In this document: piece by piece, positions 1 through 45,021 of the stretch
How positions within the stretch are numbered: position 1 is the first letter of the stretch
How the letters are laid out: each line of letters starts with the position of its first letter
DNA from: Chthoniobacterales bacterium
GTDB lineage: Bacteria; Verrucomicrobiota; Verrucomicrobiia; Chthoniobacterales; Terrimicrobiaceae
Assembly: GCA_014879575.1 (NCBI GenBank)
Contig: JACSRU010000128.1
Span: forward strand, 1-45,021
DNA length: 45,021 nucleotides
Reading direction: 5' to 3'
The notes under the pieces: model-generated
What the model saw: only the letters and a program-made list of their open reading frames with translations
Told to the model about the DNA's origin: nothing
Database searches by the model: none
Position numbers and translations under genes: made by a program

Positions 1-95
1 TCACAATTTTACAACCCCTGTCGCGTGGGAGGATTCTGAATGCCTTGCCAATGACCGCCTGCCGTCAAATGCTCTCCCCGGCATCAATACTTCCT

Positions 96-821
96 ATGAA
101 TCTCTCCAAATATTTTAGCCTTTCGATATGCAGCTTTGTCCTTGCCGGTCGTTGCCTGGCGGCGGACGTCACGCCGGTCCTGGATCTCAAAGCGGTGCCT
201 TCGGACGACCTCAAGGTGGTCATCGGAAAAAACATTGATTTGGATATTGATGCGGGGAAGGTGGAATCCACGCCCGAAGGCCTTTCCATCAAGGATGGGA
301 GGGCGGTAACCATCCTTCACGACCCCAAGAGTCCCGTCTTCGGAAAGGGTTCGTTCACGTGGATTGTCAAATGCCGGATTGCCGATCCGTTTGCGCCATC
401 GCGGAGCCCGATTTTGCTGGGGCGCTGGGAGGTCGGCCACTGGAAGGAGCCGCTGGATCAACGGGTCGTGGCCATCGGGCTGGTTCCCGAGAAGGGCGAG
501 CTCAACTTCATGCTTTCTCCGAACGGCACGGCCGACGCGTGCGTGGGGGCACAGATGCCGCCTGTCACCGCCGGAGTATGGATTCAAGTGGTGTTCCGGG
601 TGGAGGTGGGGCGGTTCATGGCGTTCTCGATTTATGACGACCAGGGCGACATCCTCGCCGAGGAAAAAATTCGCGAACTTGAGCTGAAGGGCCTCTTCGA
701 CGCTCCGGCCGATCTGGTCCTTGGAGCCGGACCCGAGGCGGGCGTGACCCTTTCCCGCGTGCGGATCTGGGACAAGGCACTGTCGCCCGATCAGGTCGAG
801 AAGGCGGTTTCGGAAAAATAG
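96..821 (+). CDS. Secreted LamG/concanavalin-like domain protein
   Basis: Predicted exported protein of 241 residues. The ATG at 96 is chosen because it opens directly into a signal peptide (MNLSKY, then a hydrophobic core ending near CLAA); the reading frame stays open upstream to 45 but those residues look non-coding. The mature part resembles a single LamG/concanavalin-type beta-sandwich: a PVLDL opening, FTWIVKCR and LLGRW strands, and a closing VRIWDKALS segment typical of LamG folds. Such domains usually bind sugars or proteins, and no catalytic motif is visible. It lies 29 bp before the secreted GH2-like gene on the same strand. It resembles the 21450-20680 protein in the PVLDL, FT..(V/I)(K/R)CK, GRW and V(R/L)(I/V)W positions. 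That paralog is also next to a secreted glycosidase, so a helper or carbohydrate-binding role for the partner enzyme is my inference. Confidence 0.8.
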   Translation: MNLSKYFSLSICSFVLAGRCLAADVTPVLDLKAVPSDDLKVVIGKNIDLDIDAGKVESTPEGLSIKDGRAVTILHDPKSPVFGKGSFTWIVKCRIADPFAPSRSPILLGRWEVGHWKEPLDQRVVAIGLVPEKGELNFMLSPNGTADACVGAQMPPVTAGVWIQVVFRVEVGRFMAFSIYDDQGDILAEEKIRELELKGLFDAPADLVLGAGPEAGVTLSRVRIWDKALSPDQVEKAVSEK

Positions 822-850
822 CCGCTCGTTTTTTTCGTTTTGTTTCTCCC

Positions 851-3800
851 ATGAAGTCGCTGCGTGCTTTTGGTCTGGTCCTGTTCGTAGGGATCGCCGC
901 CTGTGGAATGGCACCCGCCGCCCCGCAGGTGATGGATATTGCGCCGCCGGCGCAGGCGTGGAAATTTCAGAGGGCGGAATCCCCTGCCGTCGCGCCCGTC
1001 GCGTCCGAGTGGCAGGCGCTGGACAGTTTTCGCAACCTGTTCAAGCCGGACCCCGCCGGGCCCGAATGGGACAGCGTCTGGTATGAGACGGAGTTCGAGG
1101 TGCCCAAGGAGGCGCGGGACCGTGCGGTCTGGCTCGGCTTTCAGCACATTCGCGGCGTCGCGCGGGTGTATGTCGGCGATCAATTTGTGAAGGAACTCGT
1201 CCGCCCGGACTGGGAGGTGGATGTGTCGCGGTTTGTGCGTCCGGGACAGAAGGTGCCTTTGCGGATCTTTGTCACGCGGACGAACGCGGGCACGGACGCC
1301 ACGGAGCGCGACGATCTCATTCTGCCCGGGGTGATGCAAAAGTTCTACACGCTGAAACATCCCCGCACGCTGGGACTGATGGGGCGCGTGGAGGTGATGA
1401 TGCGGGGCCGGACGAGTTGGCTTGCCTCGGCCTGGGTGGAGAGCATTTGGAATCCCCGCAGCATTAAGGTGCATGTGGAAGGCGACGGGGCGGCGGAGGG
1501 GATGCGGGTGACGGGGGAAATCCTCGACGCGGCGGGCAAAGTCGCCCTGCGTTTGCCGGAGACGCCCTTTGTGCCGGGGGAGACGGAAATCGCCACGCCG
1601 TGGGAGAAGGTCATTCCCTGGGAACTCGGCCGCGGCACTCTCTATACGCTGCACCTGAAACTGCTCGGGCCGGACGGAAGACCTGTGGACGAACTGCCTC
1701 CGGTCACCTTTGGGTTCCGCGAAGTGCGGGTGGAGGGGCGGAATTTTCTCATCAACGGCGTTCCGGTGCGCTGGCGGTTGAGTCCGCTCATCTGGTTCGA
1801 CCTGCTGCGGCGCGGGGGCGACTGCGAGCCCGGCACGGTGAAGGCGATCGATTTCCTGGCGGAGACGGGATTCAACGTTCTGGAAGTCCAGCCGCACCCG
1901 CAGTCCTTCTGGTCGCGCGACAACGGACCGTGGCCCGTGTATGATGAAACGCTGCTCGCGGAGGCCGACCGACGGGGCATCGGACTCACCATCGGGGCAC
2001 CCCATTTCACCAAGCACTGGCTCGACTATGGCGTGGGATCGGAAAGCGCCGTGCGCGCCCAGTATCGCCGGGAATTCGAGACCTTCATCCGCCGGTATCG
2101 GAATCATCCGAGCATCCTCGCCTGGGTCGGGGCGATGAATTTTTTCGATGTGGAATACGGCGCGCGGGCCAACACGCCCTGGGGCATGGGCACCGCGCCG
2201 ACCGAACGGCAGCAAACCCGGCCCGTGCATCGCATCATCCAAAATGGCGAGCGGATCATGGAACGGTCCGATCCGGCGCGCCCTTCCTACTCCCACCACG
2301 GCGGAAACTCCGGTGCGATCGCCTCAAGCAATCAGCACATGTGCCTGACCCCGATTGCCGAGCTGGAAAAATGGCCCTCCGCATGGGCGAAGGACGGCAC
2401 CAAGCCGTGGATTGCCGTGGAATTCGGGGTTCCGTATTGGGCGGATTTCTGGATGAAGAACCGCTCGGAGAAAACCGGAGCGCTCGAACCCGGCGGAGAG
2501 GCGGCGATCACCGAATTTGCCGCCCTCACCCTGGGCGACGAGGCCTACGCGATGGAATCCGAGTCCCTCCGCAAAAAACTCGCGTCCCTTTCCCGCGCCA
2601 ACACCAGCGGCCATGGGAGCGAGAAAATTCCGCCGCAGCCGACGTTGCGCGTGGACGGCAACATCCTCGATCTGCCCGCAGTGCGCGCAGTCTTCGCCGA
2701 CTATGGCCGCCGCGTGAACCGTTCGTGGCGCACCTGGGGCGTCACCGGCTGGAGTCCGTGGCTGCTCTCCTGGGGGCTGCGCTACCGGGGCAATCCCGAG
2801 AGCTTCATGCCCGATGTCGTGCAGGCCTATCGCGAGACCAACCAGCCGTTGCTGGCCTATGTGGGCGGCGCGCCGGAATTCTACCTCCGCGCCCGGAATT
2901 TTCGCTCGGGCGAGCCGGTGGAGAAATCGGCGATCTTCGTGTGGGATGGGCCGGGGAGCCTGGACCTGCGTGCCACCTGGGAAGCCACGATGCAGGGCGC
3001 CGTCGTCGCCAGCGGGCGGTTTCAGCAAAAGCTCGACGCCCAGTCCGTGACCCACCTCCCGTTCTCCTTCCCCGCCCCGGCGGTCACGGAGCGAACACCG
3101 CTCGAGATCAAGCTCACGGTGGACTCCCAGGAAACGGACGTTCTGCCCGTGGTGATCTGGCCGGCGGCGGAACCCGCCCCGGTCACGAACCGTGAAGTGG
3201 TCCTGTGCGACCCCGCCGGAGAATCCGGCTGGGTGACAACGCTCGTGCCGGGCGTCCGGGTGATTTCCGAAGCGGAAGCGGCCGCCGTGGATCCCGCGAA
3301 AACCCTGCTCATTCTGGGCCGGAGAAGTCTCGAAAAGCTCGCCCGCCTGCCCTACACGGCGGAGCAAATCACGGCGGGCCTGCGCGTGATCGTTCTCGAA
3401 CAATCCCAGGCCGCCCTGCTCCGGCTCGGACTGCGCGGCGCGGAACGCGGCCTGCGCGAAGGCATGGGCCTCCTGCCCGGGTCCCCCGTTTTTGCCGGAC
3501 TGTCCCCGGAGGATTTCCGGGACTGGCGCGGCTCGGCCACCCTGCTTTCCGAAACCGAGGATTTCCGCTGGTGGTCCGACCTCGACAAACTCGATGCCTT
3601 CAATCCCGCCCGCACCGCGCGCTGGGGCACGCATGGCAACGTGTCCTCGGTGCAGATCGAAACCCCGCAGAAAGGCCATTTCGTGCCCCTCCTGCGTTGC
3701 GGGTTCGACATGGCCTACTCGCCGCTGTTGGAGTGGCGACAGGGGGACGGCGGCATTTGGTTCTGTCAGTTGGACCTCACCGGACGCGTCGGCGTGGAAC

Positions 3801-5014
3801 CTCCGGCCACCCGCGTCGCGACCAACCTCCTCTCCTACGCCTCCGGCACCCTGCCCGCCGCAAACCGGGCACTTTTCCTGCAAGGCCTCGATGAAGCCCT
3901 CGCCCGGAAGGTCACCGAATTGGGGTTCCTGCAAGCCGCCGCGCCGGGCGACTCCGTCGTGGAGGTTGGCGTCGTGGCGCGCGAAACCGGCATCCAACTC
4001 GCCCCCGGAAATGGCGGCGCCGCGCCGGAAGGAACCCAATGGACCGGCCTCACCCGCATCGCGCCGGAACAAATCCGCATGACTGCGGGCACCGAACCGC
4101 CTCCCAACCTGCGACGCTTTCGCATGCGGCTCCAGGTGCTGGAACAACCCGGAGCGATCGCGCTGGCGCTGGACGGCACGAAGGGCTTCCTCGGCGTGCC
4201 CCTGGATGCCGCCGACGGTCCGTATGCCGATGATCTCGAAAAAAACCACGCCCGCCTCACCCGCTGGCGGATTCGCCAGCTTTATGGCTGGATGTTTTCG
4301 CAGGCCTGCGTGCAGAGCGCCCCGGAAGTGACCGCGCGGCTGATGGAACTTTCCGCCCCGGAGTCCGGCGGGGAAGCCGCCGCCGCCGCCGATCTGGGAT
4401 TGATCCCGCTTCGGGACGTGAAGGTGAGCCAGGCTCTGCGCGACGATGGCCGCGAGGGCGCAAGCCTCCTGGATGCGGCGCTGCCGGATTTGGTGTTCGA
4501 GGACCAGAAGGCGCTCTCCGCCCGGAAGGATGTCTTCGCCTATGGCGGTGACGACGCCACCGGTGGTTATGTGGACCTTGCGAAACTGCTCGGCGTGATT
4601 CCCGCGCCAACGGTCGGCGCCGTCGTTCAAGCCACGGTCACGACCGCCGAAGCCCGTCCCCTGACCGTGCGCCTCGGCGCGGACTACTGGGGAACGGTGC
4701 GCTTGAATGGCGAGGAGATCCTGCGCCTCGACAAGCAGGTGGGCCCGCCCCTTCGCGACGCCGCGCAGGTCACCGTGCCGTTCAAGGCCGGCGACAACCG
4801 CCTGGAGGTGCGCGTGGTTTCCGGGTCATCCGGGTTCGGATGCTGGCTGGATGTCACAGAATCCACCGCCCCTCTGCCGCGCAAGAGCGCCGTGACGCTC
4901 GGCGCGGAACCCTATTGGGGCACGGCCATGCGGCCGTATGACGCGCCCGGATTTTCGCTCTACACCGAGCCCATGCGGAAACGCGACGATCCCTACGCCT
5001 GGAAATCCTGGTGA
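851..5014 (+). CDS. Large secreted GH2-like glycosidase, possible lipoprotein
   Basis: Protein of 1387 residues. The N-terminus has a signal sequence with a possible lipobox (IAAC, Cys18); ordinary cleavage near APAA is an alternative. Residues about 60-170 form a GH2-type jelly-roll sugar-binding domain (WYETEFEVP), 180-300 an Ig-like domain, and about 300-650 a GH2-type TIM barrel. The barrel has the NHPSILAW strand at 418-425 and the usual nucleophile setting AVEFG with Glu524. Where GH2 enzymes normally have the acid/base Asn-Glu pair, this protein reads Met429-Asn430-Phe431, so the Glu is missing. The C-terminal half contains an alpha/beta region resembling a glutamine-amidotransferase-like trimerisation fold (about 790-880) and a final small beta domain (about 1270-1360). 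It is followed by a beta-mannosidase gene overlapping its stop. It may be an active variant or a binding protein; the substrate is unknown. Confidence 0.82.
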   Translation: MKSLRAFGLVLFVGIAACGMAPAAPQVMDIAPPAQAWKFQRAESPAVAPVASEWQALDSFRNLFKPDPAGPEWDSVWYETEFEVPKEARDRAVWLGFQHIRGVARVYVGDQFVKELVRPDWEVDVSRFVRPGQKVPLRIFVTRTNAGTDATERDDLILPGVMQKFYTLKHPRTLGLMGRVEVMMRGRTSWLASAWVESIWNPRSIKVHVEGDGAAEGMRVTGEILDAAGKVALRLPETPFVPGETEIATPWEKVIPWELGRGTLYTLHLKLLGPDGRPVDELPPVTFGFREVRVEGRNFLINGVPVRWRLSPLIWFDLLRRGGDCEPGTVKAIDFLAETGFNVLEVQPHPQSFWSRDNGPWPVYDETLLAEADRRGIGLTIGAPHFTKHWLDYGVGSESAVRAQYRREFETFIRRYRNHPSILAWVGAMNFFDVEYGARANTPWGMGTAPTERQQTRPVHRIIQNGERIMERSDPARPSYSHHGGNSGAIASSNQHMCLTPIAELEKWPSAWAKDGTKPWIAVEFGVPYWADFWMKNRSEKTGALEPGGEAAITEFAALTLGDEAYAMESESLRKKLASLSRANTSGHGSEKIPPQPTLRVDGNILDLPAVRAVFADYGRRVNRSWRTWGVTGWSPWLLSWGLRYRGNPESFMPDVVQAYRETNQPLLAYVGGAPEFYLRARNFRSGEPVEKSAIFVWDGPGSLDLRATWEATMQGAVVASGRFQQKLDAQSVTHLPFSFPAPAVTERTPLEIKLTVDSQETDVLPVVIWPAAEPAPVTNREVVLCDPAGESGWVTTLVPGVRVISEAEAAAVDPAKTLLILGRRSLEKLARLPYTAEQITAGLRVIVLEQSQAALLRLGLRGAERGLREGMGLLPGSPVFAGLSPEDFRDWRGSATLLSETEDFRWWSDLDKLDAFNPARTARWGTHGNVSSVQIETPQKGHFVPLLRCGFDMAYSPLLEWRQGDGGIWFCQLDLTGRVGVEPPATRVATNLLSYASGTLPAANRALFLQGLDEALARKVTELGFLQAAAPGDSVVEVGVVARETGIQLAPGNGGAAPEGTQWTGLTRIAPEQIRMTAGTEPPPNLRRFRMRLQVLEQPGAIALALDGTKGFLGVPLDAADGPYADDLEKNHARLTRWRIRQLYGWMFSQACVQSAPEVTARLMELSAPESGGEAAAAADLGLIPLRDVKVSQALRDDGREGASLLDAALPDLVFEDQKALSARKDVFAYGGDDATGGYVDLAKLLGVIPAPTVGAVVQATVTTAEARPLTVRLGADYWGTVRLNGEEILRLDKQVGPPLRDAAQVTVPFKAGDNRLEVRVVSGSSGFGCWLDVTESTAPLPRKSAVTLGAEPYWGTAMRPYDAPGFSLYTEPMRKRDDPYAWKSW

Positions 5015-7449
5015 TGCGACGAACCTTGCAGGACTGGGAATTCCGCCGACGCGGCGAGGGGCGATGGATGCCCGCTAGCACCCCGGGGTGCGTCCACCTG
5101 GACCTCCTGCGGAATGGCGAGATCGAAGATCCCTTTGCCGGGGACAATGAACGCCGTCTCCAATGGATCGAGGAGGAGGATTGGGACTACCGGTGCGTGT
5201 TTTCCGCCTCCGGCCCGTTCCAGGAAAAGCAATTTCTGGTGGCCGAGGGACTGGACACCCTCACCGAAGTGCTCATCAACGGCCACCGCCTCGGAAGGAC
5301 GGAGAACATGTTCGTCGCGCATCGCTGGCGCGTGGATCGGCATCTGCGGGACGGCGCCAACGAGATTCGGATCCGTTTCGAGAGCCCGATGAAAGCCATC
5401 CGCCGCGTCCGGCGGAGCCACCGGCCCTTCGATTGTCAGGATCCCGTCGGCGGCTGCACCCGCATCCGAAAACAACAGTGTTCGTTTGGCTGGGACTGGG
5501 GTCCGCGATTCGCCACCTGCGGCATCTGGAAACCAATCCACTTGCAGGGCGACGAGGCGGAAGTGCCGCCATTTCGCATCGTCACCGCGTTCGACGGTCC
5601 CGACGCTGTCCTGAGCCTGGAGTTTTCCTCCCCCGTCCCGGACCGTTGGGCCTGGGAGGTGGAGCACGACGGAAAATGCCTGGCGTCCGGAGGTGCCGAA
5701 CCCCTGCGCCTCCGGAAGGCGAAACGCTGGTGGCCGCGGGGGGAAGGCGAACAACCCCTCCATCTCGTGCGGGTGCACACCTGGGACCGTGCGGGACGCC
5801 GGGCGGAAACGACCCGCCGGATCGGCCTGCGGGACATCCAGCTTCGCCAGGAACCCGACGCGGGAGGACGTTCGTTCGAGTTCGTGGTCAACGGACGCCG
5901 CCTGTTTGCCAAGGGCGCGAACTGGATTCCCGCCCACGCCTTTGTGGCTCCGTTGAAACGGGAGGACTACGAGCCCCTTCTGCGCAGCGCGGTGGACGCC
6001 CACATGAACATCCTCCGGGTCTGGGGCGGCGGAATATACGAACACGACGCCTTCTACGATCTCTGTGACGAACTCGGCCTGCTCGTGTGGCAGGACTTCA
6101 TGTTCGCCTGCACGCTGTATCCCGGCGACAAGCCCTTCCTGCGCTCGGTGCAGGTCGAAGCCGTGCAGCAGATTCGCCGCCTGCGCCATCATCCCTGCCT
6201 GGCCCTGTGGTGCGGCAACAATGAAATCGAAATTATTCCGCAGAATCAGGCGCTCATGAAGAGGCACGCGCCATACCGCCGGGCCTATGACGCCCTGTTT
6301 TCGGGCGTCCTGCCCGAGGCCGTGCGCGCCGAGAGTCCGGACATTGCCTACCACCGGTCGTCCCCGCTGGGGTCGCAGACCGAGGGCGTGCCCCATGCGG
6401 CGCCCCGCCAGTGGGGCGACGCGCACAACTGGGATGTCTTTCATTCCAAGGCTCCGCTCGAAACATATGAAGCCAGCCTCCACCGCTTTGTCTCCGAATT
6501 TGGCATGCAGGCACTGCCCTCACCGGAAATTGTCCGAACCTTTCTCGGCGAGGGTCGCATCGATCTCTCCGAGGAAGCCATGGAGAATCACCAAAAGCAC
6601 CCCGCCGGCAACGAGGTCATTCTGGACTATGTGTTGAGGCGCTACCGATTCCCCCGCGACTATGCGGGACTGGCCTACCTGTCCCAACTCAACCAGGCGG
6701 AAGCCATGCGGGTGGCCATTGAACATTTCCGACGCCACACCCCGCACACCATGGGCGCGATCTACTGGCAGTTCAATGACTGCTGGCCGACCGCGTCGTG
6801 GAGCGGACTCGAGTTCGGCGGCCGCTGGCGGGCACTGCACCACGAGATTCGCCGCCTGTTCGCCCCGGTGTTGCTCTGCCCGAAGATTGGTGGCCGCGTG
6901 ACGCGGGGAAAAGGCAATCTGCCGGTCCGCGAGCCGGGATCGGCGGAACTCTGGATGGCGTGTGACGCCGCCGGGGGAACGGCAGGCCGTCTGGAATGGG
7001 TTCTCCGCGACTGGGACGGGCGGTCCTTGAGGGAGGGCACCTCCCGCGTCCGTTTGGCCCATCTCGAATCCCGGAACTTCGGAACGCTCGATCTCACCGG
7101 CATCGACCGCGAGAACGCCTACCTCTTCTGCCGCTACCTTCCCCGCTCCGGTCCCCCGATCGAAACCATCCGGTTCTTTCTGCCCCCGCGCTACCTCCCC
7201 CTGCCCAAGAGTGCCCCCGTTTGGAAAATGGCCCGCTTCTCCCCGTCCCTTGCGACGTTGAACATCGAGGCGGCCGGGTATTTGCACGGCGTGTGGATCG
7301 AGGGGTTTCGCGGCCTCAAGAGCATCTCGGACAATTTTTTCGACCTGGAGAAGGGAACATCGAAGGAAGTGGTCCTGACCCTCGACGGCACGCTTTCCGC
7401 GGCGACGCTGCGCAAAGCCCTGCGGATGCGCTCGGTGGTGGACGCCTGA
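5014..7449 (+). CDS. Beta-mannosidase, GH2 family, cytoplasmic
   Basis: About 811 residues, no signal peptide. It removes beta-linked mannose from non-reducing ends. The order is classic for GH2 beta-mannosidases: jelly-roll start (LQDWEFRRRGEG, PGCVHLDLL), Ig-like domain, then a TIM barrel opening at FAKGANWIPAHAF, with RVWGGGIYEHDAFYDLCDE. The acid/base Glu404 lies in WCGNNEIE and the nucleophile Glu495 in FVSEFGMQ. The upstream gene stops with TGA at 5012-5014, giving a TGATG overlap with this ATG; a GTG at 5011 is an alternative start. The overlap suggests translational coupling with the secreted GH2-like enzyme. I infer that this enzyme hydrolyses imported oligosaccharides inside the cell. 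A second beta-mannosidase is encoded at 27918-25570. Confidence 0.93.
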   Translation: MRRTLQDWEFRRRGEGRWMPASTPGCVHLDLLRNGEIEDPFAGDNERRLQWIEEEDWDYRCVFSASGPFQEKQFLVAEGLDTLTEVLINGHRLGRTENMFVAHRWRVDRHLRDGANEIRIRFESPMKAIRRVRRSHRPFDCQDPVGGCTRIRKQQCSFGWDWGPRFATCGIWKPIHLQGDEAEVPPFRIVTAFDGPDAVLSLEFSSPVPDRWAWEVEHDGKCLASGGAEPLRLRKAKRWWPRGEGEQPLHLVRVHTWDRAGRRAETTRRIGLRDIQLRQEPDAGGRSFEFVVNGRRLFAKGANWIPAHAFVAPLKREDYEPLLRSAVDAHMNILRVWGGGIYEHDAFYDLCDELGLLVWQDFMFACTLYPGDKPFLRSVQVEAVQQIRRLRHHPCLALWCGNNEIEIIPQNQALMKRHAPYRRAYDALFSGVLPEAVRAESPDIAYHRSSPLGSQTEGVPHAAPRQWGDAHNWDVFHSKAPLETYEASLHRFVSEFGMQALPSPEIVRTFLGEGRIDLSEEAMENHQKHPAGNEVILDYVLRRYRFPRDYAGLAYLSQLNQAEAMRVAIEHFRRHTPHTMGAIYWQFNDCWPTASWSGLEFGGRWRALHHEIRRLFAPVLLCPKIGGRVTRGKGNLPVREPGSAELWMACDAAGGTAGRLEWVLRDWDGRSLREGTSRVRLAHLESRNFGTLDLTGIDRENAYLFCRYLPRSGPPIETIRFFLPPRYLPLPKSAPVWKMARFSPSLATLNIEAAGYLHGVWIEGFRGLKSISDNFFDLEKGTSKEVVLTLDGTLSAATLRKALRMRSVVDA

Positions 7450-7450
7450 A

Positions 7451-7473
7451 TTTTCCGGGAGTCCCCCGGGAAA
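7451..7473. terminator. Possible bidirectional hairpin between convergent genes
   Basis: The 33 bp between two convergent stop codons contain an imperfect inverted repeat: TTTTCCGGG at 7451-7459 against CCCGGGAAA at 7465-7473, with one bulged base. A/T tracts flank both sides. The position suggests a shared terminator, but the stem is short and imperfect. Confidence 0.35.
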
Positions 7474-7482
7474 GAAACGCCC

Positions 7483-8739
7483 TCAGTCCACGCGCCGGAG
7501 CGTGCAGGCAATCGCCCTCGAGACGGTCACGGCTTCGATGGCCTTTTCCACCGCGTCGAGGCGCTCCCGGTGTCCGGCGGCGTCCGCTTTGAGGCGGGAA
7601 TAGTTCGCCAACCGCTGCGCAATCGCATCGTCCAAATACGGACGCTCGACTCGCATCTCCGTCAGGATGCGAAAAAGTTCTCCCTCGTCGAGAATTCTGG
7701 GCGTCTTTTCCGAGGCCATAAAGTCGCACCAGGCCACGGCGCGAAACTCCCATTGCAGCACGGTCTTTCGCTCCAGGAGATTCCTGAGCGTGCGGCTGAG
7801 CGCGGTGGTGGGGAAATTTTCCACCGCGTCGAGCGGGATGCCCGCATGGAATGCGTCGTGCGAAAAAATACCGCACGCTTCGCCATCGGCTTCCAGAAGG
7901 TATCGTCCGGACGGCAGGTCGCGCCTGGCCAGCACGTCCACCGGCAACTGCCCGCGCAACATCTCCCGAAACTCCCGGGGCACCCCGGAGTCTTCCGGCC
8001 AGAGAATCGGCAACCCGGCGGGCTCGACCGAAAACGCCAGCGGTGACGCTTCGCGAACGGTCAGCGCGTCCCGGTCCACGGACCGCGCCCCCAAGGCTCC
8101 GTGCAGGATCACCGCCATGACAAGCTGTCCGAGAAGCGTGGGATGCACCCGATCCCCCTCGACGAGCGACCCTCCGGGCTGGATACGTCGGAGCCTGTCG
8201 ATCCACTCAAGCATCCCGCGATGGAGATCCACGAAGGGAAGACCATGACGCGCGGCGACCTCCGCAGCCGCGTCGGAGAATTGGCCCAAAACGTCATCCA
8301 CCCCCGGCAGATCGGGAGCGGCGCTTGTGGGGTGATGCTCGAAAGGCGGCGGGGAAACCACGGCCACCCGCAGACCCCGCTCCAGACACCGCACCACCAT
8401 GACCTCCAGCGCCTTCGCGAAAACGCCCCGACAGGTCACAGCCTCCTTTTCCAGAACAGCCGGATCGGCGCCGGGCACAAAGAGCCCGCGGTTCACATCA
8501 TTCATCCCGAAGAAAAATGTGACCACATCCGGCCGGGCCGCATCGCATTCGGAATCGATGCGTCGCACCGCGCCGCGCGAGGTGTCGCCGCCGAGGCCCG
8601 CGTTCTGAAACGAAATTCTCCCGCCCCAACAGCGAATAAAATACTCCACCCCCGCCATGTAGCGGCCGCCCTCGGTGATGCTGTCGCCGAAAGCCATCCA
8701 GCGGTCGCCCGGGCGAAAGAAGGGTGCGTTCATTGGCAT
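7483..8739 (-). CDS. SGNH/GDSL-family hydrolase (lipase/esterase-like)
   Basis: 418 residues, no signal peptide. It has all the SGNH blocks: GDSI with catalytic Ser20 in FGDSITEGG, the Gly in NAGLGGDTSRG, Asn in FFGMNDV, and Asp196/His199 in EGDRVHPTL. The family hydrolyses esters, often acetyl groups on sugars. The catalytic domain covers about residues 10-215; the remaining 200 residues form a C-terminal region I do not recognise, ending in a charged helical stretch. The start at 8739 (MPMNAPFF) was chosen because homology to the fold begins right after it; ATG 8733 is equally possible. The open frame continues far upstream, but that part is antisense to the sialidase-like gene. It is transcribed divergently from that gene over a 210-bp gap, and so may be co-regulated with it. 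Confidence 0.88.
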   Translation of the reverse strand: MPMNAPFFRPGDRWMAFGDSITEGGRYMAGVEYFIRCWGGRISFQNAGLGGDTSRGAVRRIDSECDAARPDVVTFFFGMNDVNRGLFVPGADPAVLEKEAVTCRGVFAKALEVMVVRCLERGLRVAVVSPPPFEHHPTSAAPDLPGVDDVLGQFSDAAAEVAARHGLPFVDLHRGMLEWIDRLRRIQPGGSLVEGDRVHPTLLGQLVMAVILHGALGARSVDRDALTVREASPLAFSVEPAGLPILWPEDSGVPREFREMLRGQLPVDVLARRDLPSGRYLLEADGEACGIFSHDAFHAGIPLDAVENFPTTALSRTLRNLLERKTVLQWEFRAVAWCDFMASEKTPRILDEGELFRILTEMRVERPYLDDAIAQRLANYSRLKADAAGHRERLDAVEKAIEAVTVSRAIACTLRRVD

Positions 8740-8949
8740 CGGTCTCGAGATTGCAGCCTGTCGGCTCCCGCAGGAATTGCACCCTTCGCGGATTGCAAAA
8801 ACAGGACAATCGGACAACGGGCTGGACATCCGCCTCGCCCTGGTTGCCGGGGCATGGCGGGATTTTGCAACACCTGTCCGCATCCGAATGACGGAATCCC
8901 TCCCTCCGAAGGAACCTCCCCCCCATAGTCTGGGAAAACGAAAAATCTT
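8740..8949. promoter_or_regulatory. Divergent promoter region with repeated GGACA and TTGCA words
   Basis: This gap between divergent starts contains GGACA at 8804-8808, 8812-8816 and 8824-8828, plus the reverse word TGTCC near 8875. TTGCA occurs at four places (near 8753, 8777, 8793 and 8865). Closely spaced direct repeats are typical for AraC-family sites, and two cupin-AraC genes lie in this window, but no binding site is proven. Confidence 0.4.
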
Positions 8950-10890
8950 GTGACGACTCTTCTTGCGCATCCCGACCGAATCGGGGCGGTCTCCGGCAAG
9001 GGGCCTCATGGCAGCCTGCCCTGGCCCGAACTGCTTCCCCGTTGTCATCCGGCGGCGGACTCCCGCCGGATCGCGGAGGGCCGTCCGATTCCCGCCGGCT
9101 ATTATGCCGACCAGCCGTATGTGATTCGAGCCGACGACGGCGCCTGGGTCTGCGTCGTCACGACGGGCGCGGAGCACGAGGGGCAGCGCGGCCAGCATGT
9201 CGTCACCCTGCGAAGCCGCGATGAGGGCCGCAGTTGGCAGGATCGCGTCGAGATCGAGCCGCCGTCCGGCCCGGAGGCGTCGTGGGGGGTGCTTCTCAAG
9301 GCACCCGGTGGACGCCTTTTTGTCTTCTACGTCTTCAACGCCGACAACCTGCGGGAACTGCCGGCCGACGACCCGCCGTGGGAGGGCGGCAAGACCACCC
9401 GCATGGACTCGCACGGACATTATGTTTTTCGCTGGAGTGATGATCATGGAAAAACCTGGTCGCGGGAACGCGCGACCATCCCGGTGCGGGAATTTGCCAT
9501 TGACCGGGAAAATTCCACCGGTGGCCGCGTGCGGCTGTTCTGGAATGTCGGCCGTCCCTTGATCCGCAAGGGTGAGGTGCTTCTGACGCTGCACAAGGTG
9601 AAAGGCTTCGGCGCCGGCTGGTTCACCGCATCCGAGGGCGCGCTTGTGGCTTCGAATGACCTTCTTGAAGCGGCGAACCCCGCGGACGCGACCTGGGTGA
9701 CCCTGCCGGACGGCGACACCGGCATTCGTGCGCCCCAGGGCGGCGGACCCGTGGCCGAGGAACACAATCTTCTCCTGCTGAGCGATGGCTCGCTGGCCGT
9801 GATCTATCGCACCCTAGCCGGACATCCCGCCCAGGCTTACAGCCGCGATGGTGGCCACACATGGAGCGAACCGGACTATTTGCGCCACTCCGGCGGGCGT
9901 CCCTTGAAGCATCCCCGCGCCGCCTGTTTTGCCTGGCGCCTGAGCGACGGCGGATATGTGCTCTGGTATCACCATCACGGCGGACGCTTCATCAGGGAAC
10001 ACCCGCAGCGGGCCGATGCCAGCTATGCGGATCGCAACCCGGTCTGGATGTGCCGCGGACGGGAGGAGGAGACTCCGGAAGGGCTGCGCCTGGTTTGGGA
10101 CAATCCGGAAATCACGCTCTACGACGACGATCCCTGCGTGCGCATGAGCTATCCCGACCTGATCGAGCAGGAGGGAAAAATTTTTCTCACCGAAACCCAG
10201 AAGATGAGCGCGCGCGTGCATGAAATGTCCGATCCGCTTGCCACCGCGCTCCGTGCCGGACCGGCCGCCTTTTCCGCTGCGGCGATCCAGGCGGAAGCGG
10301 TTCTGGACTGGCCCGCCTGCGGTCCCGTTGCGGCCTTGCCGCCGTTGCCGTATTTCCTGGGATGGGATGTGGAGAGTCCCTACGGGCACGTGGATTTGCG
10401 GGCGGGATTCTCCATCGAGTTTGCCTTGGAGACGACGGGCCTCGACGGGGATGTCCTTCTGCTCTCCGCGTGCCATGCGGCCTTCGGGGGAATCGTTTTG
10501 CGCTGGCAAAGCGAAGGCGTGTTGGTGTTTCAAGCGTCGGATGGACGCACCGAATGGACGTGCCGGACGGATGCGGGGATCTTATCCGGAGAGGGACCGC
10601 ACCACCTTGTTCTGGTGGTGGATGGCGGCCCGAAGATCGCGTCCTTTGTTGTCAATGGCACCCTTTGCGACGGCGGAAGCGAACGCCAGTTCGGGTGGAG
10701 CCGGTTCAGTCCGCATTTCCGGGGAATCCTCTGGCGGGGCCCATTGGAATTTTCGTCCGAAGGCGTGGAGGCGATGCCCTTTCTGCGCATCTACGATCGG
10801 GCGATTTTGTCGGCGGAAGCGGAAAGCCTTTTTCGGGAGTTCGATGTCTTCGGCCACTCGGAAGGGCTTGCGCCATCATTGCTCCGTTGA
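8950..10890 (+). CDS. Sialidase-like BNR/Asp-box protein with C-terminal LamG-like domain
   Basis: 646 residues from a GTG start, no signal peptide. The N-terminal two thirds is a six-bladed-propeller type sialidase-like domain with Asp-box motifs (S-x-D-x-G-x-x-W): SRDEGRSW, SDDHGKTW and SRDGGHTW. The C-terminal part (from about residue 475, DLRAGFSIEFAL) looks like a LamG/concanavalin sandwich. Known relatives cleave terminal sialic acids or related sugars; whether this subgroup does so is not evident. Two close paralogs lie at 33077-31113 and 35032-33074, which share long blocks such as PVREFAIDRENSTGGRVRLFWNVG. The lack of a signal suggests a cytoplasmic enzyme acting on imported oligomers. 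The gene is followed, in the same direction, by a trypsin-like PEP-CTERM gene. Confidence 0.85.
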   Translation: MTTLLAHPDRIGAVSGKGPHGSLPWPELLPRCHPAADSRRIAEGRPIPAGYYADQPYVIRADDGAWVCVVTTGAEHEGQRGQHVVTLRSRDEGRSWQDRVEIEPPSGPEASWGVLLKAPGGRLFVFYVFNADNLRELPADDPPWEGGKTTRMDSHGHYVFRWSDDHGKTWSRERATIPVREFAIDRENSTGGRVRLFWNVGRPLIRKGEVLLTLHKVKGFGAGWFTASEGALVASNDLLEAANPADATWVTLPDGDTGIRAPQGGGPVAEEHNLLLLSDGSLAVIYRTLAGHPAQAYSRDGGHTWSEPDYLRHSGGRPLKHPRAACFAWRLSDGGYVLWYHHHGGRFIREHPQRADASYADRNPVWMCRGREEETPEGLRLVWDNPEITLYDDDPCVRMSYPDLIEQEGKIFLTETQKMSARVHEMSDPLATALRAGPAAFSAAAIQAEAVLDWPACGPVAALPPLPYFLGWDVESPYGHVDLRAGFSIEFALETTGLDGDVLLLSACHAAFGGIVLRWQSEGVLVFQASDGRTEWTCRTDAGILSGEGPHHLVLVVDGGPKIASFVVNGTLCDGGSERQFGWSRFSPHFRGILWRGPLEFSSEGVEAMPFLRIYDRAILSAEAESLFREFDVFGHSEGLAPSLLR

Positions 10891-10921
10891 CTTGAGGGAG
10901 CGGACGCCGCTTTGGCTCAAG
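10891..10921 (+). terminator. Hairpin immediately after the sialidase-like stop codon
   Basis: CTTGAG (10891-10896) pairs with CTCAAG (10916-10921), enclosing a second stem AGCGG/CCGCT (10899-10903 and 10907-10911) with a 3-nt loop. It begins at the first base after the stop. There is only a short TTTT downstream, so it may be a weak terminator or an mRNA-processing or stabilising element between the two genes. Confidence 0.4.
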
Positions 10922-11052
10922 TGGCTTTTCACACAGTCTCGCATTCCGGACATTCCGTCTTCGCGGGTTTTTGTCCGCCGGAAGCAAGCCTTGTCAGGAG
11001 GTTGCAATCGGCGAAGATTTCCTTCGTTGCGAAATTGCGGGAGGGTGCGCTC

Positions 11053-13809
11053 ATGGTCATCTCCCTCTCCCGTTGGTGTTGTTTCCTCGTTGTGTCCGCC
11101 CATGCCGCGCTGGCCATCACGATCAATAATGAAAGTCCCGAGGTGAACTACCGGTTCTCGTCCGGCTTCCGCACGGCCAATCCCATCCAGAACACGGACC
11201 CTTCCTTCGTCGCCGCCGGCTACGACCTTTCGGGCCTCGGGTGGTGGAATCTGCCCGGCGATGTCCAACGCGTGAAGCACACCACGCTGGTCGCGCCGAT
11301 GTTTTCCGTCAATGCCGCCCACTATCCCTTCGAGGCGGGCAATACGGTCGACTTTCTCGACAGGACGGGAACTTTGCAAAGCAACACCGTGGCGGCCCGG
11401 GCCACCGCATGGGGCGATGCCTCCGTGACCCGCTACCAGTCGGCGTTCACAGAATCGGATCAGGTGTCCGTCGTGCGGATTCTGGATATTTCTTCCCTGA
11501 ATTACACGAACCAGCCGGCCTTCATTGTCGGCAGCCAGGGCAACGCCCCCCTCATCGGAACGGAGTTTGCCACGGCCCGGGTGTGGAACACCACCGGCCA
11601 GCAGGCAACGTTTTTCAATAACACTCACGACAGCTCGCTCTCGTTCAAGGCACTCCAGAATGGCGATTCCGGCAGTCCGACATTCCTTCCCTACAAGGGG
11701 GAGATTACGCTGCTCGGCACGGTGACGAGCGTCCCCGCCAGCGGGCCCGCGTATATTCCGAGTGTCCGCACCGGCACGATGAACGCCATTCTTTCCGCCT
11801 ACGGCTATGCCCTGCGCTTCACCATCTATGACCAGCCGTCCGATACCGCCAACACGGCCAATGTCTGGACGGGCGGCGCGGGAACGGGGCACTTTTTCAC
11901 GGGTGCGAACTGGGCGCAGGGCGCCGCGCCCGGGGACGCGCCGGTGGTCTTTGATGCCGGAGCGAACAATGGACAAAGTGCCGTGACGCTCGATGCGAAT
12001 CAATCGCTGCGCGGGATGCTTTTCCGTGCGAACGCGGGCCCGTCGGGGTTCACCTTCAACGGCTCGGGGACGCTCACGGTCGGCACCACCGGCATCCGCA
12101 ACGAGGATGCGAAAACACAGACCTTCAACGTCGCGATGGCGCTCGGCGGGGCGCAGAACTGGGAGGCGGCGCAGGGAGATTTGGTGTTCCACGGTGCCAT
12201 CGCCAATGGCGGCCACCTTCTGGTGGTGCAGGGCGCGCAGGACACCACGATCCACGGTGTGATTTCCGGAACCGGCGGACTCGCCAAGGACGAGGCGGGC
12301 ACTCTGACCCTCGGCGGCGCGAACACGTATTCCGGCAAGACGTTTCTGCACAATGGCGTGCTCAAGGCGGGCGCGGACAATGCGTTTTCCACCGCGAGCA
12401 CGCTGGCCTTTGACACGACCAACCCGGGAGCGCTCCTGGACCTCGATGGACGGTCCGCCGGGCTCGGCAATTTGCAGTCCGACCTCGACGGCAAGGGACG
12501 CGTCGCGCTCAACGGCGGAACGCTTTCCACCGGTTCTCTGAATGCGGCGGCCACGTATGCGGGCACGTTTGAGGGGCCAGGCTCCGTGGTGAAACAGGGC
12601 ACGGGCACCTGGACGCTCACCGGCAGCAACAGCACCTACACCGGCTCGCTCGTCGCGGCCAATGGCATCCTGCAACTCGGCACCTCCCATGCGCTCGGCG
12701 GCGGACAGAACATCGTGCAGGTCCTCGGACGCGTGCAAACCAACACCTCGCTGGATGTGCATGGCGCGCTCACCTTCACGGCGACCCAGAATGGCGTCTC
12801 GGCGGTCACTGCCGGCTTCGGCGGCAACGCGCTCGCGGCACTCGGCGACAACACGGTGGTCACCTATCACAATGCCCTCACTCTGGACCGCCAGGGGACG
12901 GGAACGGGCGACGTGAAATACAATTTCCGCACGGCGGGCGGCGGCGCGCAGCGTTTGACCATCGCCGGGGATGTCACCACGAGCGGCTCCACAGCGGGTG
13001 CCATTTCCCTCGACGCGTGGATGCCGGGTTCCTCCGGAAACGTGATCGACTTTCAGGGACGGATTGCCGACGGGGTCGGCGGGCCGCAACTCAAGTTCAA
13101 TGTCACCGGCCTGGGCACGACGCTCCTCTCTTACGCTGCCGGAAACGGCTACACCGGAATGACGACCGTCTATACCGGCGCGACCCTGTTGGTCAACAAT
13201 GCCAGCGGCTCGGGCACGGGGAGCGGAGCGGTTGATGTGCGCTCGGGCGCGACACTCGGCGGCACGGGCATCATCGTCCCCGGCGGCAGCGCCGGGATCG
13301 CGGTCGCGTCGGGCGGCATCCTGGCACCGGGCGACAGCGTGCTGGACGTGCTGGGGACGCTGGAAATCAACCTCGCCTCGACCACCGGCAAGTCGGTCTT
13401 CCAGACCGGAGCGCGCTTTGCCTTTGACCTCAACGCGCCAGGTCAAAGCGACACGCTGGCCTTCACCGGCCTGACGGCGGGCGATGTCGTCTTCAACAAC
13501 AATGTGATGGATTTCACCAATCTCGGCGGCCTGGCGCCCGGCAGCTACACGCTCTTCACCTTCGCCACCGCCGGCGCCTACACGGGCGGCCTTGCGGTGG
13601 GGACCGGCTTGGAGGGCTACGAGGCTTCCTTCAGCTACAACGCCCAGTCCATCGTCCTGAATGTGGTTCCCGAACCCGGCACGACCGGTCTCGTTCTCGG
13701 TGCCCTCGGCCTCCTCGCCGTGCGCCGCCGCCGCAACCGGGTGGGGAATTCACAACGGATGTCCGAAATTCACAAAATAGACCGCTTGCCCGTGGCCTCC
13801 CTTCCCTGA
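11053..13809 (+). CDS. Exported trypsin-like protein with beta-strand repeats and PEP-CTERM anchor
   Basis: 918 residues. The ATG at 11053 is chosen because it has a clear purine-rich Shine-Dalgarno (GGGAGGG) and opens a signal peptide ending SAHAALA; the frame runs upstream to 10912. Residues about 25-260 resemble a trypsin-like (S1) peptidase: His90 in NAAHY, Asp136 in SDQVSVVRIL and Ser206 in GDSGSP would form the triad. From about 290 onward come Gly/Thr/Asn-rich autotransporter-type beta-strand repeats, including GLAKDEAGTLTLGGANTYSG. The C-terminus has a PEP-CTERM signal (VPEPGT, hydrophobic helix, RRRR). Oddly, a further 23 or so polar residues follow the Arg cluster. The exosortase needed for PEP-CTERM processing is not in the window. 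Paralog at 35281-38034; both sit beside sialidase-like genes. Confidence 0.85.
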   Translation: MVISLSRWCCFLVVSAHAALAITINNESPEVNYRFSSGFRTANPIQNTDPSFVAAGYDLSGLGWWNLPGDVQRVKHTTLVAPMFSVNAAHYPFEAGNTVDFLDRTGTLQSNTVAARATAWGDASVTRYQSAFTESDQVSVVRILDISSLNYTNQPAFIVGSQGNAPLIGTEFATARVWNTTGQQATFFNNTHDSSLSFKALQNGDSGSPTFLPYKGEITLLGTVTSVPASGPAYIPSVRTGTMNAILSAYGYALRFTIYDQPSDTANTANVWTGGAGTGHFFTGANWAQGAAPGDAPVVFDAGANNGQSAVTLDANQSLRGMLFRANAGPSGFTFNGSGTLTVGTTGIRNEDAKTQTFNVAMALGGAQNWEAAQGDLVFHGAIANGGHLLVVQGAQDTTIHGVISGTGGLAKDEAGTLTLGGANTYSGKTFLHNGVLKAGADNAFSTASTLAFDTTNPGALLDLDGRSAGLGNLQSDLDGKGRVALNGGTLSTGSLNAAATYAGTFEGPGSVVKQGTGTWTLTGSNSTYTGSLVAANGILQLGTSHALGGGQNIVQVLGRVQTNTSLDVHGALTFTATQNGVSAVTAGFGGNALAALGDNTVVTYHNALTLDRQGTGTGDVKYNFRTAGGGAQRLTIAGDVTTSGSTAGAISLDAWMPGSSGNVIDFQGRIADGVGGPQLKFNVTGLGTTLLSYAAGNGYTGMTTVYTGATLLVNNASGSGTGSGAVDVRSGATLGGTGIIVPGGSAGIAVASGGILAPGDSVLDVLGTLEINLASTTGKSVFQTGARFAFDLNAPGQSDTLAFTGLTAGDVVFNNNVMDFTNLGGLAPGSYTLFTFATAGAYTGGLAVGTGLEGYEASFSYNAQSIVLNVVPEPGTTGLVLGALGLLAVRRRRNRVGNSQRMSEIHKIDRLPVASLP

Positions 13810-13845
13810 AAGCTTAACCAAACATTCCACCCTTCCCACACCACC

Positions 13846-14682
13846 ATGAAAACACACACCCTCGTCGCCGCCTCGGCCCTCCTCCTCGGCACCTTTCCCT
13901 CATTCGGAACGGTGATCGTGAACTACAATTTCAACTCCCTCTCGACGGGCGACCTGGTCGGCCAGGATGGCTGGACCCAGGGGGCAACCTCCGGACCGGG
14001 CATTTCCCCGACCGTCGCGCTGAGTCCGAATACGACCAACTATGTCGGTTCCAACGCGGCCTCGTCTTCCTCTTCCAGCTCCGGCGTGGGGGTCTCCTAT
14101 AATATCGAGTTTACGGCGGGAACGGTTACCACTTCGTCGCTCGTCCGTCTCGAGTTTGACGTCTATCGTCCGAGCGGATCGCCGGTTGCGTTCCTGGGAA
14201 TCGGCGACTCCTCTACCAGCGTGACGTCGGCGTATTTTGGCATCAGTGGAAACCAGTTCCAACTGCGCGCCCACAATTTTGGAACCAACAACGTCGTCAG
14301 CGGCGCGAACTTCAATAGTAGCCAGTGGTATCGGGTCGCTTCGGAATGGAATCTGACCACCGGCATGGCAACGATGTATGCGAAAAACCTGACCGATCCT
14401 TTGGCAACAGCTTGGCAGACGAACACGACCGATGCGGGGGGCGGATGGCGGCAGCTCTACTTCGGAGCCGGCTTCACGAACGCCTCGGTAGCCCTGGACA
14501 TCCCGGGCAGCGGCACGGGCAGCGTCGCCAATTGGGATAGTGCGTTTATCCGCATGAACCCGTCCGGTGCCACCTCCTATGCCGACAACCTCAATGTCCA
14601 ACTGATCCCCGAACCCGGCACCAGCCTCCTTGCGGGCATGGGGGCCGCCTCGCTGTTGTTCTTCCGCCGCCGTCGCAGTTAG
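13846..14682 (+). CDS. Small PEP-CTERM exported protein, LamG-like
   Basis: 278 residues. It has a signal peptide (MKTHTLVAASALLLGT, then FPSFG), a Ser/Thr/Asn-rich beta domain and a C-terminal PEP-CTERM signal (LIPEPGTSLL, hydrophobic stretch, FFRRRRS). The N-terminal VNYNFNSLSTGDLVGQDGW closely matches the protein at 20557-19739 (INYNFNSLTTG...GQDSW), so the two are paralogs. The fold looks like a concanavalin-type sandwich; no catalytic residues are recognised. The gene starts 36 bp after the trypsin-like gene and is followed by a strong terminator, so it is the last gene of that operon. The start has no Shine-Dalgarno but a C-rich leader (CACACCACC). It is probably a cell-surface or matrix protein. 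Confidence 0.83.
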   Translation: MKTHTLVAASALLLGTFPSFGTVIVNYNFNSLSTGDLVGQDGWTQGATSGPGISPTVALSPNTTNYVGSNAASSSSSSSGVGVSYNIEFTAGTVTTSSLVRLEFDVYRPSGSPVAFLGIGDSSTSVTSAYFGISGNQFQLRAHNFGTNNVVSGANFNSSQWYRVASEWNLTTGMATMYAKNLTDPLATAWQTNTTDAGGGWRQLYFGAGFTNASVALDIPGSGTGSVANWDSAFIRMNPSGATSYADNLNVQLIPEPGTSLLAGMGAASLLFFRRRRS

Positions 14683-14702
14683 TCCCCGGCCGCGCGCATT
14701 GT

Positions 14703-14739
14703 GCCGGTCCGTCCGATTCCCGGGCGGACCGGCTTTTTT
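14703..14739 (+). terminator. Strong intrinsic terminator
   Basis: GCCGGTCCGTCCG (14703-14715) pairs with CGGGCGGACCGGC (14721-14733), one G-T wobble, over a 5-nt loop. Six T residues follow directly (14734-14739). It lies 20 bp after the stop of the small PEP-CTERM gene and ends the 8950-14682 operon. Confidence 0.9.
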
Positions 14740-14801
14740 GTGCGTCGGGGAGGGCGAGGCGTTTGGACATTCCCCGCACCAAGGGTGCAGGCATCCTCCA
14801 G

Positions 14802-14860
14802 CCCAGGCCAACGGCCTGGGTTCTGTGGTGTCCAATACGAGTTCCGGCCTGAAAGGTCGG
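14802..14860. repeat. Twin-hairpin REP-like element
   Basis: Two neighbouring palindromes lie between the terminator and the AraC gene: CCCAGGCC/GGCCTGGG (14802-14809 and 14813-14820, 3-nt loop) and CCGGCC/GGTCGG (14844-14849 and 14855-14860, 5-nt loop). The two-hairpin arrangement in a non-coding gap is like REP/BIME-type dispersed repeats. Only one copy is visible here, so family membership is inferred. Confidence 0.45.
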
Positions 14861-14946
14861 GGTTCCCGGTTCCCGGTGCCGAATCCGGGAAGTGTGAGGA
14901 GGCAGGAAAGAGATTGGGGCCTCTTGGCAGAGGGATTCGCGTTTTT

Positions 14947-15939
14947 TCAACCCTTCGCTTCTGGGGAGGGAGTTCCCGGCGGCGGGTGCAGGACGATGGT
15001 GTAGCGTTCCTTCAACGTCACCTCTTGGGACAGAAGCGCGCTTGGGGCGACGCCGTAGGCTTTGCGAAACGAGTTGCTGAAATAGGCCAAAGAACTGAAG
15101 CCACAGGAAAAGGCGATCTCCTTGACGAATGCCTTGCGTCCCTGGTCGAGCAGCATCTGACGGGCCTTTTCAAGGCGTTGTTCCAGCAGATAGTCGTGCA
15201 GGCTTTTGCCCACATGCTTGATGAAGAGGCGGTGGAGATGCCGGGTGCTGAGATGGGCCTCGCGGGCGACCTGGGCGAGGCGGATGTCACGTCCGAGATT
15301 TTCTTCGACATACTTGGCGACCCATCCGACGATCTCCCGTCCGCGGGCTTCCGCCGCCTGCATCTGAAGATGTTCCTCCGAGCCGGGTTCGGGAAAGAGC
15401 TTTTCCATCAGGCCGGCCAGGAGCAGGAACAACCGCGAGGCCACCACCTTGGGTTGAAACGTGGGGTGGGACGTGTCCACCACCGCCGCCATGAGTTCCT
15501 CGGCGCGGAGTTGCACGTCGCCGCCTCGCACGGACTCCACCCGGTTGATGAGCCAGCCATCGCGGCGGATGGACTCGGGGGTGGGAAGAAGCTCCAGCGA
15601 GAGCCCCAGCATGGCACCCTCCTTGCGACAGGTCCACCGGTGGGGCAGCTTCCACGGAATGACGATGGCCTGTCCCTTGCGCAGCGTCATCTTGGTCTGC
15701 TGCGAAATCTCAAAATCGAACGTGCCAGCCAACACAACTTCGATCTGATATTCGTGATGGGAGTGCCACACGACATCGGAGCCGGTCGCATAGGTGCCGG
15801 TGGACACATGGCATTGTCCGCATCGAAAACTCCAGCCGGCCGCTTCAAGGCTCCAGCAATGGGCAAGCGATCCGGCGAGGACGCGGTTGACGCGGCCAAC
15901 GACTTCGGAACGGGAGAGGATTTTTGTCCAGTCTTTCAC
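14947..15939 (-). CDS. AraC-family transcriptional regulator with cupin sensor domain
   Basis: 330 residues from a GTG start. The N-terminal half is a cupin-like ligand-binding domain with WHSHHEYQIEVVLAG, a typical metal/sugar-binding strand of AraC sensors. The C-terminal half has two helix-turn-helix motifs: IRLAQVAREAHLSTRHLHRLF and the conserved second one, VKEIAFSCGFSSLAYFSNSFRKAYGVAPS. It is closely related to the protein at 30078-31112 (both start M(K/R)DWTK and share STGTY, LP/IPTPESIR and VGKSLHDYLLE). It is the last of a long run of minus-strand genes, 167 bp after the GHL6-type glycosidase. Its ligand is probably a sugar released by the neighbouring enzymes (inference). Confidence 0.92.
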   Translation of the reverse strand: MKDWTKILSRSEVVGRVNRVLAGSLAHCWSLEAAGWSFRCGQCHVSTGTYATGSDVVWHSHHEYQIEVVLAGTFDFEISQQTKMTLRKGQAIVIPWKLPHRWTCRKEGAMLGLSLELLPTPESIRRDGWLINRVESVRGGDVQLRAEELMAAVVDTSHPTFQPKVVASRLFLLLAGLMEKLFPEPGSEEHLQMQAAEARGREIVGWVAKYVEENLGRDIRLAQVAREAHLSTRHLHRLFIKHVGKSLHDYLLEQRLEKARQMLLDQGRKAFVKEIAFSCGFSSLAYFSNSFRKAYGVAPSALLSQEVTLKERYTIVLHPPPGTPSPEAKG

Positions 15940-16106
15940 AGGAGGATGTTCCTATTCTGAATGGAGTGAAAAAAATGACAAGACCGATGCGACCGGGATT
16001 CCCGATTACGCTGCGGACTATTCCTTCAATTCCATTACCAACCCGCAGGACTTGGGGACCTTCTACAAGTCCGGGTATCCTCATTCTCCGAGGCGGGACT
16101 GAGTCC

Positions 16107-18110
16107 TTAAAAATAGCCGGGAATCTCAAGTAGCAACCGGCCGCTTGCCGTGACGGGCAACGCCCACGCGCCTTCGCCGACGGGTGCCAGAGCTTCGCCG
16201 GACGGAAACACGCGCACCCCGGCGACCGCCTTTGGCAGGTGGAGGGTTTGTCCGGCAAAGGACGAGCGTTCCTCGATCATGTCGATGTTGAGTGCTTTCC
16301 GGATCGGGATGTAATGGAGGAGGGTGAGGATCAGATCACTCCCGCGTCGGCGTGGATATATCTGGATCGTGGAGGCAAGCTCGTGGCCGAACGGCGGCAC
16401 CCCGATGAGGCGTTGCATGGCCAGACGCCAGCCATCCCGCACGGCGATGTTCCCGGACTGCCGGTATTCCCGGAAAATCGGGTCTGCAAAATACACAAAC
16501 CGCTCTCCCGCCACCACGGCGGGTTCGCCGCTCACCTCCGGCTGCGGGGGCGTCTGGTGGTGCGAGCAGAAGCGCACCGCGTCCCGGTTGAAATACGGAT
16601 GCACGCGGTCCACGAGCACCTCACAGCCGGGCGCGGAAACAACGAGGCCGTTTTGATAGATGATCCGATCTGCCAGTGCCAGATCCGCCGAGAAGGCCGC
16701 GTGCGCGCGCCAGTAGCTTTGGGCGAACGCACATTTTCCTGAAGGACGAACCGGCAGAAAGTCGAGCTGCCACGTTCCGGCGGCATCACAGCCTCCGGAA
16801 TGTGAAATGAGCAGGCTTCCGCCGTCATTGTAAAAATCCTTCAGTTTTTGAACAAAGCCGGGTGTGACAGTGGTCGTGTCCCCGAGGATGACAAGATCCA
16901 GTCCGTCGAGCGAACTCTCGGCATCGAGCACGCAGGATTCGTAATGCGCCTCCTCGCACATCTGGATCGCGCCTTCGTCGGACTTGGCCGTGGCGTCCGG
17001 CGCGAGATGTGGCGCGCCACTCGTGGCGATGCCCACCTGGAGCAACGGAGTGGAACCGGCGTAGAACGGCTCCGCTGCTGCCACTTGAGCATAGACGCTG
17101 CCAATCAATTGATACGCGCCGGCGTCCAACTTCCCGCGTGGCGGCAGTTGGTCGCCGATGGAATTTGCGCCACCCATGGCCTGCGGACGGAAGCACTCGA
17201 ACTCCAGCGCCGCCTGCGGTTTCAGTCCGCCGAAATCGCCCCACGAGCTTTGGAACCGCCCCGTCATCCCGAGCCAGGGCTTGCCCCAATGCCCGGTCGA
17301 ACGCGCGAGGCGCGGATAATGGAAATACCCCCATGCACCGGTCGGCAGGGACTCGATCTCCATGTGGCTCATGTTCCCGTAGCGCGCCCGCCCGCCGAGC
17401 CCCGGCTCCAGGAAGGTGTCGGACCCCGCGTTGAAAAACACCGTCGCCTCCGGCAACACATCCCGGATGACCTTCCAATACCGCGCCGAAAAGGTCTCCT
17501 GCGCCTTTGCGATAAACCGCTCCCCGCCCGCGTCACTGTCGTCCATCAGGTGATGCCGTTCGCGGAATTTCACGCTCTCCGGCGACCAACACGCCCCCTT
17601 GGGGAGAAAGCAAATGTCGTAAAAGAAGCCATCCACTTCGCGCCCATAGCGGGCCATCACTTCGCGCGTGAGGTCTTCGAGAAGCTGCTGGTATTCCGGA
17701 TGCAGCCAGTTGATGAACCGCCACATGCCCGGCAGGCCCTTCCAGTCCGCAAAGTTTCCGTCCTTGAACATCGCCCGCCATTCGGGTTTCTCCTGCGCGG
17801 AAAGCGCATCCCAGCCCACCGTGAGATAAATCGGGCACCGGATCCCCTCCCGGTGCAGTGCCTCGATCTGCTCGCCCAACAGGTCGCGTCCGGCAGGGGT
17901 CAGGGTCGGATGACTCCGACCCACCGACGAGGGATAATACGTGTAGCCGTGATGGCACTTGGCGAAGATCGTGACGCTGTTCACGTGCGCCCGCTTCATC
18001 GTCCGCGCAAAGTCCGCCGCGTCAAAGTCCGCGCCGACCTCCGGGATGTAAGGCGATGTGTGAAAATCCAGGTGGACCTGGCGTTGGTGGGTAACGAGTG
18101 GTGAGGACAT
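16107..18110 (-). CDS. GHL6-type glycosidase with beta-galactosidase trimerisation-like domain
   Basis: 667 residues. The ATG at 18110 (MSSPLVTHQRQVHLDFHTS) is chosen since the conserved part begins there; the frame is open to 18191. The N-terminal region (HLDFHTSPYIPEVGADFDA, then VNSVTIFAKCHHGYTYYPS) resembles the hypothetical glycosyl hydrolase GHL6 domain and forms a TIM-barrel-like fold through about residue 390. An alpha/beta region resembling the beta-galactosidase trimerisation domain follows (LDLVILGDTTTVTPGFVQKLKDF), then a small beta domain. No signal peptide, so probably cytoplasmic. The Asp in GFFYDICF is a candidate active-site residue, but I cannot assign catalysis firmly. The gene follows a sugar symporter by 84 bp, which suggests that it degrades what that symporter imports. 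Confidence 0.8.
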   Translation of the reverse strand: MSSPLVTHQRQVHLDFHTSPYIPEVGADFDAADFARTMKRAHVNSVTIFAKCHHGYTYYPSSVGRSHPTLTPAGRDLLGEQIEALHREGIRCPIYLTVGWDALSAQEKPEWRAMFKDGNFADWKGLPGMWRFINWLHPEYQQLLEDLTREVMARYGREVDGFFYDICFLPKGACWSPESVKFRERHHLMDDSDAGGERFIAKAQETFSARYWKVIRDVLPEATVFFNAGSDTFLEPGLGGRARYGNMSHMEIESLPTGAWGYFHYPRLARSTGHWGKPWLGMTGRFQSSWGDFGGLKPQAALEFECFRPQAMGGANSIGDQLPPRGKLDAGAYQLIGSVYAQVAAAEPFYAGSTPLLQVGIATSGAPHLAPDATAKSDEGAIQMCEEAHYESCVLDAESSLDGLDLVILGDTTTVTPGFVQKLKDFYNDGGSLLISHSGGCDAAGTWQLDFLPVRPSGKCAFAQSYWRAHAAFSADLALADRIIYQNGLVVSAPGCEVLVDRVHPYFNRDAVRFCSHHQTPPQPEVSGEPAVVAGERFVYFADPIFREYRQSGNIAVRDGWRLAMQRLIGVPPFGHELASTIQIYPRRRGSDLILTLLHYIPIRKALNIDMIEERSSFAGQTLHLPKAVAGVRVFPSGEALAPVGEGAWALPVTASGRLLLEIPGYF

Positions 18111-18194
18111 AAATTTAAAAATTCGCGCGACGAGCGGAGCAACCCGGGAGTGTTCCGTCAATGGGATTGTTGCCTGCCGCGACCGGCACAATCG

Positions 18195-19604
18195 TCATGG
18201 CTGGCCGGAAGTATTGTCGCCCGGCGGGCGGTAGGATTCGTCGCCGCCCAGCTTCTTCCAGTCCCGGTAAAGAAGGAGCATGAAGATCAGGCAGAGGAAT
18301 TGGCAGGCGGCCACCCAAGCCGGATAGAACCGGTATTGGCTCAGGGGTTCCTCCATCCGGCTGTCGAGCCAGTCCAGCCAGACGCCCACCAGGAGGCCGG
18401 CCAGCATCATGATCGGGCCGGCAATGATCGCGCCCGCGGTGTTGAACTGGCCGAACCGTTCCCTGGGAAACAGCCGCATCGAGAGCGGTGCCTGCGCGGC
18501 ATGGTAGAAGGCCTGCACGCTGATGTGCAGCACGAACAGGACCATGTAAATCACGCGGGCCTGGTCCGGCGGGATGTCGAAAAAGAGGAACACCAATTGC
18601 ATCGGCACGACGAGCAACAGCCCCACGAGACCGATGAGGATCACCCGGATCGGATGCCAGCGATCCGCCAGCGCCGCAGCGGGGTAGAGGACAAACGCGC
18701 TCACCACCCCGGCCACACCCATGAGCTTTCCAAATTGATCGAGACTCAGTCCCACCGATTCCGCGAAGAAGACGCGGAAGGAGATCATGGCGAAGCTGAC
18801 CCCCCAGAGAATGCTCCCGAGGATGATCCACCAGTAGAACCGGTAGGAATAGCACTCCACGACATAGGTGCGGATATTTCCCCACACCCTTTCCCATCCG
18901 CTCCCCTCGACGACTTCCGGCGGGGGATATTCCCCCTCCTTCACGCGCAGGCACATCACCACGAAAAAGACGCCATACAACACCGCGCTCCCGATGAAGA
19001 TCTCCGGCATGTGGGTCTCGCTCTTGCCAAAGAGAAAATACTGGAATCCCGATGTCGCCACGATGCCCACGATCCGGAACAGCGCCATGAAACGGGAGAG
19101 CAGCTCCGGCGGCACGACATCGTTGAACAGATAGATGTAGCAGCTGGTGATGAAGGTGTTCAGGAATTGAAAGGCGATCACCAGGAAGGCAAGCAGCCAC
19201 AGGGTCACCTGCGCGGGGGTCATTCCGGACCAGAAGGCCGACTGCAGCCAGCCCGCGATCCAGTCGCTCGATCCGATGAGGACGAGTGTGAGCGTCACAA
19301 ACGGCGTGGCGCCCAGCAGAAACGGAATGCGCCGTCCCCACCGGGTGCGGGTGCGGTCGCTCGCCACGCTGATGACCGGATGCACCGTCATGCCGACGAA
19401 GGCCGGCACGGTCGTGAGGGCGAGACCGATGAGCCAGTTCGGCGCGTCAAGCGCCTTGAGCTTCAGCGGAATGAAACTCCCCGCCACGATCTCCATCAGA
19501 TTGAAGATGAAATCCCCCCACAGAAGCCAGCCGAACAACGACACCAGCCCCAGCTTCGTATAGGTCAGCGTTCCGGCTGTGTAAATTTTCTTGGTTTTGC
19601 GCAT
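18195..19604 (-). CDS. GPH/MFS-type sugar:cation symporter
   Basis: About 469 residues with roughly 12 hydrophobic segments. It is a member of the major facilitator superfamily, resembling the glycoside-pentoside-hexuronide (MFS_2) group: the motif DRTRTRWGRRIPFLL in the loop after the second helix and the opening KLGLVSLFGWLLWGDFIFNLME support this. It would import a sugar or oligosaccharide together with a cation across the inner membrane. The ATG at 19604 (MRKTKKIYTAG) is preferred because the frame upstream (to 19706) lacks membrane or family features. It precedes the GHL6-type glycosidase gene, likely in one transcript. An inverted repeat lies about 73-110 bp upstream of the start. Confidence 0.88.
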   Translation of the reverse strand: MRKTKKIYTAGTLTYTKLGLVSLFGWLLWGDFIFNLMEIVAGSFIPLKLKALDAPNWLIGLALTTVPAFVGMTVHPVISVASDRTRTRWGRRIPFLLGATPFVTLTLVLIGSSDWIAGWLQSAFWSGMTPAQVTLWLLAFLVIAFQFLNTFITSCYIYLFNDVVPPELLSRFMALFRIVGIVATSGFQYFLFGKSETHMPEIFIGSAVLYGVFFVVMCLRVKEGEYPPPEVVEGSGWERVWGNIRTYVVECYSYRFYWWIILGSILWGVSFAMISFRVFFAESVGLSLDQFGKLMGVAGVVSAFVLYPAAALADRWHPIRVILIGLVGLLLVVPMQLVFLFFDIPPDQARVIYMVLFVLHISVQAFYHAAQAPLSMRLFPRERFGQFNTAGAIIAGPIMMLAGLLVGVWLDWLDSRMEEPLSQYRFYPAWVAACQFLCLIFMLLLYRDWKKLGGDESYRPPGDNTSGQP

Positions 19605-19676
19605 CACCCGTTCTGCGACCGGACGCTCCCCCCAGCTCGTGACTTTGCGAATCTCCACACAGGAAATCCGCCGAGA

Positions 19677-19714
19677 CTGGCAGGACGACCCCGACTTCCC
19701 TTGCATCCTGCCAG
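19677..19714. promoter_or_regulatory. 9-bp inverted repeat upstream of the symporter
   Basis: CTGGCAGGA (19677-19685) and TCCTGCCAG (19706-19714) are perfect inverted copies 20 nt apart, in the gap before the symporter gene. On the minus strand no T tract follows it, so an operator or mRNA structure is more likely than a terminator. Confidence 0.4.
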
Positions 19715-19738
19715 CACCCCCCTGAAAAAAAATCCCTT

Positions 19739-20557
19739 TTAAGAAGCCCGACGGCGGAATCGCATTGCCAAGAACGTGCCGAGACCGAGCAGGCCAAGGG
19801 CGAGGGTGTGGGGCTCGGGAACGGCGACGAGGGAAAGGTTGTCCAGGTAGCCAGTGCCGGGACCGACACCGCCAGCACCGGTCTTTCCAACACGAACCCA
19901 GGCGTCCGTCACCGTGGCCGGGTTGAAGGATCCCAACGAAACTTGTGACACCGTTTGGGCCTGATCGAAAAACAACTGCGTGTAACTGGTGTCACCATTG
20001 GTCAAGTCTTTGTAATACAAGGACGCCATGTTGGTGGAAAGATTCCAAACACTCTGGAAGCTATACCAATGATTGTTGATCGGCGCGACGTCCCAACCCG
20101 CATTCGTCTTGGCAATGAACGTGTTGGCACTGCTCCGAATGGCCATGGTTCCGTTCCAGATTCCGAAGTTTGCGGTTCCATCCCCTAAACCAAACTGCGC
20201 GATCGTTTGGTTTGTCACCTGAATGGCATCAAAGGTGAGAGTGAGAGTTTGGGAGGTCGTGAGCGTGCCTGCCGTGAAGAAGTTTTTTCTGGCACTCGAC
20301 CCCTTGTCCTCGAGACCGTTCGTCAATCCGGTCGTGCCGCCGCCACCCGCGTTCACCGGCGTGGTCGCAACCTGGGGAGGCGTATTGAAACTCCCGGAAA
20401 CACTCACCCACGAATCCTGTCCATGTATCGAAGTTCCGGTCGTGAGCGAATTGAAGTTATAGTTGATCAGAGTCACTCCTTTGGCCTGGGGCGAGAGGGC
20501 GACGGTGAGGGCGATGAGGGACATCGCTGCGAGGGATTTCATATGGGGTGTTTTCAT
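19739..20557 (-). CDS. Small PEP-CTERM exported protein, LamG-like
   Basis: 272 residues from the ATG at 20557 (MKTPHMKSLAAMSLIALT), which opens a signal peptide ending near PQAKG; the frame is open to 20683 but the extra part is the leader. The mature protein is rich in Asn/Thr/Gly and starts with VTLINYNFNSLTTG, matching the 13846-14682 paralog. The C-terminus is a PEP-CTERM signal (VPEPHTLAL, hydrophobic stretch, MRFRRRAS). The fold is probably a concanavalin-type sandwich; no enzyme motif is seen. It lies between the LamG/GH42-like pair and the symporter on the same strand. The leader is C-rich (CCATACTCCC) without Shine-Dalgarno. On the minus strand an 8-T tract lies about 10 bases beyond the stop, but no convincing stem precedes it. 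Confidence 0.83.
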   Translation of the reverse strand: MKTPHMKSLAAMSLIALTVALSPQAKGVTLINYNFNSLTTGTSIHGQDSWVSVSGSFNTPPQVATTPVNAGGGGTTGLTNGLEDKGSSARKNFFTAGTLTTSQTLTLTFDAIQVTNQTIAQFGLGDGTANFGIWNGTMAIRSSANTFIAKTNAGWDVAPINNHWYSFQSVWNLSTNMASLYYKDLTNGDTSYTQLFFDQAQTVSQVSLGSFNPATVTDAWVRVGKTGAGGVGPGTGYLDNLSLVAVPEPHTLALGLLGLGTFLAMRFRRRAS

Positions 20558-20679
20558 GGGAGTATGGGAGTGGAAGTTGTTATGGTGGAGAGTAGTTCGA
20601 GGGGTAGGGGGCGACAAGAGGTGGTGGCTTTTCTTTCGAGACGTTGATTTTAAGAAACGGACATTTTTGTGGGATTCGG

Positions 20680-21450
20680 TCATTTGGTGAGTTTTTCGAC
20701 TTCATCCTGGACATCGGCGTCATCGAGGCAGCGGTTCCACACGAGGACGCGACCGATCTGCATCTGGGCTCCGGGAATGCAGCCCACCTGGAAAGGCGTC
20801 TGCGCCTGATGCAGGCGGGGAGGTGACTGTTTGGATTTGTTGTTGGCGAGCAATTCGCCATCCGCGTTATAGAGCTGCACCTTGAGGGTCTGTCCGGGGT
20901 CGTATTGGCCCACGACGACCACCCAGGTTTCCCCCGGGAGTTCGGGGAGTTCCGCGCCGAAGAGGGATTTTTCCGAAACGCTCCCAAATTGGCTGGCGGC
21001 AAACGTGAGGCCGGCACCGCTTTGATTGAAGCTCAGGCCGATGATGCGTCCGTCGTTGAGGATGTCCCAGCGGCCCACGAAGAAGAACGGGCGGTCCGGG
21101 TAGGGGTCCAAGGAGCCGAACTTGCAGCGGATCATGAACGTGAAAGCCTCGGCACCGAAAAGGGGATCGCCTTCGGCGAAGGCAATCTGCACGGCGTCGA
21201 GGGAAGGGAGCAGGACATTCTTGTCGTCATCCGTCGGCTGGACACCACTCACCTGCAACTGACGCTGGAAGGAACTCTTATCCTCCAGAATCCCCTCGGT
21301 GACCGTGAGATCCAGGACGGGCGCCTCCCCGTAAAGGGTGGCGGCAAGAAGGAAGATCGAGGAAAGGAGGGAGGGCAACAGGAGGCGCGCACGGAAGATG
21401 GTCGTGGGGGCGGCTCCGGGAGCTTTGGCGTGGGTGGCGGGTGTTTTCAT
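20680..21450 (-). CDS. Secreted LamG/concanavalin-like domain protein
   Basis: 256 residues. The N-terminus has a long signal sequence (to about residue 41, ending LAATLYGEA), followed by APVLDLTV, FTFMIRCKFG, FFFVGRW and VLVWNRCLDDADV. These match the layout of the protein at 96-821, so the two are paralogs, each built of one LamG-like beta-sandwich. It starts 4 bp after the stop of the GH42-like secreted enzyme, so the two are almost certainly co-translated. No catalytic residues are visible. A carbohydrate-binding or accessory role for the neighbour is inferred from the repeated pairing. Confidence 0.8.
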   Translation of the reverse strand: MKTPATHAKAPGAAPTTIFRARLLLPSLLSSIFLLAATLYGEAPVLDLTVTEGILEDKSSFQRQLQVSGVQPTDDDKNVLLPSLDAVQIAFAEGDPLFGAEAFTFMIRCKFGSLDPYPDRPFFFVGRWDILNDGRIIGLSFNQSGAGLTFAASQFGSVSEKSLFGAELPELPGETWVVVVGQYDPGQTLKVQLYNADGELLANNKSKQSPPRLHQAQTPFQVGCIPGAQMQIGRVLVWNRCLDDADVQDEVEKLTK

Positions 21451-21454
21451 GATG

Positions 21455-23857
21455 TTAATCCGTGATTTTGAACCAATACGTTTTTCCGGCGTTGAGGGTG
21501 AGCTTGTGATCGGTGCCGGACGGGGAGGTGAGTGAGAAAGGCGGGACGGCTTGCAGGGCGGCCGGACGGTCGAGGCGCACCGGAATGACGCCGGTCTTCG
21601 AGGGGTGGATGCTCAGCCAGTTCGGCCCCACAGCGACGGCGTTGCCGATGGGGGCGATCTGCCAGGCAGAGGCATCCCGCACGATGGCGACCAGCATGTC
21701 GCGGGAGAGCATGAACCCGCCCACAAAGAGGGACGTCGAGGAACCCGTCCGGCGCACCGCGATGGCCACCTTCGAGCTGTTGGGATAGGTCTGAACGGAT
21801 TGCGCGGACGGGTCGGTGACCTGAAGTGCCACACCGCCGGGAGAGGCAATCGGCTGGCGGGAGAGAACCGCCTTGTCCACCACGAACGGCCGGGCACCGG
21901 CGGACGGCACCGCTTCCGCAGGAGCGGCGGGTGCCTCATTCTCGAAGGGCGCCAGATCAATGCCGCAGGTCTGCGAAATCCGGGCGGGGTCGGTGGTGCG
22001 CTGGGCGTATCCACTGCCCTGCATCCAGACCAGCGTGGCGCCGGCCTGTTTCGCGGCCTCGACGTTTTTGACAAAGCGGTCGTCAAAGTCCAGGACGTTG
22101 CTAAAGATATACACCTTCGCGGGCGGCACGAGTCCTTCGCGGAAATCATCCGCATAATAGGCGCGGTAGGGGATGCCCGAGCTGTTGAGTTCCATTTGCT
22201 GCCCGCTGGTCCATTCGTAAGGACACGCAACGAGTCCCTGCTTCAGGTAGGAGACGGAGCGTTCGTCGTAGATCACGGCCACATCCCCGAGCGGCTTGGT
22301 GACGGGCGCAAAGGCGAACTCGGAGAGGATTTTGCGCACCGCCGCCGCCTCCTCCCAGATGGTCGGGTGTTCCAGCATGAGGTCGCCATAGATGGGATGG
22401 AACATGCCGCCCGCGCTGTTCTGCCAGAGCAGTGCCAATTCCCGCCGCCACATCGCGCCCAGCTCCGCAGCATCGCGCGCATACCCGCGGGAATTGCTCG
22501 AGATGGTGAACGTCCCGAAACGGCCCTCGGTGTTCGGGATCATCCAGGTCTGATGGTCCATGTCGGCCACGAGCAGCTTGCCATGCAGACCGTAGGATGC
22601 CGGAATCGCCGCGATCCCGCCCGGCGATCCGGGTGCCCGACGCTCGGGTCCATAACCCGGCTGCGCAAAGGCGAGGTCGATGTTCTTGCTCCGGAGCAGA
22701 AGGCCGTTCGCCGTCAGCCCGATGCGAGGACCGCCGTCGCCCGCGCACACACCGATCAATTTGTCCGGTCCGGCAGCCTCGCGGGCCACCCTGGCGAAGT
22801 ATTCCACGAACTCCGCGCGCCCCTCGGCATGAAAACGCCGCCAGTCAATATTCCGACGCTCGGTTTGATAATTGAAAAATTCCTCGGGACCGGAGAGGTC
22901 GGCCACGCCCGGCGGGGTGGCGGCGGCAAAGTCCGCGACCGGACGGTTCCACGCGGTGGAGAGGCGTTCCGGGGTTTCGTATTTGGCTTTCAGCCATTCG
23001 GCCCACGCCGCAAGGGCCGGCTTGCTGTAGTCGCCCAGCAACGCGGGATCCTTCACCGCCTGACCGTTCGGGGGTTCCCAGGAATACAATTGCCAGTCCT
23101 GCCCGCCGCCCAGCACATAGCCCACCACGCGCTTGCCATACAGCGACGTCTCGACGGTGTGGATCAGTTCGCGCAAGGCCTCTCCGGTGTCCTCGCGAAA
23201 AGCCTTGGAAAACCCGGACCACACATGACGCTCGGCTTTCTTCGCCGGATCCTTCACGCCAATGCGCTCGAAATGCGAGGTGCCGACACGGGTTTCCCCC
23301 TTCTCCGTCCGTTGCAGGTCGTCCGGATGCGCATCGTCCCAACCCGCATAAACATCAATCAGCGGCCACAGGATGATCTTGGCATTGGGATAGGTCGTCA
23401 GCACCCGGGACAACGCATTCTGAACGTCCTCCCGCAAGTAACGTCCGGGTCCGTCCCAGAACGATCTTTGCCCGTGTCCGTAGCGATAGGAACCATGACT
23501 AAACTCCACCGGAAGCCACACGAGGTCGTAGTTCGCGTGTTTCCAAATCTTGACACGCAGCATATGGGGCGGCACCCACGGCTTCAACCCGCCGATTAGC
23601 GGCGGCTTGGGTTTGCCGTTCAGGAGAAGCTCCAACACCCCGAACTCGTTCAAGCGCACCGCCGCCGTGGACTGACGGGACTGCCGGAGCAGGTCGTCGA
23701 GATTCGCCAGCTCTTCGCGCTGTTCCTTGGTCAAAAGCGGCGGTGCCTCCCGCTCCGGCGTCGGGGCGGGAACCGCTGGAGCCTGTCCGAAAAGCGAAGC
23801 CAGGGAACACAACGACAGACCGAGAACAACAGAAGACAAGGAGAGACAACGACGCAT
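21455..23857 (-). CDS. Secreted GH42-like (beta-galactosidase-type) protein
   Basis: 800 residues from the ATG at 23857 (MRRCLSLSSVVLGLSLCSL), which begins a signal peptide; the frame upstream to 23914 is leader. After a proline-rich stretch and a coiled segment (KEQREELANLDDLLRQSRQ), residues about 90-480 look like a GH42/GH-A type TIM barrel. An alpha/beta trimerisation-like domain follows (VYIFSNVLDFDDRFVKNVEAAKQAGATLVW) and a final beta domain. At the place where related enzymes carry a catalytic Glu there is GGGQDW (Asp254), and the second strand reads ADMDHQTW (Asp432 and Asp434). Both standard glutamates therefore seem replaced, judged by eye only. It is paired with a LamG-like protein 4 bp downstream. 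Substrate unknown. Confidence 0.75.
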   Translation of the reverse strand: MRRCLSLSSVVLGLSLCSLASLFGQAPAVPAPTPEREAPPLLTKEQREELANLDDLLRQSRQSTAAVRLNEFGVLELLLNGKPKPPLIGGLKPWVPPHMLRVKIWKHANYDLVWLPVEFSHGSYRYGHGQRSFWDGPGRYLREDVQNALSRVLTTYPNAKIILWPLIDVYAGWDDAHPDDLQRTEKGETRVGTSHFERIGVKDPAKKAERHVWSGFSKAFREDTGEALRELIHTVETSLYGKRVVGYVLGGGQDWQLYSWEPPNGQAVKDPALLGDYSKPALAAWAEWLKAKYETPERLSTAWNRPVADFAAATPPGVADLSGPEEFFNYQTERRNIDWRRFHAEGRAEFVEYFARVAREAAGPDKLIGVCAGDGGPRIGLTANGLLLRSKNIDLAFAQPGYGPERRAPGSPGGIAAIPASYGLHGKLLVADMDHQTWMIPNTEGRFGTFTISSNSRGYARDAAELGAMWRRELALLWQNSAGGMFHPIYGDLMLEHPTIWEEAAAVRKILSEFAFAPVTKPLGDVAVIYDERSVSYLKQGLVACPYEWTSGQQMELNSSGIPYRAYYADDFREGLVPPAKVYIFSNVLDFDDRFVKNVEAAKQAGATLVWMQGSGYAQRTTDPARISQTCGIDLAPFENEAPAAPAEAVPSAGARPFVVDKAVLSRQPIASPGGVALQVTDPSAQSVQTYPNSSKVAIAVRRTGSSTSLFVGGFMLSRDMLVAIVRDASAWQIAPIGNAVAVGPNWLSIHPSKTGVIPVRLDRPAALQAVPPFSLTSPSGTDHKLTLNAGKTYWFKITD

Positions 23858-24304
23858 GGGATGGAGGAGGAAAACGAGGGTGTCCCCTTCGTTTACGGGG
23901 AGACCGGTGCCCACACAACGGAAAGCATTCCGCTTTTCCTGTCATGAATTTTGAAAACCCGACATTCAGGGGAACACCATCCGCCCCCCGTCCGTTTTTC
24001 AAACATCCGCCGTCCCACCTGAATCCCCTCCCTCGCACAGTACCATCCGGGTGCGAAAGAAGCCGTCTGCAGACACGGTCGGGAAGATCGACAAGCCCCC
24101 CAGCCGCCCCCGCGAAAACCGGCTCGCACACGCGGTGTCCAACCCGTTGAGCGTGGTCACAATCCCGACAATGCTTGTTACACCTGCTACAAGCATTGTT
24201 TCGATCCAACGCCGCAAGGGGCGGATTCAGGCGTTTCCAGTCGTCGAGGAAGATTCGGAGATCGCGGCCAGCCTTCGTATGTCCCACGGAAAAGGTGGGG
24301 GATT
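23858..24304. other. 447-bp gene-free region with candidate operators
   Basis: This is the only gap longer than 300 bp. It separates the GH172 operon end from the GH42-like gene start, both on the minus strand. It holds the 11-bp inverted repeat at 24168-24199 and a smaller palindrome CGGAA/TTCCG at 23919-23932, close to the GH42-like start. Just after the hydrolase stop there is a weak CCCAC/GTGGG stem near 24290. I see no convincing ORF; frames through it lack family features. It probably contains the promoter and control sites for the GH42-like/LamG pair. Confidence 0.6.
24168..24199. promoter_or_regulatory. 11-bp perfect inverted repeat, candidate operator
   Basis: ACAATGCTTGT (24168-24178) and ACAAGCATTGT (24189-24199) are perfect inverted copies around a 10-nt spacer. 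The sequence is AT-richer than its surroundings. It sits about 310 bp upstream of the GH42-like gene and about 105 bp downstream of the hydrolase gene. The form resembles sites for dimeric repressors of LacI or GntR type. No T tract follows on the minus strand, which speaks against a terminator. Confidence 0.55.
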
Positions 24305-25573
24305 TCAGGGAAACGCGCTCACGGCCAGGCCGCGTTTGTCCGTGAGGTGGAAGAACCAATGGGCGGTTCCCTCTGGAAGCGTGGCTTCTGCGTGGGAATC
24401 GCCGGGGGTCCATTGCGCCGGGAGGCTTTCCCAGAGGCGATCTTTCCAGGGACTGACATCATCTTTGGTGAACAGCAATTCGACTTTGGCCATTGGCTTT
24501 TGAGCCTCCCAGGTGACGCGCGCCCGGCCTTCCTGCACGGTGACGGACAGCGGTTTGGCCAAAGGAACGCCACCGCGTGTGATGCTGTCGGCAAAGGCCT
24601 GGATTTCCGGCGGATTTTCGCCCGATCCGCCATGGGCGTGGGACATGCGCAGCGGCATGCAGTAGGCGGACGGAGCCAGGGTGGAGCGGGCGGATTTCAG
24701 CCAGGCATCCAGGGGGAAGGCAAAGTCGTTGGTGCCGTTCACCCACAGGAAGGGCATGCGGGCGTGAACGAGCAGGCCGGAGGGATCGTAGCGGTGCGAC
24801 CAGAGCAGGGTGGCATCCGCATCATTTTTCAGGCGGCCCAACTGGCGCGCCCAGGCGGAGCTTTCGTGCAGGAAACCGCAGCCGTAAACAGGCACGGCAA
24901 ACTGGAAACGCGGATCGGCTCCGGCGGCGCGGCAGGCGAGGACGGCCCCCCAGGAGATGCCGGTGATGCCGGTGCGTTGTGGGTCCACCTCGGGTTGCGC
25001 CAGGAGCCAGGAGTGACCGAGAAGGACCGCGGCGGTGGCTTGGTGCATCCAATTGTCCAAGGCGGGCTCACCTTTCAGGAGCTGCTCGAAGCCGCCCCAG
25101 CCCATGGGGCCTCCATCGGGAAGGCGGTGCCAGTCATTCGCGAACCGGCCTTCCGGTTTTTTCCCCAGCGGGAGGGCACCGCAGGTGTCCATGGCGAGAG
25201 CCGCGTACCCGCGATCCACCCACAATTTGACCCAGGACTCGAACGCGGTGCCGCCGCCGCCGTGGACGAGAATGATGCCCGGAACCTTGCCGTCGGTACC
25301 GCGCTTCTCCGGAGGAGGCGCGCCGTAAAAGGCAAAGACGCGGGTGGGCTTGCCCTGATAAACGGCTCCCTCATAGAGCAACGCGCGCACCCCGGCTTCT
25401 TCGGCACGGCGGCGCACGGCGGCGTCGATTTCCTCCGCAGGCCAACTGGCCGGAGTGACATGGTACGTTTTCCAGAAGGCGGGATCGTTGAGCGCGGCGG
25501 GAGAAGATTCCTCCGCCTGCACGGCAAGCGTGAAGAGCGGGAAAATCAGCGCGGGGAGGAATCGCGTTTTCAT
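24305..25573 (-). CDS. Secreted alpha/beta-hydrolase, acetyl-xylan-esterase/dienelactone-hydrolase-like
   Basis: 422 residues with a signal peptide (MKTRFLPALIFPLFTLAVQAEE). It has an alpha/beta-hydrolase fold: oxyanion strand ILVHGGGGTAFESW, nucleophile Ser207 in GISWG, acid Asp283 in NGTNDFAFP, and His312 or His314 in MSHAHGG. The last 75 residues form a small beta domain (fibronectin-like). The best guess is an esterase removing acyl groups from polysaccharides; a peptidase-like activity cannot be excluded. The ATG overlaps the TGA of the upstream beta-mannosidase gene (ATGA), indicating translational coupling. It is the last gene of the GH172 operon and the only clearly exported member of it. 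Confidence 0.85.
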   Translation of the reverse strand: MKTRFLPALIFPLFTLAVQAEESSPAALNDPAFWKTYHVTPASWPAEEIDAAVRRRAEEAGVRALLYEGAVYQGKPTRVFAFYGAPPPEKRGTDGKVPGIILVHGGGGTAFESWVKLWVDRGYAALAMDTCGALPLGKKPEGRFANDWHRLPDGGPMGWGGFEQLLKGEPALDNWMHQATAAVLLGHSWLLAQPEVDPQRTGITGISWGAVLACRAAGADPRFQFAVPVYGCGFLHESSAWARQLGRLKNDADATLLWSHRYDPSGLLVHARMPFLWVNGTNDFAFPLDAWLKSARSTLAPSAYCMPLRMSHAHGGSGENPPEIQAFADSITRGGVPLAKPLSVTVQEGRARVTWEAQKPMAKVELLFTKDDVSPWKDRLWESLPAQWTPGDSHAEATLPEGTAHWFFHLTDKRGLAVSAFP

Positions 25574-27918
25574 GCGGGGGATGGCGAGGTGCTCACCGGG
25601 GGGCGTTCCCCTTCCGTTTGCCGGTCGATTGCCTCGGTGAGCCATCGGCGATACTGCGAAAGATCAAAAGGCGGCCGCCCGGCCAGATAGTGATTGAGTC
25701 CGACGGCTTCCCCGGAATTCCACGCGATCCGATACAGGGTTTGCCGGCGCGGGTCGAACGGAAGTGAACCGACCACCCCGGCGGAGTTCGCGGACAGGGC
25801 GTGCTCCCCGGAAAAGACGTCCCGCTCCGCGGCCAGATCCCGGATGACAAGCCGGATGGATGTCTCGCGCCGGAGATCGTTCACGGCGACGATCTGCTGA
25901 CGGTCGCCCTCCGGTTCCCGCAGCATGACGCATACGTCCTGCTGACTGCGCCGGATGAATTCATAAGCCAGCTTCTTGTCGAAATAGTAATCGACAACCG
26001 CGTCCGAGAACTGCGGCCAGCCGTCCATCAGATTCCACCAGAGGATCCCGGTCCGCCGCCATTTCGCGTTGCGGAAACGTTCGATGAAGAATTTTTTCGC
26101 CTCCGCCTGGGTCGCCTGGCTGGCGAAGACAAATTCTTCCAGGGTGCCCGGCACCGTGCCGAACAAGGCCTTCACCTGGTTGAGCATGAGATTGACCCGG
26201 TGGTCCGGCGGCGAAAACGTGGTCGTGTCCAGGCGCGGATTGGTCGAATGCAGAATCCATTCGTCGTTGTTCTGCGGCGGCCAGACTTTGTCGGGCGACA
26301 AAAACCGGCGCATCGACGCGACGGACGGACAGCCGTGATAACCGATCTCGCTGGCGAAATGGCATACCGCCTTCGTGTAGAAGTCGTCTTTGAAATACCC
26401 ACGCGGTCCCCAGAGGTGGTTCTCGGAAGGAAACTGCGTGCCGCCGTTGCGAAAGGCCGTCTCGTCGATGTAGGGGGAACTGGGGAGATAGACGCGTCCG
26501 GGATCCTCCTCCTGAAGCACGGCGGGAATCACCTGCCGGGTCAACACGTTTTGATTGGGATCCCCGCCCTGCAACCAAAAATGGGCTTCGTCGCACTCGT
26601 TGTCTCCGGCCCACAGAACCAGACAGGCGTGCTGGCGGAGGCGGCGCACGACATGCCGCACTTCCTCGGCCAATGTTGCGCGGAAGGATGCGCCCTGCGG
26701 ATACAGGGCGCAGGCCATCGCGAAGTCCTGCCAGACCATGATGCCGTGCCGGTCGCACCAGTCGAAAAGGAAATCGTCCTCATAGACGTTGCCACCCCAG
26801 CACCGGATCATGTTGCAATGCAGGTCTTCCAGCATCGGCAGAATCCGCGGAAGGCGCTCCCGGTCCCGCCAGTGGAAGACGTCGGCAGGAACCCAATTCG
26901 TCCCCTTGACAAAGATTCTCTCTCCGTTGACCCGAAACACAAACTCCCCGCTCCCGGCGGCGTCCGTGATGCTGGTGCGGATCAACTCCACGGTGCGGAT
27001 GCCGTGGGTGAAAGGCCGCTGGTCGATCACCGCGCCGTTTTTGGAAAGGCGGACCACCCCCTCGTAGAGATGCGGTTCTCCCGCGCCCCGCGGCCACCAG
27101 AGGCGGGGGCAGGACAGCGTGAGGGACAACCGGCCTGCGGGCGAAGCGAGGGCTTGGGAGGCGCGAAACTCCGATGCCCCGCACCGCCCCTCGACGGCAA
27201 TCTCGTAATGGTCTGCGGTCCCTTCGGAGAGCCGCACCTCATACGAGAGCGTCAACTCCGCCGCCGCATGATCGGGAGCGAGAAGGGTGGTTTCGAGGTG
27301 AACCGTCTCCAGGCGTTCGACCGGTCGAAACTCGATCCGCACCGGGCGCCAGATGCCCGCCGAAACCGCACGCGGCATGATGTCCCAGCCATACATGTGC
27401 GGAGCCTTGCGGACAGAGAGAGAGTCCGGGTTCGCTCCCCGCGCCCGCACGTCGGCAGGATCGGCCAGCGTCCGGGCCTCCGCGACCGCAGGCCGGATGT
27501 GCACCAGAATCTCGTTGCGGGCTTTCAGGACGCTTCCGACCGGAAACTCGTGCGCGACGAGCATGTTCCCACACGCCCCCACTTTCGTTCCATTCACATA
27601 GACATCGGCAAAACAATCCAGACCTTCAAAAACCAGCCACGGCTCGACGTTCTCCGACCATCCGTCCACCGCAAATGCACGCGCGTAGAAGACATGCCGG
27701 TCTTCCAAGCCCTGAACGGCAAGGATGTTTTTCCCGACAAACAGATCGTCCAGCAACCCGCGGCTCTCCATGTCGGTCTCCAAACACCCGGGAACCGCGC
27801 AGGGATGGAGGGACCATCCCGCCCTGGTCAAGTCGTCAAAGGTGGAAACCCCGGCTGGCGTGTCACAAGTGGACGTCCACTGCCAGGGACCGTCGAGAGA
27901 GAGAGAGCGAGGAGACAT
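25570..27918 (-). CDS. Beta-mannosidase-like GH2 glycosidase, cytoplasmic
   Basis: 782 residues, no signal peptide (MSPRSLSLDGPWQWTS). It has the GH2 layout: jelly roll (residues 1-180, CAVPGCLETDM), Ig-like domain (to about 290), and a TIM barrel starting at FVKGTNWVPADVFHW, with IRCWGGNVYEDDFLFDWCD. Acid/base Glu441 lies in WAGDNECDE and nucleophile Glu524 in FASEIGYHG. It is homologous to, but clearly diverged from, the enzyme at 5014-7449, and is a little shorter at the C-terminus. It follows the GH172 gene by 48 bp and overlaps the next gene by 4 bp, so all three form an operon. The reaction is probably hydrolysis of terminal beta-mannose or a related residue. Confidence 0.9.
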   Translation of the reverse strand: MSPRSLSLDGPWQWTSTCDTPAGVSTFDDLTRAGWSLHPCAVPGCLETDMESRGLLDDLFVGKNILAVQGLEDRHVFYARAFAVDGWSENVEPWLVFEGLDCFADVYVNGTKVGACGNMLVAHEFPVGSVLKARNEILVHIRPAVAEARTLADPADVRARGANPDSLSVRKAPHMYGWDIMPRAVSAGIWRPVRIEFRPVERLETVHLETTLLAPDHAAAELTLSYEVRLSEGTADHYEIAVEGRCGASEFRASQALASPAGRLSLTLSCPRLWWPRGAGEPHLYEGVVRLSKNGAVIDQRPFTHGIRTVELIRTSITDAAGSGEFVFRVNGERIFVKGTNWVPADVFHWRDRERLPRILPMLEDLHCNMIRCWGGNVYEDDFLFDWCDRHGIMVWQDFAMACALYPQGASFRATLAEEVRHVVRRLRQHACLVLWAGDNECDEAHFWLQGGDPNQNVLTRQVIPAVLQEEDPGRVYLPSSPYIDETAFRNGGTQFPSENHLWGPRGYFKDDFYTKAVCHFASEIGYHGCPSVASMRRFLSPDKVWPPQNNDEWILHSTNPRLDTTTFSPPDHRVNLMLNQVKALFGTVPGTLEEFVFASQATQAEAKKFFIERFRNAKWRRTGILWWNLMDGWPQFSDAVVDYYFDKKLAYEFIRRSQQDVCVMLREPEGDRQQIVAVNDLRRETSIRLVIRDLAAERDVFSGEHALSANSAGVVGSLPFDPRRQTLYRIAWNSGEAVGLNHYLAGRPPFDLSQYRRWLTEAIDRQTEGERPPVSTSPSPA

Positions 27919-27966
27919 GGAAATGGGGAGTGTTCAGGCGCGCGGCACGAGATCTGGAACCCGCGC

Positions 27967-29082
27967 TTAGCACACTTCGAGAGAGTCCCGGTCGGGCAAC
28001 GCGGGGAACGGCTTGGAAATCGTCGTCTGATACCAAAAGGCGACCGAGGCAATGTCATCCTGCAAGGCGAGATACCGTCCATGACTCCGCCATCCGAGTG
28101 CCTGGATGGTCACACGCAGGTCCTTGTCAAAGCGGATCGGGTCGGTGATGTGCCAGCGATACATGCCGAAGCGTTGTTGGGATTGATAGAGTCCGTCGGG
28201 CCGGATCACCTGCGGAAGACCCGCGTAGGGTGTGGTGTATTCCTGATACTGCTTGGTGACCGAATTCTCGAAGTTATACGACCCGCAAAAATAGTCCTCG
28301 GTGCCGGTTCCGCAGATGGTCGGAAACTCGGTGTCGCCATCCATGAAGAACTTGATTTCCCCCTCGCCCCACCATCCCCTGTTGTTGACGCCCCACGCCA
28401 TGTAGGTGCCGACATACTGCCCCTTGCCCTCGATGCCATCGACGATCGTGTACACCTCCTTGTAAGGCACGGGGTTCACCCGGCGGAACTGCGCGTGAAA
28501 ATACCCGGCGTCCGTGGGCACCTCTTCGAGCGAGTAGTTGATCTGATAAAAGAGCACCATGTCCTCGAGGCCGATGTTTTCCAAAGTGATGCGGCACTTT
28601 TTCCGAAAAGGCATCGTCCAGTAACAGTTGAAAGCACTGCCGGGATTCACACACACCGCCAACGACGAAATCTGCGCGAACTGATTCCATCCGCAGGCAA
28701 AGAAGTCTCCGATCGGACATTCCACCGAGGGCGTCTCGCTGCCGTCCCAATAGATTCGCAGGATCGCGTGACGCCAGTGGCCGGTGGGCGTCATCCACAT
28801 CTGCTGGATCACGCCGGGGCCGTCCACATCCATGATCGTCACGGTGGTGTCCGCCTTGACCCGGATGAGCGGACGCACCTTCCAACCCCTCCCGAGATCT
28901 CGGGAACAGCTGTTGGGTTCCCAGGGCTGACCGATGCGTGTGACTTCCGGCTGCGGCGTTTCGGAATGTTCCGCCATTCCGCCGCGACCTTTTTCCCCAT
29001 ACACATTCTCGGGCGAAACGGAGCGGGTTTGCGCTTTGGCGACAAGGGGCAGGCTGGAAAGGGAGAGAGCGAAGGAATTCAT
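27967..29082 (-). CDS. GH172 (DUF2961) family glycosidase
   Basis: 371 residues. The family contains arabinofuranosidases and difructose-dianhydride-forming or cleaving enzymes. Recognised from SVSPENVYGEKGRGGM, LGRGWKVRP, GPGVIQQMWMT and the block GEGEIKFFMDGD..FPTICGTGTEDYF. Glu240 or Glu242 and Glu262 in those motifs are the likely catalytic residues of the family. The ATG at 29082 (MNSFALSLSSLPL) fits the usual family start, and no signal peptide follows, so the enzyme is probably cytoplasmic. It is the first gene of a three-gene operon with beta-mannosidase and esterase, and is divergent from an AraC regulator 92 bp away, its likely controller. Confidence 0.9.
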   Translation of the reverse strand: MNSFALSLSSLPLVAKAQTRSVSPENVYGEKGRGGMAEHSETPQPEVTRIGQPWEPNSCSRDLGRGWKVRPLIRVKADTTVTIMDVDGPGVIQQMWMTPTGHWRHAILRIYWDGSETPSVECPIGDFFACGWNQFAQISSLAVCVNPGSAFNCYWTMPFRKKCRITLENIGLEDMVLFYQINYSLEEVPTDAGYFHAQFRRVNPVPYKEVYTIVDGIEGKGQYVGTYMAWGVNNRGWWGEGEIKFFMDGDTEFPTICGTGTEDYFCGSYNFENSVTKQYQEYTTPYAGLPQVIRPDGLYQSQQRFGMYRWHITDPIRFDKDLRVTIQALGWRSHGRYLALQDDIASVAFWYQTTISKPFPALPDRDSLEVC

Positions 29083-29174
29083 AAGTGGATTAGGGATGCG
29101 CCGCGACCCTGCGGCATTCTTGGACAAACGACAATGGACTTTTCAAGGAAACATTTGTAGTTTCTTCGGATGTC
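29083..29174. promoter_or_regulatory. Divergent promoter region, GH172 operon and AraC gene
   Basis: This 92-bp gap has a short stem GCCGC/GCGGC near 29099-29114. It also carries GGACA and GGAC words near 29127-29146 (TTGGACAAACGACAATGGAC), similar to the words in the 8740-8949 gap. Both genes must start transcription here, so an operator for the adjacent AraC protein is plausible but unproven. Confidence 0.45.
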
Positions 29175-30017
29175 ATGGCCACGCTGACCCGCTTTTATTC
29201 GCCACCGCCGCTTCCGGGGGCGCGGTTCCGGCCACGCGCCTACGGACTGCGGGAGGCGATGCGCCCGGGCTTTGTCAACCGGCCCCAGGGCACGGGCGAC
29301 TACCTGGTCATGCTTTTTCACGATCCCGTGCGGGCCGGATGCGGCACCGATGCGGGCTGGGTGGCGTCCCGGACCCTTCATGTCTGGGGGCCGGACGACC
29401 ATCAGTTTTACGGCCACGAGCGGCGGCGTTATGTGCATTCCTGGATGCATTGCGAGGGGTCGGCGGTCCGCCAATGGCTGCACCCCCATCTGCGGCGCCC
29501 GGTGGTGTTGAAATCGACGAACTCCTTTTTGTCGTTTCTTTCGACCCTCCATAACGAACTGACCGCCCATGCGGTGCCCGACGAGGTCATTGCGGAGAAC
29601 CTGTTTGAGAACTGGGTGCGCGATCTGGACCGGGAGTTGGCGGGAGGCCGTCGTCCGCCCGCGCGGCTGGCGGCCGTCCGGGAGTTCCTCGACGCCCACC
29701 CCGGTCATCCGCATTCCCTGGAGGCGCTCGCGCGCATGGCGCATTGGTCGCCGGCGCATTTCTCGGAGGAATTCCGGCGCCATTTCGGCGCGGCGCCGAT
29801 TGCCTATCTGATCCGGCAGCGGATGGCCCACGCGCGTCACCTGCTCCGGGACGTCGGCCTCACTGTGGCCGACGTGGCCCAGCGCGTGGGATACGACGAC
29901 CTGTATCATTTTTCGAAACTCTTCAAAAAGCATTGCGGCATTTCGCCCGGCGCGGTGCGGGAAAAAGGGTCCCATGACCCACGGAAAGAGAGCGCGGGTC
30001 CGCCGGTGCCGGATTGA
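29175..30017 (+). CDS. AraC-family transcriptional regulator
   Basis: 280 residues. The C-terminal ~100 residues carry the two AraC helix-turn-helix units: HSLEALARMAHWSPAHFSEEF and VADVAQRVGYDDLYHFSKLFKKHCGISPG. The N-terminal 165 residues are a sensor domain of AraC-cupin type, less typical than in the other two AraC proteins of this window; it contains VWGPDDHQFYGHE. It is divergent from the GH172/mannosidase/esterase operon, which it likely regulates in response to a sugar (inference from position). The next gene, also an AraC regulator, starts 60 bp later on the same strand. Confidence 0.92.
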   Translation: MATLTRFYSPPPLPGARFRPRAYGLREAMRPGFVNRPQGTGDYLVMLFHDPVRAGCGTDAGWVASRTLHVWGPDDHQFYGHERRRYVHSWMHCEGSAVRQWLHPHLRRPVVLKSTNSFLSFLSTLHNELTAHAVPDEVIAENLFENWVRDLDRELAGGRRPPARLAAVREFLDAHPGHPHSLEALARMAHWSPAHFSEEFRRHFGAAPIAYLIRQRMAHARHLLRDVGLTVADVAQRVGYDDLYHFSKLFKKHCGISPGAVREKGSHDPRKESAGPPVPD

Positions 30018-30077
30018 CATCTCCGGGTCGTCCTGCCAATCTCGGCGGCATCCTTTCGGGACCTCCCCGGCCTTCTT

Positions 30078-31112
30078 ATGCGAGATTGGACCAAGCTCTT
30101 TCGATCCAAGACCACCGTCACCCGGTGGAATGTCAATCTGGCGAATTCGCTGTCGCATTGCCTTTCGCTGGAAATGGCCGGGTGGCATTTTCGCTGCGTG
30201 GAATGTCACCTTTCCACTGGAACCTATCCGACCGGTCATACGAGTAACTGGCACTCGCACAACCAATATCAGATCGAGATCGTGGTTTCCGGCGTCTTCG
30301 AGTTTGACTCCGCGGATTCCGGCACGGAAAAGGCGGTCCTGCGTCCCGGAGAGGCGCTCCTGATTCCCTGGAAGCACGCCCACCGCTTTCGGTGCACGAA
30401 GACGGGGGTTATGATTGGCATTTCGTTGGATTTGATTCCCACGCCGGAGTCGATCCGCCAGAACGGCTGGCTGGTCACCCAGTTTCGAAAGACAAACAGT
30501 GTGGAGGTGAAGCAGCGCACCTACGAACTTCTCCATTCGGGACTCACGAACGAGGACTCCTCGCTGAGCGCGCGGGTCAATGCCTCCCTGCTCTTCTTGT
30601 TGCTCGCAGCCATTGTGACAAAGGCGATGCCCGTGTCGCCCGACGCGGAGGCCGATTCCCACAGCCGCGCCGTGGAAGCCCGCGGTCGCGAGACCATCGG
30701 ACGGATCGTCAAACTCATGAACGACAACCTTGCGGCGGAAGTGAGCCTTGCCCAGGTGTCCAAGGAAGTCGGACTCAGTTCCCGGCAGATTCACCGCCTG
30801 TTTGTCCGCCATGTCGGCAAGAGCCTGCACGATTACCTCCTGGAATTGCGCCTGGAAGAAGCCCGCAAGTTGATCGGCATGCGAAATTCCGAATTGCAGA
30901 TCAAGGAAATCGCGTTTGCCTGCGGGTTCAACTCGCTCTCGTATTTTTGCACCGCCTTCAAGCGGTTCTACGGGGTGACGCCCAGCTCGCTCCTTCTGCC
31001 GGCGGTGGCGCTCAAGTCGGGCACGACGTTTCATTTGTTCAAGACTCCGGAGGAAGCGCTCGCCAAGGATTTGCCGAACCGGACGAAGAAGCCAAAGTAT
31101 CCCTATCCGTAG
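30078..31112 (+). CDS. AraC-family transcriptional regulator with cupin sensor domain
   Basis: 344 residues. The N-terminal cupin domain has WHSHNQYQIEIVVSG and IPWKHAHRF. The C-terminal DNA-binding domain has VSLAQVSKEVGLSSRQIHRLF and IKEIAFACGFNSLSYFCTAFKRF. It is a paralog of the 15939-14947 regulator and, like it, neighbours a sialidase-like/trypsin-like gene set, so a role in controlling those genes is inferred. The ATG start has a pyrimidine-rich leader (GGCCTTCTT). Its stop codon (TAG, 31110-31112) directly abuts the stop of the convergent sialidase-like gene, with no base between them. Confidence 0.92.
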   Translation: MRDWTKLFRSKTTVTRWNVNLANSLSHCLSLEMAGWHFRCVECHLSTGTYPTGHTSNWHSHNQYQIEIVVSGVFEFDSADSGTEKAVLRPGEALLIPWKHAHRFRCTKTGVMIGISLDLIPTPESIRQNGWLVTQFRKTNSVEVKQRTYELLHSGLTNEDSSLSARVNASLLFLLLAAIVTKAMPVSPDAEADSHSRAVEARGRETIGRIVKLMNDNLAAEVSLAQVSKEVGLSSRQIHRLFVRHVGKSLHDYLLELRLEEARKLIGMRNSELQIKEIAFACGFNSLSYFCTAFKRFYGVTPSSLLLPAVALKSGTTFHLFKTPEEALAKDLPNRTKKPKYPYP

Positions 31113-33077
31113 CTAGCGGTTCCGAAACAAGGCCTCCTGCTCGGCGGCAAGGAGGGCCCGGGAGTAGATTCGGCAGCTCACGAGAGCCGGGCTGAGCACC
31201 TCGAAGCGGGGTTTGATGGTGAGGTTGTTTGTGCAGGCGCCGCGAAAGTTCTCGCTCAGGCGTCCCCATCCGATCCGACGCTCGTCCCCGCCGTCACACA
31301 GCACTCCGTCCACCATGAAGGTCACGATGCCCGGGCCGCCGTCCACACAGATGATGACGCTTCCCCCGGCGGCGTCGGCCCACAGGTCCGGGTCCGACCG
31401 CCAGGCCAGTTCCGTGACGCCGTCGGACAGGACCAGACGCACACGGCGGTCTTCGGTCCATTCGATTTGAAACCCGCCATGCGCGGCATGCCAGCACCGG
31501 GCAATCCCCTCCGGTCTCCCCGGCTGCAACGCGCACTCCAGCGTGAATCCCGCACGCAGGCGGGCGGTTCCATGGGGCGGCGACGCCGACATGGCGATGA
31601 AAAACGGCAGCGGCGGCAGCTCAGACCTCGGCCGATCCGGGCTCCATGCAAAGCAGGCTTCCTTGCGGAGCGCAGCAGCGGAGAACCCGTCCGAACCCAA
31701 GCGCAGGGCGCGCGCGAGGGTGTCCCCCACGCGGTGCGAGCGGGCGATGGATTTTTGCGTCTCGGTGAGATGGATCGCCTCGCCTTCCTCAAGGAGATCG
31801 GGGTAGCTGATGCGCGCCTGGGGATCGTCCTCATAGAGAACGATCTCGGGATTCCCCCACACCAGCGTCACGCCATCCGGTCCGGGTACCTCCCACCCCC
31901 GGGCCATCCAGACGGGATTGCGATCAGAATAGCTGCGGCAGAACGCCCAGGGATTTTGTCCCATGTCCGCGCCGCCATTGTTATGAAACCAAAGTACATA
32001 GCCGCCATGCGCCAGCCGCCACACGAAACACGCCGCGCGGGGATGCTTGACCCGGCGGCCGTCCGCATACACCAAATACGCCGGCCCGCTCCATGTGCGG
32101 CCCCGATCGCGGCTGTAACTGCCCACGGGCCATCCATCGATGGAGCGATAGACCGAAAACAAGGATCCGTCGCCGAGTTCGCAAAGACATTGTTCCTCGG
32201 AAACCGGCCCTCCGCCCGGCGGCGTGCGCAGCCCTTTGTCGCCCTCGGGAAGCGTCACCCACGACGCCTCCAGCGGATTTGATTTTTCGAGCAGGTCGCC
32301 GGAACACACAAACGCGCCCTCCGAGCGGACAAAGCCACCGTGCCCGAAGGCTCCGATTTTGTGAAGCGGCAGAAGGACCTCCTTGCCAACAATCCGCGGC
32401 TTGCCGACATTCCAGAAAAGTCGCACGCGACCCCCGGTTGAGTTTGTCCGGTCGATCTCAAATTCCCGCACCGGAATTTCCCCGCGCTGCGCGGACCAGG
32501 TGCGCCCCTGATCGTCACTCCATCGAAACACATAGGATCCGTGGGAATCCATGCGATGGGTGATCCCGCCGACGAACGGCGGTTCGTCGGCGGGAAGTTC
32601 CCGAATGTTGTCCCGATTATACACATAGAAGGCAAAGATCCTTCCCGAGGGGAGCAGCAGTGGAACGACCCAGGAGGCTTCGGGGCCGGTCGGCGGCTCG
32701 ATGCAAACCGGCTCCGACCACGTCTTCCCGCGGTCCTCGCTGCGGACGGACACCACATGCTGCCCGCTGGAACCTTCCTCGCCATCCCCGGTCGTGAGCA
32801 CACAAACCCAGACGCCGTCCGCGGTTCGGACCACATAGGGTTGGTCGGCATAGTGACGGGCGGGAATCGGCAGCCCCTCGGAAAGCAGCCGGGAGTCGCC
32901 GTTTTCTCCGCGCCACTCCAATCCCCCACGGGTCGCATCGAGATTGACCGCGCCGGGAATCTCCGGCTCGCAGGGCGTCTCCACGACACCGTTGCCACTC
33001 GAAACCCCTGCCAATCCGTCATCTCGCATGCGTCGCAGCCGCCAAGTTTTGTCTTCCATGAAAAATGCCCTGTTCAT
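31113..33077 (-). CDS. Sialidase-like BNR/Asp-box protein, second of tandem pair
   Basis: 654 residues, no signal peptide. It has Asp-box motifs SEDRGKTW, SDDQGRTW and SRDRGRTW, and a LamG-like C-terminal domain (LRAGFTLECALQ, FMVDGVLCDGG). It is closely similar to the upstream neighbour 35032-33074 over its whole length, pointing to tandem duplication; the N-terminal 60 residues differ most. The ATG at 33077 overlaps the neighbour's TGA (ATGA), so translation is coupled; ATG 33059 is an alternative. Likely a cytoplasmic glycosidase for sialic-acid-like or other terminal sugars; activity is inferred only from the family. Confidence 0.85.
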   Translation of the reverse strand: MNRAFFMEDKTWRLRRMRDDGLAGVSSGNGVVETPCEPEIPGAVNLDATRGGLEWRGENGDSRLLSEGLPIPARHYADQPYVVRTADGVWVCVLTTGDGEEGSSGQHVVSVRSEDRGKTWSEPVCIEPPTGPEASWVVPLLLPSGRIFAFYVYNRDNIRELPADEPPFVGGITHRMDSHGSYVFRWSDDQGRTWSAQRGEIPVREFEIDRTNSTGGRVRLFWNVGKPRIVGKEVLLPLHKIGAFGHGGFVRSEGAFVCSGDLLEKSNPLEASWVTLPEGDKGLRTPPGGGPVSEEQCLCELGDGSLFSVYRSIDGWPVGSYSRDRGRTWSGPAYLVYADGRRVKHPRAACFVWRLAHGGYVLWFHNNGGADMGQNPWAFCRSYSDRNPVWMARGWEVPGPDGVTLVWGNPEIVLYEDDPQARISYPDLLEEGEAIHLTETQKSIARSHRVGDTLARALRLGSDGFSAAALRKEACFAWSPDRPRSELPPLPFFIAMSASPPHGTARLRAGFTLECALQPGRPEGIARCWHAAHGGFQIEWTEDRRVRLVLSDGVTELAWRSDPDLWADAAGGSVIICVDGGPGIVTFMVDGVLCDGGDERRIGWGRLSENFRGACTNNLTIKPRFEVLSPALVSCRIYSRALLAAEQEALFRNR

Positions 33078-35032
33078 TGGCGGGCGGACATCCGGTGATG
33101 ACGAAACAAAGTCTCCATCTCGGCCGAAAGGAGCGCGCGGGGATAGATGCGGAAACGTTTCAAGGCGGGTCCGACCGCTTCAAACCGGGGTTTGACCGTG
33201 AGATTGTTCGCACAGGTTCCGTGAAAGGATTTGCTAAAGCGCCCCCAACCCGACGCCCGGAGGGTTCCGCCGTCACACAGCACGCCATCGACCAGCATCG
33301 TGATGATGCGGGGACCGCCATCAAGCGCGATGCACACGCTGCCGCCGGGAGCATTCGCCCAGAGGCCCGCATCCGAACTCCAGGAAAACTCGAGCCTTCC
33401 GTCGGACACCAGAATCCGCACGCGGCGATCCTCCGTCCACTCGAGTTGGAAGCCTCCCCGTGCGGGATGCCAGGACCGCGCGAAGACCCCGGGAGCGCCC
33501 GGTGTCACGGCGCATTCCATGGTGAATCCGGCGCGCATATCCGTTGTGCCGTAGGGAGGTTTCGGATTGATGGCGACAAAGAACGGCAACGGCGGCAGGT
33601 GGGAGGTCGGATGCGCGGGGGTCCAGTCAAAGGTGCTTTCCCTAACCAGGTCCTCCGCCGCAAATCCCTCCGGGCCGTGTCTGAGGGCCCGGGCCAGGGC
33701 GGCGGGCAGCGCGTGAACGCGGGCGACGGACTTTTGGGTTTCGGTGAGAAAGAGCGTGTCGCCCTCCTCGATGAGATCGGGATAACTAATGCGGGTCAAC
33801 GGATCGTCCTCGTAGAGCACGATCTCCGGATTGCCCCAGACAACGGTCACGCCGTCGCGCCCCGGCACCTCCCAGCCCCGCGCCATCCACACCGGATTGC
33901 GGTCCTCATAGGCACGACAGGCGCGCCAGACATTCTTCCCCAGCACCTCGCCGCCATGATTATGAAACCACAACACATAGCCGCCGTGCGCGAGACGCCA
34001 CACAAAGCACGCCGCGCGGGGATGTTTGACCCGGCGGCCGTCCGCATACGTGAGGGAGGCCGGGGTGCTCCAGGTGCGTCCCCGGTTGCGGCTGTAGGTG
34101 CCGACGGGAAATCCGTCGATGGAACGATACACCGAAAACAACGACCCATCGCCCAGTTCGCAGACGCATTGTTCCTCGGCGATGGGACCTCCACCCGGCG
34201 GCGTGCGCAGCCCGACATCGCCCTCCGGCAGCGTTACCCACGCGGCCTCGCGCGGGTCCGCCAGGTTGGCGAGATCCTCGGACACCACAAACGCGCCCTC
34301 GGACCGGGTGAACCAGCCGTGACCGAATCCCCCGACCTTGTGAAGCGGCAGGACGACCGCCCCACCGACAAGGCGGGGTTTGCCGACATTCCAAAAGAGG
34401 CGCACGCGGCCCCCGGTCGAATTCTCCCGGTCGATGGCAAATTCGCGCACGGGAATCTCCCCGCGTTCCTCCGACCAGGTGCGTCCCTCGTCGTCGCTCC
34501 AGCGAAACACATAGTGTCCGTGCGAATCCATGCGGTGGGTGATCCCGCCGGGAAACGGCGGATCGTCGGCGGGCAGTTCCCGGATGTCCTCCCGGTTGAA
34601 AACGTAAAAGGCCACGATCCTTCCAGAAGGCAGGAGCAGGGGCACCACCCAGGACGCCTCCGGGCCGGTGGGCGGTTCAATGCAAACGGGTTCCGACCAG
34701 GTTTGCCCGTGATCCTCGCTGCGGAGCGAAATGACGTGCTGGCCCCGGGATCCTTCCTGGCCGTCCCCGGTGGTGAGCACGCAGACCCATGCGCCGGTCG
34801 CCGTGCGGACGACATAGGGTTGATCCGCATAGAATTTGGCGGGGATGATCCGCCCCTCCCGCAGAAGCCGCGGGTCGCCCCGCTCCAGTTCCCATTCCAA
34901 ATCGGCCCAACTGCATCCCGGATTGGAAACCTCCTCCGGCGGCATGATGCCAACGCCGTTTGTCCGGTCGGGCGCGTCCAACGCGTCTTCACCGAGACGT
35001 TGGGGCGGATTGAGGTCCAAAGAGACTGTCAT
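33074..35032 (-). CDS. Sialidase-like BNR/Asp-box protein, first of tandem pair
   Basis: 652 residues, no signal peptide. Asp boxes SEDHGQTW, SDDEGRTW and SRNRGRTW (the last has Asn for the usual Asp). The shared block PVREFAIDRENSTGGRV and PLHKVGGFGHGWF also occur, with small changes, in the 8950-10890 paralog. It has a LamG-like C-terminal domain (MRAGFTMECAV, MLVDGVLCDGG). It is the first gene of a two-gene minus-strand unit and is divergent, across 248 bp, from the second trypsin-like PEP-CTERM gene. Probably a cytoplasmic enzyme processing imported oligosaccharides; the true substrate is unknown. Confidence 0.85.
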   Translation of the reverse strand: MTVSLDLNPPQRLGEDALDAPDRTNGVGIMPPEEVSNPGCSWADLEWELERGDPRLLREGRIIPAKFYADQPYVVRTATGAWVCVLTTGDGQEGSRGQHVISLRSEDHGQTWSEPVCIEPPTGPEASWVVPLLLPSGRIVAFYVFNREDIRELPADDPPFPGGITHRMDSHGHYVFRWSDDEGRTWSEERGEIPVREFAIDRENSTGGRVRLFWNVGKPRLVGGAVVLPLHKVGGFGHGWFTRSEGAFVVSEDLANLADPREAAWVTLPEGDVGLRTPPGGGPIAEEQCVCELGDGSLFSVYRSIDGFPVGTYSRNRGRTWSTPASLTYADGRRVKHPRAACFVWRLAHGGYVLWFHNHGGEVLGKNVWRACRAYEDRNPVWMARGWEVPGRDGVTVVWGNPEIVLYEDDPLTRISYPDLIEEGDTLFLTETQKSVARVHALPAALARALRHGPEGFAAEDLVRESTFDWTPAHPTSHLPPLPFFVAINPKPPYGTTDMRAGFTMECAVTPGAPGVFARSWHPARGGFQLEWTEDRRVRILVSDGRLEFSWSSDAGLWANAPGGSVCIALDGGPRIITMLVDGVLCDGGTLRASGWGRFSKSFHGTCANNLTVKPRFEAVGPALKRFRIYPRALLSAEMETLFRHHRMSARQ

Positions 35033-35280
35033 CCCAAAATATCAACGCCGCCCGGCGGGTCCTGACCATGACTTCCACTGTCACAAACCGGACGAAAGTT
35101 TGGAAATTGCGACATGGCGGCTTTCGCGCCCGGGCGGCGTCCCCGCGCACGCCGGGCGTCGGGCCTGCACGGATGCAAGGGATCGCACGGCACTCGCAAA
35201 AGGCCGAGTCCGAAACACGTCGTTTTTTCAAAAGTCATTTCGACATATTTGAACCCTCGGCGATTGCCGTCGTCGGCACA

Positions 35281-38034
35281 ATGAAGACGATGGGAAGGAT
35301 GACGAAAGCCCCCTTAGGAAGACTTCTCTTAGTGAGCGCCCTCGCGGCCGCGGTGCCCGGATACGGCATGCAGGTTGCCAATGAAACCCAGGACGGCAAC
35401 TATCGATTCTCTTCCGGATTCGCGACGGACACGCCGGTGGAAAACACGAGCCCGCTCTTCATCGGCGCGGCCTACGACTGGTCCGGCGTGGGTTGGATGA
35501 CAGGCGTCACCTCGGGCAGTGCCACCACCGTCCGGGTCACCAACATCACCATGGTGAGCCCTTTGCATGCGTTCAGTGCCAGACACAATGGCATCTGGCA
35601 ACTGGGCAACAATGCGCGCTTTGTTTCCGAGACCGGTGCGGTGGTCAACATCGGGCTCTCGACGGCCAATCCCGCGATTTCGATTCCCGGCCAGAATCAT
35701 GACCTCAACATCACGCCGTTGGACCGCGCCCTTCTGACGGCCGAGGCGGTGACGCCCCTGCGGATTCTGGACGTTTCCAGCAACAACTATGTGGGAATGG
35801 ATGCGCTCGCGGTGGGAAGCCACAACAAGACGACCGGCCAGGTGGTGGCCACCACCTGGATCGCCTCGGTCACACCGTCCAGTAGTTCCACCACCATCGG
35901 CCTCAAGCTGAACCAGACCGATCCCACCGTTTCGTTCCAATATTGGGAGGGCGGCGATTCGGGAAGTCCCCTGCTGATTCCCTATGAGGACACCCTGACG
36001 GTCGCCGGTTCGGCATGGTTCGCAAGCGGGGCCGGTTCCCTGCTGTCCACCCGCCCGGCCTACAACCCCACCCAGGCACTGAATGAACGGATGGCCCAGA
36101 CCGGATATGCGCTCCGGTGGAGCATCTACGACAAACCGGCCGACGCCGCGAACACCGCCAACGTGTGGCAGGGAACGACCGGAGATTTCGCAGGCGCGAC
36201 AAACTGGAGCCAGGGGGTCGCCCCGAGTCAGCTCCCGGTGGTCTTTGACTCCGGCGACAGCGGTGCCGTCCATGCCGTCAGCCTCTCCCAGAATGCTGCG
36301 GTGCGAGGCATCCTTTTCCGGGAGTCCCCGTCCACGAATGGCTATGTGCTTTCCGGCCCGGGCACCCTCACGGTCGGCGCTTCGGGCCTTCAAAACCGTG
36401 CGGCGGCCACGCAGGTCCTCCACACGATGATCTCCCTGTCCGAGTCTCAGAACTGGGAGGCCATCGGGGGCGACCTTGTGGTGAACGGCGCAATCGCGAA
36501 AAACGGCTACCTGCTTGTGGTTCAGGGCGGCCGGGACACAACCCTCGCCGGGACGATCTCCGGCTCGGGTGGCCTGGCCAAGGACGAAGCGGGAACTCTT
36601 TCGCTGGGGGCGGCGAACACGTATTCGGGAGGAACCTTCATCCACGACGGCACGGTGAAAGCCCTCGTCAACGGCGCGATTCCCACGGGCGGCATGGTGA
36701 TCTTCGACACGATGAACCCGGACGCGACTTTGGATGTCAACGGAAAGTCCCTCGTCTTCGGAAGCATCAACTCCCTGCGGGGCGGCTTGGGAACGGTGGA
36801 TATGAAGGGCGGTTCCATCACGATCGGGGGGAACAATGCCTCCTCATCCTTCGCGGGGGTTTTCACGGGGGGAGGATTTGTCACCAAGGTCGGCTCGGGA
36901 AACATCACGCTCTCCGGCGACAACAGCGCCTACACCGGACGGTTTGTTTCCGAAGGGGGCAATGTGGTGATCGCCGCGTCCAAGGCCCTTGGCGGCGGGG
37001 AGAATATCATCAATACCGGCGCACGGCTGCTGACCACGGACAGCCTTGCCGTGCAGGGCGACGCGGTGATTAGCGCGAATCAAAATTCGAGCACCACGAT
37101 GAACGCCGGTTTTATTTCCAGCGTGGTCGTGGCCCTTGGGAATGCGACACAGGTTTCCTATCAGGGCGATTTCACCCTGGAGCGAAAGGGATCGGGAACC
37201 GGCCTGATCAAATATGCCTTCCAGACCGGCGGTTCCGGCGCACAGACCCTCCGCATCGATGGGGATATTCGCACCTCGGGAAACACCCTCGGGCGTGTCT
37301 CGCTCGAAAGCTGGGTGCAGACCAGCGCGGCGGCCACGGTGGATTTTCACGGGCGCATCAGCGACGCTGGCGGGCCGGTCCTGCAAGTGGTGACGACTGG
37401 CATCGCGGGCGGAACGACCAAGCTTTCCTCCGAGTCCGGCAATGATTTTTCCGGTGGCGTGACGGCACTGGCCGGGACTTCGCTGGTCATTAGCAACTCC
37501 GCAGGTTCGGCCACGGGAAGCGGCAGCGTGGAAATCCAGGCGAACGCCAGGTTGTCCGGCGCGGGAATCATGGCACCCACCGGCAGCAACGGCCTGACGG
37601 TCCTCGCCAATGGCCGTGTCGCTCCGGGGCTCGACGGCATCGGAGAGATGACGATTGACCTTTCGCAAACCACCGGAAAAGCCAATTTCCAAACCGGTTC
37701 TCGTTTTCTCTTCGACCTCGCAACCAACCATTCCAGCGACCAACTGACGTTCCTTGGCACGGCCACCGGTGACATCCTTTTTTCGTCCAATGTGATTGAC
37801 TTCACCGTCTCCGGCGAACTCGCGCCGGGACTCTACACGCTCTTTGATTTCGACTCGGCCTACGCCTATTCCGGCGGGCTTGTTCTGGGAACGGGACTGG
37901 AGGCGTATGAAGTCAATCTGATTCATAACTCGACGAACATTCAGCTCCAGATCGTGCCCGAACCCGGCACGGCGGCGCTCATGCTCCTTGGCGTGGCGGG
38001 TCTGGGCCTTGCACGTCGCAAAGCCCGTAACTAA
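35281..38034 (+). CDS. Exported trypsin-like protein with beta-strand repeats and PEP-CTERM anchor
   Basis: 917 residues. The ATG at 35281 is chosen because it opens a signal peptide (MTKAPLGRLLLVSALAAAVPGYG); ATGs at 35290 and 35299 are also possible, and the frame is open to 35068. The trypsin-like region keeps His102 (SARHNG) and Ser227 (EGGDSGSP). The Asp seen at the matching place in the paralog is Glu/Ala here (TAEAVTPLRIL), so the triad is uncertain. Beta-strand repeats follow (GLAKDEAGTLSLGAANTYSGG). The C-terminus is a standard PEP-CTERM signal (VPEPGTAALM, hydrophobic stretch, RRKARN) with no extra tail. It is a full-length paralog of 11053-13809. Divergent from the sialidase-like pair and 24 bp before the esterase gene. 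Confidence 0.84.
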   Translation: MKTMGRMTKAPLGRLLLVSALAAAVPGYGMQVANETQDGNYRFSSGFATDTPVENTSPLFIGAAYDWSGVGWMTGVTSGSATTVRVTNITMVSPLHAFSARHNGIWQLGNNARFVSETGAVVNIGLSTANPAISIPGQNHDLNITPLDRALLTAEAVTPLRILDVSSNNYVGMDALAVGSHNKTTGQVVATTWIASVTPSSSSTTIGLKLNQTDPTVSFQYWEGGDSGSPLLIPYEDTLTVAGSAWFASGAGSLLSTRPAYNPTQALNERMAQTGYALRWSIYDKPADAANTANVWQGTTGDFAGATNWSQGVAPSQLPVVFDSGDSGAVHAVSLSQNAAVRGILFRESPSTNGYVLSGPGTLTVGASGLQNRAAATQVLHTMISLSESQNWEAIGGDLVVNGAIAKNGYLLVVQGGRDTTLAGTISGSGGLAKDEAGTLSLGAANTYSGGTFIHDGTVKALVNGAIPTGGMVIFDTMNPDATLDVNGKSLVFGSINSLRGGLGTVDMKGGSITIGGNNASSSFAGVFTGGGFVTKVGSGNITLSGDNSAYTGRFVSEGGNVVIAASKALGGGENIINTGARLLTTDSLAVQGDAVISANQNSSTTMNAGFISSVVVALGNATQVSYQGDFTLERKGSGTGLIKYAFQTGGSGAQTLRIDGDIRTSGNTLGRVSLESWVQTSAAATVDFHGRISDAGGPVLQVVTTGIAGGTTKLSSESGNDFSGGVTALAGTSLVISNSAGSATGSGSVEIQANARLSGAGIMAPTGSNGLTVLANGRVAPGLDGIGEMTIDLSQTTGKANFQTGSRFLFDLATNHSSDQLTFLGTATGDILFSSNVIDFTVSGELAPGLYTLFDFDSAYAYSGGLVLGTGLEAYEVNLIHNSTNIQLQIVPEPGTAALMLLGVAGLGLARRKARN

Positions 38035-38058
38035 GAAACCAGAAAGAACCTTCTCCCT

Positions 38059-40125
38059 ATGAAACGTCGTGCCTTGATTTTGGCCATTCTGTTTTGTCTT
38101 CCGTCGGGATGGAGCCAAGCGGCTGTCCGGATGCCCGCGATATTTTCCAACCACATGGTTCTGAAAAAATCCGCGGATGTTCCCGTCTGGGGCAAGGCCT
38201 TGCCTGGGGAGGACGTGACCGTGACCCTGGACGGACGCGCCGAAAAGACCACGGCGGATGCGGACGGAAAATGGAAGGTTCTGTTGAACCTGGCCGACTC
38301 GGGGCCTGGACCGTTTGTGATTACCGTGCAGGGGCAGAATACGGTTACGATCAACGATGTCGTTGTCGGAGCGGTGTGGGTGGCCTCCGGGCAGTCGAAC
38401 ATGGAATGGCCCCTGCAGCGGAGCAAGAACGCGGCGGAGGAAATCGCCCAATCCGCAAATCCCCTGTTGCGCCAATTTGAGGTCGTTAAGTCCGCCGCCC
38501 CGATCCCCCGCGAGCAATGCCAGGGTCGGTGGGTCGTCGCCTCGCCCGCAACATCGGGAGCCTTCAGCGCGGTGGCTTATTATTTTGGCAAAGTCCTGCA
38601 AAACGAACTGAAGATTCCCGTGGGCCTGATTCACACCTCGTGGGGCGGGACGCCGTCCGAAGCCTGGACCAGCGGGCCTTCGCTCGACACGCTGGAGGAA
38701 TTCAAATCCCCCAAGGACGCCATCCTCGCCGAGGTCCAGGCCCATCCGGAACTGCAGAAACAATGGGTCGCGAATTTTGCGGAATGGCTCAAGGCCAACG
38801 GGCGCGAGGACAGGGCGAACGGGGACAAGACAGCGTTCGCCTCCCCGGAAACTCCGATCACGAATTGGGAATCCGTCCAGATCCCGGGTCTCGTCAAAAC
38901 CGGAAAAATTTCCGGCATCGGTGCCGTCTGGATTCGAGCGGACATCGACATCGCGCCGCCTCCCGGCGGCAACCCCGTGGGACTGGACCTTGGCGCGTTG
39001 GAGGGTTTTGAAAGCATCTATTGCAACGGCACTCCCATCGTTTCCTTGGATTATCGGGACTATCCCGGAACCGGCCACATCCGGCGGCTTGGGAAATATA
39101 ATATTCCGGCAAACCTGCTCCGGCCCGGAAAGAACGCCGTCGCGATTCGCGTGTATGCGCCCGCCGGGGAGGCGAAATTTCCGACGCCTATTACGATTGG
39201 CGGCAAGGTTCCCGAAGGCGGATGGAAGATTGCGGAGGAATATGCCCTCCCCGCGCTGACGCCTTCGCAAAGGGATGCGCTGCCCAGGCCGCCCGTCGCG
39301 CCCCCAGAGCCGCGGTGGGTTGCGTCGTTTCTTTTCAACGGGATGATCCACCCGCTCATCCCTTACGCGATCAGCGGAGTGATCTGGTATCAGGGAGAAA
39401 CCAATGCCGGACGGGCCTTCCAGTACCGGACGGCGTTTCCGCTTATGATTGAAGACTGGCGCAAGGCGTGGGGGCAGGGGGATTTTCCGTTTTATTTCTG
39501 CCAGCTCCCCAATTACCTCGACAAGAAGCCGGTTCCGGGCGAGGGCTCCTGGGCCGAACTCCGCGAATCCCAATCAAAGGCCCTCTCCCTTCCGAACACC
39601 GCCCAGGCCGTCCTGATCGACCTCGGCGATGCCAAGGATGTGCATCCCCTCAACAAAAGGGACGTCGGGGAACGGCTGGCCCAAATCGCCCTGGCGAAGG
39701 ACTACGGCCGGAACGTCTCCTTTTCGGGACCGGTGTTTCAGTCGGTGACGTTTGAGGGAGGAAAAGCCCGGGTTCTGTTCAGCCATGCGGACGGCGGCCT
39801 GGCGGCCCGGCCCGTTCCGGCCACCTATTCCGTGGCGAGCGGCGACAACCAGACCGCTCCGACGGTGCGCAACAGCCCGGACAGCGAACTCGAAGGCTTT
39901 GCCATCTGCGGCGAAGACAAAAAGTGGGTGTGGGCCGACGCAAAGATCGAGGGGGACAGCGTCCTTGTCTGGTCCGACAAAGTGCCCGCCCCCGTCGCCG
40001 TGCGCTACGGCTGGGCGGACAACCCCACCGTGAACCTTTACAATGGCGGCGGGCTGCCCGCCTCGCCGTTTCGCACCGACGACTTCCCCGCCTCCACGCG
40101 AAACTCCAAATTCAATGGAAGGTAG
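38059..40125 (+). CDS. Secreted sialate O-acetylesterase-type (SASA) esterase
   Basis: 688 residues with a signal peptide (MKRRALILAILFCLPSGWSQAA). It matches the SASA/9-O-acetylesterase family: MPAIFSNHMVLKKSADVPVWGKA opens the first part, followed by SGQSNMEW with nucleophile Ser113, TSWGGTPSEAW, IWYQGETNA, and the Asp527-His529 pair in DVHPLNK. A beta-sandwich insert (about residues 270-390) separates the catalytic blocks. These enzymes remove acetyl groups from sialic acids or from plant cell-wall sugars; sequence does not decide which. The stop overlaps the start of the TPR gene by 11 bp, so it heads an operon with the ABC importer. Confidence 0.92.
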   Translation: MKRRALILAILFCLPSGWSQAAVRMPAIFSNHMVLKKSADVPVWGKALPGEDVTVTLDGRAEKTTADADGKWKVLLNLADSGPGPFVITVQGQNTVTINDVVVGAVWVASGQSNMEWPLQRSKNAAEEIAQSANPLLRQFEVVKSAAPIPREQCQGRWVVASPATSGAFSAVAYYFGKVLQNELKIPVGLIHTSWGGTPSEAWTSGPSLDTLEEFKSPKDAILAEVQAHPELQKQWVANFAEWLKANGREDRANGDKTAFASPETPITNWESVQIPGLVKTGKISGIGAVWIRADIDIAPPPGGNPVGLDLGALEGFESIYCNGTPIVSLDYRDYPGTGHIRRLGKYNIPANLLRPGKNAVAIRVYAPAGEAKFPTPITIGGKVPEGGWKIAEEYALPALTPSQRDALPRPPVAPPEPRWVASFLFNGMIHPLIPYAISGVIWYQGETNAGRAFQYRTAFPLMIEDWRKAWGQGDFPFYFCQLPNYLDKKPVPGEGSWAELRESQSKALSLPNTAQAVLIDLGDAKDVHPLNKRDVGERLAQIALAKDYGRNVSFSGPVFQSVTFEGGKARVLFSHADGGLAARPVPATYSVASGDNQTAPTVRNSPDSELEGFAICGEDKKWVWADAKIEGDSVLVWSDKVPAPVAVRYGWADNPTVNLYNGGGLPASPFRTDDFPASTRNSKFNGR

Positions 40126-41083
40126 CCTGCAACCGCGGGACAATGCGCGGTCGCCGGCCGGGACGCTCTTCGTTTTGGCGCTCCTTTCGGCGCTGGCTTT
40201 TTGCGCGGCGGTCCTCGTGCCGCGATGGAAGTCCGGGGCCTCGAATGAGAAATCACGTTCCCCCGACGAACTCCTCGGGCAGGCGTGGGAGGCGTTTCAA
40301 CAACTCGAATTCGAGAAAGCTTCGCGACTTTTTCAAGCCGTGCAGTCCGAAACTCCCAATGACGCGGAGGCGCATGTCGAGGCCATTTACGGGGAGGCGT
40401 CCTGCGCGAATCACCGTCAATCCGGGCGCGACCTGAACCGGGCGTTGACGCTTTACGCGGCGATTCAAAAGCAGCACCCCGACAGCCCGTGGGCGGCGTG
40501 GGCGGCGCTCGCCGCCGTGCGGGCCCGGCATCTCGAACCCTCGGAAACCGGCCTCCCCTACAAGGACCTCAGCGCCGAATACGCGAAGGTTTATCAACAA
40601 TATCCCGACACCCCCGCCGGCGAGGAGGCCTTTCTTTACCACTGCCGGATCACCGCTTCGTTCGGGACCCGCGAGGAGGCTTCGGAACTCCTGCGGGAGA
40701 TCGCCGATTTCCTAAGCCGCCATCCCGGGATGACGTACCAGCCCCTTCTCGACACCGTGGCAGCGGAGTGTCATCACATTCTGGGCCGGGAAGACGAGCG
40801 GATCGAAGCGATGGAGCGGTCGATCGCCACCTTCGAACGCGATCCGACCGTTCCCTTTTATGAGCTTTCCAGCGCCTACTGGAACATCGCCTATGCCGCG
40901 GAATTCGAGGCGGGGAACTTTGCCGTCGCCAGGAAGTATTATGAATTGTTCCTGAAAGAATTTCCCAATGAGGACCGCTCCTTTGGCTGCCGCCAGGCCC
41001 TCGCGCGCATCGACCGCGTGGAAAAAGCCTTGCGGGAGGGAAAGCAGCCCGAGGCGGAGTGGCTCGCCGCGCCGTCCCAATGA
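40115..41083 (+). CDS. Membrane-anchored TPR-repeat protein
   Basis: 322 residues from the ATG at 40115, which overlaps the esterase stop. One N-terminal membrane helix (TLFVLALLSALAFCAAVLVP, about residues 17-36) is followed by a soluble domain of TPR-like helical pairs, for example LLGQAWEAFQQLEFEKASRLF and IAYAAEFEAGNFAVARKYYEL. No lipobox or enzymatic motif. The stop overlaps the next gene's ATG (ATGA), so it is translated together with the ABC substrate-binding protein. TPR repeats bind partner proteins; a role in assembling or scaffolding the importer at the membrane is inferred. Confidence 0.82.
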   Translation: MEGSLQPRDNARSPAGTLFVLALLSALAFCAAVLVPRWKSGASNEKSRSPDELLGQAWEAFQQLEFEKASRLFQAVQSETPNDAEAHVEAIYGEASCANHRQSGRDLNRALTLYAAIQKQHPDSPWAAWAALAAVRARHLEPSETGLPYKDLSAEYAKVYQQYPDTPAGEEAFLYHCRITASFGTREEASELLREIADFLSRHPGMTYQPLLDTVAAECHHILGREDERIEAMERSIATFERDPTVPFYELSSAYWNIAYAAEFEAGNFAVARKYYELFLKEFPNEDRSFGCRQALARIDRVEKALREGKQPEAEWLAAPSQ

Positions 41084-42777
41084 AAAAGCTCCTCGCAAAA
41101 ATCACCTCGAAGCTCCCCTGGCTGGCCATCGCCGCGGTCTTTCTCTGGTCGGTCTTTTCCATCGTCTCGCGAAAAAAGAGCGAGCCGTCCCCGGAGGAAA
41201 CGGTCATCCGTCTCGCCCATTGGCAACTCGAGCCCGGAGTGCGGGAAGGATTCTCCGAAATCGCCGCCGAATACGAAAAATTGCACCCCGGCGTCCGGAT
41301 CATCCAGCAGGCCATTCCCGAAAGCACCTACGGCCAATGGCTAAGCACCCAGCTCATGGGCGGCACCGCGCCCGACATCGTCGAGGTGGGAATGGTGGAC
41401 TATTCCCTTCTTGTCGTCTTCTACAGCCGCTATCTGCTGCCGCTCTCCCCCTACATCACCCGTCCGAACCCCTACAACGCCGGCACCGAATGGGAAAACG
41501 CTCCGCTTTATCGCACGTTCAAAAACGGAATGATCCATTCCTTCATTCCCGAGGTTCAGGAATACATGGTGATGCCCCTCGCGATGGGCAGCGTCCGGCT
41601 TTTCTACAATAAAACCCTGCTTAAGGAACTCACCGGTCTCGACACCCCTCCGGCCGAATACCGGGCCTTCATGGAAGTGGTCCGTACGATCCAGTCGCAA
41701 AAGATGCCGAACGGGCAGCCTTACCAAGCCTTCTCCGGCTCACGCTATCACTTTTCGCGCCTGGAGGACAGCATGGCAAACCCCCTGAGCTATGGCGCCA
41801 TTCGGAAGATTGATTTCAATCGCGACGGACGGTTCAGCAACAACGAGATGTTCCTGGGGTTTCTGAGCGGCAAAATCGACTTTTCCGATCCTTCTTATCT
41901 GGCCAGGTTTCACATGGTCGAAGATCTGACGAAAATGTTCCAGCCCGGGTGGTCCGGGCTTTCCCGGGACGAAGGATTTTTCAGCTTTGCCCAGCAGCGC
42001 GCCGTGTTCACGGCGGCGGGGATTTATGAAAATTCGGCCATCCAGAGCCAGGCCGACGGCAAGTTCGAGCTGGGGATCATGGACTTTCCCGTGCCCACCC
42101 CGGAGGACCCCGTCTTCGGACGCGCCTTCGAGGGCAGGCGGTACGAAAAGCCGGAAGGCAACATGCCCATGGGGATTGTCCGCACGTCCCGACACCCGGA
42201 CGTCGCCGCCGATTTTCTGCTTTTTCTCGCCAGCCAGAAGCAGAACGAAAAATTCAACGCACTGTTAAAATGGATTCCCATCGTCAAGGGGGCGAAGATC
42301 GACCCTTCGCTTGAGGTCTTTGAACCCAATGTCAATGGCGTCATCTCGGGGTTCGATCCCAACGCTTTTGGAAATTCGTCCGTGAGGTGGAGCCAGCTCT
42401 ACTCCCTCTTTCTGATCCATCAGATTCCGTACGTGGATATGGCCCGGGAGTTTACGGAATTTTATCTCCATGACGGGCGGGAAAACTTCCGCAAGACGCT
42501 GCAAAACCGCCGCCGCTCCCATTCGCAGAACGAAACCCTTCTCACCGGACTCCGCAAGACCATCCTTGCGGGGCCGGAGGAGTCCGCGACATCCGCGGGG
42601 AACAAATATCGAACCATCCTCCGTCGGCAAATCGCGGATGAACATAACCTGCTCTTGCAGGAGCGGATCTTCACGGATCCGGAATCCGTCAAAGAGCAAA
42701 CCCTGCACACCTACACGCCCGCGGCGCTGGAAAACGCCAGGCGGCGCTTGGTTCCGGCCCCGGAACGCCCTGAATGA
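41080..42777 (+). CDS. ABC transporter extracellular sugar-binding protein with EF-hand loop
   Basis: 565 residues. It is a family-1-type solute-binding protein: VIRLAHWQLEPGVREGFSEIAAEYEKLHPGVRI, then GGTAPDIVEVG and RLFYNKTLL. It lacks a lipobox; instead an N-terminal helix (about residues 12-30) would anchor it in the inner membrane. It contains a perfect EF-hand consensus loop at residues 245-256 (DFNRDGRFSNNE), which may bind calcium. The C-terminal ~90 residues (from RENFRKTLQNRRR) form a charged helical extension not typical for the family. The permease gene starts 1 bp after its stop. It delivers a sugar or oligosaccharide to that permease. Confidence 0.88.
   Translation: MKKLLAKITSKLPWLAIAAVFLWSVFSIVSRKKSEPSPEETVIRLAHWQLEPGVREGFSEIAAEYEKLHPGVRIIQQAIPESTYGQWLSTQLMGGTAPDIVEVGMVDYSLLVVFYSRYLLPLSPYITRPNPYNAGTEWENAPLYRTFKNGMIHSFIPEVQEYMVMPLAMGSVRLFYNKTLLKELTGLDTPPAEYRAFMEVVRTIQSQKMPNGQPYQAFSGSRYHFSRLEDSMANPLSYGAIRKIDFNRDGRFSNNEMFLGFLSGKIDFSDPSYLARFHMVEDLTKMFQPGWSGLSRDEGFFSFAQQRAVFTAAGIYENSAIQSQADGKFELGIMDFPVPTPEDPVFGRAFEGRRYEKPEGNMPMGIVRTSRHPDVAADFLLFLASQKQNEKFNALLKWIPIVKGAKIDPSLEVFEPNVNGVISGFDPNAFGNSSVRWSQLYSLFLIHQIPYVDMAREFTEFYLHDGRENFRKTLQNRRRSHSQNETLLTGLRKTILAGPEESATSAGNKYRTILRRQIADEHNLLLQERIFTDPESVKEQTLHTYTPAALENARRRLVPAPERPE
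41812..41847 (+). other. EF-hand calcium-binding loop coding segment
   Basis: Residues 245-256 of the substrate-binding protein follow D-x-N-x-D-G-x-F-x-x-x-E exactly, the canonical 12-residue EF-hand loop. It is preceded by the short segment AIRKI and followed by MFLGFLSG, which could be the flanking helices. Confidence 0.65.
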
Positions 42778-42778
42778 C

Positions 42779-44773
42779 ATGATCGGAAAACGCATCGCTT
42801 GGCACCACGTCCGATACCATTGGGAAATCTATCTCTTTGCCGTACCGGTCGTTTTTCTTCTCGCGCTCTTTCATTATTATCCGACGGCCAGCAGCATTTA
42901 CCACAGCTTCTTCCGCTGGAACGGCGCCGACATCTCGGAGTTTGTCGGGTTCAAGAACTACCGCGACCTCTTCGCCTCGACGACCTTCTGGCAGTCCTTC
43001 CGAATCGCGTTTCTTCTCGGTGGCTGGAATGTCGCGAAAATGGCCCCGGCCATCATCGTGGCCGTCTGGATTCACCGCTGCCGCAGCGAGCGCATGCAAT
43101 TTTTCTACCGCATTATGTTCGTGGTGCCGATGGTCATCCCGTTTCTGGTCGTCGCCCTGATCTGGCGGACGTTTTTCTTCGAGGCCACCCAGGGCTTGTT
43201 GAACGCGGTTCTTGCCGGGACCGGCCTGATGACGGTCCTGTGCCGCCTCGACGCGTTTTTCCACTGGGGCGGGATTTTCGTCGAGGGCGTCCAGCCCGCG
43301 TGGCTGGGCGATCCCCGGCTCGTCCTTGCCGCCTGCGTCATTTGGGGATTTCCCTGGATCGGTTCCTTCGCGGTGCTCACCCATCTGGCCAAGCTCCAGA
43401 ACATTCCCAAGGAAATCTACGAAGCCGCGGAAATCGACGGCGCCACGTGGTGGAGCAAATTTTCCCGGATCGAGGCGCCGCTTCTCATGAGTTCCATCTA
43501 TCTGATGCTTGTCTTCGTGATTATCGGAACCATCAAGGATGCCAGCATGATCATCGCCCTGACCGGAGGGCTGGACGGCGGCCCGGGCGGACTGGCCACG
43601 GTGCCGGCGCTCTTCATGCTGCGCAAGGCGCTGGTGAATCAGGAAATGGGCGCCGCGTGCGCGGTGGGCATCATTCTCACCGTGGTCGTGATGACTCTGC
43701 AAAAACTCAGCGCGTATTTGCTAAGCGAAGAGCGGAGATCCTCGCCGGGAAGAACCGCCGTCCGACTCTTGGGACTGCTTTGCGCCGTGGCGCTTCTTGT
43801 GCTCCTGCCGGACTGGCGCACGATCGGCATTTTTCTTTTCATCGGGTGTTTTCCCTTCGCGGCCGTCTTTTCCTTTCTCCGCGAAAGGCTTCCCCTTCCG
43901 AGCCTTCCGGCGCTCCGGCTCCGCCGGAAATCGCCCGGTTTCTTATCCGAAAAAGGGAAGGACCTTTTCCTGCGATTTTTCAAACACGCCGGAATCTGGG
44001 CCGTGCTGGCGTTCGCGTTTGTGCCTGTCTATCTGATGCTCGTCGTCAGCGTGAAAACCAATCAACAGTTTTACGAAACTCCGGGAATCCTCACCTTCCC
44101 CATGCAGTGGCGGAACTGGATCGAGGCCTGGGGGATGATCTCGCCCAGTCTCGCCAATAGCATCTTTATCTCGACGACGAGCACCGTGATCACCCTTTTC
44201 CTCTCGCTCTGCGGGGCCTACTTCTTTACCCGCCTCCGCGTGCCGCTTTCGGGTTTCCTTTGGAACGCGCTGCTTATTCTTCTCATGATGCCGACGATCG
44301 CCAACCTGGTCCCCCTCTTCCGGCTTCTCGGCAGCATGAATCTTCTCAACACCTTTACCGCCCTGATCTTCGTGGGGGCTTCCAGCGGGCAGATCTTCGG
44401 CATCTTTGTCCTGCGCAATTTTATCGCCGACATTCCGGGCGACCTTTTCGAGGCGGCGGAAATCGACGGCGCGAACCATTTTCAGCAAATGATGATCGTC
44501 GTCCTCCCCCTTTGCGGCCCGATTCTCGGCACCATCGGGGTCATGCATTTCATCAACGAATGGAACGAATTCGTCCTGCCTCTCGTCGTGATGAGCGACA
44601 CCGCCTCCCTCCCCGTCATGGTGCAGTTGCAAAGGCTCGCCGGGGAATATGTCAAATTTTTCGGCCCGCTTATGGCGGGATACGCCATTGCCAGCATCCC
44701 CGTGATTGCCCTGTTCATGTTTTCGATGCGTTTGTTCGTCAGGGGACTGACGGATGGCGGATCGAAAGGCTGA
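42779..44773 (+). CDS. Fused MalF/MalG-type ABC sugar permease
   Basis: 664 residues from the ATG at 42779; an ATG at 42774 is out of frame, and earlier codons are shadow. It contains two complete ABC importer permease domains in one chain. The first has about six membrane helices and the EAA loop EIYEAAEIDGATWW (from residue 212). The second starts near residue 405 (WAVLAFAFVPVYLML) and has its own EAA loop DLFEAAEIDGANHF (from residue 555). The linker (about 305-400) contains two further hydrophobic segments. Normally these are two separate proteins, UgpA/MalF-like and UgpE/MalG-like, that form a heterodimer. No ATPase gene is in the visible part, so a shared ATPase elsewhere would have to drive it. 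The substrate is probably the product of the secreted enzymes. Confidence 0.88.
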   Translation: MIGKRIAWHHVRYHWEIYLFAVPVVFLLALFHYYPTASSIYHSFFRWNGADISEFVGFKNYRDLFASTTFWQSFRIAFLLGGWNVAKMAPAIIVAVWIHRCRSERMQFFYRIMFVVPMVIPFLVVALIWRTFFFEATQGLLNAVLAGTGLMTVLCRLDAFFHWGGIFVEGVQPAWLGDPRLVLAACVIWGFPWIGSFAVLTHLAKLQNIPKEIYEAAEIDGATWWSKFSRIEAPLLMSSIYLMLVFVIIGTIKDASMIIALTGGLDGGPGGLATVPALFMLRKALVNQEMGAACAVGIILTVVVMTLQKLSAYLLSEERRSSPGRTAVRLLGLLCAVALLVLLPDWRTIGIFLFIGCFPFAAVFSFLRERLPLPSLPALRLRRKSPGFLSEKGKDLFLRFFKHAGIWAVLAFAFVPVYLMLVVSVKTNQQFYETPGILTFPMQWRNWIEAWGMISPSLANSIFISTTSTVITLFLSLCGAYFFTRLRVPLSGFLWNALLILLMMPTIANLVPLFRLLGSMNLLNTFTALIFVGASSGQIFGIFVLRNFIADIPGDLFEAAEIDGANHFQQMMIVVLPLCGPILGTIGVMHFINEWNEFVLPLVVMSDTASLPVMVQLQRLAGEYVKFFGPLMAGYAIASIPVIALFMFSMRLFVRGLTDGGSKG

Positions 44774-44826
44774 GCATCGCCCGGAAATCAAACGGAATTT
44801 CCCCAACACCACAAACCCCTTATCCC

Positions 44827-45021
44827 ATGCGCCACATCCCTTTTTCACGGCTTCTCCTGTTTTTTCCCGTTGCTCTCGGGTCCCTGTGGTCGGCGGACAT
44901 CCATCTTAGCCCGGAGGGTCCGGTTTCCACCCTGGAGGCGGCCCGCGACGCCGCCCGCCTGGCCGCGAAACCCGCGCGAATCCTCGTCGGCAAGGGGGTG
45001 TATCCGATCACGGAACCGCTT
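44827..45021 (+). CDS. Start of a secreted right-handed beta-helix-like protein (partial)
   Basis: Only 65 codons are in the window; the gene runs past its end. The N-terminus has a signal peptide (MRHIPFSRLLLFFPVALGSLWSA) and then DIHLSPEGPVSTLEAARDAAR and ILVGKGVYPITEPL. This opening is typical for parallel beta-helix proteins such as pectate-lyase-like or GH110/GH141-like enzymes, but the family cannot be decided from the fragment. The ATG has a C-rich leader (CCCTTATCCC). A weak 6-bp stem GGAAAT/ATTTCC lies at 44783-44802 after the permease stop. It probably continues the operon that begins at 38059. Confidence 0.65.
   Translation, partial: MRHIPFSRLLLFFPVALGSLWSADIHLSPEGPVSTLEAARDAARLAAKPARILVGKGVYPITEPL

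Follow-up and report, generated by a model that had tools for sequence, protein, structure and literature searches.

A 45,021-nucleotide stretch from a Chthoniobacterales bacterium (referred to as the window, that is the whole stretch of DNA analyzed) encodes an ABC permease in which the MalF-like and MalG-like subunits of a CUT1 importer are joined in a single polypeptide. This fusion is a real, stable, single-origin CUT1 variant, and sits in a conserved, little-described cassette with genes for a TPR protein and a solute-binding protein (SBP); in full-text literature, with few subscription journals covered, we found neither a fused CUT1 permease nor this TPR-SBP-permease cassette. In our working model, which we consider about 75% probable, the cassette would give rise to a one-chain CUT1 importer onto which a MalK-type ATPase docks and which works with the anchored SBP and a periplasmic TPR partner, its halves being held together by a cytoplasm-to-cytoplasm linker with a dispensable hairpin. 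The features on which this model builds are collected in Table 1.

Table 1. Features of the TPR-SBP-permease cassette in the window.
Feature	Position	Strand	Basis
TPR protein, 322 aa	40115..41083	+	Gene call, homology, Pfam TPR_14/TPR_6
Solute-binding protein (SBP_bac_1/SBP_bac_8), 565 aa	41080..42777	+	Pfam E 1.8e-17
Fused MalF-MalG type ABC permease	42779..44773	+	664 aa, uninterrupted frame, domain and homology matches
MalF-like half, residues 1-312	42779..43714	+	NCBIfam/PDB matches; aligned with split MalF-like proteins
First EAA loop EIYEAAEIDGATWW, residues 212-225	43412..43453	+	Starts exactly at residue 212
Linker, residues 313-397, fast-evolving spacer	43715..43969	+	dN/dS; length variation in clade
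Linker hydrophobic hairpin, residues 326-344 and 349-367	43754..43879	+	Hydropathy; four-residue turn, outer sides basic
MalG-like half, residues 398-664	43970..44770	+	CUT1-type C-terminal tail GLTDGGSKG
Second EAA loop DLFEAAEIDGANHF, residues 555-568	44441..44482	+	Starts exactly at residue 555

A prior sequence-only reading had proposed two permease subunits in one frame with EAA loops at residues 212 and 555. Both loops were found at exactly these positions, and the frame (42779-44773, plus strand) is open over all 664 codons, without a stop or frameshift. Pfam BPD_transp_1 matched two stretches of the protein (whole-protein E 7.9e-22). Among NCBIfam models, the N-terminal half resembled UgpA, GlcT and MalF, and the C-terminal half GlcU (4.2e-40), MalG (1.3e-27) and UgpE; relatives in the PDB were AlgM1/SugA/MalF for the former and SugB/MalG for the latter. 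As all NCBIfam scores stayed under the equivalog cutoffs, we assigned the permease to no named member. The two separate permease polypeptides that are usual in CUT1 importers, though not strictly defining, are replaced by one chain at 29 loci, and the one-chain form sets the halves at 1:1 stoichiometry by construction. That such a fusion is unusual for the class, as had been suggested, was borne out by the 25 best plasmid matches, nearly all of which were annotated as two genes and none as a fusion. The two halves would fold as a pseudo-symmetric pair and provide the entire translocation path of the importer. An AlphaFold model of the permease, built from nine sequences, was poor (mean pLDDT 37.6, with the linker helix pair as its best-predicted part); topology therefore rests on hydropathy, and the model was kept out of the fold search and the topology reading. 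By simple hydropathy count, both halves are six-helix units in nearly all members of the clade; the same count gives seven segments for the halves of the window permease, which we took as one split segment.

The same fusion occurs at 29 distinct loci, the window included, in Verrucomicrobiota, a Kiritimatiellae bin, Hydrogenedentota and one unplaced bin. Pattern scanning across 84,980 genomes returned eight of these loci at 54-93% identity, namely two near relatives (one of them Spartobacteria LR76), Chthoniobacterales VE1, Verrucomicrobia LW23, Verrucomicrobia B70_G9, a Hydrogenedentota bin, a Kiritimatiellae bin and the unplaced bin Hainich, and it is this single scan that provides the occurrences outside Verrucomicrobiota. 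Sampling 387 genomes from the phylum added 20 further carriers. Within the order, 4 of 147 sampled genomes carry the fusion, our own among them, and none of three genomes sampled from its genus gave a match; the distribution is therefore patchy. The trees contain a 30th tip (L096), which was not counted as a distinct locus: its contig is apparently that of L008, with equal length and matching genes. Some gene starts, for example at L046, L048 and L052, are uncertain, as they come from a home-made gene caller.

These orthologs also bear on whether two ordinary neighboring genes were merely joined by an error in sequencing or assembly, or by loss of a stop codon. In favor of this explanation, MalF and MalG are as a rule encoded by two genes, and such pairs are present at related loci. 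However, homologs are not always two genes: independent genomes from several groups show the same continuous frame, each with its own linker, the fused proteins group in a single clade with full support, and the linker is still under purifying selection. We regard an artefact as wholly implausible. Internal restart of translation was also considered and rejected; residues 342-408 offer no in-frame start codon, and independent orthologues are likewise fused.

We built trees for the F half, the G half and their concatenation, including split pairs and using two distant CUT1 systems of the same genome as outgroup. In all three, the fused proteins formed one clade among split MalF/MalG pairs with a bootstrap of 100, so that the fusion is monophyletic in the tree of either half, which answers the earlier question whether it is a stable clade. 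A single fusion event is the simplest reading of these trees. At 18 loci with split MalF/MalG genes, the order TPR-SBP-F-G was found. Since these split relatives already possess a TPR protein and an anchored SBP, the partnership is older than the fusion, the joining of the halves having come later. In some other split relatives (L071, L072, L074, L109-L112), the permease pair stands alone in its neighborhood, a few of these loci being incomplete.

Gene order in the cassette is strongly conserved. TPR, SBP and permease genes follow one another in 26 of 28 testable fused loci, on one strand and no more than about 430 bp apart; one locus (L012) is cut by a contig end. The TPR-SBP pair is located at another locus than the permease in two genomes of one genus (G104 and G090). 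The fusion hence lies almost without exception beside a TPR gene and a helix-anchored SBP, but the suggested special tie between the fusion and either partner was not supported, as the 18 split relatives have both. At L044, a small gene that looks RidA-like by inspection (8892-9275) lies between SBP and fused permease.

In the window, the TPR gene overlaps the SBP gene (ATGA), which in turn abuts the permease gene. The TPR gene product comprises a single N-terminal hydrophobic segment followed by a TPR superhelix, and the AlphaFold model (mean pLDDT 83.5) is an all-helical repeat that matches TPR proteins in general. By inspection, many of the TPR proteins carry a lipobox-like cysteine, and that of the window a plain hydrophobic anchor; in many relatives the protein would accordingly be a lipoprotein, whereas here a helix apparently anchors it. 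The SBP has an N-terminal hydrophobic anchor without a lipobox, which by inspection is conserved in orthologues with a complete N-terminus. This uncleaved helix would keep the SBP at the inner membrane, from where it would pass substrate to the permease. One TPR protein (L052, 4486-6264) has a predicted length of 592 aa; its additional N-terminal stretch has no Pfam match and reflects either fusion to another domain or a wrong start.

In fused loci, pairwise distances of TPR protein and SBP correlate with r = 0.92, compared with 0.72-0.85 for the other pairs, which shows joint inheritance, not contact. We envisage the TPR protein as a periplasmic partner inherited together with the other components, which most likely loads the SBP or serves as its scaffold. 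It could instead be a mere co-transcribed neighbor without a role in transport, such as an envelope protein of the BamD/YbgF kind. Its nearest PDB sequence is indeed BamD/YfiO, generic TPR proteins and BamD rank first, the model is a generic TPR superhelix, and the protein is the least conserved part of the cassette (mean identity 0.42). A bystander would, however, hardly account for a gene order that is kept in fused and split systems alike, for a TPR-SBP pair that stays together even with the permease at another locus, or for the lack of a nearby TPR gene at the genome's two further CUT1 systems, and we therefore consider a role outside transport unlikely.

The linker evolves much faster than the halves it connects, with dN/dS of 0.43-0.46 compared with 0.06-0.07 when the window permease is set against LR76 or L006. 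Its differences from LR76 are in frame and below neutrality (dN/dS 0.46), and its length varies from about 50 to 360 aa across the fused clade. Fast evolution and variable length, combined with dN/dS below neutrality, thus mark the linker as a tolerant spacer that is translated and mildly constrained. The number of hydrophobic segments within it varies too: most members have two, whereas L051-L053 have none, about five or six occur in L057-L062, and L059 reaches about twelve. Numbers are mostly even, the simple hydropathy count being odd in some members. The longest fused permease (L059, 7050-9932) measures 960 aa; its linker of about 360 aa and about twelve segments resembles an internally duplicated version of the linker in related proteins.

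In the window, the basic outer sides and short turn of the hydrophobic pair are as expected for a hairpin that would enter the membrane from the cytoplasm, and the linker would accordingly act as a tether from cytoplasm to cytoplasm. The proposal that the two extra segments position the second half was not upheld: a pair of segments brings the chain back to the side from which it started, the halves are each six-helix units by count already, and L051-L053 have no segments at all, so the hairpin is not required for orienting the second half. The pair might still constitute a functional third module, for instance a docking hairpin for the TPR protein, the SBP anchor or a lipid. A hairpin ending in an FPY-like motif does recur in many members despite the fast evolution of the linker, and segment numbers rise to about 5-6, or as many as 12, in some members. 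Yet the three clade members without segments keep both TPR protein and SBP, and dN/dS of the linker exceeds that of the halves by a factor of about seven, leaving us doubtful of a third module and in favor of a dispensable hairpin in an otherwise simple tether.

No ATPase for the permease is encoded in the window. The genome contains one close MalK-type ATPase on another contig (C77, 6781-7923), with ABC_tran, OB_MalK and TOBE_2 domains, and it probably powers the fused importer. Both EAA loops would dock onto a dimer of such a MalK/UgpC-type ATPase encoded elsewhere in the genome. Corresponding genes directly follow the fused permease in L051 and L052, lie within 3 kb of it in L007, and follow the split pair in L077. 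The C77 ATPase probably also serves the genome's other pair of CUT1 systems, a sharing that we infer; one ATPase serving several sugar importers is described for MsmK and MsmX (PMC4519317, PMC5730181).

The substrate of the importer is presumably sugar-like. By inspection, neighboring genes vary among fused loci and are mostly unrelated or housekeeping-like; the substrate is therefore not fixed by context. In the window, positions 908-35032 form a glycan-degradation region encoding GH2-type and GH42-type proteins, an alpha-L-fucosidase/GHL6-type protein and three BNR (sialidase-like) proteins, along with a GDSL lipase, a DUF2961 protein, an MFS transporter and three AraC regulators. Two large proteins (11002-13809 and 35332-38034) combine passenger-associated (PATR) repeats with a PEP-CTERM tail. 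The gene just after the permease (44828-45021) is cut by the contig end, and its relative at L007 (8039-10747) has beta-helix and GH141 domains. This neighbor is a possible substrate clue for its own subclade only.

Compared with established CUT1 importers (MalFGK2-E, UgpABCE, SugABC and the archaeal GlcSTUV), the system is alike in both halves, the EAA loops and the MalG-type tail, as well as in having an SBP_bac_1 SBP and a MalK-type ATPase in the genome. It differs in that the halves form one chain, the SBP is helix-anchored, a TPR gene is conserved and the ATPase is encoded elsewhere at most loci. A different fusion solution exists in the same cell: in two further CUT1 systems (L092, 6546-11376, contig C64; L093, 6242-10308, contig C82), an SBP_bac_1 domain is joined to one permease while the two permeases remain separate. 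The second permease of these systems has a long N-terminal extension, and no TPR gene is nearby.

Two permease domains and two EAA loops in one chain are likewise found in PhnU2 (TIGR03262), but the window permease scored 54.4 bits against that family, whose cutoff is 593, and thus falls outside it. FbpB/SfuB and ThiP are other fused two-domain ABC permeases. The PhnU2, FbpB/SfuB and ThiP systems transport phosphonate, iron or thiamine, and we know of no TPR partner in any of them.

The closest analogue in layout is TPAT of Treponema pallidum (TatT-TatP-TatQM), in which the TPR lipoprotein TatT binds the SBP of a TRAP transporter whose permease is likewise fused (PMC5812351). Both systems share the three-gene arrangement of a TPR protein, a membrane-tethered SBP and a fused permease. 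The TPAT permease, in contrast, is of TRAP type, whereas all 37 scanned sequences of the present system carried the ABC domain BPD_transp_1 and not a DctQM-type permease; the TPR proteins match BamD rather than TatT by sequence, and split ABC forms with the same TPR protein exist. Among the PDB sequence and fold matches listed for the TPR protein, TatT (the Tp0956 fold) did not appear. Another periplasmic binding protein whose gene accompanies that of a TatT-superfamily protein is known from Methylococcus (BstB and BstC, PMC10942540). Tentatively, and with odds we would put somewhat against it, the cassette could represent a distinct class of TPR-associated ABC importers, in which the TPR lipoprotein would be an obligate loader or scaffold of the SBP and the one-chain permease the most integrated form, convergent with TatQM.

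The fusion itself is moderately interesting, and of all parts the TPR association most deserves testing. As a natural one-chain MalF-MalG, the permease makes the asymmetric roles of the halves testable at exact 1:1 stoichiometry in single-chain mutants, and the clade's linkers of about 50-360 residues offer a natural series for testing the requirements on a permease linker. Some Verrucomicrobiota are known polysaccharide degraders. If the TPR protein does load the SBP, TPR assistance would reach from TRAP to ABC importers, and this would bear on periplasmic substrate handling in some members of the phylum.
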